Assembly: GCA_020072815.1 (NCBI GenBank)
Contig: JAIQGE010000006.1
Coordinates: 186,001-250,000 of the forward strand
Length of the DNA stretch: 64,000 nucleotides
Source of the DNA: Terriglobia bacterium
Lineage (GTDB): Bacteria > Acidobacteriota > Terriglobia > Terriglobales > Acidobacteriaceae
Reading direction: 5' to 3'
Under the pieces are notes generated by a model, which saw only the letters and a list, made by a program, of their open reading frames with translations, was not told where the DNA came from and made no database searches. Below are positions 1 to 64,000 of the stretch, in pieces (within the stretch, counting starts at the first letter, position 1; each line of letters opens with the position of its first letter). The translations under genes and the position numbers were made by a program.

Positions 1-1550
1 GGCCTGCCCTCACTGGCTACGACTGGTGCTATATTGAGACTGCCAAAGCCTCACTCGCGTTGTACGAGGGGCGCGAAGAGGACCTTCTAGCGTCATTCAA
101 GTGGATCACGGACAATGCCTCGCGCCTCGATCCCTGCCATGAGGTGCGGGGTACGGCGGCTTTTGTCTACGCACGCTTACACAAGAAGCGGGCCAACTAC
201 CTGGAAGGCTACAACTTGATCCATTCGGCGATTTCTCACTACCAGCAGGCCGGACTGCCGGGCATGGTGGCTGCCGCCAAGGTTACCCAGAGCTGGCTCC
301 TCATGCAACTTGGCCGGCAGCAGGAAGCAAACCAGGGTTGGGAAGAGTCGGCTGAATACTTAGCTGAAAAGGCGGACTATACACTTCGGGCCAACATACT
401 TTTTGCCAAGGGACGCCGTCTTTGTCGCATCGACCAGGAAGTGGAGGCGCGCAAGTTCTTCGAGCAAGCCGCCGCTTTGTACATCCAATGCAAACCTCCG
501 CACCGTAATATCCGCCGCGTCTTCATTGAGCTGGCGAACCTGCTGCATCGACAAGTCCGTCGGGAGAACGATCCTAAGACCCTCTCAGAGTTGCGGCGTC
601 AAGCGGCTTACTATGTTCAATCCGCTGCGGAATGCTTGAAGGAGGAGGTCATTGATGCCCGCAACCAGGTCCGGCTGCTGCACGCGCAAACCAATCTGGC
701 GCTCTATGGCCAGCCCGCCAGTATCTTCAATGCCCGCACCCTGGCCCGCGAGGCCTATGAGCTGGCGCTGCAGCGCGATGACCGGCTGATGATGGCCCGG
801 GCGCGCTATAAGCAGGCGGCGATCGAGTACCGAGACGCAAACTCGAGATTCTGCAAGAAGCCGCCGGAAACTCGCTTGCTGGCTTGCCGCTATGCAATGG
901 TGGCCCTGGAGCTTGCTCGCGACCTCCGCAACGACCGGCTGACAGCCCGGATCCATACGCTTCTGGGGAATCTGCTCCTCGAATTCCCGTTTGCCTCCCG
1001 TGCCCGGGCCACGCAAGAGTGGGAGGATGCAGTGGAGTGCATGAAGGAGCACGAAGACTTTGATTATGTGGCCAAGCGGATCGAGGAGCTGGAAAGAAAG
1101 CTCGGTTCCTCAAGATGCAACCGGGAGATACCGCCGATTTTCGAGGTGACGGAGCGGGCTTTCGAGCAGCCTTTGGAAAAAACCATCCAGCAGGTGGAGC
1201 ATGCGATTGTGCTGGCGTTGGTCGATTTGCTCGGACCCAACGCCAACGCCATCAAGGACCGGCTCCAGACGGGGCGCAGTCGAATCGAGAAGCATCTCGA
1301 CAAGCCCCAGCGGCACACCAAAACCACCGTGCAACCGCCTCAGGGACAAGAGGTGATTTACCGGGTGACGAACACCGAAGCCTTCACCCAGCCTCTGGAG
1401 GAGACCATCAAGGCCGTGGAGCGGGCTATCGTCCTCACGGCATTCATTCGTCTGGGCGATAAAGCGGCGGTGCGGGAGCTGTTGGGCGTGCACCCCAGGC
1501 GCATTGACCGCCACGTCCCTGATCCGGAGGTCCTGCTGCGCAAGAAGTGA
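1..1550 (+). CDS. TPR-like protein with two C-terminal Fis-like helical repeats (5' partial)
   Basis: The reading frame is open to the left edge (codon phase starts at base 3), so the true start lies outside the window; the TTG at 60 is only the first possible start inside it. The visible part is almost wholly alpha-helical and reads as degenerate tetratricopeptide-type helix pairs to about residue 350. The C-terminus holds two copies of a unit of about 60 residues (bases roughly 1129-1305 and 1351-1527). Each has the pattern (R/T)EAFxQPLExTI..VExAIVL followed by a short helix pair ending RxxRIxxH. That layout resembles Fis/NtrC-type helix-turn-helix tails, but the glycine-rich turn is poor. 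A scaffold or regulator role is inferred; the family is not recognised. Confidence 0.75.
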   Translation, partial: PALTGYDWCYIETAKASLALYEGREEDLLASFKWITDNASRLDPCHEVRGTAAFVYARLHKKRANYLEGYNLIHSAISHYQQAGLPGMVAAAKVTQSWLLMQLGRQQEANQGWEESAEYLAEKADYTLRANILFAKGRRLCRIDQEVEARKFFEQAAALYIQCKPPHRNIRRVFIELANLLHRQVRRENDPKTLSELRRQAAYYVQSAAECLKEEVIDARNQVRLLHAQTNLALYGQPASIFNARTLAREAYELALQRDDRLMMARARYKQAAIEYRDANSRFCKKPPETRLLACRYAMVALELARDLRNDRLTARIHTLLGNLLLEFPFASRARATQEWEDAVECMKEHEDFDYVAKRIEELERKLGSSRCNREIPPIFEVTERAFEQPLEKTIQQVEHAIVLALVDLLGPNANAIKDRLQTGRSRIEKHLDKPQRHTKTTVQPPQGQEVIYRVTNTEAFTQPLEETIKAVERAIVLTAFIRLGDKAAVRELLGVHPRRIDRHVPDPEVLLRKK

Positions 1551-1667
1551 CTCTGGCAGCTGGCCTGGGCACTGGACAATTCGGCGCGTTACGTCGCAAA
1601 GCCTGATGGTTCGGGTTCAAACTGCACCTGTTGCAGCCCGCAACCTGCACAAGGAGGTAACGCGCCG

Positions 1668-1820
1668 ATGGAAAACTTTAGAAGACTTATTCAGTTCCTG
1701 CCCCTGACGCTGGTGTCAGTGGTTATCACTTACTTTCTTTTCTCTGCGGTCATCAGCCTGTTAGCGCCGCAGGTGAAGCGCACGGCTCAATCGGCCGTTT
1801 CATCAGTCACAAGTCAATAA
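1668..1820 (+). CDS. 50-residue single-span membrane protein
   Basis: The ATG at 1668 follows a full Shine-Dalgarno AAGGAGG at 1651-1657. The predicted product begins MENFRRLIQFLPLTL and has one hydrophobic segment (about residues 8-34), then a short polar tail ending in SVTSQ. It lies 117 bp after the TPR gene and 95 bp before serS on the same strand. No family is recognised. The strong ribosome site and membrane-protein composition make it likely to be translated. Confidence 0.6.
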   Translation: MENFRRLIQFLPLTLVSVVITYFLFSAVISLLAPQVKRTAQSAVSSVTSQ

Positions 1821-1836
1821 GCTACAGAAACAAATG

Positions 1837-1862
1837 CCGGAGCGGCCCCGGTGCCGCTCCGG
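1837..1862. terminator. Perfect 10-bp hairpin between the small membrane protein and serS
   Basis: CCGGAGCGGC (1837-1846) pairs perfectly with GCCGCTCCGG (1853-1862) around a 6-base loop. No T-run follows, so it is not a canonical intrinsic terminator. It could be a pause or attenuation hairpin ahead of serS. Confidence 0.35.
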
Positions 1863-1915
1863 GCCGAAGCAGGCTCAATGGAGGGATATGCGGTTAACTG
1901 GTAGGCTGTACATCT

Positions 1916-3199
1916 ATGCTTGACCTTGCTTTTGTTCGCGACCAGCTGCCCCAGGTCGAGGAGATGCTGCGCCGTCGCGGCCAGGACCCGGCGGTGCTGG
2001 CGCGCTTCCGCGAAATTGACGGCAAGCGCCGCCAGCTCATCACGCAATCGGAAACTCTGAAAGCCCAGCGCAACAAAGCTTCCGAGGAAATTGCCAGGCT
2101 CAAGAAGTCCGGACAGGACGCGAGCGCGCAGATGGAGCAGACCAAACAGCTGCGCGAGCAGGGTGACACGCTGGAAAAACAAGCCGGAGATACTGACCAG
2201 GAACTGCGCACCCTGCTGGCCGGTGTCCCCAACATGCCGCATGAGTCGGTGCCGCTGGGCAAATCGGCTGATGATAACAAGGAAGTCCGCAAGTGGGGCG
2301 CACCGCCGCAGTTCAGCTTTGCGCCCAAGCCGCACTGGGAACTGGGCGAACAGCTGGGCGTGCTGGACATGGAACGCGCCGTCAAGCTGAGCGGAGCGCG
2401 TTTTGCTGTCTATTGGGACCTGGGCGCGCGCCTGGAACGCGCGCTGGCCAACTTCATGCTCGATCTGCACACCCGCGAGCACGGTTACACCGAGGTGCTC
2501 ACGCCTTACATGGTGAATTCGGCGTCCATGTACGGGACCGGGCAGTTGCCCAAGTTCGCTGACGACCAGTTCCGCATCGAGAAGCATGACCTGTGGCTGA
2601 TCCCCACGGCGGAAGTGCCGCTGACCAATCTCTATCGCGACGAGACGCTTGACGCCGCGCGCCTGCCGCTGAGCGTGACCGGATACACGCCGTGCTTCCG
2701 CAGTGAAGCCGGTTCCTACGGCAAAGACGTGCGCGGCATCATCCGCCAGCACCAGTTCCAGAAAGTTGAGCTGGTGAAGTTCACGCGTCCGGAAGATTCT
2801 TACGCGCAGCATGAACAGCTCACGCGCAATGCTGAGACCATCTTGCAGAAACTCGGCCTGCATTATCGCGTGATGTTGCTCTGCACCGGCGACATGGGGT
2901 CTAGCTCAGCCAAGACCTACGACCTGGAAGTCTGGCTGCCCGGGCAGCAGCTCTATCGCGAGATTTCGTCGTGCTCGAACTTTGAGGCTTACCAGGCGCG
3001 GCGCGCCAACATACGCTACCGTCCGGAAGGCTCCAAGAAGAGCGAGTTCGTGCACACGCTGAACGGCAGCGGACTGGCCATCGGCCGGACGTGGCTGGCG
3101 ATCATGGAAAACTACCAGCAAGCCGACGGCAGCGTAATCGTGCCAGACGCCCTGCGGCCGTACATGGGGACGGACAGGATCACGAAGAAGAACTTTTGA
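1916..3199 (+). CDS. serS: Seryl-tRNA synthetase
   Basis: A cytoplasmic class II aminoacyl-tRNA synthetase that charges tRNA-Ser (and tRNA-Sec where present). The product starts [21 protein letters not shown], the typical start of the SerRS coiled-coil tRNA-binding arm, which occupies about residues 1-110 and is rich in Lys, Gln and Glu. Class II motif 2 is visible near residue 260 ([15 protein letters not shown]) and motif 3 near residue 383 ([18 protein letters not shown]). The length of 427 residues is normal for the bacterial enzyme. The frame begins at ATG 1916 and ends just before a tandem-word inverted repeat. No T-box-like leader is seen. Confidence 0.97.
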
Positions 3200-3201
3200 T
3201 T

Positions 3202-3318
3202 GCCAGAATTGCCAAGATTGCCAAAATCGCCGAGATTGTGCGTGCTGCGGACAGGATCGAAGATTCAAATTTTAAGAACGCCCGCTTTTGGCAATTTTGG
3301 CAATCCTGGCAATTCTTG
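3202..3318. repeat. Intergenic inverted repeat with arms made of 9-bp tandem words
   Basis: The left arm (about 3202-3238) repeats a word close to ATTGCCAAG every 9 bases, starting at the serS stop codon. The right arm (about 3285-3318) is its reverse complement with a few mismatches. The arms could form a long stem around a 46-base loop. It may serve as a transcription terminator for serS. The same architecture with different words recurs at 12138, 14955, 51211 and 63615. Confidence 0.8.
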
Positions 3319-3351
3319 AATAGCCACCAACAGCTTCTATACACTTAACGT

Positions 3352-3714
3352 ATGTCTCGCATCTGGCGCACCATCAAGGGCTATCTGTTCTGGACCTACG
3401 ACCGGGGCAGCTTTCACTATGATGTGATGGTCACCATCATCCTGTTGTTCATCTTCCTGGCGCCGCGGTTTATTGACTTCAAAGACCAACCGGCGGCCCA
3501 GACGGCGCATCTAACTGTCACACTCGACGAAAATAATGGCTTGGTCTTCCAGGCCGATGCCGCCGCGGTGGACGCGCAGGATGTGGGCATGGTGCGCGCG
3601 AATTTCCAGCGCGTGATCCGTCCCGTGGCCGGGACGCTGACCATCGATCACGTTGAGCCGGTGCGCGACGGTACAGGCCACATCGTGGCCTATCGCGCCT
3701 GGGCGCGAAAGTAA
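3352..3714 (+). CDS. Conserved-looking single-span membrane protein, 120 aa
   Basis: The product has a short basic N-terminus (MSRIWRTIKGYLFWTYDRG), one transmembrane segment at about residues 25-43 (VMVTIILLFIFLAPRFID), and an extracytoplasmic domain of about 75 residues that looks like a small beta-rich fold. It is probably anchored in the inner membrane with the C-terminus in the periplasm. It lies 73 bp upstream of the LolA-like gene on the same strand, so a shared envelope role is possible. No family is recognised. The start follows the serS 3' repeat directly and has no strong ribosome site. Confidence 0.75.
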   Translation: MSRIWRTIKGYLFWTYDRGSFHYDVMVTIILLFIFLAPRFIDFKDQPAAQTAHLTVTLDENNGLVFQADAAAVDAQDVGMVRANFQRVIRPVAGTLTIDHVEPVRDGTGHIVAYRAWARK

Positions 3715-3787
3715 CGCGATCGCTGCGGCGCGTTGCAGGCGGCAATCCATTCCACAAAAGTTTTCCGTGAGATTGATGCTCTTGAGA

Positions 3788-4537
3788 ATGAAAACGAAAC
3801 TATTACCGGTGTTAGTGCTCAGCTTGGCGTGGGCGGGCGTGGGCATAGCGCAGAAGGCGTCCCCGGCGCCTGCATCGGCGGTCTCCTCGGCGGCCGCGTC
3901 TGCGCCTAAGCCGCCGTCGCCCCAGGACGATCTCAAACAGGTCCTGGCGAAGATGAACCAAGCAGCAACCAGCTTCAAATCCGCCCAGGCCGATTTCGAG
4001 TTTGATAACTTCACCAAGGATTTCGACGAGCACGACATTCAGAAGGGCCAGATCTACTTTCGTCGCGCCGGCAAGGAAGTGGACGTCGCCATTCATGTAG
4101 CGTGGAAAGTGACGAAGTTTGTCCTCTACAAGGACGGAAAAATCAGCCTGTACGAGCCGGCAATCAACCAGGTGACCGAAAAGATTGTCGGCAAGAACAA
4201 GTCTGACGTGGAAGCGGTGATGAACCTGGGTTTCGGCGGCAGCGGCGATGAACTGGTCAAATCATTTGACGTGACCATGGAAGGATGGGAAACCGTGGAC
4301 GGAGTCAAGACCGCCCGGCTGCGGCTCGTCGGCAAGTCTGAGGATTTGAAGAAATTGTTCAAGAGCGCCGTCTTATGGATTGATCCGGAAAGAGACGTCC
4401 CGCTAAAGCAGCAGTTCTTCGCCAGCGTCGGCGACTACCGCCTGAACCACTACACCGGAATCAAGCTGAACGCCAAGCTGGGCAATGATCTTTTCCAGCT
4501 AAAAACCAAACCCAATACCCAGATTGTCCGCCCTTAG
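3788..4537 (+). CDS. LolA-like outer-membrane lipoprotein carrier family protein
   Basis: The preferred start is ATG 3788, which gives a clean signal peptide (MKTKLLPVLVLSLAWAGVGIAQ); ATG 3776 is an alternative. An Ala/Pro/Ser linker follows, then a domain of about 200 residues with the LolA/LolB-like half-barrel pattern: a start DDLKQVLAKMNQAATSFKS, strands such as GQIYFRRAGKEVDVAI, and an end DVPLKQQFFASVGDYRLNHY. Family members shuttle or sense lipoproteins or lipids in the periplasm. Substrate and partner are not shown by the sequence. The protein lacks any obvious lipobox, so it should be soluble. Confidence 0.8.
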   Translation: MKTKLLPVLVLSLAWAGVGIAQKASPAPASAVSSAAASAPKPPSPQDDLKQVLAKMNQAATSFKSAQADFEFDNFTKDFDEHDIQKGQIYFRRAGKEVDVAIHVAWKVTKFVLYKDGKISLYEPAINQVTEKIVGKNKSDVEAVMNLGFGGSGDELVKSFDVTMEGWETVDGVKTARLRLVGKSEDLKKLFKSAVLWIDPERDVPLKQQFFASVGDYRLNHYTGIKLNAKLGNDLFQLKTKPNTQIVRP

Positions 4538-4687
4538 CAGGCCGCCCTTGCGGTACACTGGTTCCATCCCGCCGGGGCGGTTTGCGGAACGCACCGCTCG
4601 TTGCAACGTGGCATGGTGGTTTGTGCTTTGGTCCGCAACAAGCGGGACGGCGCGGGCATCTCAGTTGGTAAGGGTTCCTGGTTCTTC

Positions 4688-4933
4688 ATGGCTAAAGTTT
4701 TCACCATCCCGGTCATGCCCGATCCCAGCCGCCGCCGGGGAAAGCAACGCAAAGACGATCCTCGCTTCATTGACGGACAACGCGTCCTGGTCAACGCCAT
4801 CAAGTACCTTACCCAACAGGACCGCGGCCAAAACCGCGCCGCCATCCTGCTGCTGTCAGAGCACTTTCGCACGCGTTTCAGAATGTCTGACCATCCGGCA
4901 GATTCTCCGCAAAAGCTGCCCAAGTCTGATTGA
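4688..4933 (+). CDS. Small basic hypothetical protein, 81 aa
   Basis: The frame from ATG 4688 (MAKVFTIPVMPDPSRRRGKQ) to 4933 has C/G-dominated third positions like neighbouring real genes, whereas the other frames read poorly. The product is rich in Arg and Lys, has a central helix-like stretch (RVLVNAIKYLTQQ), and no signal peptide. There is only a weak AAGGG upstream. No family is recognised. It is the only plausible gene in the 4538-5290 gap. Confidence 0.45.
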   Translation: MAKVFTIPVMPDPSRRRGKQRKDDPRFIDGQRVLVNAIKYLTQQDRGQNRAAILLLSEHFRTRFRMSDHPADSPQKLPKSD

Positions 4934-5401
4934 AATTCATTTCCCATGGCCGCTTGCGGGGGGAATTCCGCCCTTAAACCATCGCTCCAGCCATCGCCGC
5001 TCACCTGATTTGTGGGTTGGTTCTTCCAACCGCCAATCCTCGCTCGAACCACTGCTTATCCCGTTCCTTTTGTTCGCGACTGCCCCGATGAGCCCCCAGC
5101 CGGAACCCCTTTGATCCAGACATCTTAGGAAATCAGGACCCATCCTCAATTTGCAGAATACGTAATTCCATATATGCACCTGGGAAAGGGTACAAAATTT
5201 AGCATGAACTGCCCTTTAATTCGTCTGTAAACTATTGATTTTAAGCGTATTTAAGTAAGGCATGATACTTGCACTTAGATTCGGTCAGGCGTGTGTATTC
5301 GCTCTAACACCGGGGGTATCAACAAAGCCTTGAAAGCCCGCCCCCTAGGCATTTTTTTAAAGACAGTAAACACAAAATCACCACAAATGGAGATGCAAAG
5401 G
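4934..5401. other. Upstream region of the TonB-dependent receptor gene
   Basis: The first 250 bases show no convincing gene or repeat. From about 5180 the sequence becomes AT-rich and contains the sigma-54 promoter at 5258-5273. The remaining roughly 120 bases form the 5' leader of the receptor mRNA. Confidence 0.6.
5258..5273 (+). promoter_or_regulatory. Sigma-54 (RpoN) -24/-12 promoter
   Basis: GGCATGATACTTGCA has the invariant GG (5259-5260) and GC (5271-5272) separated by exactly 10 bases, plus the TTGCA of the -12 element. The start site would fall near 5284, upstream of the receptor start at 5402. This implies an enhancer-binding regulator and rules out start codons near 5291. Confidence 0.65.
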
Positions 5402-8400
5402 ATGAATCGTAAACTGCGCGACGTATTAATCCTGGTCGCTTGTTTGGCATTGATCTGCATCCCGTCCTTTGGTCAGACCCAGAAGGGTTCACTAGCTGGT
5501 ACAGTGACTGACCAACAGGGCGCGGTTGTGCCCAATGCTCAAATCAAGTTGACCAATACCTCTACCGGTATTGCCATGACAAGCACTACCGATAGCACCG
5601 GCTCCTTCCGGTTCAATTTGATTCCGGCGGGTGAATACAAGCTGGAAGCTGCAGCGCCGAATTTCAAGACCTCGGTGCAAACCGGCCTCATCGTTTCCGC
5701 CGGCCATGACACCGGCGTGGGCATCATCAAGCTGACGGTAGGCGCTCCCACCACCACGGTGGAAGTCACCTCGGAAGCTCCGCTCGTTGACACCACAGCA
5801 GCCCAGGTTACCAACACCTTCTCCGGCGTGGCCCTGTCAACGTTTGCCGGCGTGCAAGAAAACGAAGGCTTGGACCAGCTGGCGTTGTTTGTGCCTGGCA
5901 CCAACTCCAGCCGCGACTCGTTCTTCTCCAACGCCAACGGCGGCAACGGCTTCAGCGTGAACGGCATCCGCGGCCGCAACAATGACCAGCAGATTGACGG
6001 TCAGAACAACAATGACAACAGCGTGGGCGGCCCCGGACTGTTCGTGACCGACGCCGAGTTTGTCAACCAGTACGTGCTGATTACCAACCAGTTCGGTCCG
6101 GAATACGGCCGCAACGCCGGTTCGGTAGTGAACATCGTGACCAAGTCCGGCGGCAACGCCTGGCACGGCAGCGTATTCGGCAGCGAGAACAACTCGATCC
6201 TGAACTCGCTGAACAACTTCCAGAAGAACTCGGACATTTGCGGAACCGATTGTCTGACCAAGCCCCCGCGCCTCAACGATGAATTCGGCGGCTTCACCAT
6301 CGGCGGTCCCATCGTCAAGAACAAAGCATTCTTCTTCGGCGGTTTCGACCAGGAACTTATTTCCCAAAAGAGCGTTTTCACCACTAGCGCTCTCACGCCG
6401 ACGCCAGCCGGCCTGGCGGCCCTGGCGGCTTGCTTCCCCACCAGCACCAGCTTGCAGGCCCTGACTGCGTTTGGTCCTTACGGCATCGCGGCCGGCAGTC
6501 CGACGCCCCTGGGCACTCCGGTAGCGGCGGTGGGCGCGTGCCCGGCTGCTTCCTTTGCCGGTGTAACCCGCACGGTTCCTCAGCCTGATCACATCTTTGA
6601 CTTCATCATGAAGACGGACGTGCAGCTGAGCAAAGACACCATCATGGGCCGGTACATTTTCAACCGGAACAACTTCTTCAACGCCGGCGACAACGGCGCT
6701 GCTGGATACTTCTTCAACGTGCCCGCGCTGAGCCAGGCCACCCTGCTGAGCTGGACGCGCAACTTGAACGCCCACATGGTGAACGAAGCTCGCGTATCGT
6801 TCGGTCGTCTGAACGTGGAATTCGGCGGCAGCATCACCGGCCCGGCTTCCCCGGTTGCTGGTCAAATTGACACCGCGCTGGCCAATGTTCTGTTCAACTC
6901 CGGCACCCTGCTCGGCTTTGGACCGGCCACCAACATCCCGCAACAGCGCATTGTGAATACCTGGCAGGCCCAGGACAACTGGAACTACGTAATGGGCAAG
7001 CACCAGTTGAAAGCTGGAATCAACTGGACGTATCAGCGCTCACCCAACATCTTCCTGCCCAACATCAATGGCCAGTACCGTTTCAGCAGCTGGACCAGCT
7101 TCATGAACAACGCTCCCAACCGTATCCGCATCGCCAACGGGCCGTCCTTGCTCGATTTCCGCGAGTATGACACCTTTGCGTACGGCGGCGACGATTGGAA
7201 GATCCGGCAGAACCTGACCATTCAGCTGGGCTTGACTTGGTCTTACTACGGCCAGCCGGCCAACATCTTCAATGACATCACGGTTCCGCGTGAGAGCAAC
7301 CCGGCAACCGCTTTCTGGGGCTCCACCGAGCCGGTGGGCAATCCTCCAGGATCCGGTGGCCCGTTCCTGAACCCCGGCGCGGCCATTCCGCTTTCGGCCC
7401 GCACGGTTCCTCTAATTCCGGCGCCCAAGAACAGCTTTGGTCCGGCCGTGGGCTTCACCTACTCGCCTCAGTGGGGCGGCTTCCTGACCGGCGGAGCCGG
7501 CAAGACCACCCTCCGCGGCGGCTATCGCATGTTGTACGATCCGCCGTTCTACAACATTTACCTGAACGTCTCCACGTCAGCGCCGGAAGTGTTCCTGCAG
7601 ACCTTCAACACCGCAGCCACCCTGGCCGGCAAGACGTTGCCTGCCGTTCCGACAGGTCCCAACATCCGCGGCCTTCTGGCTCCATCTTTGCAGAGCGGCG
7701 TGTTCGATCCTCGCACGTTCGCCGAGACCCAGATCACTCCCAACTTTGGTCCTGACAAGGTCCAGAGCTGGACCCTGGGTATGGAGCGCGAGCTGACCAA
7801 AAACGCGGCCATTGAACTGCGCTACGTCGGCAACCACGCTTACAACCTGTTCCAGACGGTTGACGGCAACCCCATGGTCGGCACTGGCGTCGCATTTGGT
7901 GGTCCCGCGCCAGGATTGATCGACGATTTCCCGAACCTGGTGCCCGCGGGCGTGACCGCTTGCCCGGCTGCCCAGGCTTTTGCTCCGGTGGCGATTGGCC
8001 GTCAGGATTGCAATAACGGCATCAACCGCACCCGCACCAACACCGGGTACTCCAACTACCACGCAGCCCAGGTGGAATTCCGCGCCAACAACCTGTTCAA
8101 ACAGTTGACGGTCCGGAGCTCCTATACCTACAGCAAGACCCTGGACAACGTGAGCGAAATCTTCTCAACCTTTGGCGGCGGTAACACCAGCTTTGCCGCT
8201 CAGAACCCGACCAACCAGGTCAACGGGCCTGGCGAGTACTCGTTCTCCGGTCTGGATTATCCGCACACCTGGAGCATCTTGTTCACCGAGCAGCTGCCGT
8301 TCTACAAAGAACAGCACGGCTTGGCCGGACACATCCTGGGCGGCTGGTCGGTTTCCGCCAACTACTTGATCGCTTCCGGTCAGCGTTACACACCTGCTCA

Positions 8401-8968
8401 ATTCGGTTCAGCCTTCAGCAGCGCGAATGGCGACTATTATGACTTCGGGTACATTGCCAACTTCCCGGGTATTGATACCGCCCATCCGTTCATTGGCAAC
8501 CTGAGCGCTCCCGTCACCGCAGTCGGCATTTTCTGCGGAGATGCTCTTAGTTCCGCCACCTGCGCCGGCGCAGGGCTGACCGACACTACGCTCATCAGCT
8601 TGAACCAGCTGAACGGTCCAGGCAACATCACCACTGTCACCAAGGACCAGGTTCGGTTCATTATGAACGCCTTTAATGCGCAGACTATTTTCGGAACTCC
8701 GTTTGGCAACGCGCCACGGAACCCGGCTCAGGATGCGCTCACCAACATCGCGAACGTGTCCATCTTCAAGACCGTGAAACTGGGCGAGCACGCTAACTTC
8801 CAGTTCCACACCACGTTCCTGAATGCCTTGAACCACAACAACTACACCAGTGTGGATCCGTTCATTGACGATGCGGGTCTAACCGGTGCGTTCAACGGGT
8901 TTGGCGATGTCACCCAGACTCCGAGCGTTACCCGCCGGATTATCTTTGGCGGCAAGCTCACTTTCTAA
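5402..8968 (+). CDS. TonB-dependent receptor with carboxypeptidase-regulatory-like N-terminus (Oar-like)
   Basis: A large outer-membrane protein of 1188 aa. ATG 5402 is chosen because it has GGAG at 5389-5392 and gives a signal peptide ending IPSFGQ. The N-terminal domain (about residues 26-100, GSLAGTVTDQQGAVVPNAQ... DSTGSFRF) is the Ig-like carboxypeptidase-regulatory fold typical of Acidobacteriota and myxobacterial Oar proteins. The plug domain follows at about residues 180-260 (QIDGQNNNDNS, GRNAGSVVNIVTKSGG). The rest is a 22-strand-type barrel of alternating aromatic strands ending in a terminal Phe (GGKLTF). It would import large ligands using TonB energy; a tonB gene is present at 61351. 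The ligand is unknown. Confidence 0.93.
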   Translation: MNRKLRDVLILVACLALICIPSFGQTQKGSLAGTVTDQQGAVVPNAQIKLTNTSTGIAMTSTTDSTGSFRFNLIPAGEYKLEAAAPNFKTSVQTGLIVSAGHDTGVGIIKLTVGAPTTTVEVTSEAPLVDTTAAQVTNTFSGVALSTFAGVQENEGLDQLALFVPGTNSSRDSFFSNANGGNGFSVNGIRGRNNDQQIDGQNNNDNSVGGPGLFVTDAEFVNQYVLITNQFGPEYGRNAGSVVNIVTKSGGNAWHGSVFGSENNSILNSLNNFQKNSDICGTDCLTKPPRLNDEFGGFTIGGPIVKNKAFFFGGFDQELISQKSVFTTSALTPTPAGLAALAACFPTSTSLQALTAFGPYGIAAGSPTPLGTPVAAVGACPAASFAGVTRTVPQPDHIFDFIMKTDVQLSKDTIMGRYIFNRNNFFNAGDNGAAGYFFNVPALSQATLLSWTRNLNAHMVNEARVSFGRLNVEFGGSITGPASPVAGQIDTALANVLFNSGTLLGFGPATNIPQQRIVNTWQAQDNWNYVMGKHQLKAGINWTYQRSPNIFLPNINGQYRFSSWTSFMNNAPNRIRIANGPSLLDFREYDTFAYGGDDWKIRQNLTIQLGLTWSYYGQPANIFNDITVPRESNPATAFWGSTEPVGNPPGSGGPFLNPGAAIPLSARTVPLIPAPKNSFGPAVGFTYSPQWGGFLTGGAGKTTLRGGYRMLYDPPFYNIYLNVSTSAPEVFLQTFNTAATLAGKTLPAVPTGPNIRGLLAPSLQSGVFDPRTFAETQITPNFGPDKVQSWTLGMERELTKNAAIELRYVGNHAYNLFQTVDGNPMVGTGVAFGGPAPGLIDDFPNLVPAGVTACPAAQAFAPVAIGRQDCNNGINRTRTNTGYSNYHAAQVEFRANNLFKQLTVRSSYTYSKTLDNVSEIFSTFGGGNTSFAAQNPTNQVNGPGEYSFSGLDYPHTWSILFTEQLPFYKEQHGLAGHILGGWSVSANYLIASGQRYTPAQFGSAFSSANGDYYDFGYIANFPGIDTAHPFIGNLSAPVTAVGIFCGDALSSATCAGAGLTDTTLISLNQLNGPGNITTVTKDQVRFIMNAFNAQTIFGTPFGNAPRNPAQDALTNIANVSIFKTVKLGEHANFQFHTTFLNALNHNNYTSVDPFIDDAGLTGAFNGFGDVTQTPSVTRRIIFGGKLTF

Positions 8969-8987
8969 CTTTTCGTAACCACTCTTC

Positions 8988-9016
8988 GCCCGCCGGCTTG
9001 TCCGGCGGGCTTTTTT
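8988..9016 (+). terminator. Rho-independent terminator of the receptor gene
   Basis: A perfect 9-bp stem, GCCCGCCGG (8988-8996) with CCGGCGGGC (9002-9010) and a 5-base loop, is followed at once by six T. It separates the receptor from the cysteine desulfurase gene. Confidence 0.92.
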
Positions 9017-9053
9017 ATTTCCCTTCATCCGCCGTCCGGTTAAAATCTCTTTC

Positions 9054-10298
9054 ATGAGCGACGGAAAGGGCCGCGCCGTGCCTGCCGGCCTGAAACTCCC
9101 CATCTATCTGGACAACCACGCCACCACGCCGCTGGACCCTGGGGTGCTGGACGCCATGCTGCCCTACCTGACCGGAAAGTTCGGCAACGCCGCCAGCCAT
9201 AGCCACAGTTTCGGCTGGGAAGCCGAGGCCGCGGTGGAAGCCGCGCGCATGCAGATCGCCGCGTGCATCGGCGCGTCACCGGCGGAGATCGTGTTCACCT
9301 CCGGGGCCACCGAGAGTGACAATCTGGCCATCAAAGGCGTGGCGGAAGCCTGTCAGGACCGGGGCGACCACATCATCACTCTGGCCACCGAGCACAAAGC
9401 CGTGCTCGATAGCTGCAAGCGGCTGGAGAAATACGGGCGCCGCGTCACCTACCTTCCAGTAAAACCCGATGGCCTGATGGACCTGGACCAATTCTCCCGG
9501 GCTTTCGAAGACCGCACCGTTCTGGTGACCATCATGGCCGCCAATAATGAAACCGGGGTGCTGCAGCCGCTGGAGGAAATAGGCAAGATCTGCCGACAGC
9601 GCGGCGTGCTCTTCCACTCTGACGCAGTGCAGGCCCTGGGGAAACTGCCGCTGGATGTAAACCAGACGAACCTTGATCTGGCGTCGCTGACGGCTCACAA
9701 GTGTTATGGCCCCAAAGGCTGCGGCGCGCTCTACGTGCGCAGCCACCCCAGCGTGCGCGTGGCGCCCATGATTGACGGTGGCGGCCACGAGCACGGCATG
9801 CGCTCAGGCACGCTCAACGTAGCCGGCATCGCCGGTTTCGGCAAGGCCTGTGAAATCGCCCGCCAGGAGATGGCGGAAGAGAGCTGCCGGATGGCCGGAC
9901 TGCGCAATCGCCTCCGCGACCGACTGCTTGCGGAATTGGACGAAGTCACGGTGAACGGCAACATGGAACACCGCTTGCCCGGCAACCTGAATGTAAGTTT
10001 TTTGGGTGTGGAGGGCGACGCGCTGATGGCGGCCGTCAATGACATCGCCGTTTCCAGCGGTTCGGCCTGTTCATCGGTGAAGGTGGAGCCGTCTTACGTC
10101 CTCAAGGCTCTGGGTTTGAGCGACGAAGCGGCCAATGCGGCCATACGCTTTGGCATCGGCCGCTTCAATACGGAAGCGGAAATTGATTACGCCGCCGGGC
10201 GAGTGATTGACGCGGTGAAGAAGCTCCGCCAAGGCTCGCCGCGGTACGCCAGCGCCAAGCGCGGCACGGTCTTCGGGAAAGGCCTAGGCAGCCCCTAG
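9054..10298 (+). CDS. iscS: Cysteine desulfurase (IscS/NifS family)
   Basis: A PLP enzyme that takes sulfur from L-cysteine as a persulfide for Fe-S clusters and thiolated cofactors. The sequence shows YLDNHATTPLDP near residue 18, the PLP-contacting ATEHKAV segment, the Schiff-base lysine in LTAHKCYGPKG near residue 215, and the catalytic cysteine in SSGSACSS near residue 338 followed by EPSYVLKALG. The short catalytic loop places it in the IscS/NifS group, not the SufS group. Its 414 residues are slightly longer than usual because of N- and C-terminal tails. No iscU, iscA or regulator gene is adjacent, so it may serve several pathways. Its end overlaps the convergent small gene by 4 bp. Confidence 0.95.
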   Translation: MSDGKGRAVPAGLKLPIYLDNHATTPLDPGVLDAMLPYLTGKFGNAASHSHSFGWEAEAAVEAARMQIAACIGASPAEIVFTSGATESDNLAIKGVAEACQDRGDHIITLATEHKAVLDSCKRLEKYGRRVTYLPVKPDGLMDLDQFSRAFEDRTVLVTIMAANNETGVLQPLEEIGKICRQRGVLFHSDAVQALGKLPLDVNQTNLDLASLTAHKCYGPKGCGALYVRSHPSVRVAPMIDGGGHEHGMRSGTLNVAGIAGFGKACEIARQEMAEESCRMAGLRNRLRDRLLAELDEVTVNGNMEHRLPGNLNVSFLGVEGDALMAAVNDIAVSSGSACSSVKVEPSYVLKALGLSDEAANAAIRFGIGRFNTEAEIDYAAGRVIDAVKKLRQGSPRYASAKRGTVFGKGLGSP

Positions 10299-10513
10299 TT
10301 GCCGCGCATTTTCTTTACGTTCATCGCTATCAGCGAAAGAAAAGTCAGGCCCAAAGAGGACAGCAGCGCCGCCACGAACCGTTGCGCTATTGGCATCGCG
10401 ACGATGAATTGAAGCCCGGTCTCCGTCCCGGGGCTGCGGAACAATTCCGCCAAACCAAACAGCGTCAGGAAAAATGCTGCGAAGATCTGCAATGCCAGGA
10501 AAATGTTGCTCAA
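10295..10513 (-). CDS. Small two-span membrane protein, 72 aa
   Basis: The product is two hydrophobic helices (about residues 4-24 and 40-63) joined by a polar loop (RSPGTETG), with a basic tail NVKKMRGN. The start is TTG at 10513, preceded by a good GGGAGG four bases upstream. No family is recognised; the topology suggests an inner-membrane hairpin. It is convergent with iscS (4-bp overlap) and sits downstream of galT on the same strand. Confidence 0.6.
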   Translation of the reverse strand: MSNIFLALQIFAAFFLTLFGLAELFRSPGTETGLQFIVAMPIAQRFVAALLSSLGLTFLSLIAMNVKKMRGN

Positions 10514-10595
10514 GTATCCTCCCTCGCCTCTACGAACGCGATTGTATGCTACCCGTGCTGCTGGAGCACAGCGGAATCTTTTACGCCGGCCCGCC

Positions 10596-11627
10596 TCATT
10601 TGGTGACCGGCTGGGTTTCTTCCAGCACTACCTCGCGCAGAAACCGCGCAGCTTCTTCCGGCGGCGTAGGGTTGATGTAAAACCCCGTGCCCCATTCAAA
10701 CCCGGCAATCTTGCTCAGCCGGGGGATGATCTCCAGGTGCCAGTGGTAATAGTCGTTGGCGTTTTCCTGGATGGGCGAAGTGTGCAGCACCAGGTTGTAG
10801 GCGGGATCGTCCAGCAACTGAATGGACTTGTTGAGCACGGTCTTCAGCATGCGCGCCAGGTTTTCATACAGGCTGGAAGGCGAATTCTCAAACGCTGACT
10901 CGTGCCGGCGCGGCAGGATCCAGGTTTCAAAGGGATAACGCGGAGCATAGGGGCACAGGGTGATGAAGTCCTGGTTTTCCGCGGCAACGCGCACCCGCGC
11001 CTCCATCTCCTGGCGCAGGATGTCGCAAAAGATGCAGCGCTCTTTGTTGGAGAAATACTTTTTGGCGCCTTCCAGCTCTTCTACCACCTGCTTGGGCAGA
11101 ATCGGCAAAGCGATCAACTGCGAACACGGATGGTCCAGGGACGCGCCCGCGGACGCGCCGTGGTTCTTGAATACCATGATGTACTTGAAACGCCGGTCCT
11201 GTTTCAGGTCCAGGATGCGATCGCGGAAGGCCCACAGCACATCTTCCACGCGCTTGACCGGCATGCTGGCCAGGGTCTCCATGTGGTTGGGAGTTTCGAT
11301 CACCACTTCATGCGCGCCGATGCCGTTCATTTTGTCGAACATGCCGTCAGCCTGGCGGTCAAGATCGCCCTCAATACCCAGGGCGGGGAACTTGTTGGGC
11401 ACCACGCGCAGGTTCCATCGGGCTTTGTTGTGGCCGTTTTCGCTGGGACGGTAGGCCATGATCTCCGGAGGCGTCTTGTCTTCATTTCCGGGACAAAAAG
11501 GACAGAAAGCCGGGGCCGTGATGCCGGCATGCTCGCGGGAAAAATCACCGGGCCGCTTGGACCGGTCGGTGGAGATGATTACCCAGCGTCCGGTGATGGG
11601 ATCTTTTCTGAGCTCAGGCACATACAC
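10596..11627 (-). CDS. galT: Galactose-1-phosphate uridylyltransferase family protein with altered active site
   Basis: A cytoplasmic HIT-superfamily nucleotidyltransferase of the Leloir pathway, exchanging UMP between UDP-glucose and galactose-1-phosphate. The 343-residue product starts MYVPELRKDPITGRWVIIS and carries CPFC (42-45), ETPNH (111-115) and NHGASAGASLDHPCSQ. The second half has a further C-x2-C pair (CIFC) and WHLEIIPRL near the end. In E. coli GalT the motif is HPH and its second His is the uridylylated nucleophile. Here that residue is Cys168 (codon 11124-11126), so activity is uncertain. It lies downstream of yraN on the same strand. It could be a related sugar-nucleotide phosphorylase. 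Confidence 0.85.
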   Translation of the reverse strand: MYVPELRKDPITGRWVIISTDRSKRPGDFSREHAGITAPAFCPFCPGNEDKTPPEIMAYRPSENGHNKARWNLRVVPNKFPALGIEGDLDRQADGMFDKMNGIGAHEVVIETPNHMETLASMPVKRVEDVLWAFRDRILDLKQDRRFKYIMVFKNHGASAGASLDHPCSQLIALPILPKQVVEELEGAKKYFSNKERCIFCDILRQEMEARVRVAAENQDFITLCPYAPRYPFETWILPRRHESAFENSPSSLYENLARMLKTVLNKSIQLLDDPAYNLVLHTSPIQENANDYYHWHLEIIPRLSKIAGFEWGTGFYINPTPPEEAARFLREVVLEETQPVTK

Positions 11628-11679
11628 TATCTTACAACCGGAGCAGGCGCGAGGTCATGCGGAACCCGTCGGCGGGGCA

Positions 11680-12129
11680 TCAGGCGGGACGGAAGGCGTC
11701 TTTAAACAACGCAATCTCCGGCTTCTTGCCGGTCTCCAGATAGACGCTCACAATATCGAACCGGTGCGCAGGATGGCCTTTGATCTGGCGCAGGAACTCG
11801 CGGGCGACGTGCGAAAGGTCGCGCTGTTTCTCCGGATCAACCGCGGCTTCGGCGGGCTGGACCGCGCGCGTGGTCCTGGTCTTGACTTCGATGAAGCACA
11901 GCGTATCGCCTTCCCAGCCTGCCAGGTCAAGTTCGCTGCGGCTGCGCGGGCTGCGGTAGTTGCGGGCGATGATGACGTAGCCATTCTCGCGCAGATAGAA
12001 GTAGGCTTCTTCTTCTCCGCGACGCCCGGTGCGCAGATGCTCGGGCTGGGCTTTCCCGCCGGGCAGGATGCGCGCGGCGGAATCAAGGGCGCGGAGGGCG
12101 AAGCGGACAATCTTTCCCGATCGAAGCAT
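11680..12129 (-). CDS. yraN: YraN/UPF0102 family nuclease-fold protein
   Basis: A small protein of the predicted PD-(D/E)XK nuclease fold (UPF0102), usually found near ribosomal or signal-peptidase genes and of uncertain role. It shows the family core GRRGEEEAYFYLRENGYVIIARNYR, then SELDLAGWEGDTLCFIEVKTR, which contains the Asp and the E-x-K of the nuclease site. ATG 12129 is chosen because the longer frame would run into the palindromic word repeat at 12138-12216. The protein is then 149 aa with a basic N-terminal extension. Confidence 0.85.
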   Translation of the reverse strand: MLRSGKIVRFALRALDSAARILPGGKAQPEHLRTGRRGEEEAYFYLRENGYVIIARNYRSPRSRSELDLAGWEGDTLCFIEVKTRTTRAVQPAEAAVDPEKQRDLSHVAREFLRQIKGHPAHRFDIVSVYLETGKKPEIALFKDAFRPA

Positions 12130-12137
12130 AAAAACAG

Positions 12138-12216
12138 GCCGCGAATCAACGCGAATGAACACGAATCATAGCAAAGCTAATGCTGGATTCGCGTTTTTTC
12201 GCGTCAATTCGTGGCC
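12138..12216. repeat. Intergenic inverted repeat with arms made of 10-bp tandem words
   Basis: The left arm (12138-12168) repeats GCGAATCAAC-like words every 10 bases. The right arm (12186-12216) is its reverse complement with about seven mismatches in 31 positions. It sits between the aminotransferase stop (12224) and yraN and could end aminotransferase transcription. The word differs from that at 3202, but the design is the same. Confidence 0.8.
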
Positions 12217-12223
12217 AAGTTTG

Positions 12224-13600
12224 TTACTGCTCTTTTTCCACAATTCCGATGCACTCTTCCAGCACGTCCATGGCAATGTCCGCCTGCTCCGGCGTCAGGA
12301 TCAGCGGAGGCGCGATGCGGATGGAGTTTTCCCCGGCGCCCAGGAACAGGATGCCGCGTTCAAACGCTAGTTCCACGATGCGGTCACGTTCGTCGTGCGC
12401 CGTGGCGCGGGTGGCCTTGTCTTTCACAATCTCCACGCCGATCATCAGGCCGCGCCCGCGGACGTCGCCCACCATGGGATGCTTTTGCATCCACGGAGTG
12501 ATGCGCCGCAGAATGTGATTGCCCACAACTTCCGCGTTGCGAATGGCGCCTTGCTCCAGAACGTTCATGGTAGCCAGCGCCGCTTCAATACAGATGGGGT
12601 TGCCGCCAAAGGTTGACGCGTGCGAACCCGGCACCCAGTCCATGATTTCCGCGCGGGACATGGTGATGCCCAGCGGCATGCCGGAAGCAATGCCCTTGGC
12701 TACGGTGATAATGTCCGGCTCCACGCCGGTGTGCTCGATGGCCCACATCTTGCCGCTGCGTCCGGCGCCGCATTGCACTTCGTCGGCCACCAGAAGGATT
12801 CCGTGCTTGTCGCAAATCCGGCGCAGTTCCTGCATGTATTCCTTGGGCGCAGGCACGTACCCGCCTTCGCCCTGGATGGGCTCGATGAAAATCGCCGCGC
12901 ACTCTTCCGGTGGCATGATGGTCTTGAAGATGCGGTCTTCAATGAAGCTGACGCATTCCTTCAAGAACTGCGCTTCCGTCTGGCCCTCCGGACGGCGGTA
13001 AACATACGGGTACGGCGCGTGCACCGCGCCGGGGACAACAGGGAAGAAGCGGCGGCGCTGCTGGACCTTGGAGGCCGTCAGCGAAAGCGAGCCCATGGTC
13101 CGGCCGTGGAACGCGCCGTAGAATGCGATGATGCCCTGGCGCTTGGTGTGATACCGCGCCAGCTTCATGGCCGCTTCCACCGCTTCGGTGCCGGAGTTGC
13201 CGTAATACACGCGCACCGGCCCGGACATGGGCGCGGTGTTGGCCAGGCGCTCCGCCAGGGTGATCATGTTTTCGTAATAAAAGTCCGTGCCGGACATGTG
13301 GATCAGCTCGCCCGCCTGCTTCTGGATGGCGGCCACCACCTCCGGATGGCAATGACCGGTGGAGCAGACGGCGATTCCCGACGAAAAATCCAGAAACTCG
13401 TTGCCGTCAACGTCTTCAATGATGCAGCCGCGGCCGCTCTTGGCCACCAGCGGATAAGAACGTGTATACGAAGGCGAAATGTACTGCGCGTCGCCCTTCA
13501 GAATCTTCTGTGCATTGGGGCCCGGCAGCTTGGTGCGAATCTTGGGTCCAGCGCTAATGGATGGCGCGGCAGGTGTCATCGTTGTGGTCGGCATAGTCAT
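12224..13600 (-). CDS. Class III PLP-dependent aminotransferase (4-aminobutyrate aminotransferase-like)
   Basis: A fold-type I PLP enzyme of the GabT/ornithine-aminotransferase family, moving an omega- or alpha-amino group to 2-oxoglutarate. The sequence shows SSGIAVCSTGHCHPEVV, the phosphate-binding GNSGTEAVEAAMKLAR, FYGAFHGRTMGSLSLT, the PLP-contacting Asp in LLVADEVQCGAGRSGK, and the Schiff-base lysine in ITVAKGIASGMPLG. Its 458 residues and the FIEPIQGEGGYV segment fit the GabT side of the family better than ArgD. Substrate cannot be told from sequence, and no gabD-like partner lies nearby. The first 20 residues are a low-complexity Met/Pro/Thr tail, so the start may be further in. Confidence 0.9.
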   Translation of the reverse strand: MTMPTTTMTPAAPSISAGPKIRTKLPGPNAQKILKGDAQYISPSYTRSYPLVAKSGRGCIIEDVDGNEFLDFSSGIAVCSTGHCHPEVVAAIQKQAGELIHMSGTDFYYENMITLAERLANTAPMSGPVRVYYGNSGTEAVEAAMKLARYHTKRQGIIAFYGAFHGRTMGSLSLTASKVQQRRRFFPVVPGAVHAPYPYVYRRPEGQTEAQFLKECVSFIEDRIFKTIMPPEECAAIFIEPIQGEGGYVPAPKEYMQELRRICDKHGILLVADEVQCGAGRSGKMWAIEHTGVEPDIITVAKGIASGMPLGITMSRAEIMDWVPGSHASTFGGNPICIEAALATMNVLEQGAIRNAEVVGNHILRRITPWMQKHPMVGDVRGRGLMIGVEIVKDKATRATAHDERDRIVELAFERGILFLGAGENSIRIAPPLILTPEQADIAMDVLEECIGIVEKEQ

Positions 13601-13700
13601 CCTCTTTGAAAAAAACGGTTGCGTGTGGATGCATTCAGCATAGTTTCATGGAAACCGGAACAAAGCTGAAGGAAAAACAGAGGGGGACTTGATGCCGGGA

Positions 13701-13844
13701 TTAGTCGCCGGCGAAGAGGTTGGCGCGCGCGTGCGACGGCAGCACCGCCAGGTAGCGGCGCGGGCAGACCAGGAAATCCACCCAGCAAGCCAGAGACCGC
13801 TCCGGTGAGTTGAGTGAAAACCAGGATGTGCGCGCATTCTTCAT
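13701..13844 (-). CDS. Possible 47-residue protein upstream of the aminotransferase
   Basis: An ATG at 13844 opens a short frame that reads like protein (MKNARTSWFSLNSP... ACWVDFLVCPRRYLAVL...ANLFAGD). A TATAAT at about 13857-13862 on the same strand could be its -10. The ribosome site is weak and no family is recognised. The rest of the 13601-13963 gap holds no further recognisable element, so this frame may also be chance within the 5' leader of the aminotransferase gene. Confidence 0.3.
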   Translation of the reverse strand: MKNARTSWFSLNSPERSLACWVDFLVCPRRYLAVLPSHARANLFAGD

Positions 13845-13963
13845 GGTCAGCCATCATTATACTGCTAAATTACGATGCTTTTGGCGGTTACTATGGTGCC
13901 GTGGGCTACTAAATTGATGCCTTTCGCATTTTTTCGCATCGTAGAACGTGCGGTGCGCGTCAG

Positions 13964-14950
13964 ATGATAGTAGTTTCCGTCATGAATCCAGCCAACGGTT
14001 CCCAACATCGCGTCCGTATGATCACGGCTTTTGCCGTGCTCTATGTGCTGTGGGGCTCTACTTACCTGGCGATGCGGATCATTGTTCGGGACATGCCGCC
14101 GTACGTGGCTGGGGCCGTCCGCTACCTGATTGCCGGGCCCATCATGCTGGCGGCGTGCGCCATGGCGGGACGCCAAATCCGCCTGACCCGCGGCGACTTT
14201 CTCCGCCTGCTGGTGATTTCCGTCCTGCTGCTGTCGCTGGGAAATATTGGCGTGCTATGGGCGGAAGAGTATGTCTCCAGCGGCCTGGCGGCGCTGATTG
14301 TGGCGCTGGTCCCCATCTGGGTGGTGATGATTGAAGCCTGGATCTTCCGCGCCGGACGCATGACTGCACAAGGCCTGGTGGGTCTGGCCCTGGGCATCGT
14401 AGGCCTGATGGTCCTGCTCTGGCCGCGCATTGCCGCCGGCACCCATCTGTCGCGTCTGGAGCTGTTTGGCGCGGCGATTCTGGCAGCAGCGTCATTTCTC
14501 TGGGCGCTGGGCTCGGTTTTCTCCCATCGCTTTCAGCTTACCGTGGGCGTGTTTGCCGCGGCTGCGTGGCAAATGACCCTGGGTGGGGCGGTCAATGCCT
14601 TGGTGGCCGGCGCCACCGGCCAGTTTCAGCACACCCGCTGGAGCGCGCCGGCGCTGGAAGCCATTGCCTACCTGGTGGTGTGTGGATCATGGATGGGATA
14701 CACCGCGTACATCTGGCTGCTGGAGCACGTGCCCACGCCCAAAGTCGCGACCTACGCTTACGTGAACCCCATCATCGCCGTGTTCCTGGGATGGCTGATC
14801 CTGCGCGAAAAGGTGGACGCCTACATGTTCGTGGGGACGGCGATCATCATCGGGTCGGTGGCGCTGGTGAATACTTCAAAGCTCAAGCGCGTGGAGAGCC
14901 GGCCAGCCGAGAATGCAGAGTTGCCTGCGGTGAATGTGGCGGGAGACTGA
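13964..14950 (+). CDS. EamA/DMT-family exporter
   Basis: An inner-membrane transporter of the drug/metabolite superfamily with two EamA repeats and about ten transmembrane helices. Recognisable features are the first helix ending VLYVLWGSTYLAMRI, the GNIGVLWAEEYVSSGLAALI segment of the first repeat, and VPTPKVATYAYVNPIIAVFLGW with the next helix LREKVDAYMFVGTAIII in the second. Family members export amino acids or other small metabolites; the substrate is not predictable. ATG 13964 is the first start; ATG 13982 is equally possible, as neither has a good ribosome site. It is convergent with cysS across a palindromic repeat. Confidence 0.88.
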   Translation: MIVVSVMNPANGSQHRVRMITAFAVLYVLWGSTYLAMRIIVRDMPPYVAGAVRYLIAGPIMLAACAMAGRQIRLTRGDFLRLLVISVLLLSLGNIGVLWAEEYVSSGLAALIVALVPIWVVMIEAWIFRAGRMTAQGLVGLALGIVGLMVLLWPRIAAGTHLSRLELFGAAILAAASFLWALGSVFSHRFQLTVGVFAAAAWQMTLGGAVNALVAGATGQFQHTRWSAPALEAIAYLVVCGSWMGYTAYIWLLEHVPTPKVATYAYVNPIIAVFLGWLILREKVDAYMFVGTAIIIGSVALVNTSKLKRVESRPAENAELPAVNVAGD

Positions 14951-14954
14951 GGGG

Positions 14955-15057
14955 AAATTGGTAATTGGGTAATTTAGTAATTTGGCAATTGAAGAAACGT
15001 TGAGGAGCGGCTGTTTTTTCAATTACCCGATTACCAAATTACTAAATTACCAATTTG
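14955..15057. repeat. Intergenic inverted repeat with arms made of 8-bp tandem words
   Basis: The left arm (about 14955-14993) repeats GGTAATTG/GGTAATTT words every 8 bases. The right arm (about 15019-15057) is its reverse complement with about six mismatches in 39 positions. It fills the gap between two convergent genes (EamA exporter and cysS), so it would suit a bidirectional terminator, though the stem is AT-rich. Confidence 0.85.
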
Positions 15058-15060
15058 TAG

Positions 15061-16530
15061 CTATTTCCTCTTCCACCTGATCCCATCCTTGGTATCTTCC
15101 ACAATAATGCCCGCTTCGGTGAGCTGTTTGCGGATGGCGTCTGACTTGGCGAAGTCGCGGGCCTTCTTGGCGGCGTTGCGCTCGGCGATGAGGCGTTCAA
15201 CGTCAGCATCAGTGATTGCATCGCCGGAGATCGCGGAGCCTTCCAGCTTGCCGTGCGACTCGGCCCAGGCGGCGACGCGCGCAATCTTCTCCGCGTCATC
15301 GTCTTTGAGAACGGCAAAGATTTCATCAAATTGCTGCAGGGCGGCAAGCAGCGGGCCCTTGTCATCTTGCTTCAGGCTGCCCTGGTCGGCTGCGGTGTTG
15401 GCTTCGCGGACCATATCAAACATCGCCGCCAGCGCGCGCGCGGTGTTCAGATCGTCTTCCATGCCGGCGCGCATCTCGCGCTGGGTCTTGTCCGCCAGAT
15501 CTTGTATTGCAGCGTTCTTTCCCGGCGCAAGCTGGGCCCTCTCAATGCGCGATTTGAATTCGCGCAGACGCTCCACGGATTTGGCGCCCTGCTCCAGCCC
15601 GGCGAAAGTAAAGTTGAGCTGCTTGGTGTAAGGAACGGAAGTCAGCAGAAAGCGAATCGCCGACGGCTTGTGGCCTTTCAGGACCAGATCGCGCAACGTG
15701 TAAAAGTTGCCTTCGCTCTTGGACATCTTCTTGCCTTCCACCAGCAGAAAGCGGACGTGCATCCAGAAGCGCGCGAATGTTTTCCCGCTGAGCGCTTCGG
15801 ACTGTGCAATTTCGTTTTCGTGGTGCGGGAAGGTCAGGTCTTCGCCGCCGGCATGCAGATCAAAACTGTCTCCCAGATACTTCATGGACATCACCGAGCA
15901 CTCAATGTGCCAGCCGGGACGTCCCGACCCGATCGCGCTTTCCCAGAAGGCCTCGCCCGGCTTGGGCGCCTTCCACAGGGCGAAGTCGCGTGCGTTGTCT
16001 TTCTCGTATTCGTCCACATCCACACGCGCGCCGGCTTCCATGCCGCCAAAATCCTTTTTCGACAGTTTGCCGTAGCCGGGAAACTTGGCGATGCTGAAAT
16101 AATAGGATCCATCATCCGTGCGATAAGCAAAGCCCTTGGCTTCCAGCTTCTTGATGAACTCCGCCATCTCGGCTATGTGCTCAGTGGCGCGGACCAGCGT
16201 TTCCGGATGCTCCAGGTTCAACGTGGCGCTGTCTTCCAGGAACGCTTCTTCGTACTTGCGGGTGTATTCCTGGACGGTCTTCTGTTCGCGCGCGGCATTG
16301 CGGATGATCTTGTCGTCCACGTCCGTGATGTTCATGACGTGCTGCAGCTTGAAGCCGCTTTGTCGCAGAAACCGCCGCAGCAGGTCCACCGCGACAAAGG
16401 TGCGGAAGTTGCCGATGTGCCCGTAGTCGTACACCGTGGGACCGCAAGCGTACATGCGCACGGTGTTGTCTTGCGACGGCGCAAACTCCTCGACCTTATT
16501 GGAGAGCGTGTTGTAGAGCCTGAGCGGCAT
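15061..16530 (-). CDS. cysS: Cysteinyl-tRNA synthetase
   Basis: A cytoplasmic class I synthetase charging tRNA-Cys. The product (489 aa, normal length) starts MPLRLYNTLSNKVEEF. It has the zinc-binding YACGPTVYD with the HIGH-equivalent YGHIGNFRTF at about residues 27-44, MNITDVDDKII, the second zinc cluster in HIECSVMS...HAGGEDLTFPHHENEIAQSEA, and KMSKS in EGKKMSKSEGNF near residue 270. The C-terminal helical and DALR-like region is complete, ending DGIRWKRK. It is transcribed alone, ending in the palindromic repeat shared with the EamA gene. Confidence 0.97.
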   Translation of the reverse strand: MPLRLYNTLSNKVEEFAPSQDNTVRMYACGPTVYDYGHIGNFRTFVAVDLLRRFLRQSGFKLQHVMNITDVDDKIIRNAAREQKTVQEYTRKYEEAFLEDSATLNLEHPETLVRATEHIAEMAEFIKKLEAKGFAYRTDDGSYYFSIAKFPGYGKLSKKDFGGMEAGARVDVDEYEKDNARDFALWKAPKPGEAFWESAIGSGRPGWHIECSVMSMKYLGDSFDLHAGGEDLTFPHHENEIAQSEALSGKTFARFWMHVRFLLVEGKKMSKSEGNFYTLRDLVLKGHKPSAIRFLLTSVPYTKQLNFTFAGLEQGAKSVERLREFKSRIERAQLAPGKNAAIQDLADKTQREMRAGMEDDLNTARALAAMFDMVREANTAADQGSLKQDDKGPLLAALQQFDEIFAVLKDDDAEKIARVAAWAESHGKLEGSAISGDAITDADVERLIAERNAAKKARDFAKSDAIRKQLTEAGIIVEDTKDGIRWKRK

Positions 16531-16570
16531 GGTTCAGTGAAAGGAGATTGTAGCAAAGCAGCCATCATCT

Positions 16571-16625
16571 CTTGGCCATTGGCCGTTGGTATTTGGCTTT
16601 TGGATGACCGGCTCTTGGCTGGCCG
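16571..16625. repeat. Tandem-word intergenic repeat, single arm
   Basis: Degenerate repeats of words like TTGGCCAT and TTGGCTTT occur every 8-10 bases between cysS and the TPR gene. No facing inverted arm is seen. A related word run lies at 60385-60420 (ATTGGCCGTTGGCTGTTGG). Confidence 0.6.
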
Positions 16626-16634
16626 CGTGGCCGC

Positions 16635-17909
16635 TTACTCCAACTGCATGCTCTTGAGAAATGATTCGAAATCCGTACTGGCTTTGTCGCGCACGGATGC
16701 CGCCGTGTCCAGCAGCACCAGATAATAGATCGGCCCGCTGAGGCGATGCATAGTTTCATTAGGATGGTAATACTGGACCTTGCCCGGCTCTCCCTTGGGT
16801 GGCTCTGAAGGTTGCTCGAAGATAAGGCCCGGATATTCAGGAGCGTCCCGTTTGAATGCGACAAAGAACCCGTGGCCGTCCCCGGCCTTCCCGTAGGCCT
16901 TCGGCTTCAGCGCTTCAAGAGCCAGACATTCTTGCACAGGACATGCGATGGCCTGGACCGGCTCGTGTGACTGATTAGCCAGAAACGATTTGAGAAAGTC
17001 TTCCAGGCCTTCTCCGGTCTTCGGGGGGCGCGCAAGTATCAAAATGTTAGGAATTACCTGGTCGCCATTCCCAGCGTAGGGCCCAGTTTCGAACTGGACA
17101 ACAGCAAGTCCATTCTTGATGTCAGGAATGGATGTCTTCCAGTTCTCCGGGGCCACAAAAGCGAACCCATGCATTGTGTCCGTAAAGGTGACCTTGGCGT
17201 CAGACTGCCGTGCGTTCCAGACCTGCTTCGCAGTGTAATCGGTGGACGGGTCAGGCTGCGTGATTCTCTCTCGCAGTATCCGAATATAGATGTCGCGCAA
17301 GGACGAAGGCCCACCTTTGAACGCGAGAATATGATCTGCGGCGCGCAATCCGTGCGCAGGCATGTTCGCTTGCACAGAGCACTCGAGATAATCGTCCCAG
17401 AAGTTGGCGGGCAACTCTCTCCATTCGTGCGCCTGCTCCACGGCCAGGAACTTCTTCATCCCATCCAACATGAGAAACGTTTGGCACTCATGGATCGCGA
17501 GAAACCACGGGCCACTCGGATCGTTGGGAGCCAGCGCCAGCGCCTGATTGAGCATCTTCACGACAATGTCGTGGGCATTTTCAACGTCGAGATTGTAGGC
17601 GTAGTGCGCAACCAGACCGGTCAGCAGGAGCAGCTCTGCATTGTCTGGCGCGGCTGCAGCGGCTTTCTGCAATTCACTCAGGTCCTTCTTCAACTGCGAC
17701 GCAACCTTCTTCTTCGGCGTATCGTAGCGCCATTTGTCGCTCCACTGGCGCACCATGTCCTCCACCTTGTCCACGTCCTGGTAAGCCTGCTGGACCGCCG
17801 GAACCTGTGGCAGCTTTTCTGGATGGATATCTTTTACCCGTCCAAAGGCAGGCGATGCCATAGCGAACAGCGCAGCGCTCCATGCCACGACTTTGATGAA
17901 GGAATTCAT
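16635..17909 (-). CDS. Secreted TPR-like protein, 424 aa
   Basis: A signal peptide (MNSFIKVVAWSAALFAMASPAFG) predicts export to the periplasm. The N-terminal half reads as tetratricopeptide-like helices (AAAAAPDNAELLLLTGLVAH, MLNQALALAPNDPSGPWFLA). The C-terminal half (from about residue 240, TFTDTMHGFAFVAPENWKT) looks like a separate alpha/beta domain with one conserved-looking Cys pair (ACPVQECLALEAL). No enzymatic motif is visible and no function is assigned. It is separated by 27 bp from the upstream pgsA on the same strand, so cotranscription is likely. Confidence 0.75.
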   Translation of the reverse strand: MNSFIKVVAWSAALFAMASPAFGRVKDIHPEKLPQVPAVQQAYQDVDKVEDMVRQWSDKWRYDTPKKKVASQLKKDLSELQKAAAAAPDNAELLLLTGLVAHYAYNLDVENAHDIVVKMLNQALALAPNDPSGPWFLAIHECQTFLMLDGMKKFLAVEQAHEWRELPANFWDDYLECSVQANMPAHGLRAADHILAFKGGPSSLRDIYIRILRERITQPDPSTDYTAKQVWNARQSDAKVTFTDTMHGFAFVAPENWKTSIPDIKNGLAVVQFETGPYAGNGDQVIPNILILARPPKTGEGLEDFLKSFLANQSHEPVQAIACPVQECLALEALKPKAYGKAGDGHGFFVAFKRDAPEYPGLIFEQPSEPPKGEPGKVQYYHPNETMHRLSGPIYYLVLLDTAASVRDKASTDFESFLKSMQLE

Positions 17910-17936
17910 GATCTTGGGAGCTCGATTAACCCTCTC

Positions 17937-18518
17937 TTACCCTCCATCCTCCGGCGCCTTCGACGATGCGTGATGCCGCAGCTCCATGGCTACCCGCACC
18001 ACGTAGTGCACGCCCGACAAGATGGTCAATCCCACCGTGGCATACACGCCAAAGTGTTTGCCGGCGTGGATCCAGCGCGCCGCGGAAACTTCGCTCATCA
18101 GGGCGAATGGTACGGTGACAATCTGCGCCAGGGTATTGGCTTTCCCCAGCCAACTGGGGCGGAAAGTGCGCATGGTCCCCGTGGCGTAAAGCAGAGTGCA
18201 GACAATCACAATAAGGATGTCACGGCTGAACACCAGCACAGTGACCGGCCAGCGGATCAAATGAAAGACGGCGAGCACCAAGAACATGGTGCTGAGCAGC
18301 AGCTTGTCGGCGATGGGGTCCAAGTATTGGCCCAGCGTGGTTTTCTGCTGCAAGAGCCGTGCCAGCAGGCCGTCAAGCCCGTCCGTAATCCCGGCCACAA
18401 CAAAGATGACCAGCGCCCAGGTATAAGCGTGTTGCTGGACGGCGATCACGATGAACGGAATGAAGATCAGCCGCAGCAGCGTAAGCAGGTTAGGAGCCGA
18501 GCCAAGCTGGCGGATCAA
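17937..18518 (-). CDS. pgsA: CDP-diacylglycerol-glycerol-3-phosphate 3-phosphatidyltransferase
   Basis: An integral inner-membrane enzyme making phosphatidylglycerophosphate, the first step to phosphatidylglycerol and cardiolipin. It carries the full CDP-alcohol phosphotransferase motif (DG-x2-AR-x8-G-x3-D-x3-D) as TDGLDGLLARLLQQKTTLGQ followed by YLDPIADKLL at about residues 44-74. The start NLLTLLRLIFIPFIV is typical of PgsA, and five to six helices are seen in 193 aa, the usual size. Its ATG overlaps the stop of the upstream gene (TGA 18515-18517 within ATGA), indicating translational coupling. A cardiolipin synthase-like gene lies at 21559. Confidence 0.93.
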   Translation of the reverse strand: MIRQLGSAPNLLTLLRLIFIPFIVIAVQQHAYTWALVIFVVAGITDGLDGLLARLLQQKTTLGQYLDPIADKLLLSTMFLVLAVFHLIRWPVTVLVFSRDILIVIVCTLLYATGTMRTFRPSWLGKANTLAQIVTVPFALMSEVSAARWIHAGKHFGVYATVGLTILSGVHYVVRVAMELRHHASSKAPEDGG

Positions 18519-18820
18519 TGAGAGGGCTCCTGTAAAAACTTGTGGATGTCCCAGCCGGTATGGGCAGCAAACTGCTCGGCCAGAGAAGGCAGTTCGCCTG
18601 TCCGCGCGTCAATTTCAATCTTCTGTACGCGATGCATGGGGAAGAACACGATGCTGGCGGTGGCGGCTTCGCCCGACTTGACCAGTTGCATGAAGTCGTC
18701 CAGGGACTGCAAGTCTACGCCGCGCACGCTGGCCCCGGCCGGAGTAAGCGCCAGCAGAACGCCCCAGAACTTTTCCCGCGGATTATGTAACGTAACCAGA
18801 ACAAGTTGTCCGGTGTCCAT
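18515..18820 (-). CDS. Hypothetical protein translationally coupled to pgsA, 101 aa
   Basis: The product (MDTGQLVLVTLHNPREKFWG) is small, soluble and mixed alpha/beta. Its first half is predicted to be beta-strand rich (VTLHNP, WGVLLALTPAGASVRGVDL), compatible with a small barrel. It has no signal peptide or membrane span. Its stop overlaps the pgsA start by ATGA, so the two are made together and may act together at the membrane. No family is recognised. Confidence 0.8.
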   Translation of the reverse strand: MDTGQLVLVTLHNPREKFWGVLLALTPAGASVRGVDLQSLDDFMQLVKSGEAATASIVFFPMHRVQKIEIDARTGELPSLAEQFAAHTGWDIHKFLQEPSH

Positions 18821-19018
18821 GAGTTGGCCGCACGCCCCAATCCATTGATTTCAGCGGATTTGCCGCAAAAATGCAAGGGTAGAGGAGGCATGAGGGCTCT
18901 AGTACAATGACTGCCGCTTGCCAGAACGCGGCATGACCATCGGTTGGCGACGCCGCGATCCGAACGAAATAAAGTACGTTTTTTGCACAACAACAACTCC
19001 ATACAGAGGCTGACGACG

Positions 19019-20353
19019 ATGCAACAGGCAGATGACGGCCAAGCACACGAAGCCCCAAGTGAACCGCAGGGTCCAGACACCGACACGCCCCGTTGGAGCA
19101 TCGCCACCCGCGTGGCCTTCCGTCTGGTGTTTGCCTATCAGATTCTCTACAGCTTCCCGTTTCCTCTGAACATGATTCCAGGGACTGACATTCTGTTCGG
19201 CTGGTATGAAACGTTGTTCGTCAAGATGACAGTTTGGACCGGCGCGCACATTCTGCACCTGAGTCGGCCGATCGTCTATTCCCCCAACGGCAGCGGCGAC
19301 TCGCTGTTCGCCTGGGTACAGAACCTGGTGCAGCTCATGATCGCCATCGCGGCGGCCGCCATCTGGACCTTTCTGGACCGCAAGCGTCCCAGCTATCGTT
19401 CCATGCAGGAGTGGCTGTGGCTATATGTCCGGATTGTCCTGGGCTCTACTCTAATGAGTTATGGCGCGTTCAAAGTGATCAAGGCCCAGTTCCCGGACTT
19501 GTGGCTCTGGCGTCTTCTGGAGCCGTATGGCGCCAGCTCTCCCATGGGCCTGCTCTGGACCTTCATGGGTTACTCCAAGACCTACAACGTGTTTACCGGA
19601 TTGGTGGAGTTTGTAGGCGGCGCGCTGCTGTTCGTGCCCCGGCTGGCGACGCTGGGTGCTCTTCTCGCGATCGGAGCCATGACCAACGTTTTCATCCTGA
19701 ACATGAGTTATGACGTGCCGGTCAAACTATATTCTTTCAACCTGCTGCTGATGGCCGTGTACCTGATGGCCCCGGAGGGACGCCGCATGCTGAATGTCTT
19801 CGTCTTGAACCGGCCGGCGGCCGCGGTACCGCATCCCGCGCTGTTCCGGAGGAAGTGGCTGAATGTAAGCGTATCTGTCGCGCAAGCCGGTTTGCTCCTC
19901 TACCTGGGCGGCTTCTGGTTGAACCAAAGCTACCAGCAATACAAACAGGTTGGCGACGGCGCACCCAAGCCTGCGCTTTACGGCTTCTACAACGTGGATG
20001 AGTTCATCGTGGACGGGCAGGTGCGTCCGCCCGTCTTTACCGACGAGACGCGCTGGCGGCGATTCACCTTTGAACGCTACAACCTGGTGGGCATCGTTTT
20101 GGCGGGCGGCCCCGTCGAGCGCTATAAGATCAAGCTGGATAAATCCAAGCAAAGCCTGGAATTCACCAAGACAAACGATCCAAGTTGGAAATCCAGGTTT
20201 GCTTTTGACCAGCCCGCAGCCGACCTGATCACGCTCAGCGGCGAGATGGACGGCAAGAAAATTCAGGCCAGACTGCGCAAGGTCGAGTTGAAGGGCTTCC
20301 TGCTTTACGAGCGGGGCTTCCATTGGATCAGCGAATCTCCGGTGAATCGCTGA
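19019..20353 (+). CDS. DoxX-like polytopic membrane protein with C-terminal soluble domain
   Basis: ATG 19019 is chosen since upstream starts add a polar tail. The first 320 residues hold about seven transmembrane segments. Features recall the DoxX/DoxD family: a helix with RLVFAYQILYSFPFPLNM, then SYGAFKVIKAQFP, PYGASSPMGLLWTFMGYSK, FTGLVEFVGGALLFVPRLAT and NLLLMAVYLMAPE. A soluble domain of about 130 residues follows (YGFYNVDEFIVDGQVRPP...KLDKSKQSLEF). DoxX-type proteins are linked to thiosulfate/quinone chemistry or membrane redox stress; here that is only inferred. The gene is divergent from the pgsA operon and convergent with the SRPBCC gene. Confidence 0.75.
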   Translation: MQQADDGQAHEAPSEPQGPDTDTPRWSIATRVAFRLVFAYQILYSFPFPLNMIPGTDILFGWYETLFVKMTVWTGAHILHLSRPIVYSPNGSGDSLFAWVQNLVQLMIAIAAAAIWTFLDRKRPSYRSMQEWLWLYVRIVLGSTLMSYGAFKVIKAQFPDLWLWRLLEPYGASSPMGLLWTFMGYSKTYNVFTGLVEFVGGALLFVPRLATLGALLAIGAMTNVFILNMSYDVPVKLYSFNLLLMAVYLMAPEGRRMLNVFVLNRPAAAVPHPALFRRKWLNVSVSVAQAGLLLYLGGFWLNQSYQQYKQVGDGAPKPALYGFYNVDEFIVDGQVRPPVFTDETRWRRFTFERYNLVGIVLAGGPVERYKIKLDKSKQSLEFTKTNDPSWKSRFAFDQPAADLITLSGEMDGKKIQARLRKVELKGFLLYERGFHWISESPVNR

Positions 20354-20377
20354 CCCCCAACTCAGCCTTCAGTCACA

Positions 20378-20482
20378 CGGCTTCGTTCAATCGGTTTTTG
20401 TTCACACGGCTTTTGTTCACACGGCTTTCGTCCACGCGGCTTTCATTCAAGCGGCTTGTGTTTAAACGGCTTTTGTTTAAAC
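20378..20482 (-). repeat. 15-bp tandem array starting at the SRPBCC stop codon (7 units)
   Basis: Read on the minus strand, the unit is GTTTAAACAAAAGCC and variants, seven times with one 14-base unit. The first unit contains the last codon (GTT) and the stop (TAA) of the SRPBCC gene. Because 15 is a multiple of 3, later units stay in frame, and six of the seven present a stop at the same position (TAA or TGA; the fourth has TGG). Confidence 0.9.
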
Positions 20483-20908
20483 ATCAAGGCGCTTTTCGTA
20501 CGGCGCCAGTTCGCCGTGTTCGAGATATCGCCGCAGGATGCGCAAGTACATCGCCCAGCAGTAGTTTGAAATCCGCCAGTGTTGGTTGGGTTGCGGCCAG
20601 CCTGTGTGGTGGAACTGGACAAAGGTGCTGCCATCACGCGGCTGCAGATGAAAGCCGATGCGCGTGCCCGTCCAGTCAGCGTCAGCGCGTGTCATCTGCA
20701 GCTCAAAAACGGAGTTGGGAGCGCACTTGGTGACCTTGGCCCGCCAGTCATACTGCGGGCCGAACCACAGTTCGAATTCCGCACCGTCGCGAGCCTCGCC
20801 GGCAGAGCGCTTGGTCCACCAGGCATCCAGGCCGCGCGGCGTGGTCACAGCGTCAAAGATTTTGTCGGGAGAAGCCTTGATGGGGAAGTCGTGAAAAATG
20901 TCGGCCAT
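20477..20908 (-). CDS. SRPBCC/AHSA1-family ligand-binding protein
   Basis: ATG 20908 is chosen because GGAGGT lies eight bases upstream; the longer frame lacks such a site. The 143-residue product has the START/AHSA1 pattern: DIFHDFPIKASPDKIFDAVT, the family signature LDAWWTKRSAGEARDGAEF, LWFGPQYDWRAKVTKCAPNS, and a C-terminal helix WRISNYCWAMYLRILRRYL. Proteins of this fold bind hydrophobic ligands or act as small co-chaperone-like domains; the ligand is unknown. Its stop codon is inside the first unit of a 15-bp tandem array. Confidence 0.88.
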   Translation of the reverse strand: MADIFHDFPIKASPDKIFDAVTTPRGLDAWWTKRSAGEARDGAEFELWFGPQYDWRAKVTKCAPNSVFELQMTRADADWTGTRIGFHLQPRDGSTFVQFHHTGWPQPNQHWRISNYCWAMYLRILRRYLEHGELAPYEKRLDV

Positions 20909-21080
20909 TGGCGGGACCTCCGTTAGCCGGGGGAAAGCCAAGCATACTTGAATTGCTGAGGCCGGAGCAATGCGGTGTAGGCCGGCGAACAAGCTCAGAC
21001 GCTATCCGTATTTCGCTCGTCCGCGTTTTTCTCTACGGCCTCAACGCCCTCTGCGGTAAAATGGTCAAATCTGCTGGATG

Positions 21081-21158
21081 TAGGCGCGTAGCTCAGTTGG
21101 TTAGAGCGCTACCTTGACACGGTAGAGGTCTGGGGTTCGAGTCCCCACGTGCCTACCA
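21081..21158 (+). tRNA. tRNA-Val (anticodon GAC), CCA encoded
   Basis: A full cloverleaf is visible: acceptor TAGGCGC pairs with GTGCCTA (one G-T), D-arm GCTCAGTTGGTTAGAGC, anticodon stem CTACC/GGTAG with loop TTGACAC (anticodon GAC at 21116-21118), T-arm TGGGGTTCGAGTCCCCA, and encoded CCA at 21156-21158. A TAAAAT at 21057-21062 could be the -10 box. The gene is followed 13 bases later by a GIY-YIG nuclease gene. Confidence 0.96.
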
Positions 21159-21171
21159 TTTATCTCATTTC

Positions 21172-21423
21172 ATGGCGTTCACGTACGTTCTTCGGAGCAC
21201 CACGAGCGGCAGGTTTTATATCGGTTCGGCGCTCAAGCTGCAGGAACGGCTTGATGAACATGCACGCGGGCATAGCCCATACACGAGGGGGCGTGGACCG
21301 TGGAAGTTGGTCTACCAGGAACAATACTCAACGTTGGCTGAAGCTCGCCGCCGTGAACGCCAGCTGAAATCGTGGAAGTCACACCGATCGATTCAAGAAC
21401 TCATCGACAAGAAGTTGGTTTAG
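21172..21423 (+). CDS. Small GIY-YIG nuclease inserted at a tRNA locus
   Basis: The 83-residue product is a stand-alone GIY-YIG domain: TYVLRSTTSGRFYIGSA carries the Y...YIG variant motif, followed by LQERLDEHARG (catalytic Arg region) and PWKLVYQEQYSTLAEARRRE with the conserved Glu, then a basic helix KSWKSHRSIQELI. Such domains cut DNA at one strand per site and occur in homing enzymes and UPF0213-like proteins. The gene starts 13 bp after tRNA-Val. Its last codons and TAG stop are made of tRNA D-loop sequence (from 21413), so its 3' end is fused to a tRNA fragment. This suggests a mobile, tRNA-targeting unit. Confidence 0.85.
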   Translation: MAFTYVLRSTTSGRFYIGSALKLQERLDEHARGHSPYTRGRGPWKLVYQEQYSTLAEARRRERQLKSWKSHRSIQELIDKKLV

Positions 21424-21476
21424 AGCGTCCCGGCTCGCCGGGAAGGTCTGGGGTTCGAGCCCCCACATGCCTGCCA
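21413..21476 (+). pseudogene. tRNA 3' fragment (D-loop to CCA) fused to the GIY-YIG gene
   Basis: From AGTTGG at 21413 to CCA at 21476 the sequence matches the tRNA-Val gene: the D-loop and 3' D-stem, AGGTC variable region, T-arm TGGGGTTCGAGCCCCCA, and the acceptor strand ATGCCTG. The anticodon arm differs (TCCCG/CGGGA) and has a six-base loop. The 5' acceptor strand and 5' D-stem are absent, so no cloverleaf can form. It is a tRNA relic or an attachment-like duplicate. Confidence 0.85.
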
Positions 21477-21558
21477 CATCTTTTCCCGCCAAGAGCGGCG
21501 CTTTCGCACCATCGTGACCTGCCCGATGAAAGGCTCCCGTCATTCCACTTCGATGTCA

Positions 21559-23010
21559 TCAGTCTGCCTTCCCTTTGCGATAGAGCTTGTAACCTCGGTA
21601 AAGCAGCGCGAGGGAGACCCAGCCGAACGCAACCACAAGCGCGTACGCCGGCACACGGGGAAAAAAGGCAAAAAGAAGAGAGAAGGCGAGGAGCAACGTG
21701 CCAGTTACCAGGAGGATTTGTGCTTCCACCGGCTCTAGCACGCGCCGGCTGGTGAAGGCTGCGCCGACGGCATTGCCGATGCGGATGGCCCCGGCCGCGG
21801 CACGCCCAATGCTTCCTCCGCCCCTGGCTGTAGCGGCAACGGCGTGGCGCGGCTCGCCCGGGGCACGGACCTTTCGCTTGATATCCAGGACTATTTCTGT
21901 TGCGTTGGTGAGGTCCTGAAGGTACATCTCTTCCATCTGGCCGGCGAAGGGTTCGTCTTCGATGACTGCGTCCAATTCGCAGTTACCCAGCCAGCTCGAG
22001 ATATTCAGGTTGGTGGAACCGACGCGCGCCCACCGCCCGTCAGTCACTGCTGTTTTCGCGTGCACCATGGTGCCGTTCCACTCGAACAGGCGCACGCCCG
22101 CCTCCAGGAGTGGCCGATAACCCGCTCGCGAAAGCGGTCTGATGAGAGGAAGGTCCGTGGCATTCGGCACCAGCAGGCGGACATCAACGCCGTCTTGTGC
22201 TGCGGCCCTCAATGCCTGTACGTAGGGGGTTGTGCCCGCGTAATAGGCATCGGTGAGCCACATTTTCTTCCTCGCCAGTGCAGCCACCATTTGGTCCAGG
22301 CGGAACAAGCCGGCCGTGGCAGGCTCAGTCGCAACAATGCGGACGTTTGCATTTCCTGCTGCTGCGAGCGTGCCGTTGCTGGCGAGTTCATCTTCAGCGA
22401 TGGGCTCGCCCATCGTCGCCCAAACCTGCGCGAATGCGCGCTCAACGTCAGCGACCGCGGGCCCGCGCACCGACACACCCGTATCGCGCCACGGCTGAAT
22501 GTTCTTGGCCGGGTCGCCGACCCACATCCGGCCAACACACAGACCGGTGATAAAGCCAACTTCGCCATCCACGGCAAGCATCTTGCGGTGGTCCCGCGAG
22601 AGCCACCCAAATGGAGAATCAAAACGCGGCGGGTTATAGCAACGCACCTCAACGCCACCGGCACGCAAATAGTCCCAGAACTTGCGCGAAGTCTTGCCCA
22701 GCCCGCCCATCCAATCGTAGATAAGTCTTACTCGCACGCCTTCCCGCGTCTTTGCGATCAATGCTTCGGCGAACATGCGTCCTGTTTCGTCTTCGTGGAT
22801 GATGTAGCTCTCGAAGTGAATGTGCTGTTTGGCCGTGCCGATTGCTTCGAGCCATGCGGGATAGTTCTCACGCGCGTCTTTCAGCAAGCGCACGCAATTG
22901 CCCTCGATCAAGGGCGCGCCGGCGGCTCGCGAAAAAGCGCGGTCTGCGATGGAGCGCAGCTCGGGCCGAAGCTGGCGTTCACTCCGGCGGGGGTTCTTGG
23001 AAGGTCTCAT
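21559..23010 (-). CDS. Cardiolipin synthase / phospholipase D-family protein (ClsB-like)
   Basis: A membrane-associated phosphatidyltransferase with two HKD half-sites: H141-K143-D148 ([10 protein letters not shown]) and H317-K319-D324 ([10 protein letters not shown], followed by GSTNLN). The product is 483 aa. Unlike ClsA it has no N-terminal membrane spans. Instead a C-terminal extension carries two helices ([19 protein letters not shown] and [16 protein letters not shown]). Likely role: cardiolipin formation from phosphatidylglycerol, or transphosphatidylation with another alcohol. The pgsA gene at 17937 would supply precursor. It is transcribed alone, towards the GIY-YIG locus. Confidence 0.88.
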
Positions 23011-23117
23011 TCCCTGTCATTATGCTCCTCGGCGGCTGCACCTGGCCGACGCGCGGATCCCCAAGCTCGGGCAGCGGACACCGGTGGTGACGGTGGTCGA
23101 AGACTAACGCGCTCGAA

Positions 23118-24818
23118 TCATCGCGCTCCTGGCCCGCGCAACGCGCGTCCGGCGTTGACGCCTGTCAGGCGGCCATCAGCAAACGTCAACTGGCCGTTGA
23201 CGAAAACGTATTTCACTCCCACGGAAAGCTGCGCGGGCTGGGCGTAAGTAGCGTTGTCCAGGATGGTGGCGGGATCAAAGATGGTGATGTCCGCGAAGAA
23301 GCCTTCCTGCAGCAAGCCGCGCGCGGTCAGGTGCTCGCGCTGCGCGGGCATGGAAGTGATCTTGCGGATGGCCTGCTCCAGCGGCAGCAGCTTGAGGTCG
23401 CGGACGTAGTGTCCGAGAAAGCGCGGCATGCTGCCGAAGGTGCGCGGATGGGCGTGCGGCTCAAAGAGCGGCCCATCGAGCGGCATCTCACCGGCGTCCA
23501 GGCCGATGCTGGTGAAGGGCTGCTTGAGGCCGAATTGCAAATCCTCTTCGCTGGCGATGAAGTAGAGCGCGCTGGCCTGACCTTGGTCGGCCAGCACCAG
23601 GTCGAAGAGCGTGTCCAGCGGGTCTTTCTTCTGCTCCTGGGCGATCTGCGCGATAGTCTTGCCAGCGAGCGGCTTCAAGTCTTTGCTGACCACTGACGAC
23701 AGCATCACCCCGCTGGCGCCGCCGCTCATAAGATAGAGGTTTTCCCATTCAGCGTGTTCTTCCGCCAACTCGGTCTTGATGCGCGCGCGGACGGCAGGAT
23801 CGCGCAGGCGGGAGAGAGCTTTGTCCAGACCACCATCGGCGATCCACGGAGGCAGGGCGGAGATGAGCGCGGTCCCGCCGGCGACGTACGGATACATGTC
23901 GGCACGGACGTCCTGGCCGGCGTCGCGCGCCGCCTGAATCTTTGCCACCATTTGTGGCATGTTCCCCCAGCGCGGCTGCCCCGCCACTTTCAGATGGAAG
24001 ATTTCCACGGGAATGCCGGCCTCGCGGCCGATGCGCAGAGCTTCGTCAATGGCCGCGATTTCGCTCTTGCCTTCACTGCGCATGTGGCTGGCGTAAATCC
24101 CGCCGTATTGCGCGGCGACTCTGGCCAGCTCAATCAGTTCTTCGGTTCTTGCGTAGTGGCCGGGAGGATAGATCAGCGCCGTGGAAACACCCATGGCCCC
24201 TTGCTGCATGGCCTGAGCCACCAGGGCCTTCATCTTTTCCAGCTCTGCCGGGGAAGGAGCGCGATTGTCGTCGCCCAATACGGCTTCACGCACCTGCGCC
24301 AGACCGACGTAAGTTCCCAGGTTGATGGGCGTACCTTGTTTCTCTAATCGACGGAAATAGCCGGCGAGGTCCGTCCAGTCAACTTTGAGGTGATACGGCT
24401 CCAGCGACGGCGCCAGCGCCTTGAGAGTGATCTCATTCTGTGGAGCGATGGAGCCGCCCTCGCCGGTAATCTCGCTGGTGATGCCTTGCGAAAGCTTGCT
24501 GATGGCGCGGTTGTCAATCAGCAACGAGCCTTCCGACTGGCCCAGCATGTCAATGAACCCCGGCGCTACCGCGAGACCGGCGGCGTCAATAAATTTCTTG
24601 GACTGAGCGTTGCTCAGCTTGCCGATGGCGGCGATGCGGTCGCCGCGGATGCCGATGTCGGCCAGATACCAGGGATTGCCGGAGCCGTCATAGATCTTGC
24701 CGTTGGTGATGACCACATCAAACGGCGCGACGGGCGTCTGTGCCGCGGATTGCTGAGAAAATGCCGCTGATGCAGCGAATCCGGCCGCGATCACGAACAG
24801 GATATGAGAACGCTTCAT
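23118..24818 (-). CDS. Secreted amidohydrolase of the N-acyl-D-amino-acid deacylase family, atypical metal site
   Basis: The product (566 aa) has a signal peptide and the amidohydrolase small-domain start FDVVITNGKIYDGSG, then GLAVAPGFIDMLGQSE at about residues 81-96. In typical D-aminoacylases this segment is GFIDxHTH and its two His bind metal; here both are missing, and the usual GNCG cysteine segment reads TGEGGS. Later conserved parts remain (GHYARTEEL, YASHMRSEG, VEIFHLKVAG, DMYPYVAGG, HPRTFGSMPRFLGHYV). It may keep a single-metal site using later His and Asp, or have another activity. It lies 16 bp downstream of the patatin gene on the same strand. Confidence 0.85.
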   Translation of the reverse strand: MKRSHILFVIAAGFAASAAFSQQSAAQTPVAPFDVVITNGKIYDGSGNPWYLADIGIRGDRIAAIGKLSNAQSKKFIDAAGLAVAPGFIDMLGQSEGSLLIDNRAISKLSQGITSEITGEGGSIAPQNEITLKALAPSLEPYHLKVDWTDLAGYFRRLEKQGTPINLGTYVGLAQVREAVLGDDNRAPSPAELEKMKALVAQAMQQGAMGVSTALIYPPGHYARTEELIELARVAAQYGGIYASHMRSEGKSEIAAIDEALRIGREAGIPVEIFHLKVAGQPRWGNMPQMVAKIQAARDAGQDVRADMYPYVAGGTALISALPPWIADGGLDKALSRLRDPAVRARIKTELAEEHAEWENLYLMSGGASGVMLSSVVSKDLKPLAGKTIAQIAQEQKKDPLDTLFDLVLADQGQASALYFIASEEDLQFGLKQPFTSIGLDAGEMPLDGPLFEPHAHPRTFGSMPRFLGHYVRDLKLLPLEQAIRKITSMPAQREHLTARGLLQEGFFADITIFDPATILDNATYAQPAQLSVGVKYVFVNGQLTFADGRLTGVNAGRALRGPGAR

Positions 24819-24834
24819 GGAATGCTCCTGGACG

Positions 24835-27096
24835 TCAGAACTGCTTTCCCAAGTGAAAGAAGAATTTCTTGTGGCCGGCCTCGCCCCAACTTCCGCCGAA
24901 AAAGATCGGACCGAAAGCGTAATCCAGAATCAATCCGGCTACACCATCTGCGGGAATTGGAGCACCGCCGATCCCGTAAGGCTTGGCGGCTTCAAGATAC
25001 GCGGTGAGATAAAACCCGCCGCCGGGCAATGACGGAATGGCGTAAATGCGATGAAGATATCCCGCGCGTCCGTAAGCGTACTGGTTGGTGAGGAACTCGT
25101 TGGTCCCGTACGCGGCCATCCGCTGGGTGCCGCCCAGACTGAAGCTGGGCAGCCCATTGTTGGTAAAGCCAAGAGTTGATCCGCCGGAAGCCTTGAAGTA
25201 GACCGATTGGACGGACCCCAGCGACTTGAACACCCCCAGATCGCTTTCCGCGGTGGCGAAGTGGCGGTCGGCGCCGAGCCAGGCGTCATGCCATTGCACG
25301 GTTGACACCCACTCCACGCCGTTGCGCGGGACCACGGGCGCTTCCAGCATGCGCAGCGAAAAATCAAGGCGGTCGAGAGCGAACTTGACAGACGTTGTGC
25401 CGATGCGGTCGGAGGTAAACGGCAGCAGCGGAGCACCTACGATCTCTGACAGTTTGGCGCCGCCGCCTTCGTAGCCCACGCGCAGTTCAGCGTTGCGGCT
25501 GAAGATGTAGCCCACATCCAGCGCGCCGGCGATGGTGCGGAGCTGATAATGCGCGAGTTCATCCTGCCGGCGATAAATGGTGAAGGGTGACGACTCCGCG
25601 GTGATCTGCGGCGCCACAAACCAATGGCTGGAGGGCGACAGCGGACGATAGTACTCGGTGGCCAGGCCGTATTGCGATCCCAAGAGCACGTCGCTGCGCC
25701 ACTCCGAGCCGATGCCGCCGATATCGAAAGCGGTGACCCGCGCGCCCAGAACAAAAAGAGGACTGCGATAGTCGCTGGCATTCAACTCAATCACCGGCTT
25801 GATCGTCGCGCGCGCGTAGTCGCGAGACGCGGCGTTAATGGTCAAGACGGTCTGGCCGTCCTGCCGGGCCAAATGGTAGCCTACGCGCGCGAATTTTCCC
25901 GTGCCCACGATCCGGTCCAGGTCGCGCTTCAAACGTTCCGACTGCGCCTCATCCAGCGGTTTTCCCGAGTAATTTGAAAGGCCGGAGCGGACCTGCTCCC
26001 TCAACGCGTGGTCGTCTATGGAAATGGTCATGGCCTGCGGCGATTCCGGCGCCTGCATTCCCGCCGGAATGCGCGCGGCGCGGTTGGACGTGTATTGCTT
26101 CCAGGCTTCGTCGTCCAGGCGCAGGGCCAACAGCTTGTCCTTGATTTCTTCGGCGGCTTGCTTCCCGCGGGCGATAAAGGCGTCATACTTGTCGTACTCG
26201 TTGGCTTTCAGGTCCGCCACGTTCACGTTGATCACAACATCGCTTTCCTTGAGCAACGCCAGGCTGCGCTTCTCATTGGCCCCGGTAACCACCAGCGCGG
26301 CCTCGGTGGCCAGTTCCACGGCGGAGATGTCTTTGTTGGGATCGACTGGCGCAGATTTCAGATGGATGGCGATAATCAGGTCCGCGCCCATGTCCTGCGC
26401 GACGCGCACCGGCAGGTTGTCCAACACTCCACCGTCAACGTACATTTTCTTGTCGTCTCGCACCGGGCTGAAGATTCCCGGAATGGACATGGTGGCGCGC
26501 AAGGCCATGCGCAGGGAACCGTCCTTGAAGACATAATCTTTGTCGAAGACGTCTTCTTTTTTGGTGACCATGTCCACGGCCACGCAGCGGAAAGGAATGG
26601 GCAAATCGTCAAAATGCTGCAGGTCCCAGTAAGGCCGGGTCACGCTGTCCAGCAACAGGCCGACCTGATGCCCGGCGTTGAACGCTTCCGGCAGGCGCAG
26701 ACCTTTGCGAAACGCAAAGTTCAGCGAGTTAGGGTAAGTGCGCTGGTCCTCTTTGCGGCGGAATGCCAGGTCGCCATAGTCAATGCGGTCGTAAAGCACG
26801 GAGTCCCACTTGATGCGCTTCACCAGACGGTGGATCTGCGCCGGCTTGTATCCCATGGAGTACATCCCGCCGACCAGAGCTCCCATGCTGGTCCCCGCCA
26901 CGTAGTCCACGGGAATGTGGTTGTCCTCCAGCCATTCGATGACGCCGATATGCGCTAGGCCGAACGCGCCGCCGCCTTCCAGCACCAGGCCGATCTTCAA
27001 TCTTTGCGGCCGCAGCGGCTGCTGAGGAAGAAGATCACTGGTCTGCGCGAGCACCGGCAGGGCGAACAGAGCGGCAATGAGCAAGCGACGGAACAT
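24835..27096 (-). CDS. Patatin-like phospholipase fused to a POTRA/BamA-type beta-barrel
   Basis: Three parts are visible in 753 aa: a signal peptide (FALPVLAQ); a patatin domain with GGGAFGLAHIG, the GxSxG nucleophile GTSMG (Ser70) and catalytic Asp221 in YVDGGVLDNLPV; and a C-terminal half with a POTRA-like segment (RLKRDLDRIVGTGKFARVGY) and an outer-membrane barrel of alternating aromatic strands ending in Phe (FFFHLGKQF). The design matches type Vd autotransporter/PlpD-like proteins, which place or secrete a lipase at the outer membrane. The dyad is intact, so lipase activity is expected. It is the first gene of a pair with the amidohydrolase. Confidence 0.92.
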   Translation of the reverse strand: MFRRLLIAALFALPVLAQTSDLLPQQPLRPQRLKIGLVLEGGGAFGLAHIGVIEWLEDNHIPVDYVAGTSMGALVGGMYSMGYKPAQIHRLVKRIKWDSVLYDRIDYGDLAFRRKEDQRTYPNSLNFAFRKGLRLPEAFNAGHQVGLLLDSVTRPYWDLQHFDDLPIPFRCVAVDMVTKKEDVFDKDYVFKDGSLRMALRATMSIPGIFSPVRDDKKMYVDGGVLDNLPVRVAQDMGADLIIAIHLKSAPVDPNKDISAVELATEAALVVTGANEKRSLALLKESDVVINVNVADLKANEYDKYDAFIARGKQAAEEIKDKLLALRLDDEAWKQYTSNRAARIPAGMQAPESPQAMTISIDDHALREQVRSGLSNYSGKPLDEAQSERLKRDLDRIVGTGKFARVGYHLARQDGQTVLTINAASRDYARATIKPVIELNASDYRSPLFVLGARVTAFDIGGIGSEWRSDVLLGSQYGLATEYYRPLSPSSHWFVAPQITAESSPFTIYRRQDELAHYQLRTIAGALDVGYIFSRNAELRVGYEGGGAKLSEIVGAPLLPFTSDRIGTTSVKFALDRLDFSLRMLEAPVVPRNGVEWVSTVQWHDAWLGADRHFATAESDLGVFKSLGSVQSVYFKASGGSTLGFTNNGLPSFSLGGTQRMAAYGTNEFLTNQYAYGRAGYLHRIYAIPSLPGGGFYLTAYLEAAKPYGIGGAPIPADGVAGLILDYAFGPIFFGGSWGEAGHKKFFFHLGKQF

Positions 27097-27261
27097 GACG
27101 ACTCAAAACATGGTCCCCGCAAGAACCACGATAGGGGAGTATAAATCCAAAGCAATGAACCGTGACCAAGGGCAGGACTCCAACTCGTTCGTTCGACAAA
27201 AAGGTACAATGCCTTGTTCGCGGGACCACATGAACCAATTTCTTCTCATTGGAGACGGACA

Positions 27262-28914
27262 ATGACCATGAAGAACCTTGCCGCATTTGTGATCCTCATT
27301 TTGGCGGTCGGCCTGGCCGCCGCGCAACAGCATCCATCACCCAGCCAGCCCCAACCGGCGACGCTGATGACGGGATACGGAAACCTGCATCATCCGGTGA
27401 CCACCAGCAACCCTGAAGCCCAGATGTTTTTTGACCAGGGTCTGCGCTTGATCTACGCCTTCAACCACGACGAAGCCGCGCGCTCGTTCGAACGCGCCGC
27501 ACATCTTGATCCCAAACTGGCCATGGCTTACTGGGGCATCGCGGAAGCCGTAGGGCCCAACTACAACGATCCCGCGGATCCTGACCGGTTCAAACACGCG
27601 CATGAAGCCATCCAGAAAGCCCTGGACCTTTCCTCCGGCGCTTCCGCCAGCGAGAAGGCCTACATCGCCGCACTGGCCAAGCGTTTTCCCGCCGATCCCA
27701 AGGCTGATCTGCGCCAGGCGGCGGAAGAATCCCGTGACGCCATGCGTGACGTGGTAAAGCAATTTCCCGACGACCTGGATGCCGCCACGCTGCTGGCGGA
27801 AGCCAGCATGAACCTGCATCCCTGGGGGCTCTGGCATGTGGATGGCTCGCCGGAACTGGGGACCGAAGAAATCGTCGCCACGCTGGAATCTGTGCTGAAG
27901 CGCGATCCCAACCACATGGGCGCCATCCACTATTACATTCATGCGGTGGAGGCGTCGCCCAACCCGGAGCGCGCGCTGGCCTCCGCCAACCGCTTAGCGG
28001 CCCTGGCTCCCGCCGCGGGACATCTGGTCCACATGCCGGCGCACGTGTATATCCGGACCGGGGATTTTGAGGCGGGCATCAAAACCAATCAGGCGGCTGC
28101 CGCCGCGGACCGCGCGTACATGCAGTCGGGCGGGATTCCGGGGATTTATCCCGTGATGTATTACAGCCACAATCTGCACTTCATCGCCATGTGCGCGAGT
28201 ATGAACGGGAATTATGCTGAGTCGCACAAAGCCGCGGAGATGCTGGTGGCGCATGTGGGTCCGCATGTGAAGGACATGCCGCCGCTGGAAGGCTTCATGA
28301 CCATCCCCATGGCGGTGGAAGTGCGCTTCCACAAATGGGACCAGATTCTGGCTATGCCGCAACCGGACAAGGCCATGCAAGTCGCCACCGTGTTCTGGCA
28401 CTTTGCCCGAGGTATGGCGTTTGCCGGAAAGGGCAACGTCAGCGACGCTGAAGCAGAATTGAAGATCGTCCACCAGGCTGCGGAGCAGACCCCACCGGAC
28501 GCCGTCTTCGCCATGCCGGTGAACAACAAAGCGAAAGACGTGCTGACCATCGCCGACAACGTGCTCGGCGCGAAGATCGCGCTGACCAAACACGATTCCG
28601 CGGCGGCGCTCTCCATGCTGGGCAAAGCCGTGACCCTGCAGGACACCCTCAAGTATGACGAGCCGCCTGACTGGTTCTTCCCCGTGCGCGAACAACTCGG
28701 CGCGGTGATGCTGATGGGCGGCGACGCCGCCGGCGCGGAGAAAGTCTTTCGCGAAGACCTGGAGCGCAATCCCCGCAACCCGCGTTCGTTGTTCGGACTG
28801 AGCGCCGCGCTCAAAGCGCAAAAACGCACGTACGACGCGCAGTTCGTGGACGACCAGTTCCAGGCGAACTGGAAGAGCCCAGAGACCAAACTGAGAGTTG
28901 AAGACCTGACTTGA
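27262..28914 (+). CDS. Secreted TPR protein, 550 aa
   Basis: ATG 27262 has GGAG seven bases upstream and gives a signal peptide (MTMKNLAAFVILILAVGLAAA). The mature part contains several tetratricopeptide repeats: EAQMFFDQGLRLIYAFNHDEA, AARSFERAAHLDPKLAMAYW near the start, and VFREDLERNPRNPRSLFGLS near the end. Central segments are rich in His (HVYIRTGDFEAG, YYSHNLHFIAMC), compatible with a metal site but not diagnostic. Related secreted TPR proteins are common in Acidobacteriota; the role is unknown. It is divergent from the patatin gene. Confidence 0.82.
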   Translation: MTMKNLAAFVILILAVGLAAAQQHPSPSQPQPATLMTGYGNLHHPVTTSNPEAQMFFDQGLRLIYAFNHDEAARSFERAAHLDPKLAMAYWGIAEAVGPNYNDPADPDRFKHAHEAIQKALDLSSGASASEKAYIAALAKRFPADPKADLRQAAEESRDAMRDVVKQFPDDLDAATLLAEASMNLHPWGLWHVDGSPELGTEEIVATLESVLKRDPNHMGAIHYYIHAVEASPNPERALASANRLAALAPAAGHLVHMPAHVYIRTGDFEAGIKTNQAAAAADRAYMQSGGIPGIYPVMYYSHNLHFIAMCASMNGNYAESHKAAEMLVAHVGPHVKDMPPLEGFMTIPMAVEVRFHKWDQILAMPQPDKAMQVATVFWHFARGMAFAGKGNVSDAEAELKIVHQAAEQTPPDAVFAMPVNNKAKDVLTIADNVLGAKIALTKHDSAAALSMLGKAVTLQDTLKYDEPPDWFFPVREQLGAVMLMGGDAAGAEKVFREDLERNPRNPRSLFGLSAALKAQKRTYDAQFVDDQFQANWKSPETKLRVEDLT

Positions 28915-28973
28915 TGCTCCGCCGGCGAAATCCGCAGTGAAGCTGGACAGAGCTGGTCTGTCCGCAGTGCTGC

Positions 28974-29807
28974 TTATTTCACGGCTGAAGTGATATTGAT
29001 TTTGGCCGTGAACTTGATTTCGCCGCCATCTTGATATTCGGCGATGGCCCGCACCACCGCCGCGTCTACTTCCGCGCGGCGCTCGGCGGGAATGGATTGC
29101 AGCAGCGGAGCAAACGGCACAGTGACTTCCTGAAAATACTCCCAGACTTCTGCGGGAGTGCCCGGCCAGGTCCACGGCACGGTGGTGAAGTTCTCTTCCA
29201 CCGTTTCGAAGCCCGCCGCACGTAATCCGCGGGCGAGAAGTCCTGGCTGTCCGAAGGCGAACATCTTTCTTGCCGCCTCAGGAATGCTTCCACCGGACAG
29301 GGCCTTGAGCACGGTGCCGATGGTGGAAGAGAAATAAGGTTGTCCCATCACGCCCCAGGCCAGCAGGACCGCGCGGCCGCCGGGCTTCAGCACGCGATGC
29401 ATTTGACGAAGCGAGTTGGGCAGGTCGGGAAAGAACATTACGCCAAGCCGGCAAGTGATACGGTCAAATTGGGCGTCGGCGAAGGGAAGCTGCCGGGCGT
29501 CGCCCAGCAGGAAGCGGATGTTCTCAAGTCCGCACTGTGCAGCGCGCTCTTCCGCAATCTTGAGCGGAGCGGAAGAAATATCTAGGCCTACCACCGAGCC
29601 GTTTCCTTCGAGCTGTGCAGCAATGGAGATGGCGGGTTCGCCGGTCCCGCAGGCGATGTCCAGCACCTGCATTCCGGGCGCGATTTGCGCGGCGGCAATA
29701 ATGGCCTCCGTCATGCCCCTGCCCATGGCGGCGGATTGTTTGCGCCACTTCTGGCTGGCTTGGTTGCGGGCAAAACTGTTCCAGTCCGGGTTGTGGGCTG
29801 AGCTCAT
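28974..29807 (-). CDS. Class I SAM-dependent methyltransferase (UbiE/Methyltransf_11-like)
   Basis: ATG 29807 is preferred because GGAGAGG lies just upstream. The 277-residue product carries SAM motif I in VLDIACGTGEPAISIA, the acidic end of strand 2 in VVGLDISSAP, motif II in FLLGDARQLPFADAQFDRI, and the post-motif HRVLKPGGRAVLLAW. That pattern fits UbiE/Coq5-like or related small-molecule methyltransferases. The acceptor is unknown. A CRP/FNR-type site lies 138 bp upstream, in the region shared with the divergent arsR operon. Confidence 0.88.
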   Translation of the reverse strand: MSSAHNPDWNSFARNQASQKWRKQSAAMGRGMTEAIIAAAQIAPGMQVLDIACGTGEPAISIAAQLEGNGSVVGLDISSAPLKIAEERAAQCGLENIRFLLGDARQLPFADAQFDRITCRLGVMFFPDLPNSLRQMHRVLKPGGRAVLLAWGVMGQPYFSSTIGTVLKALSGGSIPEAARKMFAFGQPGLLARGLRAAGFETVEENFTTVPWTWPGTPAEVWEYFQEVTVPFAPLLQSIPAERRAEVDAAVVRAIAEYQDGGEIKFTAKINITSAVK

Positions 29808-29944
29808 GAACCTCTCCGAGCCAGTCGCAACCGGCTGCTGGGGTGGAATTATACAAATGCCGCGCTCGCATCCGATGCCAGCCATGGGTAATGAGTTAGC
29901 TTGGGTCCTTTATCAGTTTTCGTCTGGCAAGCGCAGCCGCGTCG

Positions 29945-29960
29945 TGTGACGCGAATCACG
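29945..29960. promoter_or_regulatory. CRP/FNR-family operator upstream of arsR and the methyltransferase
   Basis: TGTGACGCGAATCACG matches TGTGA-N6-TCAC. It is centred about 90 bases before the predicted arsR start site, a spacing compatible with class I activation, and 138 bases before the methyltransferase start on the other strand. Confidence 0.5.
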
Positions 29961-30007
29961 GGCGCAGAGGGCGGTTCAACCAGAAGATATGAGAAGGTTA
30001 GAGGCCC

Positions 30008-30036
30008 TTGACAATATATCTATATGGTTATATAGT
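30008..30036 (+). promoter_or_regulatory. arsR promoter with built-in palindromic operator
   Basis: TTGACA (30008-30013) and TATAGT (30031-30036) are spaced by 17 bases, a near-consensus sigma-70 promoter. The palindrome CTATATGGTTATATAG (30020-30035) occupies the spacer and -10, as expected for an operator bound by the ArsR repressor encoded next. The start site would be near 30043. Confidence 0.85.
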
Positions 30037-30069
30037 GATTTACGATCAATCAAGGAAGGCCATCCAGAG

Positions 30070-30438
30070 ATGCCCTTGAACCTGAGCGAGAGAATGACCG
30101 AACTGGTGGCGCAGCGCTTTCGACTGCTGGGCGAACCGATGCGGCTGCGCATCCTGCAGTTACTGGAACAAGGCCCCAAGCCGGTGAATGACATCGTCGC
30201 ATCCCTGGAAAGCAGCCAGCCCAATGTGTCCAAGCATCTCCAGGCGCTATGCCAGGGCGGGCTGGTCAGCCGGCGGCGCGAGGGGCTCAACATTTTTTAC
30301 GCAATCGCTGATCCCATGGTTTTCAAGCTTTGCAATCTGGTCTGCCGCAGCGCAACGGAACACACCCGCGCACAACTGGCGGAACTGGACGCGGCGCCGT
30401 CCGTTACGGAACGAAGACGCGCGAAGAATTCGCGGTAA
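30070..30438 (+). CDS. ArsR-family transcriptional repressor
   Basis: A small winged-helix DNA-binding protein of 122 aa that most likely represses its own operon. ATG 30070 is chosen because an earlier in-frame start (29989) lies before the promoter. Visible are RFRLLGEPMRLRILQLLEQG, the recognition helix region ESSQPNVSKHLQALCQGGLV, and the wing SRRREGLNIFYAIAD. It has three cysteines (Cys61, Cys88, Cys92) but not the ELCVCDL metal-binding motif of true arsenic sensors, so thiol oxidation or another ligand may be sensed. The operon continues with an adaptor, RND pump and DUF2892 protein. Confidence 0.92.
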   Translation: MPLNLSERMTELVAQRFRLLGEPMRLRILQLLEQGPKPVNDIVASLESSQPNVSKHLQALCQGGLVSRRREGLNIFYAIADPMVFKLCNLVCRSATEHTRAQLAELDAAPSVTERRRAKNSR

Positions 30439-30509
30439 TCGAGGCGCTGCGAACCGGTATCCGCAGATGTGGCGTGAGAGGGACCACGCAGACGAATTGA
30501 GGTAGCGTG

Positions 30510-31634
30510 ATGAAATATAACGCCGGATTCCTTCCATCGCTGGGAGTGCTGCTGGTAGCGGTAGCCGGCCTGGCAGCCTGCAACAGGACGCATGAAGTCG
30601 CTGCCAGCGTCCCGGAAACGGTCCGCGGTCTTACCGTGGTGCAAGTGCGACAACAGGCGGTCCCCGATCAGTTCCAGGCTACCGGCACCATCCGGTCGTG
30701 GCGCACAGCTCCCGTCGCGGCGCAGATCATGGCCAACGTCACCGGAGTTCTTGTGCGTGAAGGTGATACGGTCAAGCGCGGCCAACTCCTGGTCACCATG
30801 GATGACTCGCAACTACGCGCGTCCACGGAGCGCGGCCAGGCGGCGCTGCAAGCGGCGGAAAATGAAATCGCCGCGGCGGAATCCGAGCAAACGCTGGCCA
30901 AGACCAGCTTTGACCGCCTGCAATATCTCTTTGACAAGGGCACCATCAGCGCCCAGGAATACGACAACGCAAAGGCGCGCATGCAAACCACGCGCGCTCG
31001 CCATGATCTTGCGCAGTCCAATCGCTCCCAGGCTGCCGCGGCCCTTGACCAGAACCGCATTCTGCAGAGCTACACCCGGGTGGTTGCCCCGTTTGACGGC
31101 GTGGTGACGGAGCGCCACGTTGATCCGGGCGCGCTGGCCACTCCCGGACTACCGCTGCTCATGCTGGAGCAGGTTGGACGCTACCGCCTGGAAGCCACGG
31201 TGGATGAGAGCGACTTGAAATTTGTTCGTCTGGGAGAGTCCGTTCCAATTTCAGTGGACGCCCTGGCCGGCGAGCCGCTGCAGGGCAAGGTGGTGCAGAT
31301 CATCCCGGCGGCAGACCAGGCCAGCCGCAGCTTTCTCCTCAAGATTGATCTCCCGGAGAACTCGAGGCTGCGTTCCGGACTGTTTGCCCGGGCAGCGTTT
31401 GTCCGCGGACAGAAACAGGCAATCTCCGTGCCGCGCTCGGCAGTAATCGACCGCGGCCAGTTGCAAACGGCTTACGTCCTGGGTGAAAACAATATCGCCA
31501 CGTTGCGGTACGTTACTCTGGGAAACACAACCATAGACCAGACGGAAGTCCTCTCCGGCTTGAGTGACGGAGACAGGCTCATCGCCAACCCTGCCGGCCG
31601 TGAACTCGCGGGCAAGCGGGTTGAGGTGCGGTGA
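30510..31634 (+). CDS. RND efflux periplasmic adaptor lipoprotein (HlyD/MFP family)
   Basis: ATG 30510 follows GAGGT. The N-terminus is a lipoprotein signal ([14 protein letters not shown], lipobox LAAC), so the protein is anchored in a membrane by lipid. Then come the beta-barrel/lipoyl half-motifs ([26 protein letters not shown] and [20 protein letters not shown]), an alpha-hairpin between them, and the membrane-proximal barrel ([20 protein letters not shown]). It bridges the RND pump encoded directly after it to an outer-membrane channel, which is not encoded here. Its stop overlaps the pump start (TGATG). Confidence 0.93.
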
Positions 31635-34600
31635 TGGGAAAGCTGCGTCTGGCGGGGACGATCGCCCGCACCTTCATCCAATCCAAGCTCACGCCGCTCG
31701 CGGTCACCGGCGCGCTGCTTCTGGGCGCCATGGCGATTTGGCAGACGCCGCGCGAAGAAGAGCCGCAGATCATTGTTCCCATGCTGGACGTGATGGTGCA
31801 GATGCCGGGCGCCACGCCGCAGGAAGTGGAGCAGCGCGTGAGCATTCCCATGGAAAAGTTGCTGCGCGAAGTCCCGGGCGTGGAATATCTCTACTCCATC
31901 TCCCATCCCGGCATGAGCATTGTGATTGTGCGTTTCTATGTGGGCACCAAAGAAGAAGATGCCATCGTAAAGACGTACAACAAGCTTGCCGGGAACTTTG
32001 ACAAGATTCCTCCCGGAGTTTCGCAGCCGCTCATCAAAGTCCGCTCCATTGACGACGTACCGATCATGGGCCTGACGCTCTCGGGCGCCAAATACGATCC
32101 TTATCGTTTGCGTCTGGTGGCCGGCGAACTGGAACACACTATCAAGCAGATTGACGATGTTTCTGAAACCAGCATCATCGGCGGGCAGCCGCGCGTGGTC
32201 CGCGTAACCCTGGACACGCAGAGGCTCGCCGGGTACGGACTGACGCCGGGACAAGTCGTGCAACGAATTCAAGCTGCGAATACGCGCGAGCAGGCCGGCA
32301 GCTTCTCTCGTGACAACCGCGAGTTCCAGGTGGAAGCCGGAGCATTCATTACCCGGGCCGAAGACTTGCGCGACGTGGTGGCCGGCGTCCATAACGGGCG
32401 GCCTGTGTACCTGCGCGACGTGGCAGAACGAATCGAAGATGGCCCTACGGAGCCCACCAACTACGTGTTGTACGGTAGCGGCGCGGGAGCAAGCCATGAC
32501 GCATCCGCCGGCGCAGAATTTCCCGCCGTAACCATCACCGTTGCCAAGCGCAAAGGCACCAACGCCACCTTCATTGCTGAACGCGTGCTGCAGCGGATGC
32601 AAGAGCTCCGTGGCAATACGATTCCCGCGGACCTCAACGTGGCCGTCACGCGCAATTACGGTGAAACCGCAAAAGCCAAGTCGGACGAATTGCTGAAGCA
32701 CCTGTTCCTGGCAACGCTCTCGGTAACGCTGTTGATCGCCCTGGCGCTGGGCTGGCGCGAATCCGGCGTGGTCCTGCTGGCCGTGCCCGTCACGCTGGCG
32801 CTGACCCTGGCTATCTTCTTTTTATATGGCTACACACTGAACCGCGTAACGCTGTTTGCTCTGATCTTCAGCATCGGCATTCTGGTGGACGATGCCATCG
32901 TGGTGGTGGAAAACATTGTCCGCCATTTCCGCCTGCCGGAAAATCGCGGACGTCCGCTGCCCCAGGTGGCGGTGGAAGCCGTGGATGAAGTAGGCAACCC
33001 GACGATTCTCGCCACGTTTGCGGTGATCGCCGCAATCCTGCCCATGGCCTTTGTGCGCGGGCTGATGGGCCCCTACATGCGGCCCATTCCCGTGGGCGCG
33101 TCCGCCGCGATGCTGTTTTCGCTGGCCGTGGCGTTCGTGGTCTCACCCTGGGCCGCGCTGCGCCTGCTTAGCCATTACGCCAAGCCTGACGCCGGCCACG
33201 AACACGGCACCGAGGGAGCCATGACGCGCCTCTACCGCCGGCTGATGAATCCGTTAATCAACAACAGCAAGCGCCGGTTAATCTTCCTGGCCGGCGTGGT
33301 GGTGCTTCTGCTGGCCGCGTGCACGCTGGTGCCACTCAAGATGGTCCGCGTAAAGATGCTGCCCTTTGACAACAAGAGCGAATTTCAAGTGATTGTGGAT
33401 ATGCCGGACGGCACCACGCTGGAGCAGACTACACGCGTGTCACAGGAACTGGCGCGTTACCTCGCCCAACAGCCGGAAGTACTGAACTACCAGATCTATT
33501 CCGGGACGTCCGGTCCGTACAACTTCAACGGCCTGGTACGCCATTACTTTTTGCGCTCGCAGCCCAACCAGGCTGACATCCAGGTGAACCTGCTGCCGCG
33601 CAGCGAGCGCAGTGCGCAGAGCCATGAAATCGCGCGCCGCTTGCGGCCGGGACTGCAGAAGATTGGCCAGCCGTTTGGCGCCCGCGTCAAGGTCGCGGAG
33701 GTCCCGCCGGGCCCGCCGGTGCTGCAGACGCTGGTGGCTGAAGTCTATGGCCCTGACTACAAAGGCCAGACCGAACTAGCCGCGAAGATCAAAGATATCT
33801 TCCAGCACACGCCCGGCGTGGTGGACACAGACTGGTACGTGGAAGACCCGCAGACCCGCTTTGACATGGACGTGGACCAGGAAAAAGCAGCGCTCCATGG
33901 TGTTTCAGCAGGGGACGTCGCGCGGACCGTCCAGTTGAGCCTGCACGGCGCGGAAGCCGGGCTGCTGCACTCTCCGCAGAGCCGCGAAGACGTTCCCATC
34001 CAGGTCCGCCTGGGGCGCGCTGACCGCTCCGGCATGGACGAGCTGGGCAGCATCAAAGTTCCCACCGTGGCCGGCGGCCAGGTGTCATTGCGAGAACTCA
34101 CCAATACGAAGCAGACGGTGATTGACACCAGTGTCTATCGCAAGAACATGCAGCCCGTGGTTTACGTGACGGGTGACGTGGCCGGCGAAGAAGAGAGCCC
34201 GGTGTACGCCATCATGAAGATGAATGAGGCGATTGACAAGCTGCGCCTGCCAGAGGGCTACGGCGTCCGCCGCTACAACGCGGTGCAGCCGGAATCCACG
34301 GACCGCTACACCATGAAGTGGGACGGCGAATGGCACATCACGATTGAGGTCTTCCGGGACCTCGGTCTGGCTTTTGCGGTGGTGCTGGTGTTGATCTACG
34401 TGCTGGTGGTGGGCTGGTTCAAGTCGTTTGTCACGCCGCTGGTGATCATGGCGCCCATCCCGCTCACGCTGGTCGGGATTTTGCCGGCGCATGCGCTGAT
34501 GGGAGCGTTCTTCACCGCGACGTCCATGATCGGCTTCATCGCCGGGGCGGGGATTATCGTGCGCAATTCCATCATCCTGGTGGACTTCATCGAACTGCGC

Positions 34601-34891
34601 CGTTCGCACGGCGTGCCCCTGGCGCAAGCGGTGGTAGACGCCGGCGCGGTGCGTTTCCGTCCCATGCTGCTGACCGCCGCCGCGGTGGTGGTGGGCGCCA
34701 GCGTGATTCTCTTTGATCCGATCTTTCAGGGGCTGGCTATTTCCCTGATGGCGGGCGAGGTGGCGTCCACCTTCCTCTCGCGCATGGCCGTACCAGTTCT
34801 TTACTACCTCAGCGAGCGGAGGCACGAAAAAGCCACGCCGCCAAACGTTCACACACCGCAGGACGCGGCGCAGGCCGTTCCCGCAGCGTAA
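31634..34891 (+). CDS. RND-family efflux pump (AcrB/HAE1-like)
   Basis: A proton-driven inner-membrane pump of 1085 aa with the standard 12-helix, two-porter-domain plan. The first helix is followed by [19 protein letters not shown]; transmembrane helix 4 keeps the proton-relay aspartates in [16 protein letters not shown]; the second half repeats it ([20 protein letters not shown]). The presence of both Asp and the lack of metal-pump Met clusters favour organic substrates over heavy metals, though the ArsR regulator leaves this open. The start is ATG 31634, overlapping the adaptor stop (GTG 31631 also possible). It is slightly longer than typical AcrB. Confidence 0.94.
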
Positions 34892-34914
34892 GTTTTCAGA
34901 AGAAGGAGTTGTTT

Positions 34915-35160
34915 ATGACAGTTGAACGCGCATTGAGATTAACGGCAGGCATTTTTGTGCTGCTTTCCCTGGCGCTTGGCTATTGGGTTTCACCCTGGTG
35001 GTTCTTGTTCACGGCTTTTGTGGGGCTGAACCTGCTGCAGTCAGGATTGACGGACTGGTGCCCGGCCATGGCGATTTTTCGCAAGATGGGGTTGCCCGAT
35101 CCAGGAGGCCCGATCGCCAAAGATGCGGGCGCGGCGCCCAAGTCAATTGCCAGCCGATAG
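34915..35160 (+). CDS. DUF2892 (YgaP-like) membrane protein
   Basis: ATG 34915 is preceded by AAGGAG. The 81-residue product begins MTVERALRLTAGIFVLLSLALGYW, with two helices (VLLSLALGYWV and WWFLFTAFVGLNLLQSGLTDWCPA), and continues CPAMAIFRKMGL, the pattern of the DUF2892 domain. In E. coli this domain anchors the rhodanese YgaP. Here it is the last gene of the arsR-RND operon. That link suggests handling of reactive sulfur or another small toxic compound, by inference only. Confidence 0.85.
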   Translation: MTVERALRLTAGIFVLLSLALGYWVSPWWFLFTAFVGLNLLQSGLTDWCPAMAIFRKMGLPDPGGPIAKDAGAAPKSIASR

Positions 35161-35228
35161 CAACTGAGCAGCACTAGACGTCTGAGGACGACGAATCAGC
35201 GGCGGCCGTCACTCGCGGCGGCTCCGCA

Positions 35229-36434
35229 CTATTCCGCGCGCAGTGCCTGCACGGGTTCCAGCTTTGCCGCCGCCCGCGCAGGCAGGACTCCGGCGAGAAG
35301 TCCTACCAGCACGGCAACACATTCCGCCAGTACGACGTAAAACCACGAGGTCTTTACCGGCAAGGCCACTCCCAGCAGGACCAGGCCGCGGGCCACGCCC
35401 AGCGCTAAAAGAATTCCGCCGAGACCTCCGAGAAAAGCAATGAGTGCAGCTTCGCTGACGAACAACACCATCACCTGGCCGTAAGTCGCGCCCAGGGCCT
35501 TCAGCAGTCCCACTTCAGATGTGCGCTCGCCGACGGCGATGATCATGATGGTCAGGATGCCAATCGCGCCCACCACAATGGACACGCCGCCCAGCGCGGC
35601 CACGGCGAAGGTGAACATGCCGAGCACGGAGTCCAAGGTTTTCAAGGCCTCTTTTTGCGGGGTGATGGTGAAATCTTCGCGGTCATGGCGGTCCATGAGG
35701 AGCCTATGAATGGAATTGACAACAGAATCCACGGGCACATCCGGGTTGTAGGTCACGTGGATTTCCGGCAGCCCCTCACGGTTAAAGAGTTGCATGGCGC
35801 TGGCCACGGGAATGCAGACGGTGTCGTCGAAATCAATGCCGAAGACCTGGCCTTTGGGCGCCATCACTCCGATTACGGTGTACATGGATCCCCCGATTTC
35901 AACGTGCTGCCCCAGCGGATTGCGGTCGCCAAACAGCTCTTGTCTGGTTTTGGAGCCCAGCACCGTCAAGGGGCGCGCGGCTTCGGGCTTGTCAGGAGGC
36001 AGAAAGCTACCCATCATCACTTGCATGCTCAGAGTGCGGGGAAACTGGGAGGTGACGCCATAGACCGTGACGCGCCGGCGGCGCGTGCCCGCCGCTACCT
36101 CGGCATTGCCGGAAACGATGGGGTCCGCCGTCTCGATGTTGGGCAGCCGGCGGATGGCCAGCGCGTCAGCAATGGTCAGCGGACGGACGGAATTGAAGAC
36201 GCCCATGGACATTCCAGCGGTCTTCGCTTTCCCGGGACTCACGCTGATCAGGTTAGTGCCGAATTGGGTGAACTGCGCCAGCACAAACTGTTGAATGCCC
36301 TCCCCAATGGAGGTGAGCAGTACCACCGCGGCGATTCCGATGGCGATGCCCAAGGCAGACAAGAATGCCCGCATACGATAAGCACGGACAACGCCGAACG
36401 AAAAACGCAGTAGGTCACGGTACAGCATGTTCAT
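35229..36434 (-). CDS. MacB/FtsX-type ABC transporter permease (second)
   Basis: An inner-membrane permease of 401 aa with one N-terminal helix (RMRAFLSALGIAIGIAAVVLL), a large periplasmic MacB_PCD domain, and three C-terminal helices in the FtsX fold (LGGVSIVVGAIGILTIMIIAV, ERTSEVGLLKALGATYGQV, ending ARAAAKLEPVQALRAE). It is the last gene of an adaptor-ATPase-permease-permease operon and overlaps the preceding permease gene by 4 bp. The two permeases probably form a heterodimer. MacB-type systems do not pump across the membrane but use ATP to drive export of periplasmic substrates such as lipopeptides. Confidence 0.93.
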   Translation of the reverse strand: MNMLYRDLLRFSFGVVRAYRMRAFLSALGIAIGIAAVVLLTSIGEGIQQFVLAQFTQFGTNLISVSPGKAKTAGMSMGVFNSVRPLTIADALAIRRLPNIETADPIVSGNAEVAAGTRRRRVTVYGVTSQFPRTLSMQVMMGSFLPPDKPEAARPLTVLGSKTRQELFGDRNPLGQHVEIGGSMYTVIGVMAPKGQVFGIDFDDTVCIPVASAMQLFNREGLPEIHVTYNPDVPVDSVVNSIHRLLMDRHDREDFTITPQKEALKTLDSVLGMFTFAVAALGGVSIVVGAIGILTIMIIAVGERTSEVGLLKALGATYGQVMVLFVSEAALIAFLGGLGGILLALGVARGLVLLGVALPVKTSWFYVVLAECVAVLVGLLAGVLPARAAAKLEPVQALRAE

Positions 36435-37639
36435 CTCCGGGCCAGCGCCTGAATCGGGTCAAGCATGGCCGCGCGCCGCGAGGGCAATAGGCTGAAAATC
36501 GTTCCAGTAGCCACGGCGGCGAGCAGCGCCGCGGCAAGCGTCCAGTTTGGAACAAAGGCCGGGAATGAGGGATACACGACGCGCAGAAGGGCCACGCCGC
36601 CCTCACCCACCAGGATGCCAAGGAGACCGCTGGTGGCGGAAAGCACCACTCCCTCAGACAGAAAGATCCTGCGGATCTGCCGCTGGGAAGCGCCCAGCGC
36701 CTTGAGCAGGCCAATTTCGGCGCGTCGCTGAGAAACGGAAATCAGCATCAAATTGGTGATCAGGACACCGGCCACCACCAGGCTGATGGAAGCAATCGCG
36801 GTGATGGCCAGCGTGAGCGCCACCAGAATGTTGTCAAAGGTGGCCAGCACCGCATCCTGGGTGAGCACGGTGACGTCACGTTCACCTTGATGGCGTTTGG
36901 CCAGGAGCTCTTCAGCGTCATTGCGCACCTGGTTGATCACGTCGCGGCTGGAGACCTCCACCATCACGCGGAAGAGCGAGGTGCTGTTGAAGAGCTGCTG
37001 TGCCGCTCCGACCGGCACAATGACAATTTCATCCGTGTTCATCCCCAGTCCCTGGCCGCGGGCGGCCACCACGCCAATCACGCGAAACTTGCGGTCGCCC
37101 AGACGGAGCCACTCGCCCACGGCCGGAGCGCTGCCGAAGAATTCCCGGCGCACAACATCGCCCAGGACGCAAACCGGCGTGGCGGCGTTGGGGTCTTCGA
37201 CGGGAAGAAAAGTCCCTTCTGCCATGGGCATATGCCGGATTTCAGCCCAGGCTGCCGTGGAGCCGACCACGGGAACTTCGCGGACGAGCTGGCCCTTCTT
37301 GGCCTCCGCTGCGCCTACCGCGACCGGCGCCACGCGTGTGACCCAGCGGAGATGCGCCAACGACGAAGAGTCATCCACGGTAAGGTCACGCGCCGTCCGG
37401 CTGATCAGCAGCCCAGGGCCAGCTCCGGCTGTTTCGGAGCGCCCGGGAAAGACCAACACGAGGTTCGTGCCCAGCGATGCAAATTCATCGGTGACGTAGC
37501 GGCGGGCGCCCTCTCCCAGAGAGGTCACAATAATTACCGCGGCAATACCAATGGACATGGCCAGCAGCATCAGCGCGGCACGTAGCCGGCTGGCGCTGAA
37601 GGCACGCCAGGCGAAACGGAATAAATCACTGCTTTTCAT
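36431..37639 (-). CDS. MacB/FtsX-type ABC transporter permease (first)
   Basis: The same architecture as the next gene: SRLRAALMLLAMSIGIAAVIIV as first helix, MacB-type periplasmic domain, and FtsX helices with QRRAEIGLLKALGASQRQI and the ending PSRRAAMLDPIQALARR. It is 402 aa. It overlaps the ATPase gene upstream and the second permease downstream by 4 bp each (ATGA), so subunits are made in equal amounts. The two permeases are clearly paralogous, which fits a heterodimeric transporter. Confidence 0.93.
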   Translation of the reverse strand: MKSSDLFRFAWRAFSASRLRAALMLLAMSIGIAAVIIVTSLGEGARRYVTDEFASLGTNLVLVFPGRSETAGAGPGLLISRTARDLTVDDSSSLAHLRWVTRVAPVAVGAAEAKKGQLVREVPVVGSTAAWAEIRHMPMAEGTFLPVEDPNAATPVCVLGDVVRREFFGSAPAVGEWLRLGDRKFRVIGVVAARGQGLGMNTDEIVIVPVGAAQQLFNSTSLFRVMVEVSSRDVINQVRNDAEELLAKRHQGERDVTVLTQDAVLATFDNILVALTLAITAIASISLVVAGVLITNLMLISVSQRRAEIGLLKALGASQRQIRRIFLSEGVVLSATSGLLGILVGEGGVALLRVVYPSFPAFVPNWTLAAALLAAVATGTIFSLLPSRRAAMLDPIQALARR

Positions 37640-38322
37640 GCGTGCACGGCAGACGCCACCTCGGCGACGATCTCTCCATCGAGCATCTTGAGCTGGCGAT
37701 GTGCGCGTCCGCCGAGTTCCGGGTCGTGCGTCACAATCACCAGGGCAACACCGCTGTGGTGAAGCGTCTCCAGCAAATTGATTACATCGCGTCCCGTGGC
37801 GCGGTCCAGGTTGCCGGTGGGCTCGTCGGCCAGCAAGATTGCCGGATGCATGATGGTGGCGCGGGCAATGGCCACGCGCTGACGCTCCCCGCCGGAGAGT
37901 TCCTCTGGACGATGTTGCGCGCGCTCCGCCAGGCCAAATTCGGCCACCAGTTTCTCCGCGGACTTCTGCCTCTGGGCCGCCGGAATCCCGGCCAGCATCA
38001 TGGGCAAGGTGATATTGTCGGCGGCCGTCAGACGCGGGATCAAATGGAAGAACTGAAAGATGAACCCGACTTTCTGCTGGCGGATGACGGACTGCTGCGC
38101 GTCGTCGAGCTTGGTTACGTCCTGGCCTTCAAACCAATATTGGCCGGACGTAGGGCGATCCAGCAGCCCGATGACATTCAACAAAGTGGATTTTCCGGAA
38201 CCGGACGGGCCCATGATGGAAAGGTAATCGCCGGGATTGATCTTCAGGTCAACGTCTTTCAGCGCATGCACGCTTTGCGAGCCTAGCTGAAAAACGCGGT
38301 TGATCTGTTTGAGCTCGATCAT
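37636..38322 (-). CDS. MacB/LolD-type ABC transporter ATPase
   Basis: A 228-residue cytoplasmic ATPase with Walker A GPSGSGKST (about residues 35-43), Q-loop region QKVGFIFQFFHLIPRLTA, signature LSGGERQRVAIARA, Walker B ILLADEPTGNLD, and the H-loop VIVTHDPE. The FQFFHLIPRL sequence is typical of the LolD/MacB/FtsE subfamily. It would power the two FtsX-type permeases encoded next. It overlaps the adaptor gene by 4 bp. Confidence 0.95.
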   Translation of the reverse strand: MIELKQINRVFQLGSQSVHALKDVDLKINPGDYLSIMGPSGSGKSTLLNVIGLLDRPTSGQYWFEGQDVTKLDDAQQSVIRQQKVGFIFQFFHLIPRLTAADNITLPMMLAGIPAAQRQKSAEKLVAEFGLAERAQHRPEELSGGERQRVAIARATIMHPAILLADEPTGNLDRATGRDVINLLETLHHSGVALVIVTHDPELGGRAHRQLKMLDGEIVAEVASAVHA

Positions 38323-39485
38323 CGCGCCGGTCCCGCGCCGGCGCTCTCCACGGTCACGCTGGCCCCCGCTTTCACGCCGGCACGGTCCAGTGACATGACA
38401 ACTTGTTCTCCGGGTGCGAGGCCGGCGGTAACTTCAGTGAATTCCCAGTTGCTGATTCCGGTCTGGATAGTCCGCGACTCCAGCTTGCGCGTTTGCGGGT
38501 TGTATACCAAAACGCTCTTGTTCTGCAGGATGGCTTGCGTCGGGACGCGGACAGCGCTGTCCCGAGCTTCCGGAGTAATCTCAATATCCGCGCTGTATCC
38601 CACCACCAGGCCCTTGTCGGGCGGCGTGGTGAATTGCACTTCAATCTCAACCGTGCGGGCCTGCTTCTCAACTTCCAAGACGTAGTCGGCAATGCGCCGC
38701 ACATGGCCGGGGAAGCGCGTGCCGGGGAATGCGTCAATGGACACGTTCGCGGGCATGCCCACGCGCAGGGAACCAGCGTCAATCTCATCCACCGGGGCGC
38801 TCACGTAGTAGCAACTGTCGTCAATCAAGTCCACGGCCGGCGGCGTGGGGATGCCGGGCGGCGAAGGCGTAGTGAATTCGCCCAGTTCACCGGTAATATC
38901 GCCTACTCGTCCGGCGAAGGGCGCGGTCAGGATGGTCTGGACCAGCTGCGTGCGCGCCAGATTCAAGCGAGCCTGGCTGTGATCAATCTCCACGCGACTG
39001 GCGGCGCAGGTGGCCTCAAGCGCGCGGGCTTCAGACGCTACTTTGTCCCATAGTTCTTCTGCGATCAACTTGTCCTGGAAGAGCCTTTCCGCGCGACGAG
39101 CGTCGCGGGCCGAAAGATCAGCACGGGTGCAGGCTTCATGCTGGCGGGCGCGGGCTGTGTTGATCTCCTCTTCCAGAACGCGTATGTTGGCTTTAAGATC
39201 AGCGTTCCAGAGCTCCAGCAGAGGCTGGCCCTGGCGGACGTGATCGCCTTTGCTCACGTAAATGTGCGCGATCTGACCGCCGGAGGGTAAGGCCAGCTTG
39301 GAGCGGCGGCAAGCTTTGATACTTCCCGCGCGCGTGTTGGCGAGCGTGCGGGCGACTCGGCCCTGGTCCACGGCACGCAGGACCACGGCCACTGGCCGCG
39401 GCCGCATCCAGTAGAAGATTCCAGCACTGACTGCAGCCAGTACGACCAGCAGGCCGATGATCCGTGAGAGCTTGATTGCGTGCAT
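38319..39485 (-). CDS. MacA-like periplasmic adaptor of the ABC exporter
   Basis: ATG 39485 is preferred over TTG 39497. An N-terminal anchor helix (IIGLLVVLAAVSAGIFYWM) is followed by lipoyl half-motifs (LALPSGGQIAHIYVSKGDHVRQG and ILTAPFAGRVGDITGELGEF) and a long coiled hairpin rich in Ala, Arg and Glu between them, then barrel domains ending NKSVLVYNPQTRKLESRTI. It would join the ABC permeases to an outer-membrane factor not encoded here. It starts 35 bp after the rubrerythrin-like gene, so that gene may lead the operon. Confidence 0.92.
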   Translation of the reverse strand: MHAIKLSRIIGLLVVLAAVSAGIFYWMRPRPVAVVLRAVDQGRVARTLANTRAGSIKACRRSKLALPSGGQIAHIYVSKGDHVRQGQPLLELWNADLKANIRVLEEEINTARARQHEACTRADLSARDARRAERLFQDKLIAEELWDKVASEARALEATCAASRVEIDHSQARLNLARTQLVQTILTAPFAGRVGDITGELGEFTTPSPPGIPTPPAVDLIDDSCYYVSAPVDEIDAGSLRVGMPANVSIDAFPGTRFPGHVRRIADYVLEVEKQARTVEIEVQFTTPPDKGLVVGYSADIEITPEARDSAVRVPTQAILQNKSVLVYNPQTRKLESRTIQTGISNWEFTEVTAGLAPGEQVVMSLDRAGVKAGASVTVESAGAGPAR

Positions 39486-39520
39486 GGGCCAACTCAACTT
39501 GCAAACGGGCAGCCGGCGGA

Positions 39521-39985
39521 CTAAAAGTCATGCGCCTTCGACTCGAGGCCGGCATTCTTGAAGCGCTCACGGGTCTGGAGTTTGATCAGTGCTTCTTCAA
39601 ACGCCAGCAGGTGTGCGGCTTCATCATGCCGGATTTCGTCAAAGCGATGGGCAACCGCCTCGTCGCCATCTTCCTTGGCCTGTTGCGCATAGTCCTTGTA
39701 CATGGTGTCCACTTCAAAGGACTCGCCGGCAATGGCGTGATTCAGGTCCTGTTCGTCTGTACCCACCAGACCCAGCAATTCTGCTTCTTCGTTAAAGTGC
39801 TCAAAGAATTCCTGATCTGCGGTTTTGTCAAACAGCTGGGCCACTTCAAGGTGGCCGCGTTCGCGGGCCTGTTTGGCGAAAAGTTTGTATTTAGCGTAGG
39901 CAAAAGCCTCGCCTTTCATGGCATCCAATAAATTTTTCTGGCTACGGGGAGAGATCGTGCGATCGGCAAAGGTCTTGTCTGTCAT
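39521..39985 (-). CDS. Rubrerythrin-like ferritin-fold diiron protein
   Basis: A 154-residue four-helix protein with the diiron ligand pattern repeated in two halves: LLDAMKGEAFAYAKYKLFA then ADQEFFEHFNEEAELLG, and GESFEVDTMYKDYAQQAK then RHDEAAHLLAFEEAL. It lacks the rubredoxin-type CxxC tail of classical rubrerythrin. Such proteins reduce peroxide or store iron under low-oxygen or oxidative stress. A perfect CRP-type palindrome lies in the divergent promoter region 72 bp upstream. The MacAB-like export operon follows 35 bp downstream. Confidence 0.88.
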   Translation of the reverse strand: MTDKTFADRTISPRSQKNLLDAMKGEAFAYAKYKLFAKQARERGHLEVAQLFDKTADQEFFEHFNEEAELLGLVGTDEQDLNHAIAGESFEVDTMYKDYAQQAKEDGDEAVAHRFDEIRHDEAAHLLAFEEALIKLQTRERFKNAGLESKAHDF

Positions 39986-40056
39986 AATAGTTATTCTCCA
40001 CCTTCCAGTTTGCCGGATAGGTGGCAGCGGTAGCTGTGCTGTGGCTCACCGGCGCA

Positions 40057-40072
40057 TGTGATGAAGGTCACA
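40057..40072. promoter_or_regulatory. CRP/FNR-family operator between the rubrerythrin-like and DUF883-like genes
   Basis: TGTGATGAAGGTCACA is a perfect TGTGA-N6-TCACA palindrome, extended to A/T on both sides. It sits 57 bp before the plus-strand gene (40130) and 72 bp before the minus-strand gene (39985), so it could serve both. Confidence 0.7.
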
Positions 40073-40129
40073 TTCCCCGTCCGGCCGGTGGTCCAGAGTT
40101 AGTCTTGAGACAATGCAGGAGGAAAGCAT

Positions 40130-40420
40130 ATGAAAGCCGAAAACCTGACGCGTGCAGGTGAACAGGTGAAAGCCAACGTGGCGGAGATCGCGGAAAAAGC
40201 CCGTGACCTCACGGAGAAAGTCAAAGAACGCTGGGACGATACCTATCATGACATCGAGCGCAGCGTGCGCCGCGCAAAAGTTGCCGCCGAGGAAGGCGTG
40301 GACGAAGTTCGCCACCAGATTAAGGCCCGCCCGCTGACGTCGGTTGCCTCGGTGGCAGCCGGAGCATTCGCCCTGGGCCTGCTGGCCGGCATACTGTTAG
40401 GCAGAAAGTCCAAAGACTAA
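40130..40420 (+). CDS. DUF883/ElaB-YqjD-like membrane-anchored stress protein
   Basis: ATG 40130 follows GGAGG. The 96-residue product has a long charged amphipathic helix (residues 1-65: KARDLTEKVKERWDDTY and similar), then one C-terminal transmembrane span with a glycine-rich face (SVASVAAGAFALGLLAGILLG) and the basic end RKSKD. This is the layout of ElaB/YqjD, tail-anchored proteins linked to stress and stationary-phase ribosome hibernation in E. coli. A perfect CRP-type site lies just upstream, next to the divergent rubrerythrin-like gene. Confidence 0.85.
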   Translation: MKAENLTRAGEQVKANVAEIAEKARDLTEKVKERWDDTYHDIERSVRRAKVAAEEGVDEVRHQIKARPLTSVASVAAGAFALGLLAGILLGRKSKD

Positions 40421-40475
40421 GAGCTCTGAAGGCTTGGTCTGGCCAAGCAGGCTCGACGGACCTGCGGGCAACGTA

Positions 40476-41552
40476 TCAATTCGCGTTCGAGGGCCCGGCG
40501 TGTGTCCGCTCCTGCAGGTCCTGACGGAGCATGCCGAGTAGCGCCACGGTTACAGAGAGAATCACCGGGCCCAAGAAGAGTCCCATCACGCCGAAAACCT
40601 GCATGCCTCCCAGCAAGGCAAAGAAAACGTAAATCGTATGCAGGCGAACGCTCTCACTGATGATCCAGGGGCGGACAACGTTGTCCGCCAGCCCCACCAC
40701 GCCAGCTCCCCAGGCCAGCAGGATGATGCCTTTAATGAGGTGTCCGCTGAAGAGGAGGATTACCCCTGCAGGCACCCAGACCGTAGCTGATCCAACTACG
40801 GGCACCAGAGAAAAGAACGCGGTGACCACGCCCCACAAGACCGGCGAATCAATTCCCAGCACCCAGAAGGCCAGGGCGGTCAGACTGCCCTGCGCTGCGC
40901 CCACAGCCACGCCGCCATAAAAATTGGCGATCACCGTGGCATTGATCCGTTGCTGCAGTTCGGCAAAGCGCTCTGCCCCGAGCGGAAGGGCTGAGCCTAG
41001 ACGGGCCATGCCGGCCGCGCCGTCGCGAAACAGGAAAAAGAGGACGAGCGCCGCAATCACTGCGTCGGCGATCCAGGTGAAGATGTTGGTCACCAGACTT
41101 GCGCCCAGGCGGACCAGAAAGGCGCTGGCTTCTTCCAGCCGGCGGACGGCCATTGCGTGAAGGTCAAGCGCAGGCCAGGCAAAGTGCTGTCCAACCCAGG
41201 CAACCAAACGTTCAACGGCGTGCAGGGCGCTGGCGGAAAGGCCGCCTTCCGGGGCGCTCCTGGTAGCCAGCGAACGGTAGAGATCAGTGAGTTCATGGCT
41301 GACCGCTCTTCCCAGAAAGTAGATCGGCACGGCGGCAACAAACATGGTGGCCAGGGTGCTGGCCAGCGCCGCGGCATTCCGGTTACGAAAAATGCGCAGC
41401 GAGTAACGGTGTACAGGGTGGAAGATGATGGCGATCACGGCGGCAAAGATAATAGGGCCGGCATAGGGCCGGAACAGCATCCAGCATAGATAGAGGAACA
41501 GCGCCGTTAAAACCAGCAGCAGCGCGGTTGCGGCATCCTTGTTATTTCTCAT
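40476..41552 (-). CDS. AI-2E family permease
   Basis: An integral membrane protein of 358 aa with about eight helices and the family features: two N-terminal helices (ALLLVLTALFLYLCWMLF, IIFAAVIAIIFHPVHRY), a cytoplasmic or periplasmic segment, then GGVAVGAAQGSLTALAFWVLG, FFSLVPVVGSATVWVPAG and the last pair with FGVMGLFLGPVILSVTVALL. Members export AI-2 (TqsA), peptidoglycan-linked lipids or Na+/H+; the substrate is not predictable. It overlaps the P-type ATPase gene by 4 bp and ends the UspA-ATPase-permease operon. Confidence 0.92.
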   Translation of the reverse strand: MRNNKDAATALLLVLTALFLYLCWMLFRPYAGPIIFAAVIAIIFHPVHRYSLRIFRNRNAAALASTLATMFVAAVPIYFLGRAVSHELTDLYRSLATRSAPEGGLSASALHAVERLVAWVGQHFAWPALDLHAMAVRRLEEASAFLVRLGASLVTNIFTWIADAVIAALVLFFLFRDGAAGMARLGSALPLGAERFAELQQRINATVIANFYGGVAVGAAQGSLTALAFWVLGIDSPVLWGVVTAFFSLVPVVGSATVWVPAGVILLFSGHLIKGIILLAWGAGVVGLADNVVRPWIISESVRLHTIYVFFALLGGMQVFGVMGLFLGPVILSVTVALLGMLRQDLQERTHAGPSNAN

Positions 41553-44152
41553 ACCGCCTCTCTGCTGGACGGGCCGGGGCGCAGACGGGCGCCGAAGAGC
41601 TTGAGCAACTCAAACCACAACACGCCGAGGAAACCCGCGGAAATGGCAACCACCAAATCTATAGGATGCAATACGGAAAACTTGAACAAGCCGCGTAACG
41701 CGGGTACGTAGAGAATGAGTCCTAGAGCGGAGAGGGCGCCCGCGGTCACCCAGAGCAACGCCCGGTTCGGCGAGCGCATCATCTGCCAGATGGTGCGGCT
41801 CCAGGACCGATTGGTGTAGATCAGGCATAGATTGCCAACCAGCAGGGTGGAAAAAGCCAAAGCACGGGAATCAAACTCATCATGCCCCAGGCGGATGGCG
41901 AAGAGATAGACAACAAGGACTGAAGCCAGCACGGTGAGCCCCTGCGCCAGACTCATGAGCGTGCGTTTGCGGGTGAACAGCAATTCGTTGGGGTCCCGGG
42001 GCGGACGAGCCATCACATCCGACTCTTCCGGCTCAGCTTCAAAGGCAATGGAACACGTGGGATCAATAATCAATTCCAAAAACAGCACGTGCAGCGGCAG
42101 CAGGACCAAGGGCCATTTCAGCAACACGGGAACCAGGGTGATTCCGGCAATGGGAACATGGATGGCCAGGATGTACGCGGTGGCTTTTTTCAGGTTGTCA
42201 TAGATCCTGCGGCCCAGGCGTATGGCGTTCACGATGGAAGAGAAGTCGTCGTCCAGGAGGACAAGCGAAGCTGCTTCGCGGGCCACGTCCGTACCGCGGG
42301 CGCCCATGGCAATGCCGATGTCGGCGGCCTTCAGCGCGGGCGCATCGTTAACGCCGTCTCCAGTCATGGCCACTACTTCTCCCTCCGCTTTGAGCGCGCT
42401 AATCAAACGGAGCTTTTGCTCAGGAACAACGCGGGCAAACATATTGACGCCGCGCACTCGCCGGCGGAGTTCAGCGTCCGTCATGCCATCAAGTTCCAGG
42501 CCGGTAATGACCGCGGTGGAATCGCGCAGCCCGATTTGAGCGGCGATGTTTTGCGCGGTCACAGGATAGTCGCCGGTGATCATGATGACCCGAATTCCAG
42601 CGCGATAACATTCCTGCACCGCGGCCGGCACAGAAGGGCGGACCGGGTCAGCCAGTCCCACCAGGCCCACGAATTCCAGAGGCAAGACGCGCTGTTCATC
42701 CGGCAGTGGCGCTGTGAGTTGTGCCTTGGCTACACCCAGGACGCGCAAGCCGGCAGCGGCCATCTCCGACGTTGCAGCCAGCAGCAGTTCTTTTTCCGGA
42801 GGCGAGACGCGGCAGAGTTCCAGTACTGCTTCCGGCGCTCCTTTGGCAGCCACGACGCAAGCAGCTTTGCCCGCAGGCTGCCAGGCTCGAGACATGACCA
42901 ATAAGCCTGGCGACAGCGGGTATTCGCGGACGAGCGTCCATTCCGGATGGCGATGTTCGTATTCAGGGAACGCGTGCTTGCCCAACTCCAGAAAGGCCTT
43001 TTCCATGGGATCAAAAGGATCTCGACTGCTGGCGAGAATGGCGTACTCAACAACGTCATGAAAATGTTCCGGCACCTGGTGGGTGCTGGGTGCGATCTGG
43101 AAAGTCCGGCCCGCCGCATAGAGCGCCTGCACGGACATGCGGTTCAATGTCAGGGTGCCGGTTTTGTCCACACAGAGGACGGTGGCTGAACCCAGGGTTT
43201 CAATGGCCGGCATGCGCCGCGTCAGAACGTTCTTGCGGGAAATGCGCCAGGCGCCCATGGCCAGGAAAATGGTCAGCACTACCGGGAATTCTTCCGGCAC
43301 CATGGAAATCGCCAGGGTGAGACCAGCCAGGATTCCCCGCAGCCAGTTGGAATGGGTATAGCCATAGATCAAAGCCACCGCGACGCACAAGAGAAAGCCA
43401 ACCACGGCGAAGACGCGGACGAGCCGGCTGGTTTCAAGTTGAAGCCGTGTGCTCCCGGTCTGCAAGCCTTCCAGCGCCTTGCCGATCTTCCCCAACTCGG
43501 TGGCAACGCCGGTCGCAAGCACCTGGGCCACGCCTCGCCCTTGCACCACCAGGGTCCCGGAGAACACGCACGGCAAGTCATCGCCGCCGGGACGAGTCAT
43601 TAGCGTATCGCGATGGCCCGCAGTCTTTCGCACAGGAACAGATTCACCTGTTAGCAGCGACTCATTGACGGAAAGGTTGCGGTTTTCAAGGACGATGGCA
43701 TCGGCGGGAACACGGTCTCCTTCTGACAGCACAACCAGGTCGCCGCGCACCACTTCGTGTCCGGGAACGCGCCGGCGCTTGCCTTCGCGAATTACCAGAG
43801 CTCTTGGGCTGGAGAGATCGCGCAGAGCGTGCAGCGCCCGCTCCGTCTTCCGCTCCTGGTTAATGGTAATGACAATAATCACGAAGACTGCCACCAGAAG
43901 GGCGATCGCCTCTTGCGGGTCACCCAACAGCACGTAGACCGTGCCTGTCCCAATGAGCAGCATGAACATGGGTTCGCGGAGAACGTCCAGTGCGATGCGC
44001 AGTTGAGTGCGCGACTTTGCCGACGGCAGCTCGTTGGGGCCTTCCTTGCTCAGGCGCTCGCGGGCTTCGGTCTCCGTCAGTCCCTGGAACGCCGTTGAGG
44101 TTTCCACCGGATGGCGGGGAGGCGGACTAGCAAGTTGTTGGAGTCTTCCCAT
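41549..44152 (-). CDS. P-type cation-transporting ATPase (P2-type)
   Basis: A membrane pump of 867 aa with the full P-type set: actuator TGES (SLLTGESVPVRK), phosphorylated Asp in VLCVDKTGTLTLNR near residue 315, ATP-binding KGAPEAVLELC, and the hinge MTGDGVNDAPALKAADIGIAMG. Helix 4 reads SMVPEEFPVVLTIFLA, where the PEEFP sequence suggests a cation pump of the calcium/proton P2-P3 type, but the ion cannot be set. The N-terminus has a cation-ATPase segment (GLTETEARERLSKEGPNELP). It is 24 bp downstream of a UspA gene and overlaps an AI-2E gene, so the three are cotranscribed under the CRP-type site at 45128. Confidence 0.94.
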   Translation of the reverse strand: MGRLQQLASPPPRHPVETSTAFQGLTETEARERLSKEGPNELPSAKSRTQLRIALDVLREPMFMLLIGTGTVYVLLGDPQEAIALLVAVFVIIVITINQERKTERALHALRDLSSPRALVIREGKRRRVPGHEVVRGDLVVLSEGDRVPADAIVLENRNLSVNESLLTGESVPVRKTAGHRDTLMTRPGGDDLPCVFSGTLVVQGRGVAQVLATGVATELGKIGKALEGLQTGSTRLQLETSRLVRVFAVVGFLLCVAVALIYGYTHSNWLRGILAGLTLAISMVPEEFPVVLTIFLAMGAWRISRKNVLTRRMPAIETLGSATVLCVDKTGTLTLNRMSVQALYAAGRTFQIAPSTHQVPEHFHDVVEYAILASSRDPFDPMEKAFLELGKHAFPEYEHRHPEWTLVREYPLSPGLLVMSRAWQPAGKAACVVAAKGAPEAVLELCRVSPPEKELLLAATSEMAAAGLRVLGVAKAQLTAPLPDEQRVLPLEFVGLVGLADPVRPSVPAAVQECYRAGIRVIMITGDYPVTAQNIAAQIGLRDSTAVITGLELDGMTDAELRRRVRGVNMFARVVPEQKLRLISALKAEGEVVAMTGDGVNDAPALKAADIGIAMGARGTDVAREAASLVLLDDDFSSIVNAIRLGRRIYDNLKKATAYILAIHVPIAGITLVPVLLKWPLVLLPLHVLFLELIIDPTCSIAFEAEPEESDVMARPPRDPNELLFTRKRTLMSLAQGLTVLASVLVVYLFAIRLGHDEFDSRALAFSTLLVGNLCLIYTNRSWSRTIWQMMRSPNRALLWVTAGALSALGLILYVPALRGLFKFSVLHPIDLVVAISAGFLGVLWFELLKLFGARLRPGPSSREAV

Positions 44153-44176
44153 ACAGGTGGCTTCCGCATCACGCTT

Positions 44177-45094
44177 TCATAACGCGCCCGAAATCGAAGC
44201 GGACCGCGGACCGCGCACTGTGAAGACCGGGCACGGCGCGCGGCCGATCACAGCTTGCGTTACCGAGAAAGGTCCATGCGTCGCGATCCGCAAGAACGAG
44301 CCCCCATACCGCACGCCCAGGATGAGCAAATCGGCCTCCAACTGCGTGGCCAGTTTCACCATGCCGCCGGCCGCGGGCCCGGGAGCCACAATCACGTCAG
44401 CGATGCGGTCCTGGAGAGTGTCGGGAACCAGGGAACGCAGTTGGTCCTCGAGATTCCGCTGTTCCTGATGGCGGCTTAGGAGTTCCTTCTCCTCCCGTTG
44501 GTGAAAGTGGGCCAGAGTGAGCTTAGCCTGAGGGTTGTCCGCCAAAAGGAATTCGACATAAGGCAACGCAGATTGGGAATGCTCGCTGAAGTCGGTGGCA
44601 AATAGAAGTCGGTTGAAACGCCCGTCTTTTTCAGGGGCGTGGGCCTGCGGACCCACGGTCATCACCGGGCACCGCGCGGTACGGAAGATTTCCTCCGCCA
44701 CGGAACCAAGAAACAACCGGCTGATGCCCAGATCGCCCCGGCTGCCCAGAAGAACAAGGTCAATTTCATGTTCCGCGACGAATTTGGCCACGGCTTCAAA
44801 CACTTCGCCAGACACCACGGCCGGCTCAAAATGCTTGCGATCGAAACGGTGGACCAGCATGAAGTCGCGAATCCGGGCCTCCGCCTGGTGGAGGATGGAA
44901 GATGCTTTCTGGGTGGCTACAGGATCGTCGCTCAGCGAGTAGGGAAAAAGATCGGCCACGTGAAGGACGCAGATCTTCGCATTGTAACCGTGACGCAAAG
45001 CGCGGACGTAATCAATGGCATGCGCCGACTCTTCAGAAAAATCCGTGGGGAACAGCACTTTTTTCAAGGCGACACTGGAATGGACTGCGGCCAT
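44177..45094 (-). CDS. Universal stress protein with two tandem UspA domains
   Basis: ATG 45094 is chosen; the upstream in-frame start at 45142 falls inside the CRP-type operator. The 305-residue protein has two UspA folds: KKVLFPTDFSEESAHAIDYVRAL with the ATP-binding end LVLLGSRGDLGISRLFLGSVAEEI, and NRLLFATDFSEHSQSALPYV with LLILGVRYGGSFLRIATHGPFSV. The first keeps the G-x2-G-x9-GS nucleotide motif well; the second is less regular. It leads the operon with a P-type ATPase and AI-2E permease. Tandem Usp proteins commonly belong to low-oxygen regulons. Confidence 0.93.
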   Translation of the reverse strand: MAAVHSSVALKKVLFPTDFSEESAHAIDYVRALRHGYNAKICVLHVADLFPYSLSDDPVATQKASSILHQAEARIRDFMLVHRFDRKHFEPAVVSGEVFEAVAKFVAEHEIDLVLLGSRGDLGISRLFLGSVAEEIFRTARCPVMTVGPQAHAPEKDGRFNRLLFATDFSEHSQSALPYVEFLLADNPQAKLTLAHFHQREEKELLSRHQEQRNLEDQLRSLVPDTLQDRIADVIVAPGPAAGGMVKLATQLEADLLILGVRYGGSFLRIATHGPFSVTQAVIGRAPCPVFTVRGPRSASISGAL

Positions 45095-45127
45095 GTTTCC
45101 ATTAGATGCTACGCCGGGCGCATGAGC

Positions 45128-45143
45128 CGTGATGTTTATCACA
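45128..45143. promoter_or_regulatory. CRP/FNR-family operator of the UspA-ATPase operon
   Basis: On the minus strand it reads TGTGATAAACATCACG, matching TGTGA-N6-TCAC. It lies 34 bp upstream of the chosen UspA start and directly after the stop of the transketolase-like pseudogene. Confidence 0.65.
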
Positions 45144-45152
45144 GGGCCGTAG

Positions 45153-45609
45153 TTACCCGGCGGCCCGCACTAAGTCCGGAACGTGCAGGGTGGCCGTCTT
45201 GAGCTGGCGTGTGCGCAGCTTCACGTTCATGAGTTCCTTGGCCTTGGCGGCAATATGCTCGCCGCTGACCTCAAACTCCCTTTGAGCATGGGTATTGCTG
45301 CAGTCCCAGGCAGCAAACCCGTGGATCAGCGCCGCCTTCGCGAAGGGCTTCGCCAAAGCCTACGCGGGTGGGCTTCATCTCGACTTTCATGGTGGGGGAT
45401 GAATTCCACCAGTAGTTATGGTCGAACTCCGGCATCTTGCCGGCCAGCTCGGTTTCAACTTTCTTTTGGTATTCCCGAGCGGAAGCCAGGAGTTCTTCTA
45501 CGGGAATTTTGCCGACCACACCGAGTTCGGCGAGCGCGGCTTGATCTTGCAGTTCCTCTATCGTGTACTGCCGGGTTGCTTTCCCGTCCGCGAAATTGAT
45601 GATGGCCAT
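45153..45609 (-). pseudogene. Degraded transketolase-like gene (internal deletion and frameshift)
   Basis: The first frame (45609 down to 45271) reads MAIINFADGKATRQYTIEEL... and ends with a stretch like the start of a transketolase pyrimidine domain: TRVGFGEALREGGADPRVCC. It then runs into a stop. A shifted frame continues to 45153 as DCSNTHAQREFEVSGEHIA and ends VPDLVRAAG, which looks like a C-terminal tail. Some 400 residues of a normal transketolase are absent between. Restoring one copy of a GGACT pair near 45297 would rejoin the frames. A CRP-type site upstream (45734) suggests it was once expressed with its neighbours. It could instead be a short novel protein with a frameshift. Confidence 0.45.
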
Positions 45610-45733
45610 CGCTGCTCCCCGTGCGGCCGACTGGAGGCCCGAATCGCGGCACAGTCTTGCGCGTCCTTCATGGGCGAGGGGGCCCAGCCGTTGATGTGTC
45701 TAGCTATTTTGGGGGTTAGCGACACATCCGGCC

Positions 45734-45749
45734 TGTGATCAGCGTCACG
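45734..45749. promoter_or_regulatory. CRP/FNR-family operator upstream of the transketolase-like remnant
   Basis: TGTGATCAGCGTCACG matches TGTGA-N6-TCAC and lies 125 bp upstream of the remnant's start on the minus strand. Confidence 0.6.
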
Positions 45750-45850
45750 CGTGTGTGTTGAAGATGAAGTATTGGTTAGCGAAACCGCACAGCAAAGCGC
45801 CTGATTCACATGAGCTTTGCAAACTCCGGCCCGCCGGGTGAGGATTCGTC

Positions 45851-46822
45851 TTAGTGGTGCCCCAACACCGCGTGGGGGACGTACACGGACTCCAGTTGGC
45901 CCACTTCTTCCTTGGTCAGCTTCAGGCTGACGGCCGCCACTGCATCCTGCAAGTGGTGCGATTTGGACGCGCCCACAATCGGCGACGTGACTCCCGGTTT
46001 GTGCAGCAGCCAAGCCAGCGCAACCTGTGCCGGAGGGACGCCGCGCTGCTTGGCGACGGCGGCCACGCAGTCCACCACGCGATCATCGGCTTCTTGCGTG
46101 TAGAGCTTCTTGGTGTAGTCGTCTTCTTTGGAACGCAGGGTCCCCGCTTTGCGGCTGCCGGCGAGCAATCCGCGCGCCAGCGGACTCCACGGCAGCATGC
46201 CCACACCTTCCGCTATGCAAAACGGCGCCATCTCGCGCTCTTCTTCGCGATAGACCAAGTTGTAGTGGTTCTGCATGGTGACAAAGCGCGTCAGGCGAAG
46301 GCGGTCCGCGGTGTACTGCATGCGGGCAAACTGCCAGGCGAACATGGACGAGGCGCCGATGTAGCGCGCCTTTCCGGCCTTGACCACGTCGTGCAGGGCC
46401 TCCATGGTCTCTTCAATCGGCGTATGGTAGTCGAAGCGATGGGTCTGGTACAGATCTACATAGTCCATTTGCAGGCGGCGCAGGCTGGCGTCAATCGCTT
46501 GCATGATGTGCTTGCGGGAAAGACCTTGGTCGTTGGGATCATCGCTCATGGGGAAGAACACTTTTGTGGCAATGACCAGGTTTTCGCGGGGCAAGCCAAA
46601 ATCTTTGATGACGCGGCCCAGAATCTGCTCGCTCACCCCCAGGGAATACATGTCCGCGGTGTCAAAGAAGTTGATGCCCAGTTCCAGCGCCTGCTTGATG
46701 AACGGGCGGCCTTCGGCTTCTTCCAGGACCCATTCACGCCATTTCTTGGCGCCGTAAGTCATGCAGCCCAGGCAAATGCGGGAGACTTTTGTGCCGGTGG
46801 AACCAAGGTTGACGTATTCCAT
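45851..46822 (-). CDS. Aldo/keto reductase
   Basis: A cytoplasmic NADPH-dependent TIM-barrel oxidoreductase of 323 aa. The catalytic tetrad is visible as Asp54 and Tyr59 (FFDTADMYS), Lys87 (IATKVF) and His128 (LYQTHRFD). The NADPH-binding end shows SPLARGLLAG and PIVGASKSHHLQDA. It is closest in style to the YajO/YhdN-type subgroup (start MEYVNLGSTGTKVSRICLGC). Physiological substrate is unknown; it may detoxify aldehydes. It appears to be transcribed alone. Confidence 0.95.
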   Translation of the reverse strand: MEYVNLGSTGTKVSRICLGCMTYGAKKWREWVLEEAEGRPFIKQALELGINFFDTADMYSLGVSEQILGRVIKDFGLPRENLVIATKVFFPMSDDPNDQGLSRKHIMQAIDASLRRLQMDYVDLYQTHRFDYHTPIEETMEALHDVVKAGKARYIGASSMFAWQFARMQYTADRLRLTRFVTMQNHYNLVYREEEREMAPFCIAEGVGMLPWSPLARGLLAGSRKAGTLRSKEDDYTKKLYTQEADDRVVDCVAAVAKQRGVPPAQVALAWLLHKPGVTSPIVGASKSHHLQDAVAAVSLKLTKEEVGQLESVYVPHAVLGHH

Positions 46823-46860
46823 ACGCGACCATATTAAATGAAGACAAAGGAGCGCGGCGG

Positions 46861-47508
46861 TTACTCGACTTCCACTTTCTCAAAGCCCATGCCCAGCAGG
46901 AAACTGGTGAGCGTGGTGCGCGCGTTCTGGCGCGCCGTGGTCAGGATGCCGCTGCGCCCTGCTTCGTCCAGCAATTCGCCTTCGGCCTGCTGGCGGACCT
47001 GCGATTCCAGATTGGGGTCCATGGGGACCAGCAGCCCGGTGGTGCGGGAGTAAACGCGCGTCCGCGCGTTGTCAATTCGCGTGACCAGAATCCTGGGAGC
47101 GGGCAGCTTCAAATGGATTTCCTTGCCCGTGATCTGGATGTCGCTGGCGCGGAGCTGCTCAAAATCAATGCCGGCGATCACCTGCCCGTGGACGATCAGC
47201 AGCATCTTGTCGCCCGCCAGGAAGTCCGGGAGCAGCAGAGTTTCCTTTTGCCCGGTGACGATCTTGTCCATGTTGTAGACCACGGTTTCCATGCGCTGCA
47301 GCCGCTGGATGCGCTGCACCACCGCGCCCTGGCTGATGATGGTCGTCTTGCGCCCGGTGATGGTCGACCACAATTTGTCCATCATGCCGGATTGCGCGCG
47401 CCCGGCCAGCAGCACAAGGAGCAGCATGGCTAGCCCGCCGATGAGGAGTCCGGATGCGAGGCCGAGTCTGGGCGTCTTGACCGGGTTGTCGGTTGAAGTT
47501 TCTGCCAT
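46861..47508 (-). CDS. DUF4230 membrane-anchored protein
   Basis: A 215-residue protein with one N-terminal membrane helix (GLASGLLIGGLAMLLLVLLAG) and an extracytoplasmic domain with the DUF4230 pattern: AVVQRIQRLQRMETVVYNMDK, LLIVHGQVIAGIDFEQLRAS, IHLKLPAPRILVTRIDNART and the long C-terminal helix ARQNARTTLTSFLLGMGFE. The repeated AGIDF/LPAPRI layout recalls prohibitin-like beta-strand/helix segments. Function is not known. It lies upstream of the aldo/keto reductase gene on the same strand with a 38-bp gap. Confidence 0.85.
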   Translation of the reverse strand: MAETSTDNPVKTPRLGLASGLLIGGLAMLLLVLLAGRAQSGMMDKLWSTITGRKTTIISQGAVVQRIQRLQRMETVVYNMDKIVTGQKETLLLPDFLAGDKMLLIVHGQVIAGIDFEQLRASDIQITGKEIHLKLPAPRILVTRIDNARTRVYSRTTGLLVPMDPNLESQVRQQAEGELLDEAGRSGILTTARQNARTTLTSFLLGMGFEKVEVE

Positions 47509-47556
47509 ATGGTGATTGTAGTGCGTCCAGGCGGAAGAAGAAGAAATCTGCCGCGG

Positions 47557-48444
47557 CTACTTGACGACGCGGTCAGCCAGTTGTTTGTAGTACGCCTCTG
47601 CGTTGTCGGCAAACGTTGCTTGGTATTGCGGGTACTGGCGGAAGTCCTTGTACTTGGGAAGCCGAAGGTCCTTCTTCACCGCGTAAAGCGACATGCGCTT
47701 GTCGAACATGCTCTTCACCTGGTCGCGAAGGTCGGCCAGGTAATTGCGAAAGCGCTGCAGCTCAGGCTTGCCGGCCAATGCGAAGTGTCCGGGAACCACA
47801 TGTTCCACGGGCAGAGCGAGAATCTGGTCGAGGGCCTTGATCCAGTTTTCCATGTCGCCATCATCCATCGCCGGGCAGGAATTGGTGAGAAGAAGGTCGC
47901 CGGTGGCGATGGCGTGCTGGTCCGGGAAGTAGACCACGGCGTCGCCGAGCGTGTGCGCCGGGCCAGGATGGTAAATCCGCACTTCATGTCCGCCGACGTA
48001 CAGCGTGGGGCCGCGCTCCCCGCTGAAGGTCTCACTCATCTCGTATCCTGTCGCCAGCCGGTTGCCGCTGCCACTTGGTTGCGACTGCGGGCGTTGCATT
48101 CGCAGCACTGCCGAGCGGGTCTCAAACGTTGCAATGACGATTGCGTCCGGTCCCACCATGATGTTTCCACCGCGATGGTCGGGATGGTAGTGGGTGTTCA
48201 CAATCCAGCGCACCGGCGCCGATGAGATTTTGCGGATCTCATCAAGCAGCCTGCGGCCTTCCTGAGCGTTGAGGCCGGTGTCCACCACCAGGATGCCCTG
48301 GTCGCTCACCAGGAAAGTGGAGTTGGCGCTGGAGTCATTGTCGGAGATGTAGGCGTACAGGTCCGGGCCGATCTTGTGGACGGAGCCCCAAGCTGCGCCG
48401 GCACACAGAATGATTGCGATCAAGACAAAGAGTCGTTGCTTCAT
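47557..48444 (-). CDS. Secreted metallo-beta-lactamase-fold hydrolase
   Basis: A signal peptide (MKQRLFVLIAIILCAGAAWG) is followed by the MBL core: LVSDQGILVVDTGL, the metal motif H85-x-H87-x-D89-H90 in NTHYHPDHRGGN, the third-ligand region RIYHPGPAHTLGDAVVYFP, the Asp in IATGDLLL, and the last His in VVPGHFALAG. Both zinc sites look intact. It resembles quinoprotein relay- or SoxH-type periplasmic MBL proteins more than true beta-lactamases. Its substrate is unknown. It is divergent from the heme-c lipoprotein gene. Confidence 0.9.
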   Translation of the reverse strand: MKQRLFVLIAIILCAGAAWGSVHKIGPDLYAYISDNDSSANSTFLVSDQGILVVDTGLNAQEGRRLLDEIRKISSAPVRWIVNTHYHPDHRGGNIMVGPDAIVIATFETRSAVLRMQRPQSQPSGSGNRLATGYEMSETFSGERGPTLYVGGHEVRIYHPGPAHTLGDAVVYFPDQHAIATGDLLLTNSCPAMDDGDMENWIKALDQILALPVEHVVPGHFALAGKPELQRFRNYLADLRDQVKSMFDKRMSLYAVKKDLRLPKYKDFRQYPQYQATFADNAEAYYKQLADRVVK

Positions 48445-48756
48445 GATGGTCCCTGCATTCTACGCTTGCCCGGGACCAGGACGCATCGCGGACGTGAAAG
48501 AAGCTGGCGAAGCCAATCATCGTGAGTACGCGCGCTGGGACAAACCTTTTCTCGGGCGCACAGATTTTCAAAAACGTAACAACTTGCGAAACCAGGTTCC
48601 ATCCCGGTGCAACCGGCGTATGCTTCCGCTTCTTTCTTGTATTCACCAACCAACCCCGGCAGAACCGGGCGGCCTTCACTCTAACCTGCAAAGCCACAGC
48701 GATGCGGCCCCATCGGCACAGCAACATATCAAGAGAACAAGAGAAAGAGAGAACGT
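48445..48756. other. Divergent promoter region without a gene
   Basis: These 312 bases separate the MBL gene (minus) and the heme-c lipoprotein gene (plus). No convincing coding frame, repeat or consensus promoter was found; only a weak purine-rich ribosome site (GAAAGAGAG) precedes 48757. Confidence 0.5.
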
Positions 48757-50304
48757 ATGCATAAGACGAGAGCCCTCATCGTGGCAGCGCTGCTGGCCGC
48801 GATGGCGATCATTGCCGGCAACAGCGGCTGCAAACAAGAAAGCAAGCCGGCCCCCGGCCCGGTTGCTGAAGTGCAGAAACCCACGGTAAGCCCCACCGGT
48901 TGGCAAGTGCCGGTGGATGTATTTCCTCCCAGTCCCAGCCCAACTCCTACGCCGACGCAAAATGACTGGCTCAACCTGGGCTGGCAAACGTTTGTAGCGC
49001 TGGACTGGCCGGCGGTCGCCGGGAGCAACGGCCAGCCGAACACTGGGTCCACGATTGGCGCCGCTGCCGCCAACGGGGCGCTGGTTCCCACCGTTTGGCA
49101 AACTTATCGCGACGTCGGCACCATCATGCTGAACAACGGCGTTGATCCGGGGGCAAGCTACACGCAGGGCGTCACCATCCCCGCGAGTTGCGCCGCAATC
49201 GGCAGCAATCCGGTGGCGCCCGGGTTTCAGCCCATGTTCATTGACGGTTCAACTTTCCAAAGCGCCACCATCGTCAAGGATTACATCAATCAGGCAACGG
49301 GAAATCCGCTGGTAGACCAGAAAGGCTGGTACACGCTGACGGACATTCTTCTGGACCAGTCTGAGTACACGTATATTCAGCAGAACGGATACTTCCTGGG
49401 CTCCAAGCAGGCGGCCGACTACAAAAAGAACGGCAAGCTTGCGCCCTTCCCCAGGACCGGACAGGAGTTCAATACGCCGCTTCCGTCGTACGCGCAATAT
49501 GGCGCGCTGGAGGTGAAAGCCGCATGGCGAGTGCTGGACCCAACAGCGGACAAGGCCATCATTCCCCGGTACTACACGCAGTGGGGCTACTTCATGCAGC
49601 CAGACGGCAAGACCTGCCAGGGACCCACACTGTTTGGCCTCATCGGGCTGCACATCCTTCGACTGACGCCTTCCACCGGGGGCACATGGTTCTGGGCGAC
49701 GTTTGAGCAGGTGGACAACACGTCAGCGCCTGCAGGCATGAATGCGACGCTGGCTGCGGCGAATACTCCCAACGGCAACTGCGGCACCTCTTATAACAAG
49801 GGGCCAGCCCAAGTTACGGGGAATATTTCCTGGAGCGCCACCAACGCTCCCAACAATCTCTGCCAGGTCACTCCAATACCCGCGAACGTGCAGCAGGCGA
49901 ACCAGACGTGGCAGAAACAATTGCAGGGCACGGTGTGGCAGTACTACCAGATGGTGAACACGCTGAATCCTTGCTCTCCCGGCGATGCTTCCTGCGCCAC
50001 GTTTTACCCGCTCTACGATACATCCAACCAGGTTGATCTGAGCGTCTATGCCAATACGGCGATTGAGTCTTATTTCCAGACCCACAGCTGCATGGACTGC
50101 CACGGAAGCGCTACCGGGAACGGAGCGCCAGCCAAGTTCACCGGGACCAACCAGATCTTCACCTTCGCGTTGCTGAATGCTTATTACCCGCAGTCAGCCG
50201 CCGCGCGGCAACGCTTCCTGAAACTGTTCCGGACGCCGCCGCATAGCAAGCTGGTGGCCGCGCCCAAACCCAAAACCGAGAAAGACAAATATGAGAAGAA
50301 GTGA
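48757..50304 (+). CDS. Secreted lipoprotein-like protein with one c-type heme motif
   Basis: The N-terminus is a signal peptide ending in Cys (AIIAGNSGC), so probably a lipoprotein, followed by a Pro/Thr linker (PPSPSPTPTPTQ). A long domain (residues 65-430) is rich in Trp, Tyr and Asn with no recognised fold. Near the C-terminus lies one heme-binding site, Cys445-x2-Cys448-His449 (CMDCH). A distal axial ligand may be Met or His further on. With a single heme it could pass electrons to or from an enzyme outside the cytoplasm. The upstream gene is divergent; a strong terminator follows. Confidence 0.8.
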   Translation: MHKTRALIVAALLAAMAIIAGNSGCKQESKPAPGPVAEVQKPTVSPTGWQVPVDVFPPSPSPTPTPTQNDWLNLGWQTFVALDWPAVAGSNGQPNTGSTIGAAAANGALVPTVWQTYRDVGTIMLNNGVDPGASYTQGVTIPASCAAIGSNPVAPGFQPMFIDGSTFQSATIVKDYINQATGNPLVDQKGWYTLTDILLDQSEYTYIQQNGYFLGSKQAADYKKNGKLAPFPRTGQEFNTPLPSYAQYGALEVKAAWRVLDPTADKAIIPRYYTQWGYFMQPDGKTCQGPTLFGLIGLHILRLTPSTGGTWFWATFEQVDNTSAPAGMNATLAAANTPNGNCGTSYNKGPAQVTGNISWSATNAPNNLCQVTPIPANVQQANQTWQKQLQGTVWQYYQMVNTLNPCSPGDASCATFYPLYDTSNQVDLSVYANTAIESYFQTHSCMDCHGSATGNGAPAKFTGTNQIFTFALLNAYYPQSAAARQRFLKLFRTPPHSKLVAAPKPKTEKDKYEKK

Positions 50305-50329
50305 TCGCTGAAAGATTTCGGCGGAAAGC

Positions 50330-50358
50330 GGGGAGCCGTCGAGGCTCCCCATTTTTTT
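50330..50358 (+). terminator. Rho-independent terminator of the heme-c lipoprotein gene
   Basis: GGGGAGCC (50330-50337) pairs with GGCTCCCC (50343-50350) around a 5-base loop, followed by A and seven T. Confidence 0.92.
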
Positions 50359-50375
50359 CGATTTCGCAGCGGCCT

Positions 50376-50425
50376 CTAGCGGTAGGCGAGGATGAAGCCT
50401 TTAGCGGTAGGCCAAAATAAAGATG
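50376..50425 (-). repeat. 25-bp tandem duplication of the tam 3' end including the stop codon
   Basis: Two adjacent 25-bp units (50401-50425 and 50376-50400) both encode FILAYR and a stop in the same unit position. They differ at five of 25 bases and every difference is synonymous (TTT/TTC, ATT/ATC, TTG/CTC, TAA/TAG). The first copy is the real end of the tam gene; the second lies after its stop. Confidence 0.9.
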
Positions 50426-51171
50426 CGCTTGTACGGGAAAAGCACTTTGCCCTGGTCGTTGGCAACGTATTCGTTTTCGATCTTCCGCAAACAGTCGGCC
50501 TCAAATTGCAGGCGTTCGGCTTCGCCCGGCAGGCGCTCCAGATAGAAGCGCATGCCGGTGCTGCGAATCCAGTCGAGCACGGCCCGCGGGCCATCCATGA
50601 TCTGGAGATATTCGGTCTCCCAGATGTTGAGCAGGCTGGCGCTCTCACGAAGCGCGTTGTAGTAAAACGCAGGGGTCTCCACCGCGTAGTGCTCTTCCTC
50701 CTGGCCAAGGATTCCGCTCCAGCGCGGGCTTTCCGCCACTTCTTTCATGGCGGTGTGCACGGGCGAATGGAAATTGTTCGGCATCTGGACGGCGAGCGCG
50801 CCGCCAGGCGCGACATAGCTGAGCAGCCGTCGTAGGAGCTGGCCGTGGTCGGCGACCCAATGCAGTGCGGAGTTGCTGAAGACCAGATCGTACGGTGCGA
50901 TGGCCACCCAGCTCTCAATGCCAGACTCAATCCACGTCCAGCCCGGGTGCTTCTGGCGCGCTTGCGCCAGCATTTCCGCCGAGCTGTCCAGCCCGGTGAG
51001 ATGGGCCTGCGGCCAGCGCTTGTTCAACTGCGCGGTGCTGTTGCCGGGGCCGCAACCCAGGTCAATGATGCGTTTGGGATTGGCGATCTTGATCTGCGCG
51101 ATCAAGTCCGCTGCGGGCCGCGCACGTTGATCAGCAAATTTGAGGTAGAGTTCGGGGTTCCAGTCGGGCAT
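50401..51171 (-). CDS. tam: Trans-aconitate 2-methyltransferase
   Basis: A 256-residue SAM-dependent methyltransferase that esterifies trans-aconitate, removing this aconitase inhibitor. The sequence follows Tam throughout: MPDWNPELYLKFADQRARPA, SAM motif I RIIDLGCGPGNSTAQL, LTGLDSSAEMLAQAR, the substrate-side FSNSALHWVADH, MPNNFHSPVHTAMKEVA, and the ending FPYKRIFILAYR. It is a complete gene whose last six codons and stop are tandemly duplicated immediately downstream. It is transcribed alone; a tandem-word palindrome lies upstream. Confidence 0.94.
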   Translation of the reverse strand: MPDWNPELYLKFADQRARPAADLIAQIKIANPKRIIDLGCGPGNSTAQLNKRWPQAHLTGLDSSAEMLAQARQKHPGWTWIESGIESWVAIAPYDLVFSNSALHWVADHGQLLRRLLSYVAPGGALAVQMPNNFHSPVHTAMKEVAESPRWSGILGQEEEHYAVETPAFYYNALRESASLLNIWETEYLQIMDGPRAVLDWIRSTGMRFYLERLPGEAERLQFEADCLRKIENEYVANDQGKVLFPYKRIFILAYR

Positions 51172-51210
51172 GGATGGCTGGCATTTTACCAGCGAAACGA
51201 GGGAAATTTG

Positions 51211-51340
51211 ACCGCAAAGGACGCAAAGGACGCAAAAGGGGAAGAATTTATTTCTCGCGCAGGACAGTTGGTCGCGAGCCGAGTGTGGACGCAGAGTGGT
51301 CCTCGACTCCTACTTCGTGTTCCTTCGTGTCCTTTGTGGT
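51211..51340. repeat. Intergenic inverted repeat with arms made of 9-bp tandem words
   Basis: The left arm (51211-51238) repeats CGCAAAGGA three times. The right arm (about 51314-51340) has the imperfect reverse complement (CCTTCGTGTCCTTTGTGG). It lies between the FAD oxidoreductase stop and the tam start. The same word, CGCAAAGGA, recurs at 52737. Confidence 0.75.
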
Positions 51341-51352
51341 TTGCTGTTCTTT

Positions 51353-52705
51353 CTAAACTGAAACCGGTTTGTGCTTCTCGGCGGCGATCGCGGCCAGCAT
51401 GTCTTCGTCTTTGTCGAACTTGAACCAGGCCAGCCCGCGGTCTTTGGCGGTTTGCTCTTCCGCGCGGCCCAGGCAATCCAGAGCGGCCTTGTCCACCACT
51501 TGCAGGCCTTTGCGTTCAAAGAGGCTCCGCACTTGTTGGGCGGTGGGGCCCTGAGCGTCGGCGACGCCTTCCAGATACTTGAGTACGTGCGCGGCGCCCA
51601 CTTCGCCGTCATGGCGGGCGATGCCGACGAGACCGTCACTCGCCTTTCGCGCCCAGCCCACGGCGTACATGCCGGGCAGGACTTTGCCGCTTTGCGGATC
51701 AAACAGTTCGTAACAGGAGGCACGCTTGGGGTCTTCACCCGGCGCCGGGTTGGTCACGTAAGCATCACGCTGGTATGGCAGCCCGAGCGAAGGATCCGCC
51801 ACGTCACCGATAGCGAAGATCATGGTGTCCACGTCAAGGTCGGCGGTCTTGTCGGTGGCCTTGCAGGAGATGGAGCCGTCGCGCTCGGAGAGGACGTTTT
51901 CAACGACGGTAAGCTTGTCAATGCGGCCAGCGGCGTCCGCATGAATGGCCTGCGGCGAGCACAGGAAGCGGAAGCGCATGCGCGGGCCTTTGACTTCCTG
52001 CGCCGGCTTGGCCAGCACGGGAAAAGTATCTTCGGCGAGCTTGCTGATGTCCTGGCCCACGGAAGCCAGTTGCGGCTGAATGCGGCGGAGTTCGTCGTCA
52101 AAGGCCTTGCGGTCCAGGAATTCTTCCACGTGGTCAAATTCTTTTTTGTCGAACTTGGCTTCAAACGGTCCGCGACGGGCGATGACGACGACTTCTTCCG
52201 CGGTCTTGACTGGGGCGTCAATGAGCAGCCAGCGGGCGATGTCCACCATCACGTTGCCCATGCCGATGATGGCCACGCGCTTGCCGGTGGAAAAATCTTT
52301 GGACGTAAACGGAGGCAGCAGGTTGTAGCTGTAGACAAAGTCTTTTGAAGCGTACACGCCTTTGGCGGTCTCACCCGGGATGCCCAGTTTCTTGGTGCCT
52401 TGCGCGCCCACGGAGAAAACTATGGCGGAAGGTGAAAGCGCCTGCAAATCGGCCACGGAAACCGCCGACTGGCTGCTCACCGGCACGTGGCCGAAATAAT
52501 GCACGTTGGGAAAACTCAGCACCTTGGCGAACTGCTTGCGCAGGCCGATCTTCATTTTGTCTTTGGTGGGATAAATGCCGTACTCGGCCAGGCCGCCGGG
52601 CTTGATGTCACGATTCACAATGAAAGTTTCATGGCCGGCCTGGGCAATCTTTTGAGCGGCAAAAAGTCCTGCGGGTCCCGCGCCAACTACGAATACGGTC
52701 TTCAC
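51353..52705 (-). CDS. FprA-type ferredoxin-NADP+ reductase / FAD oxidoreductase
   Basis: A 450-residue flavoprotein of the adrenodoxin-reductase family. FAD is bound by VGAGPAGLFAAQKIA (residues 7-21), and the family pattern AEYGIYPTKDKMK follows. The NADP site is in VAIIGMGNVMVDIAR with Arg-rich VIARRGPFEAKF, and a second FAD contact in MYAVGWARKASDGLVGIAR. It would exchange electrons between ferredoxin and NADP(H). The gene lies 113 bp downstream of nifJ on the same strand, so it probably takes the reduced ferredoxin made by that enzyme. No Fe-S cluster motif is present in this protein itself. Confidence 0.9.
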   Translation of the reverse strand: MKTVFVVGAGPAGLFAAQKIAQAGHETFIVNRDIKPGGLAEYGIYPTKDKMKIGLRKQFAKVLSFPNVHYFGHVPVSSQSAVSVADLQALSPSAIVFSVGAQGTKKLGIPGETAKGVYASKDFVYSYNLLPPFTSKDFSTGKRVAIIGMGNVMVDIARWLLIDAPVKTAEEVVVIARRGPFEAKFDKKEFDHVEEFLDRKAFDDELRRIQPQLASVGQDISKLAEDTFPVLAKPAQEVKGPRMRFRFLCSPQAIHADAAGRIDKLTVVENVLSERDGSISCKATDKTADLDVDTMIFAIGDVADPSLGLPYQRDAYVTNPAPGEDPKRASCYELFDPQSGKVLPGMYAVGWARKASDGLVGIARHDGEVGAAHVLKYLEGVADAQGPTAQQVRSLFERKGLQVVDKAALDCLGRAEEQTAKDRGLAWFKFDKDEDMLAAIAAEKHKPVSV

Positions 52706-52728
52706 TTGGGCTTTCCTCCGAATGTTTT

Positions 52729-52808
52729 ACCGCCACGGACGCAAAGGACGCAAAGCAAAGGAGCGGCAAGGGCGACGAGCAACTTGCTCTCTCTGCGCGC
52801 AGTGGGGT
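52729..52808. repeat. Tandem-word intergenic repeat between nifJ and the reductase gene
   Basis: The left side repeats CGGACGCAAAGGACGCAAAG words. The right side (about 52790-52808) is a poor reverse complement. It shares its word with the element at 51211. Confidence 0.55.
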
Positions 52809-52818
52809 TTTTGAGTTG

Positions 52819-55800
52819 TTACTGTTCTTTACCGTTCACGGGCATCTTGGCCCAGTTTTCGTACAATCGCCAGCGCTCCACCACGTCCTGCTGGGCTTGC
52901 TGGAGCAGGGATTGGGCTTCTGCTGGATGAGCTTGTCTTAATGAGGTGTAGCGCGTCTCATTATAGAGGTAGTCTTGCAGGGGAATCGAGGGCGCTTTGG
53001 AATCCAGTTGCATGGGATTCATGCCCTTCTCCGCCAGCGCCGGATTATAACGGAACAGCGGCCAGTGTCCGGACTGCACGGCCAATTTCTGCTGGCAGAG
53101 CCCGTGCGTCATATCAATGCCGTGGGCGATGCAGTGCGCGTAAGCGATGATGAGCGAAGGGCCGTTGAAGGCCTCAGCTTCATTGAAGGCCTTGAGTGTC
53201 TGCATGTCAGACGCGCCCAGGGCAACGCGCGCGACATAGACGTTGCCGTACACCATGGCCATCATCGCCAGGTCTTTCTTGGGCGTGGACTTGCCGCCGG
53301 CGGAGAAGCGTGCAACGGCGGCGCGCGGCGTGGCTTTGGAAGTCTGCCCGCCGGTGTTGGAATAAACTTCGCTGTCCAGGACCAGGATTTTGACGTTGCG
53401 TCCGGACGCCAGCACGTGGTCCAGACCGCCGTAGCCGATGTCATAGGCCCAGCCGTCGCCGCCGACGATCCAGACCGCGCGCTTGACCAATTCATCGGCG
53501 ACCACGAGCAAGTCGCGGGCGTCACGGTTGTTGTCCGCCAGAGTGGCCAGTTGCTTCTTTAGTTCGGCAACGCGCTGGCGCTGGGCGTGGACGCCGGCCT
53601 CACCGGACTGGTCGGCTTCCAGGAGAGATTGAGACAACTCCACTCCCACCAGGGGCGAGAGGCGCAGCAGCAGTTCGCGCGCGTACTCGGCTTGCTTGTC
53701 CTGGGCCAGGCGGAGGCCGAGCCCGAACTCCGTATTGTCTTCAAACAGCGAGTTGGCCCAGGCGATGCCGCGGCCATCTTTATTCACGCTGTAAGGCGTG
53801 GTGGGCAGGTTGCCGCCGTAGATGGACGAGCAGCCGGTGGCGTTGGCCACAATGGTGCGGTCGCCGAACAGTTGCGACATCAGCTTGATATACGGCGTCT
53901 CACCGCAGCCGGAGCAGGCGCCGGAAAACTCAAACAGCGGCTGCATGAGCTGCACGTCTTTGATCTGGCTGAAGGAGAGCTTTTCGCGGTCGAACTCCGG
54001 CAGTTGCAGGAAGAAGTCCCAATTTTTGACTTCGCGCTCGCGAATCGCCGGTTGCGGGACCATGTTGAGCGCGCGGTGCGCCGCGTCCGTCTTGCTCTTG
54101 GCCGGGCAGACGTCCACGCAGAGCGTGCATCCGGTGCAGTCTTCCGGCGAGACCTGCAGCGAATACTTCATGTGGCCCATGTCTTTCCAGCGGGCCGGTG
54201 CGGCGAGAAAACCTTCCGGCGCGGCGGCGAGTTTGTCAGCGTCGTACACTTTGGCGCGAATCACGGCGTGCGGGCAGACCAGGACGCATTTGCCGCACTG
54301 TATGCACAGGTCTTTGTCCCACGCGGGAATTTCAAGGGCGATGTTGCGCTTTTCCCACTGCGAGGTGCCGCTGGGGTAGGTTCCGTCAGCGGGCATCTTG
54401 CTGACAGGCAGCAGGTCGCCATTGCCCTGGATGATGGGGCCCAGCACGTTGCGCACAAACTCCGGCGCCTGCGCGGACACCGGAGGATGCAGGACCAGGC
54501 TGCTGGTGACGCTGGCGGGGACGCGCACTTCAAACAGGTTGTGCAGCGTCTCGTCCACGGCGTTGAAATTTCTGTCCACCACGGCGGCGCCGCGCTTGCC
54601 GTACGTCTTGCGGATGGCATCTTTGATGGCGGCGATGGCCTGCTCGCGCGGCAGCACGTTGCTGATGGCGAAGAAGCAGGTCTGCATGATGGTGTTGATG
54701 CGCCCGCCCATGCCGGTTTCTTTGGCCACTTTGTAGGCGTCAATCACGTAGAACTTCAACTTCTTGCGGATGATCTCCTGCTGGATGGAGGCGGGCAGGG
54801 TGGCCCACACTTCGTCCGGCCCAAAGAGGCTGTTCAGCAGGAAGGTGGCCCCGGGTTCCGCGTACTTGAGGACCTCAATGCGCTCCAGAAAAGCAGATTG
54901 ATGGCAGGCGACGAAGCTGGCTTGCGTGATCAGATAGCTGGAATGGATGGGCTTGGGGCCAAAACGCAAATGAGAAATGGTGAGCGACCCGGACTTCTTG
55001 GAGTCATACACGAAATAACCCTGGGCGTAGAGCCCGGTGTCTTCGCCGATGATCTTGATGGAATTTTTGTTTGCGCCTACGGTCCCGTCCGATCCAAGAC
55101 CATAGAACAGAGCGCGCACCGTGTCTGGGGCTTCCGTGGTGAAGGTGGGATCAAAGTCAATGCTGGTGTGGGTCACATCGTCAAAAATGCCGACGGTGAA
55201 GTGCTTCTTGCTTTTTTCTTTTTGTAGCTCGTCGAAGACGCCTTGGACCATGCCCGGCGTGAATTCTTTCGATGACAATCCATAACGCCCGCCAATCACT
55301 TTGGGTAGCGGCTGCACCAGGTGCGTGGTTTCCGATTCGGCCTGGTTGAGCGCGGTGACCACGTCACAAAACAGCGGTTCGCCCACGCTGCCCGGCTCCT
55401 TGCAGCGGTCGAGCACGGCAATGGCTTCCACGGTGGGCGGCAGCGCCTGGATGAAGTGCTCCACGGAGAAAGGCCGGTAGAGGTGGACTTTCAGTACGCC
55501 ATATTTACCGCCACGCTGGTTCAGGTGCGCGATGGCTTCTTCGGCGACTTCGGCGCCGGAGCCCATGATGACAATCACCTGCTCGGCGTCCGGTGCGCCG
55601 GTGTAATCGAACAGATGATATTGCCGTCCGGTGAGCGCCGCGAACTTGTCCATGGCGTGCTGGACGATGAGCGGCGCAGCCAGGTAATAAGGGTTGGCGG
55701 CCTCGCGTGATTGGAAGAAAACGTCAGGGTTTTGCGCCGTGCCGCGAATGAAAGGATGCTCCGGCGAAAGCGCGCGCTGGCGATGGCGTTGCACTAGCTC

Positions 55801-56394
55801 TTCCGGGACCATGGCGCGCATGTCGTCCATGGAGAGCTGTTCCACTTTGGTAATTTCATGCGACGTGCGAAAGCCGTCAAAGAAATGGACGAAGGGCAGG
55901 CTCGCTTCCATGGAGGCGGCCTGCGAGATCAGCGCAAAGTCCATGGCTTCCTGGACGGAGTTCGATGCCAACATACCCCAGCCGGTCTGGCGGACGGCCA
56001 TTACGTCCTGGTGATCGCCGAAGATGGAGAGCGCGTGCGTCGCCAGCGAACGCGCGGCCACATGAATCACCGCGGGCGTAAGCTCGCCGGCAATCTTGTA
56101 CATGTTGGGAATCATCAGCAGCAGGCCTTGCGACGAGGTGAAGGTGGTGGCCAGCGACCCGCCTTGCAGCGCGCCGTGCAGCGCTCCGGCGGCGCCGGCC
56201 TCACTCTGCATTTCCACGACGTGCGGGACCGAGCCCCAGATGTTGACTTTCCCCTCAGAAGACCATTGGTCGGCCCATTCACCCATGGCGGAAGAAGGCG
56301 TGATGGGATAAATGGCGATGACTTCATTAATCTTGTGGGCGACATAGGCTGCCGCTTCGTTGCCATCAATGGTGACTTGGGGCCGGAAATTCAT
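52819..56394 (-). CDS. nifJ: Pyruvate:ferredoxin (flavodoxin) oxidoreductase
   Basis: A single-chain PFOR of 1191 aa, oxidising pyruvate to acetyl-CoA and CO2 with reduction of ferredoxin. All domains are present in order: the N-terminal pyrimidine domain (IYPITPSSAMGEWADQW, ALSIFGDHQDVMAVRQTGWG), gamma domain (FYGLGSDGTVGANKNSIKII), two 4Fe-4S clusters (CIQCGKCVLVCP and CTGCTLCVDVCP), the proximal-cluster Cys pair (CSGCGETPY), and the TPP domain (GGDGWAYDIGYGGLDHV, SNTGGQTSKATPRAA). ATG 56394 is preferred to TTG 56406. A CRP/FNR-type site lies 126 bp upstream. The oxygen-sensitive enzyme implies low-oxygen metabolism. Confidence 0.97.
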   Translation of the reverse strand: MNFRPQVTIDGNEAAAYVAHKINEVIAIYPITPSSAMGEWADQWSSEGKVNIWGSVPHVVEMQSEAGAAGALHGALQGGSLATTFTSSQGLLLMIPNMYKIAGELTPAVIHVAARSLATHALSIFGDHQDVMAVRQTGWGMLASNSVQEAMDFALISQAASMEASLPFVHFFDGFRTSHEITKVEQLSMDDMRAMVPEELVQRHRQRALSPEHPFIRGTAQNPDVFFQSREAANPYYLAAPLIVQHAMDKFAALTGRQYHLFDYTGAPDAEQVIVIMGSGAEVAEEAIAHLNQRGGKYGVLKVHLYRPFSVEHFIQALPPTVEAIAVLDRCKEPGSVGEPLFCDVVTALNQAESETTHLVQPLPKVIGGRYGLSSKEFTPGMVQGVFDELQKEKSKKHFTVGIFDDVTHTSIDFDPTFTTEAPDTVRALFYGLGSDGTVGANKNSIKIIGEDTGLYAQGYFVYDSKKSGSLTISHLRFGPKPIHSSYLITQASFVACHQSAFLERIEVLKYAEPGATFLLNSLFGPDEVWATLPASIQQEIIRKKLKFYVIDAYKVAKETGMGGRINTIMQTCFFAISNVLPREQAIAAIKDAIRKTYGKRGAAVVDRNFNAVDETLHNLFEVRVPASVTSSLVLHPPVSAQAPEFVRNVLGPIIQGNGDLLPVSKMPADGTYPSGTSQWEKRNIALEIPAWDKDLCIQCGKCVLVCPHAVIRAKVYDADKLAAAPEGFLAAPARWKDMGHMKYSLQVSPEDCTGCTLCVDVCPAKSKTDAAHRALNMVPQPAIREREVKNWDFFLQLPEFDREKLSFSQIKDVQLMQPLFEFSGACSGCGETPYIKLMSQLFGDRTIVANATGCSSIYGGNLPTTPYSVNKDGRGIAWANSLFEDNTEFGLGLRLAQDKQAEYARELLLRLSPLVGVELSQSLLEADQSGEAGVHAQRQRVAELKKQLATLADNNRDARDLLVVADELVKRAVWIVGGDGWAYDIGYGGLDHVLASGRNVKILVLDSEVYSNTGGQTSKATPRAAVARFSAGGKSTPKKDLAMMAMVYGNVYVARVALGASDMQTLKAFNEAEAFNGPSLIIAYAHCIAHGIDMTHGLCQQKLAVQSGHWPLFRYNPALAEKGMNPMQLDSKAPSIPLQDYLYNETRYTSLRQAHPAEAQSLLQQAQQDVVERWRLYENWAKMPVNGKEQ

Positions 56395-56519
56395 GGGTAC
56401 TTTCAATAGGGACGCGAAACGCGCAGGATGAGTGCGAGATTCGCGGCCCTATCCTCCTTAACGCGCCCCTTGCGGGACGCCGGGTCTCTCTATCATCGGG
56501 CACGGGTGCACAAGCTGGA

Positions 56520-56535
56520 TGTGATGCCTGTCACG
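56520..56535. promoter_or_regulatory. CRP/FNR-family operator upstream of nifJ
   Basis: TGTGATGCCTGTCACG matches TGTGA-N6-TCAC and lies 126 bp before the nifJ start on the minus strand. Confidence 0.65.
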
Positions 56536-56583
56536 GCGGGGAATCGGTTGCAAGGAAAGGGCCAACCCGGGCGGACGGGCTGA

Positions 56584-58530
56584 TTACGCCGGGTGTTCTT
56601 CCAACTTGATGGCGGGCCCGGAGGAGTCCAGCAAACGCAGTTTGGGCTCGCTCTCCAGGGCGTCGAGCAGCGCGCGCGTCACGCGGTCGTCAATCTCCAC
56701 TGCGCTGTTGGTTTCCACGGGATAGCGAATCACGATCTCCAGTCCTGTGGGAGTAAGCCGCAGGCGGCCTTCCGGGGCGAAGGAAGAAATGCTGCTATGC
56801 AGCGAGCGCTCCAGGCTGAGGCGCTGCGCTTCGATTTTGTCTTTGTAGTCGGCGAAGACTTTGTTCACTGCTTCCATCATGCGCGCTTCCACATGGCGGT
56901 AGTCGCCCTCATTGCCCACGGAGAGCGTGACTTCATGCCAGCGGAAACTGGTGCCGGGGATCTGCTTGAACATGCCCACGCCGGCCTGAAAGACCACGGC
57001 GTTGGAGAAGACCACGACGCGTCCGGTGGGGCGCGGGGCCACGCCGCGGCTGACTTCCATGAGATGCAGGCGCACCATGCCGATTTCCACCACGTCGCCG
57101 GTGACGTCGCCGATCTGTATGCGGTCGCCAACGCGGACGCCGTACTTTCCCACCAGGAAAAAATATCCGGCCACAGCCAGGATGACGTTCTGCAAGGCCA
57201 CGGCAATGCCGGCCGTCAGCAATCCGGCGAAGGTGGTGATGGCTCCGAGCTCGCTGGCCAGGGCCATCACGACGATGATGGCCACGACAATCCAGAGCAC
57301 GATCCGGCGCACCACCAGAAACTGATTGCGGCGGCGCGTGTCCGTGATGTAGCGGAAGGTGGCCCGGCGCCACAGCTCAGAGATTACGAACACCAGCGCC
57401 AGCACCACGGCCAGCCCAGCCAGACGCAGCGCCAGACTCTTGAGTTCGGACTGGTACTGGCTTTGCAGCCCGGCGCGCCAGTTGGAAGCGTCGCGGCGGT
57501 AAACATCCAGCAAAATGGATTGCCGGCCGAGCGGCACCAGGCTGGCGGAGAGCTGCTTGTACTGCGCGGTGAGCGCGTCCAGGTCTTTGCTTTGCTGTGC
57601 CAGCGCCTTGGGGTCCTGGGGAAGGGCTTGCGCCGAGAGCTGATCGCCTTTCTGGGTGAGTTCGCGGTTATGGGCCAACAGCGGAGCGCGCATGGCGCGG
57701 GCCGACTTCACCAGCTCGGCAGTCAACTGGAGATTGTCGTCCAAGATGCGGATCTTCTTGCGCACGGAAAATATGTCCGAAACAACGGCGACAATCCCGG
57801 AGGGCGTGCTGTGGCCGAATCCGGTAACGCTGGGCGAATCGGAATTGCCGGAAGCTGCGTTAGCGTCAGACGCTGCGTCGCTCGCGGGGGCCGCTGCCGC
57901 GGCGGGAATGGCGCGGGCCAACTCTTCGATCTGCGCGGCCAGATTTCCCGTGCCCGGTGAGCTGCTACCGCTGGAGACTTGCATCATGCTGCGCATCACG
58001 TCGCGCCGCGCCTGGTGGAACTCCACTTCGCTCTGGGTTTCGTCCACGGTGGCTTGCAGAACGCGGCGCTGCCGGGGCGTTGCTTTTTCCAGTTGCGCTC
58101 GCAGGGCTTCCAATTCTTTCTTGGACTGCTTGACCTGCTGGTCGGCTTTGGCGGCCAGGTCGGCGAAGCGTTGGTACTGCGACGACGATGCGGCCACGGA
58201 CGGATCCGGCGCCGCTGCGGAGCTGGCGCCCTGCCGCACGGCCAGGGCCTGGGCCCGCGCGCGGGCAAAATCAAACGCCAGACGGACCACCTGGTCTCCG
58301 AGGCGCCGGCTGCTGTTGATGAAGATGGCGTCACTGGGGTCGCTGGCAATCTGCTGCTGCGTTCCCAACTGGCGGTACCACAGCAGCGTCTGGTTCAGGA
58401 ACTGGATGATGTCTTCGCCCTTGTCCACCGGAGGATTGACGGTGGCTTGCGCGTGCGCGGGCGTCGTCGCCGGCAACAACAGCGCGGTGAGTAGAAGAGC
58501 GAAGATAAGACGTTGCGAAAATTGAAGCAT
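56584..58530 (-). CDS. MscS-family mechanosensitive channel with long periplasmic coiled-coil
   Basis: A 648-residue inner-membrane protein. A signal peptide (LLLTALLLPATTPAHAQ) leads a periplasmic part of about 370 residues that is largely coiled-coil (QVKQSKKELEALRAQLEKATPRQRR). Then come three to four helices, the last being the MscS pore helix with alternating Gly/Ala (FAGLLTAGIAVALQNVILAVAG), and the beta-domain signature GDRIQIGDVTGDVVEIG and VVVFSNAVV. It should open under membrane tension to release solutes. The large N-terminal region recalls MscK-like channels but is shorter. It is transcribed alone. Confidence 0.92.
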   Translation of the reverse strand: MLQFSQRLIFALLLTALLLPATTPAHAQATVNPPVDKGEDIIQFLNQTLLWYRQLGTQQQIASDPSDAIFINSSRRLGDQVVRLAFDFARARAQALAVRQGASSAAAPDPSVAASSSQYQRFADLAAKADQQVKQSKKELEALRAQLEKATPRQRRVLQATVDETQSEVEFHQARRDVMRSMMQVSSGSSSPGTGNLAAQIEELARAIPAAAAAPASDAASDANAASGNSDSPSVTGFGHSTPSGIVAVVSDIFSVRKKIRILDDNLQLTAELVKSARAMRAPLLAHNRELTQKGDQLSAQALPQDPKALAQQSKDLDALTAQYKQLSASLVPLGRQSILLDVYRRDASNWRAGLQSQYQSELKSLALRLAGLAVVLALVFVISELWRRATFRYITDTRRRNQFLVVRRIVLWIVVAIIVVMALASELGAITTFAGLLTAGIAVALQNVILAVAGYFFLVGKYGVRVGDRIQIGDVTGDVVEIGMVRLHLMEVSRGVAPRPTGRVVVFSNAVVFQAGVGMFKQIPGTSFRWHEVTLSVGNEGDYRHVEARMMEAVNKVFADYKDKIEAQRLSLERSLHSSISSFAPEGRLRLTPTGLEIVIRYPVETNSAVEIDDRVTRALLDALESEPKLRLLDSSGPAIKLEEHPA

Positions 58531-58750
58531 AGAAGACCGGATCAGGAATCGTTACCAGGAATCGTTACCAGGAAACATTGAAGCACGCGGCGCCGCTTCC
58601 ACACAATCTGCCGAGGGCGAGACTGGCGATGGCCTGCGACCGCGCAGGCAGCAACATTGGTTTGGAGGCAAGCTCCAGGGATGGAGTTGCACCGCAGCCG
58701 TGGTTTCGGCAAGGGAACGGGAGAGAGGCGGCGCCAGGGAGTTGCGAGCA

Positions 58751-58778
58751 AATAAAAAGGGTGTTCCGATGAACACCC
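58751..58778 (-). terminator. Rho-independent terminator downstream of the Lys-rich mini-gene
   Basis: On the minus strand a perfect 8-bp stem (GGGTGTTC/GAACACCC, 58759-58778) with a 4-base loop is followed by TTTTTATT. It ends transcription coming from the 14-codon frame at 58877. Confidence 0.9.
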
Positions 58779-58832
58779 GTTAAAACTATTATCCCTTGAA
58801 GGTTTCACGGAGACTTGGCTCCGCGAGGAGAG

Positions 58833-58877
58833 TTACTTTTTCTTTTTTTTCTTTGCAGCCTTTTTCTTTGCAGCCAT
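58833..58877 (-). CDS. 14-residue lysine-rich mini-protein
   Basis: ATG 58877 is preceded by AAGGAGACACACC, a strong ribosome site. The peptide is MAAKKKAAKKKKKK, all Lys and Ala. About 55 bases after its stop comes a good intrinsic terminator, so it forms its own short transcription unit. The sequence resembles the tail of histone-H1-like bacterial proteins. It may be a real micropeptide, a relic of such a protein, or the translated leader of a small RNA. Confidence 0.5.
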   Translation of the reverse strand: MAAKKKAAKKKKKK

Positions 58878-59067
58878 GGTGTGTCTCCTTTTCGAAGATT
58901 TGATTCCTTGGAGCCCGATTCACCCAGGCGTCCCTACGGATAGGGGCTGCAACCGGGTACACACAAGATATTGAGGTACACGTGATGCAATGTCAACAGA
59001 AAAATGCACAAGAAGAATGTCTGGCGGAAGCGCGAGCCGGCGGTTTCGAGTTAATCTCTGAAGCGAG

Positions 59068-59142
59068 ATGATTGGACGCTTGGTGTTGTTCGTGTTCGTC
59101 GCGCTGGTGCTGTGGGCCGTGGTGCGCCAGATCCGCAAATGA
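59068..59142 (+). CDS. 24-residue single-span membrane peptide
   Basis: The frame MIGRLVLFVFVALVLWAVVR ending QIRK is one hydrophobic helix with a basic tail. The ribosome site is weak (GAAGCGAG). Its stop codon lies in the first of four 14-bp tandem units. No family is recognised. Confidence 0.4.
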   Translation: MIGRLVLFVFVALVLWAVVRQIRK

Positions 59143-59188
59143 ACTTCCGTAAATGAAAGTCAGCAAGTGAATGTCCGCGCATTGAACA
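59133..59188 (+). repeat. 14-bp degenerate tandem array starting at a stop codon (4 units)
   Basis: Units are CCGCAAATGAACTT, CCGTAAATGAAAGT, CAGCAAGTGAATGT and CCGCGCATTGAACA. All four keep TGA at the same unit position; in the first unit it is the stop of the 24-residue frame. Confidence 0.7.
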
Positions 59189-59229
59189 TGCGTGATGGGT
59201 GCGCGAGCGAAGACTCCAGCAAAAAGCGC

Positions 59230-60189
59230 TCAAGGATTCAGAAGCTTTTGCTGGACCAGTTCCATGCATTGCTGCTGCAGCTGCCGATCAGAGCCAAAGC
59301 CTTCCAGCCAGTGGACGCCGGGCTCGCGGCGGAACCAGGTCATCTGCCGCTTGGCGTAATTGCGATGGCCCTGTTGCGCGCCGGTGATGGCCTGCTGCAA
59401 TGAAATTTCTCCCGCCAAGAATTGCGCCGCCTGTTTGTAGCCCAGAGAATGCAGCGGACGCGCCGCTTGCCCGTAGCGCGCCAGCAGCGTGCGGGTCTCT
59501 TCGACCAGGCCGTGGCGGAACATCTCCGCGGCGCGATCATTGATGCGCCGGTAGAGCTCGGCGCGATCGGGCTGGAGTCCCAGGCGAAGAATGCGAAAGC
59601 CGGGCAGCGGGTCGCGGCCTTGCTGCCACAAGTCCGTCATGGGGCGGCGCGCGCTGAGAGAAACTTCCACGGCGCGGATGACTTTAGGAACATCGTTGGC
59701 GTGGATCGAGTCCGCGGCTTTCGAGTCCAGGCGGCGCAGCACGCGGTGCAAATATTCCGCGCCACGTTCCTCCACGCGCTGGCGCAGACGTGTGCGCAAC
59801 TCTTCCGATCGCGGCGGGCCGGAGAACAGGCCTTCCAGCAGAGCCCGCAGATAAAGCCCGGTGCCGCCGACGACAATCGGCTGATGACCGCGAACGCGAA
59901 TTTCGCGGATGGCCTGGCGCGCCAGACGCGAGTAGTCGCCGGCGGTGACCAGCTCGGTGGGCGCGGCAACATCAATCAGATGATGAGGAACGCGCCGGCG
60001 GTCTTCCAATGAAGGCTTGGCTGTGCCGATCTCAAATTCGCGATAGACGGCGACAGAGTCGCAACTGATGATCTCGCCGTGGAGACGCTCAGCCAGATGG
60101 AGCGACAACGAAGTTTTGCCGCTGGCTGTGGGACCGAGAATGACCACCAGGAGCGGCGTGGGGACAATCAAGCTCATGGGCCGGTCCAT
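59230..60189 (-). CDS. miaA: tRNA dimethylallyltransferase
   Basis: A cytoplasmic enzyme adding dimethylallyl to A37 of tRNAs that read UNN codons. It carries the P-loop GPTASGKTSLSLHLA (residues 19-33), the Asp of ISCDSVAVYREFEIGTAKP, HHLIDVAAPTE, and the substrate channel VVGGTGLYLRALLEGLF, with the tRNA-binding end KQMTWFRREPGVHWL. Its 319 residues are normal. The start may be 60189 or 60177. It lies 18 bp downstream of a 53-residue membrane-protein gene on the same strand. No hfq is adjacent. Confidence 0.95.
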   Translation of the reverse strand: MDRPMSLIVPTPLLVVILGPTASGKTSLSLHLAERLHGEIISCDSVAVYREFEIGTAKPSLEDRRRVPHHLIDVAAPTELVTAGDYSRLARQAIREIRVRGHQPIVVGGTGLYLRALLEGLFSGPPRSEELRTRLRQRVEERGAEYLHRVLRRLDSKAADSIHANDVPKVIRAVEVSLSARRPMTDLWQQGRDPLPGFRILRLGLQPDRAELYRRINDRAAEMFRHGLVEETRTLLARYGQAARPLHSLGYKQAAQFLAGEISLQQAITGAQQGHRNYAKRQMTWFRREPGVHWLEGFGSDRQLQQQCMELVQQKLLNP

Positions 60190-60207
60190 TTCATAGGCTG
60201 CTCCAGC

Positions 60208-60369
60208 TCATAGGCTACCCCAGCGCCGCCGCAGAAAAACGAAGAGCAAGATCAGCAAGGCGATCAGGGCCAGACCAAGAGCGCGTTGCAAGGACGCGGC
60301 ACGCGACTGGTCTTCAGGCTCTCCGGCCGCTTCGCTCGTGCGTTGGCTTTCGCGATCGCCTTCGTCCAT
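60208..60369 (-). CDS. 53-residue tail-anchored membrane protein upstream of miaA
   Basis: The frame from ATG 60369 reads MDEGDRESQRTSEAAGEPED, a polar acidic half, then one C-terminal membrane helix (ALGLALIALLILLFVFL) and the basic end RRRWGSL. Composition and reading strongly suggest a real gene. It is 18 bp upstream of miaA and probably cotranscribed. A 17-bp imperfect tandem duplication covers its stop codon (AGCCTATGA twice). Confidence 0.6.
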   Translation of the reverse strand: MDEGDRESQRTSEAAGEPEDQSRAASLQRALGLALIALLILLFVFLRRRWGSL

Positions 60370-60384
60370 GGCAGACATTGTAAG

Positions 60385-60420
60385 GCCAGCAATCGGCTAT
60401 TGGCCGTTGGCTGTTGGACA
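60385..60420. repeat. Short tandem-word repeat upstream of the winged-helix gene
   Basis: ATTGGCCGTTGGCTGTTGG is a run of 7-8-base words closely related to those at 16571-16625. No inverted arm is seen. Confidence 0.5.
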
Positions 60421-60480
60421 TCAGAGCCGCGCGATGAAAGAACCCGAGCCAGCTCATATAGAATGTGTCACCGGAAAAGC

Positions 60481-61338
60481 ATGGAACACGCTTCAAAATA
60501 CAAATTCGGCGAATTTGAAGCCGACGTCCGCGCGGGCGAGCTGCGTCGCAAGGGCCAGCGGCTGAAGCTCCAGTTGCAACCTTTCTATGTGCTGGTGGCG
60601 CTGCTGGAGCGGCCCAAGGACGTGGTCACGCGGGAAGAGCTGCGCCAGCGGATCTGGCCGGAAGACACTTTTGTGGACTTTGACCACAGCCTGAACACCG
60701 CGGTGGCCAAGGTGCGCGACGCGCTGGGCGATTCCGCCGGCAGTCCCAGGTACGTGGAGACCATCGCCAAACGCGGATATCGCTTTCTGGGCGAAGTGGA
60801 AGCAGTAGGCGAAGCGGGGCAAGCTGCGCTTGCGACGCAAGCAAAACCGTCGCCAGCCGCGGCGGTAAGTGTGACGGCGCAAGTCAGCTCGACGCAAGGA
60901 CGCCCCGCGCAGCCGGTGTCTTCTCTTCCGCGCGCCAGCCGCAGCACCACCAGACTGCTGTTCACGTTGGCGCAGGTGATGTACGTGGTCTTCTATATTG
61001 CTGCGTTGTTCCGCTGGGAACGGCTGGCCCAGTCAGCGGAAACGGCGTGGCGCGGCGCGGGAACCACTGCGTTTGTGGTGTACATGGTCACCGCGCTCGC
61101 CGGACTGGCGGTGCGGCTCTACCTGATCACGGCAACGGCCTTTGACTACCACCTGCTGGGCGAAAAATACCGCAGAATTTTTCCCGCGTTGTTTGTACTG
61201 GACATGATCTGGGCGCTGTCACCGTTGCTGCTCAAGGACCGCATCGGAATGGGCCTGGCGCTGGGGGCGTGTGCAGCGCTCATCTATATGCCATTCGCGC
61301 AGCGAGTGCTGATGAAGATGATGCAGCCGACGAGCTGA
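60481..61338 (+). CDS. Membrane-bound OmpR/CadC-type winged-helix regulator
   Basis: ATG 60481 is chosen, giving 285 aa. Residues 1-100 form an OmpR/PhoB-type DNA-binding domain without a receiver: YKFGEFEADVRAGELRRKGQ, LVALLERPKDVVTREELRQR, IWPEDTFVDFDHSLNTAVAK and the wing YVETIAKRGYRFLGEV. After an Ala/Ser/Pro linker there are four transmembrane helices (LLFTLAQVMYVVFYIAALF onwards) and no periplasmic sensor domain. It is convergent with tonB, 12 bp apart. Such ToxR/CadC-like proteins bind DNA while in the membrane; the signal is unknown. Confidence 0.9.
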   Translation: MEHASKYKFGEFEADVRAGELRRKGQRLKLQLQPFYVLVALLERPKDVVTREELRQRIWPEDTFVDFDHSLNTAVAKVRDALGDSAGSPRYVETIAKRGYRFLGEVEAVGEAGQAALATQAKPSPAAAVSVTAQVSSTQGRPAQPVSSLPRASRSTTRLLFTLAQVMYVVFYIAALFRWERLAQSAETAWRGAGTTAFVVYMVTALAGLAVRLYLITATAFDYHLLGEKYRRIFPALFVLDMIWALSPLLLKDRIGMGLALGACAALIYMPFAQRVLMKMMQPTS

Positions 61339-61350
61339 TTCTTTCCGCGA

Positions 61351-62385
61351 CTAATCAAAATCATTGCGGTCAGGATTGTAGATAAAGCGCGCGCGCAATT
61401 TGAGGAAGTCGCCCTTGAAGTCGGCGGGAAGCGGGTTGAACGGGACGGCCGAGGTAATCGCGCCCCACGCGGCACGGTCCAGCGCCGCGTCGCCGGACGA
61501 ACTGATCAGCTTCAGACCCTGCACGCTGCCGTCTTTCATAATGGCGAACTCAATGATGAGCGAACCTTTCTTCATCATCGGCGGCAACGCTACTTCCGGA
61601 ATCAGCGGGTCCCAGTGGCTTTGCACGGTTACCTTTAAGCGCCGCAGGTAGGGGCCAAAGTCCACGCCCATGGTGTCACTGAGGATTTCCATCTCATCGC
61701 GCTTGTCAGCGCGGGGACGCTGGCCGGGACCGTAGTCGCCTCCGCCGTAGTCCACCGTGGAAGGCCCGTGGCCGTTGGCGACGGACTGGATGGCCTGCGT
61801 CACCGACGAGCCTGGCGACTTGATGGCAAAAGGCGTCGCCGGCTTGCGCTCCGGAATGGGCGCTTGCAGCCGGGCGTTCTCCACCGGAGCAGGTTGCGCC
61901 GGCACGGGAACGGCGGCGGGCTGCGGAGGAGCTTGCTGGGTGGCGTCCGCGGCGGGGGCAGGCGCGGGCGCCGGTTTGGGCGGACCCGGCCTGCGCTGGT
62001 CGAGCAGCTTTTTCAGAATCTCCCGGTCGGGCACCGGCGTGCGCGACTGCGCGATGCGGTTCTTATCGGAAATAATGTCGGTCTTGGGCGCTTTCACCTT
62101 GAGCTGGTCTTCCGGCAGAGTGATGAAGGTAGCGTTCTGCTTCTGCTGCATGGGAATGACCACCACCGAATCGCCAATCCACTTGGGCAGAAACAAGAGC
62201 AGCAGGATCACCACCACGTGGACCACGCCGGAGATCCAGGCGGCTTCGCGGCGGCGGTAAGAACCTACGTCATCCTGGTACAAGTCGGCGATCAGCAGAT
62301 GGAGTTCACCATCGCGCGCCGAAAAAGGCACCCGGACTTCGTCAATCTGTTCTTCGGTCAGGGGAATAGGACACCGCCAGCGCAA
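61351..62385 (-). CDS. tonB: TonB-family energy transducer
   Basis: A 344-residue inner-membrane protein spanning the periplasm. One membrane helix lies at about residues 49-66 (GVVHVVVILLLLFLP). A long Pro/Ala/Lys region follows (GPPKPAPAPAPAADATQ). The C-terminal TonB domain shows the pattern YLRRLKVTVQSHWDPLIPE, IIEFAIMKDGSVQGLKLISS, GDAALDRAAWGAI and PLPADFKGDFLKLRARF. About 45 cytoplasmic residues precede the helix, more than in E. coli TonB. It would energise receptors such as the one at 5402. No exbB/exbD is adjacent. Confidence 0.92.
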   Translation of the reverse strand: MRWRCPIPLTEEQIDEVRVPFSARDGELHLLIADLYQDDVGSYRRREAAWISGVVHVVVILLLLFLPKWIGDSVVVIPMQQKQNATFITLPEDQLKVKAPKTDIISDKNRIAQSRTPVPDREILKKLLDQRRPGPPKPAPAPAPAADATQQAPPQPAAVPVPAQPAPVENARLQAPIPERKPATPFAIKSPGSSVTQAIQSVANGHGPSTVDYGGGDYGPGQRPRADKRDEMEILSDTMGVDFGPYLRRLKVTVQSHWDPLIPEVALPPMMKKGSLIIEFAIMKDGSVQGLKLISSSGDAALDRAAWGAITSAVPFNPLPADFKGDFLKLRARFIYNPDRNDFD

Positions 62386-62543
62386 GCCTTGGTTGAAGGA
62401 CTTAAGACCATTCTCTCATTGAATGCAACGTATGAGATGAACTTGCGTTTATTCGGGACTTAAAAAGTCTACCGTATTCCATGGAAATGCCTGAATCACC
62501 AAGGGATAGGGCACTTCTGGCTTTACAAGTGTTTACAAACTGA

Positions 62544-63572
62544 TTACAAGGAGTGGATTCCCGCCCGGCGGCTGTGCTCCTGAATGTGGGCCAGGATGTC
62601 CAGGACCACGGCCAGCGCGCGACGGCCGTCTTCCAGCGACACCACCGGGGTGCTGCGGTTGCGCACCGCGTCCAGGAACGACTTGATCTCCGTCCGCAGC
62701 GGTTCTTCCTGCTGCACTGCGGGCTTGTTCACGGTAACGCCGGGAATGGGCACGCCGGACGATTCGCCAGACATGCCCATGAGTTGGTCGAGGGAGAATC
62801 TTTCTTCGTTGCTCACACGGAACTGCAGCACGTCCTGCCGGCCGTAATCCACGGAGACGTACTCGCGCGGCTGAAAAAAACGCAGCTTGCGGACGCGCTC
62901 CGTGCTGATGCGGCTGGCGGTGAAGTTGGCCACGCAGCCGTTTTCAAATTCCATGCGCACGTTGGCGATGTCCACTTTGCCGCTCACCACCGGCAAGCCC
63001 ACGGCGCGAATCTCGGTGACCGGCGATTTGACGAAGGAAAGCACCACGTCAATATCGTGGATCATCAGGTCCAGGACCACGTCCACGTCCAAGCTTCGCG
63101 GGGTGAAGACGCTGAGCCGGTGGACCTCAAAGAACATGGGCTTGGTCAGCAGCGGCACCGTGGCGCGCACCGCCGGATTGAATCGCTCCAGGTGCCCGAC
63201 TTGCGCCACGCGCCGGTTGGCCGCCGCCACGCGGAGCAACTCGTCGGCTTCTGCGAGAGTGGAGGCCAGGGGCTTTTCGATCAGGACGTCAATGCCTGCC
63301 TGCATCAGCGCCTTGGCCACGCTGAGATGATGGACCGTGGGCACGGCGACGGAGGCGGCGTCCACTTTGCCCGCCAACTCTTCGACCGCGGCAAACGCTT
63401 TGCAACCGAACTGCGCGGCCACGGATTCCGCGGTGGCGCGGTTGGAGTCCACAACGCCGACCAGCACGACCGGCTGGCCTTGCTGCTGGAGATCGTGATA
63501 CACGCGGGCGTGGTTGCGTCCAAACGAGCCCACACCAACGGCGGCTACACGGATTGCACTTTGGTTAGCCAA
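62544..63572 (-). CDS. Gfo/Idh/MocA-family oxidoreductase
   Basis: An NAD(P)-dependent sugar or cyclitol dehydrogenase-type protein. The Rossmann motif VAAVGVGSFGRNHARVYHDL, the catalytic-lysine motif LIEKPLASTLAEADEL, VGHLERFNPAVR, and LDVDVVLDLMIHDIDVVLSF are all present. Start choice: the frame extends to 63683, but its first part runs through the palindromic word repeat, so TTG 63572 (LANQSAIRVAAVG), with GAGAA nearby, is preferred. The protein is then 342 aa, a usual size. Members often act in lipopolysaccharide or glycan sugar synthesis; no partner genes are visible here. Confidence 0.9.
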   Translation of the reverse strand: MANQSAIRVAAVGVGSFGRNHARVYHDLQQQGQPVVLVGVVDSNRATAESVAAQFGCKAFAAVEELAGKVDAASVAVPTVHHLSVAKALMQAGIDVLIEKPLASTLAEADELLRVAAANRRVAQVGHLERFNPAVRATVPLLTKPMFFEVHRLSVFTPRSLDVDVVLDLMIHDIDVVLSFVKSPVTEIRAVGLPVVSGKVDIANVRMEFENGCVANFTASRISTERVRKLRFFQPREYVSVDYGRQDVLQFRVSNEERFSLDQLMGMSGESSGVPIPGVTVNKPAVQQEEPLRTEIKSFLDAVRNRSTPVVSLEDGRRALAVVLDILAHIQEHSRRAGIHSL

Positions 63573-63614
63573 GACGTTGATTTTCTCAGAGCCGGGGCCG
63601 GACGGTAAAGCTAT

Positions 63615-63842
63615 GATTGCTTGGATCGTTGTAATCGCCGACATCGCCGGAATCGCGCGTAATCGCCGTGATCGGAAAAGCAAATCTCAGCGTCGATCAA
63701 AGCCGATGACACGCATTTGAAAATGTCGAGCGGTACGACCAGAGCCGGTTTTTGTCCGCGCTGAATCTGCGCTTATCCGCGACAAGCCTTTGGTTACTCG
63801 ATTACGGCGATGTCGGCGATCACGCGCGATCACGGGGATTGC
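63615..63842. repeat. Intergenic inverted repeat with arms made of 9-bp tandem words
   Basis: The left arm (about 63615-63675) repeats AATCGCCGA-like words every 9 bases. The right arm (about 63798-63842) is its reverse complement (CGGCGATGTCGGCGATCA). The 120-base loop also holds a CCGCGCTGAATCTGCGC-type word pair. With this element, the 63573-63911 gap has no gene. Confidence 0.75.
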
Positions 63843-63911
63843 TGGGGCCGCCAATTATTTCAACCGGAGCTTTCGCAGTTGAGCAACCGAAAGCCTCGAA
63901 AGGAGAACAAG

Positions 63912-64000
63912 ATGGGCCGCGCGTTCGGATTCATCACATTGCTGGCGGTGCTGTGCGTGGGCGCCTGGTACTACATGCGCCAAAGCCAGACCACTCTCTT
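63912..64000 (+). CDS. Small secreted or membrane protein (3' partial)
   Basis: ATG 63912 follows AAAGGAGAACAAG, a strong ribosome site. The visible part, MGRAFGFITLLAVLCVGAWY and then YMRQSQTTL, is one hydrophobic segment of about 17 residues with a polar continuation. It runs off the right edge, so it cannot be classified. Confidence 0.6.
   Translation, partial: MGRAFGFITLLAVLCVGAWYYMRQSQTTL

Follow-up and report, generated by a model that had tools for sequence, protein, structure and literature searches.

How does a short, free-standing nuclease gene come to lie between an intact tRNA gene and a second tRNA-like sequence that forms the end of its own reading frame? We analyzed this arrangement in a stretch of 64,000 nucleotides (the window) from a Terriglobia bacterium of the Acidobacteriota (assembly GCA_020072815.1, contig JAIQGE010000006.1, positions 186,001 to 250,000 of the forward strand). 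A sequence-only reading had proposed a tiny mobile unit, centered on the nuclease, that inserts at tRNA genes and leaves a chimeric tRNA relic. The locus has the following parts, in window coordinates:

21082..21158, + strand: intact tRNA-Val(GAC) gene with encoded CCA (ARAGORN; Rfam RF00005, 69.7 bits)
21159..21171, + strand: 13-bp spacer between tRNA-Val and the GIY-YIG gene (flank comparison with locus L316)
21172..21423, + strand: GIY-YIG nuclease gene, 83 aa, ATG to TAG, catalytic domain only (Pfam PF01541, E = 2e-14)
21414..21427, + strand: D-arm remnant (3' side) of the second tRNA-like copy, about 14 nt (sequence)
21428..21443, + strand: replacement hairpin TCCCGG-CTCG-CCGGGA at the place of the anticodon arm (sequence, fold, same hairpin type in relatives)
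21444..21476, + strand: tRNA-Val 3' part with variable loop, T-arm, acceptor 3' strand and CCA (alignment with the intact copy)

The tRNA-Val(GAC) is the single tRNA in the window, and ARAGORN and Rfam agree on its position; the sequence-only reading had identified it correctly but set its start one base early. The 83-codon GIY-YIG gene 13 bp behind it was confirmed by Pfam. As had been claimed, the gene ends within the second tRNA-like sequence: its TAG stop codon (21421-21423) lies inside the D-arm remnant, and the end of the ORF overlaps the partial tRNA-Val. The near-identical 3' part with CCA also held up, as the 33 nt at 21444-21476 match 21126-21158 of the intact tRNA at 30 of 33 positions (91%), and a 32-nt pattern of this tail occurs twice in the window against zero occurrences expected from shuffles. 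What had been read as a five-bp anticodon stem with a six-base loop is instead the listed hairpin, and not a remnant of the anticodon arm. Judged from its letters, this hairpin is a replacement for the anticodon arm and does not derive from that of tRNA-Val. The replacement had been overlooked, and the tandem arrays, mirror layouts and enclosed tRNAs described below lie in other genomes.

Two familiar kinds of element were considered and rejected. Rfam searches at the gathering threshold found only tRNA and tmRNA in the window and 18 related loci, with no group I or II intron or other known RNA family. Integrase-type islands and phages leave the tRNA intact and carry a 3' tRNA fragment at their far end, a layout that the window locus shares; it differs in the small size of the unit, about 320 bp, and in the hairpin at the junction. 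The two tRNA 3' ends of the window are only 318 bp apart, the gene between them is the GIY-YIG gene, and no integrase gene fits there.

The first 11 bases of the spacer, TTTATCTCATT, equal the flank of tRNA-Val(GAC) in a unit-free genome of the same genus (L316), and the sequences diverge beyond them. This identity would be compatible with simple insertion behind the tRNA and also with regeneration of the tRNA, and either copy in the window could be the native one. A search for an empty allele by synteny returned, among the matches listed for 60 relatives, sequence covering the tRNA and little upstream of it, and the 19 other tRNA-Val(GAC) loci examined in relatives all lack the neighbor genes of the window. 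Because these neighbors are absent and the matches end near the tRNA, the comparison is limited to the immediate flank of the tRNA. The nuclease gene was present at 1 of 19 other tRNA-Val(GAC) loci of relatives (L140), 63% identical and with an in-frame stop by hand translation. At nine more such loci tblastn did not find the gene, and at one of them (L324) we recognized an N-terminal remnant by eye; broken copies at this tRNA are thus known from two other Acidobacteriota. The window's own genome has a second GIY-YIG gene (L002, C6:123267-126482), 34% identical by protein search, with no tRNA within its 3.2-kb locus. That gene is flanked by an inverted repeat, GGGACCCCTAT ... ATAGGGGTCCC.

The encoded protein has the fold and catalytic residues of the GIY-YIG superfamily. 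The PF01541 match spans residues 2-71, and an AlphaFold2 model (mean pLDDT 88) adds one more helix at the end, residues 71-82. In an alignment of 42 relatives (A4), Y16, G18, H30 and E62 are invariant, and Y5 and R26 are kept in at least 90%; the window protein also has the K-x-W-K-S tail of the tRNA-linked subfamily described below. A DNA-binding part of its own, as in SegB-type homing endonucleases, was not found by Pfam or in the model, which hold a bare GIY-YIG core and the C-terminal helix. SegB is longer than the window protein. By Foldseek, the UPF0213 structure 1zg2 is the only PDB match at E <= 0.001, followed by Slx1 at E = 0.02-0.03, placing the closest solved sequence and fold in the UPF0213 branch and, more weakly, in the Slx1 branch. 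We know of no link between proteins of these branches and tRNA genes. Slx1 is a structure-selective nuclease, so a hairpin or cruciform substrate would fit the window protein, with the caution that Slx1 is the weaker structural match. Against its relative at L052, the window protein is 71% identical while third codon positions are 41% identical, and dN is 0.29 against a dS of 2.6 that is near saturation and could be computed for this pair and not for L053 or L054. The ORF is therefore a coding gene under purifying selection.

To place the gene among its relatives, we searched 396 genomes of the phylum, the own genome among them; 147 hold a GIY-YIG match of some kind. The best match outside the own genome (L003, 49% identical) has its ATG 6 bp behind a tRNA-Asn(GTT). 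The end of this gene runs into a copy of tRNA-Asn in which a long CCCCGGCGGTA...TACCGCCGGGG hairpin stands at the anticodon position and the tRNA 3' end is identical at 33 of 33 positions. A scan of 84,980 species genomes with a three-member alignment then gave 196 relatives, the best 80 of which were analyzed; the scan is biased in that its patterns came from three relatives, two already known to be tRNA linked. Among these best 80, 71 loci had more than 250 bp of upstream sequence, and 52 of the 71 have a same-strand tRNA no more than 250 bp upstream (in 44 cases at most 100 bp away, in 8 at a greater distance). The 52 linked loci cover tRNAs for Val, Asn, Ala, Lys, Arg, His, Pro and Asp with 13 anticodons, the commonest being tRNA-Val(TAC) at 22; L106 is counted here by its upstream tRNA-Val (179 bp), and the tRNA split at that locus is a tRNA-Ala. 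Among the 19 unlinked loci, several are mirror forms, follow relics of an earlier unit or have been rearranged (L054); two are located at protein genes. The best 80 come from Acidobacteria, Bacteroidetes, Chloroflexi, Verrucomicrobia, Desulfobacteraceae, Zixibacteria, Poribacteria and several candidate-phyla lineages.

Linkage recurred in two further searches, whose query alignment (A3) itself consists of tRNA-linked rows. Across 58 Polaribacter genomes with 30 loci, 9 of 11 loci of the near subfamily (E <= 4.3e-17 to the tRNA-linked model) lie behind a tRNA, two of the nine being members of the query alignment. Six of the nine are at tRNA-Val, two at tRNA-Pro and one at tRNA-Phe; of the two unlinked loci, one belongs to a triple array in which no tRNA was detected and the other has only 161 bp upstream. 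Weaker-scoring Polaribacter GIY-YIG genes are linked at 1 of 19 loci. The subfamily is common in Bacteroidota, occurring at E <= 1e-16 in 35 of 118 genomes of one even draw, which returned 28 new loci with an upstream tRNA at 20 of the 27 assessable.

Linkage is concentrated in one sequence subfamily. Rows with the K.WK[SN] tail are tRNA linked in 57 of 65 cases against 15 of 74 other GIY-YIG rows, a comparison in which the motif overlaps one search pattern of the 84,980-genome scan. A quick tree was built from 149 rows, 139 of them labeled; L001 (a duplicate of the window), L072, L081, L131, L055 and L104 were left out, as were sequences that were too short or contained stops. The tree requires 16 changes of linkage, compared with 40 or more in each of 200 shuffles. 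For isotype (14 labels, tmRNA included), the 63 linked rows need 20 changes or more, and shuffling gives a minimum of 28 and a mean of 31. The subfamily thus appears to keep to tRNAs, and partly to one isotype, yet to move between tRNAs.

The second half of the window's layout, the relic, is also shared by relatives. Of 53 loci, counting the window and the L003 contig, 33 repeat at least 28 of the last 33 tRNA nucleotides no farther than 250 nt from the end of the gene, and such a relic is absent at the other 20. As a control, tails were swapped for those of tRNAs of other isotypes, and none of 425 such comparisons reached 28; farther downstream, none of 48 did. Weaker relics were left uncounted, since 14 of the 425 swapped tails reach 25 of 33. 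In the Bacteroidota draw, a relic at this threshold is kept in only 5 of the 20 linked loci. The search for GIY-YIG genes near tRNAs with comparison of their 3' ends, suggested by the sequence-only reading, found both linkage (52/71) and relics (33/53). An intact second tRNA overlapping the nuclease gene, which would count against a relic, was not met in the related genomes compared, and the loci examined there did not include a conserved GIY-YIG gene with this 3' sequence at a distance from tRNAs.

Hairpins at the anticodon position were found in 52 of 79 rows, 47 of them unique. A regular expression made picks in 63 of the 79 rows (L055 and L104 excluded beforehand), from which we removed eleven off-position picks by eye (L054, L065, L067, L083, L088, L091, L099, L100, L106, L108 and L117). 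The base of the hairpin has the consensus (T/C)CCCG..CGGG(A/G). Only the outermost pair is a fair test of pairing, as the expression itself required a CCG/CGG-like core and the inner stem determined which partner was taken; this pair is T-A in 37 of the unique hairpins, C-G in 4, A-T in 1, a wobble in 3 and unpaired in 2. The fifth pair inward is A-T in 34, G-C in 10, C-G in 2 and T-A in 1, and inner pairs vary freely. The extent of the replacement differs between loci: at the Verrucomicrobia tRNA-Asn targets L118, L120 and L124, the hairpin extends to the anticodon loop and is followed by the native 3' stem, and at L110 and L277 it stands in place of the 3' stem and variable loop.

Some relatives have other layouts. 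In a mirror layout (L056, L110, L127 and L130), a hairpin-bearing tRNA 5' part is followed by the nuclease gene and then the intact tRNA. At three loci, a tRNA is split near its anticodon loop, and between its halves lies another tRNA gene, complete and of the same isotype (tRNA-Glu at L083, tRNA-Ala at L091 and L106). The outer halves pair with each other at 7 of 7 acceptor positions and with the inner tRNA at 4 to 6 of 7, suggesting that the outer halves are the host's and that the inner tRNA arrived with the unit. Two relatives lie at protein genes. At L065 the nuclease gene follows uvrB, the last part of which is repeated behind the unit with 15 of 16 residues and only 35 of 48 nt identical; at L087 the 5' end of a protein gene is doubled, as seen by eye. 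A layout like that of gene-end-replacing ORFs, in which a substitute end would have displaced the native one, is seen at uvrB and at the three split tRNAs.

Gain and loss are visible among close relatives. Using the sequence upstream of tRNA-Val(TAC) as a query, we obtained 30 loci of this site from 58 Polaribacter genomes: 3 carry the gene (one has two copies), 26 only the tRNA, and in 1 no tRNA was detected. The gene lies beside tRNA-Val(TAC) in three further Polaribacter genomes (L280, L283 and L285). Such occupied and empty sites at one tRNA are the comparison of closely related strains that the sequence-only reading had suggested, and a gene that is beside its presumed target and patchy among close relatives, as observed here, is a feature of SegB-type homing endonucleases. 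Comparison of empty L188 with occupied L194 places the native terminator behind the relic, as if displaced. In the corresponding test on Polaribacter flanks, occupied and empty sites matched above background in this one pair only (84% versus 70-78%).

The unit is also found amplified. In Mucilaginibacter terrigena, two contig ends each carry three copies of the gene in 350-bp repeats, and neighboring repeats are identical at 350 of 350 positions where compared. Two-copy arrays occur in Polaribacter, Echinicola, Chryseobacterium and Marivirga (two sites in the last, where one gene has a stop). In Poribacteria (L079, 218-1480), eleven tandem tRNA-like copies with a 107-bp period lie behind a tRNA-Pro(CGG); ten are identical and without a nuclease gene. 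Gene finders call these copies odd tRNAs.

The explanation we favor, with a probability of roughly 55%, is a very small selfish element of the chromosome, about 320-350 bp long, that parasitizes tRNA genes and keeps the tRNA working. As far as sequence comparison can establish them, linkage, relic, hairpin, polymorphism, arrays and enclosed tRNAs are in place, and the idea of a nuclease-centered mobile unit with a chimeric relic is well supported by many isotypes in distant bacteria, a polymorphic orthologous tRNA and the arrays. From these patterns we infer cutting and movement by the nuclease; homing, and the T-arm as the target supposed by the sequence-only reading, are putative. The nuclease would introduce a break in a tRNA gene or at the hairpin, and repair by recombination via the tRNA's own 3' half and T-arm would join the unit to its target. 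The tRNA would stay or become whole at one end, and its 3' half would remain behind the hairpin at the other. Repair through tRNA homology could insert, duplicate or remove the unit. An excised circle of about 350 bp would contain the tRNA 3' half, spacer, gene, D-arm and hairpin; one crossover between it and the 3' half of an empty tRNA gene would produce the forward layout, and repeated crossovers would produce tandem arrays. By keeping a working tRNA, or enclosing a different one of the same isotype as at the three split loci, the element could be tolerated in needed genes.

Several points count against this selfish-element explanation. The protein is predicted to have no DNA-binding part beyond its GIY-YIG core and C-terminal helix. 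An uncut donor tRNA is a puzzle, because the intact tRNA of forward-type loci is often identical to the relic in its 3' half. The agreement of the window flank with the empty same-genus site may reflect plain insertion equally well. Relics are weak at many loci (below 28 of 33 at 20 of 53 scan loci and 15 of 20 linked Bacteroidota loci), the tree shows partial inheritance of isotype (20 changes, with a shuffled minimum of 28), and L065 and L087 are at protein genes.

Genes for tRNAs are landing sites for large islands. If the favored explanation is right, a whole parasite would consist of one 80-residue nuclease gene and a hairpin, about 320 bp in all, among the smallest autonomous mobile elements. 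It would represent a natural "break and rescue" strategy within needed RNA genes, account for odd "pseudo-tRNAs" and tRNA arrays reported by gene finders, and be a bacterial chromosomal counterpart to SegB and the fungal gene-end-replacing elements discussed below. More tentatively, we suggest a new class of bacterial mobile element in which a minimal GIY-YIG nuclease and a CCCG...CGGG hairpin invade tRNA genes, keep or bring a working tRNA, and multiply as tandem units and nuclease-free hairpin copies (the L079 array and the double-hairpin elements of genome G521, below). Such a class would be chromosomal and spread over many phyla, with very few traces among the phage, plasmid and viral sequences searched: 3 weak matches in 50,697 phage records, 1 plasmid record and, in viral contigs, no relative by a single-protein scan and 6 loci by an alignment scan, none with a tRNA within 1.5 kb.

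The strongest competing explanation, which we regard as unlikely, makes the hairpin the mobile part: the GIY-YIG enzyme would act on CCCG...CGGG hairpins that jump into tRNA loops and elsewhere, with duplication of the tRNA as a by-product. This would resemble REPIN/RAYT systems, in which short hairpins are dispersed through a genome with one chromosomal nuclease gene, RAYTs being Y1 tyrosine transposases. The 1.0-Mb genome of L065 (G521) has the palindrome TCGAGGATNCTCGA at 13 sites against 0 for the reversed control. The sites examined (L220, L223 and L225 among them) are the centers of short double-hairpin elements, TCCCGA..TCGAGGA|TCCTCGA..TCGGGA, and at both L065 and L087 the nuclease gene lies within the left-hairpin loop of such an element. 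These G521 elements are MITE-like, and the ends they share with the nuclease-bearing element are a likeness to REPIN/RAYT; the differences are that the linked gene is GIY-YIG, not a Y1 transposase, and that most of the hairpins studied are in tRNA relics. Four element-bearing Bacteroidota genomes (G451, G452, G454 and G461) have 29, 30, 37 and 71 TCCCGA..TCGGGA hairpins against 0-1 in the control, and further hairpins sit in the D- or T-loops of some relics (L127, L111 and L194). Many of the hairpins in the four genomes lie away from tRNAs, and one locus of G461 (L245) is a doubled tRNA-like sequence with two hairpins.

As to a dependence of the hairpins on a linked gene, as in REPIN/RAYT, G521 has paired hairpins and Polaribacter shows a weak association. 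There, 11 element-bearing genomes have 0 to 18 hairpins and the 47 others 0 to 24 (Mann-Whitney p = 0.006, with the element's own hairpins counted), and some of these may be ordinary terminators. The palindrome itself occurs in only 5 of 12 genomes, at 13 sites in one, at 1 to 4 in four and at none in seven. The window's own genome yielded no other hairpin-tRNA in a pattern search, which gave 5 matches against 8 and 7 in the reversed control, with the window copy alone tRNA-like by eye. GIY-YIG enzymes hydrolyze DNA, and strand joining by them is not known to us, which also counts against hairpin mobilization.

A second alternative, which we consider quite improbable, is that the gene hitchhikes: tRNA genes are general insertion hotspots, recombination between tRNA repeats would spread whatever DNA intervenes, and the nuclease would be idle in its own spread. 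Partial 45-nt copies of the tRNA-Val 3' part, found a few kb from the tRNA in several relatives, do resemble ordinary island attachment sites. An idle gene fits poorly with the absence of anything but the GIY-YIG gene between tRNA and relic in the window, with the concentration of linkage in the subfamily with the K.WK[SN] tail and with purifying selection on the gene. The 45-nt copies (genomes G411, G429 and others) begin near the anticodon, lie 2.6-4 kb from the full tRNA and are probably attachment sites of small islands.

Least probable is a system acting at the RNA level. The relic would then be a functional RNA resembling tRNA and serving as decoy, antitoxin or guide, and the nuclease would act on tRNA or be directed by the relic RNA. 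The overlap of the ORF end with tRNA-like sequence in the window and many relatives, hairpin pairing kept while letters change, and an L003 relic that folds better than shuffles (z = -2.2) speak for it, but the window relic as a whole fragment folds no better than shuffles (z = -0.25), many relics lack a 5' acceptor strand or are interrupted by further hairpins, and L065 and L087 are sited at protein genes.

For the selfish-element explanation, the best experimental parallel is SegB of T6. SegB is a free-standing GIY-YIG homing endonuclease of T-even phages whose gene lies beside tRNA genes (PMC13096335, PMC2988022), and free-standing GIY-YIG genes beside phage tRNAs are thus already known (PMC2988022). 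The T6 enzyme is described as cutting within tRNA genes, its catalytic residues are required for tandem amplification of tRNA-Tyr with segB, and short homology exists between the ends of the tRNA and segB (PMC13096335). As in our unit, a GIY-YIG gene beside tRNAs, many isotypes and tandem amplification of tRNA plus gene come together. Its motif RAWTSGAAC, at 23 of 83 sites, is helpful and not required (PMC13096335); by our own comparison, the reverse complement GTTCSAWTY resembles the T-loop sequence of the window and relatives. SegB differs in being phage-borne, whereas the window family left only the few weak phage matches given above, and the portions of PMC13096335 and PMC2988022 consulted describe no anticodon-arm hairpin, tRNA relic or enclosed second tRNA.

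The other parallel is fungal. Mobile endonuclease ORFs of fungal mitochondria replace the 3' ends of genes (atp6 in Allomyces; atp6, atp9, cox2 and nad3 in Glomus); they encode LAGLIDADG enzymes, or GIY-YIG in atp9, and supply a substitute gene end while the native end is displaced downstream (PMC3630166). The layout of L065 at uvrB matches this description. The fungal ORFs differ in that their targets are mitochondrial protein genes, and the consulted part of PMC3630166 describes no tRNA targets, hairpins or tandem arrays. By analogy, the unit would work like SegB and the fungal ORFs, and its hairpin side may be a kind of its own. Among the top matches listed from open-license PubMed Central, we found no description of a tRNA-linked family of GIY-YIG genes on bacterial chromosomes that has an anticodon-arm hairpin, relics and enclosed tRNAs.

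More distant GIY-YIG genes of Acidobacteriota lie behind tmRNA (L019 and L045) or behind tRNA-Leu, tRNA-Glu and tRNA-Met (L022, L046 and L047). Palindrome-rich spacers precede the genes at L019 and L022, and at L019 about 16 nt of the tmRNA 3' end are repeated behind the gene.
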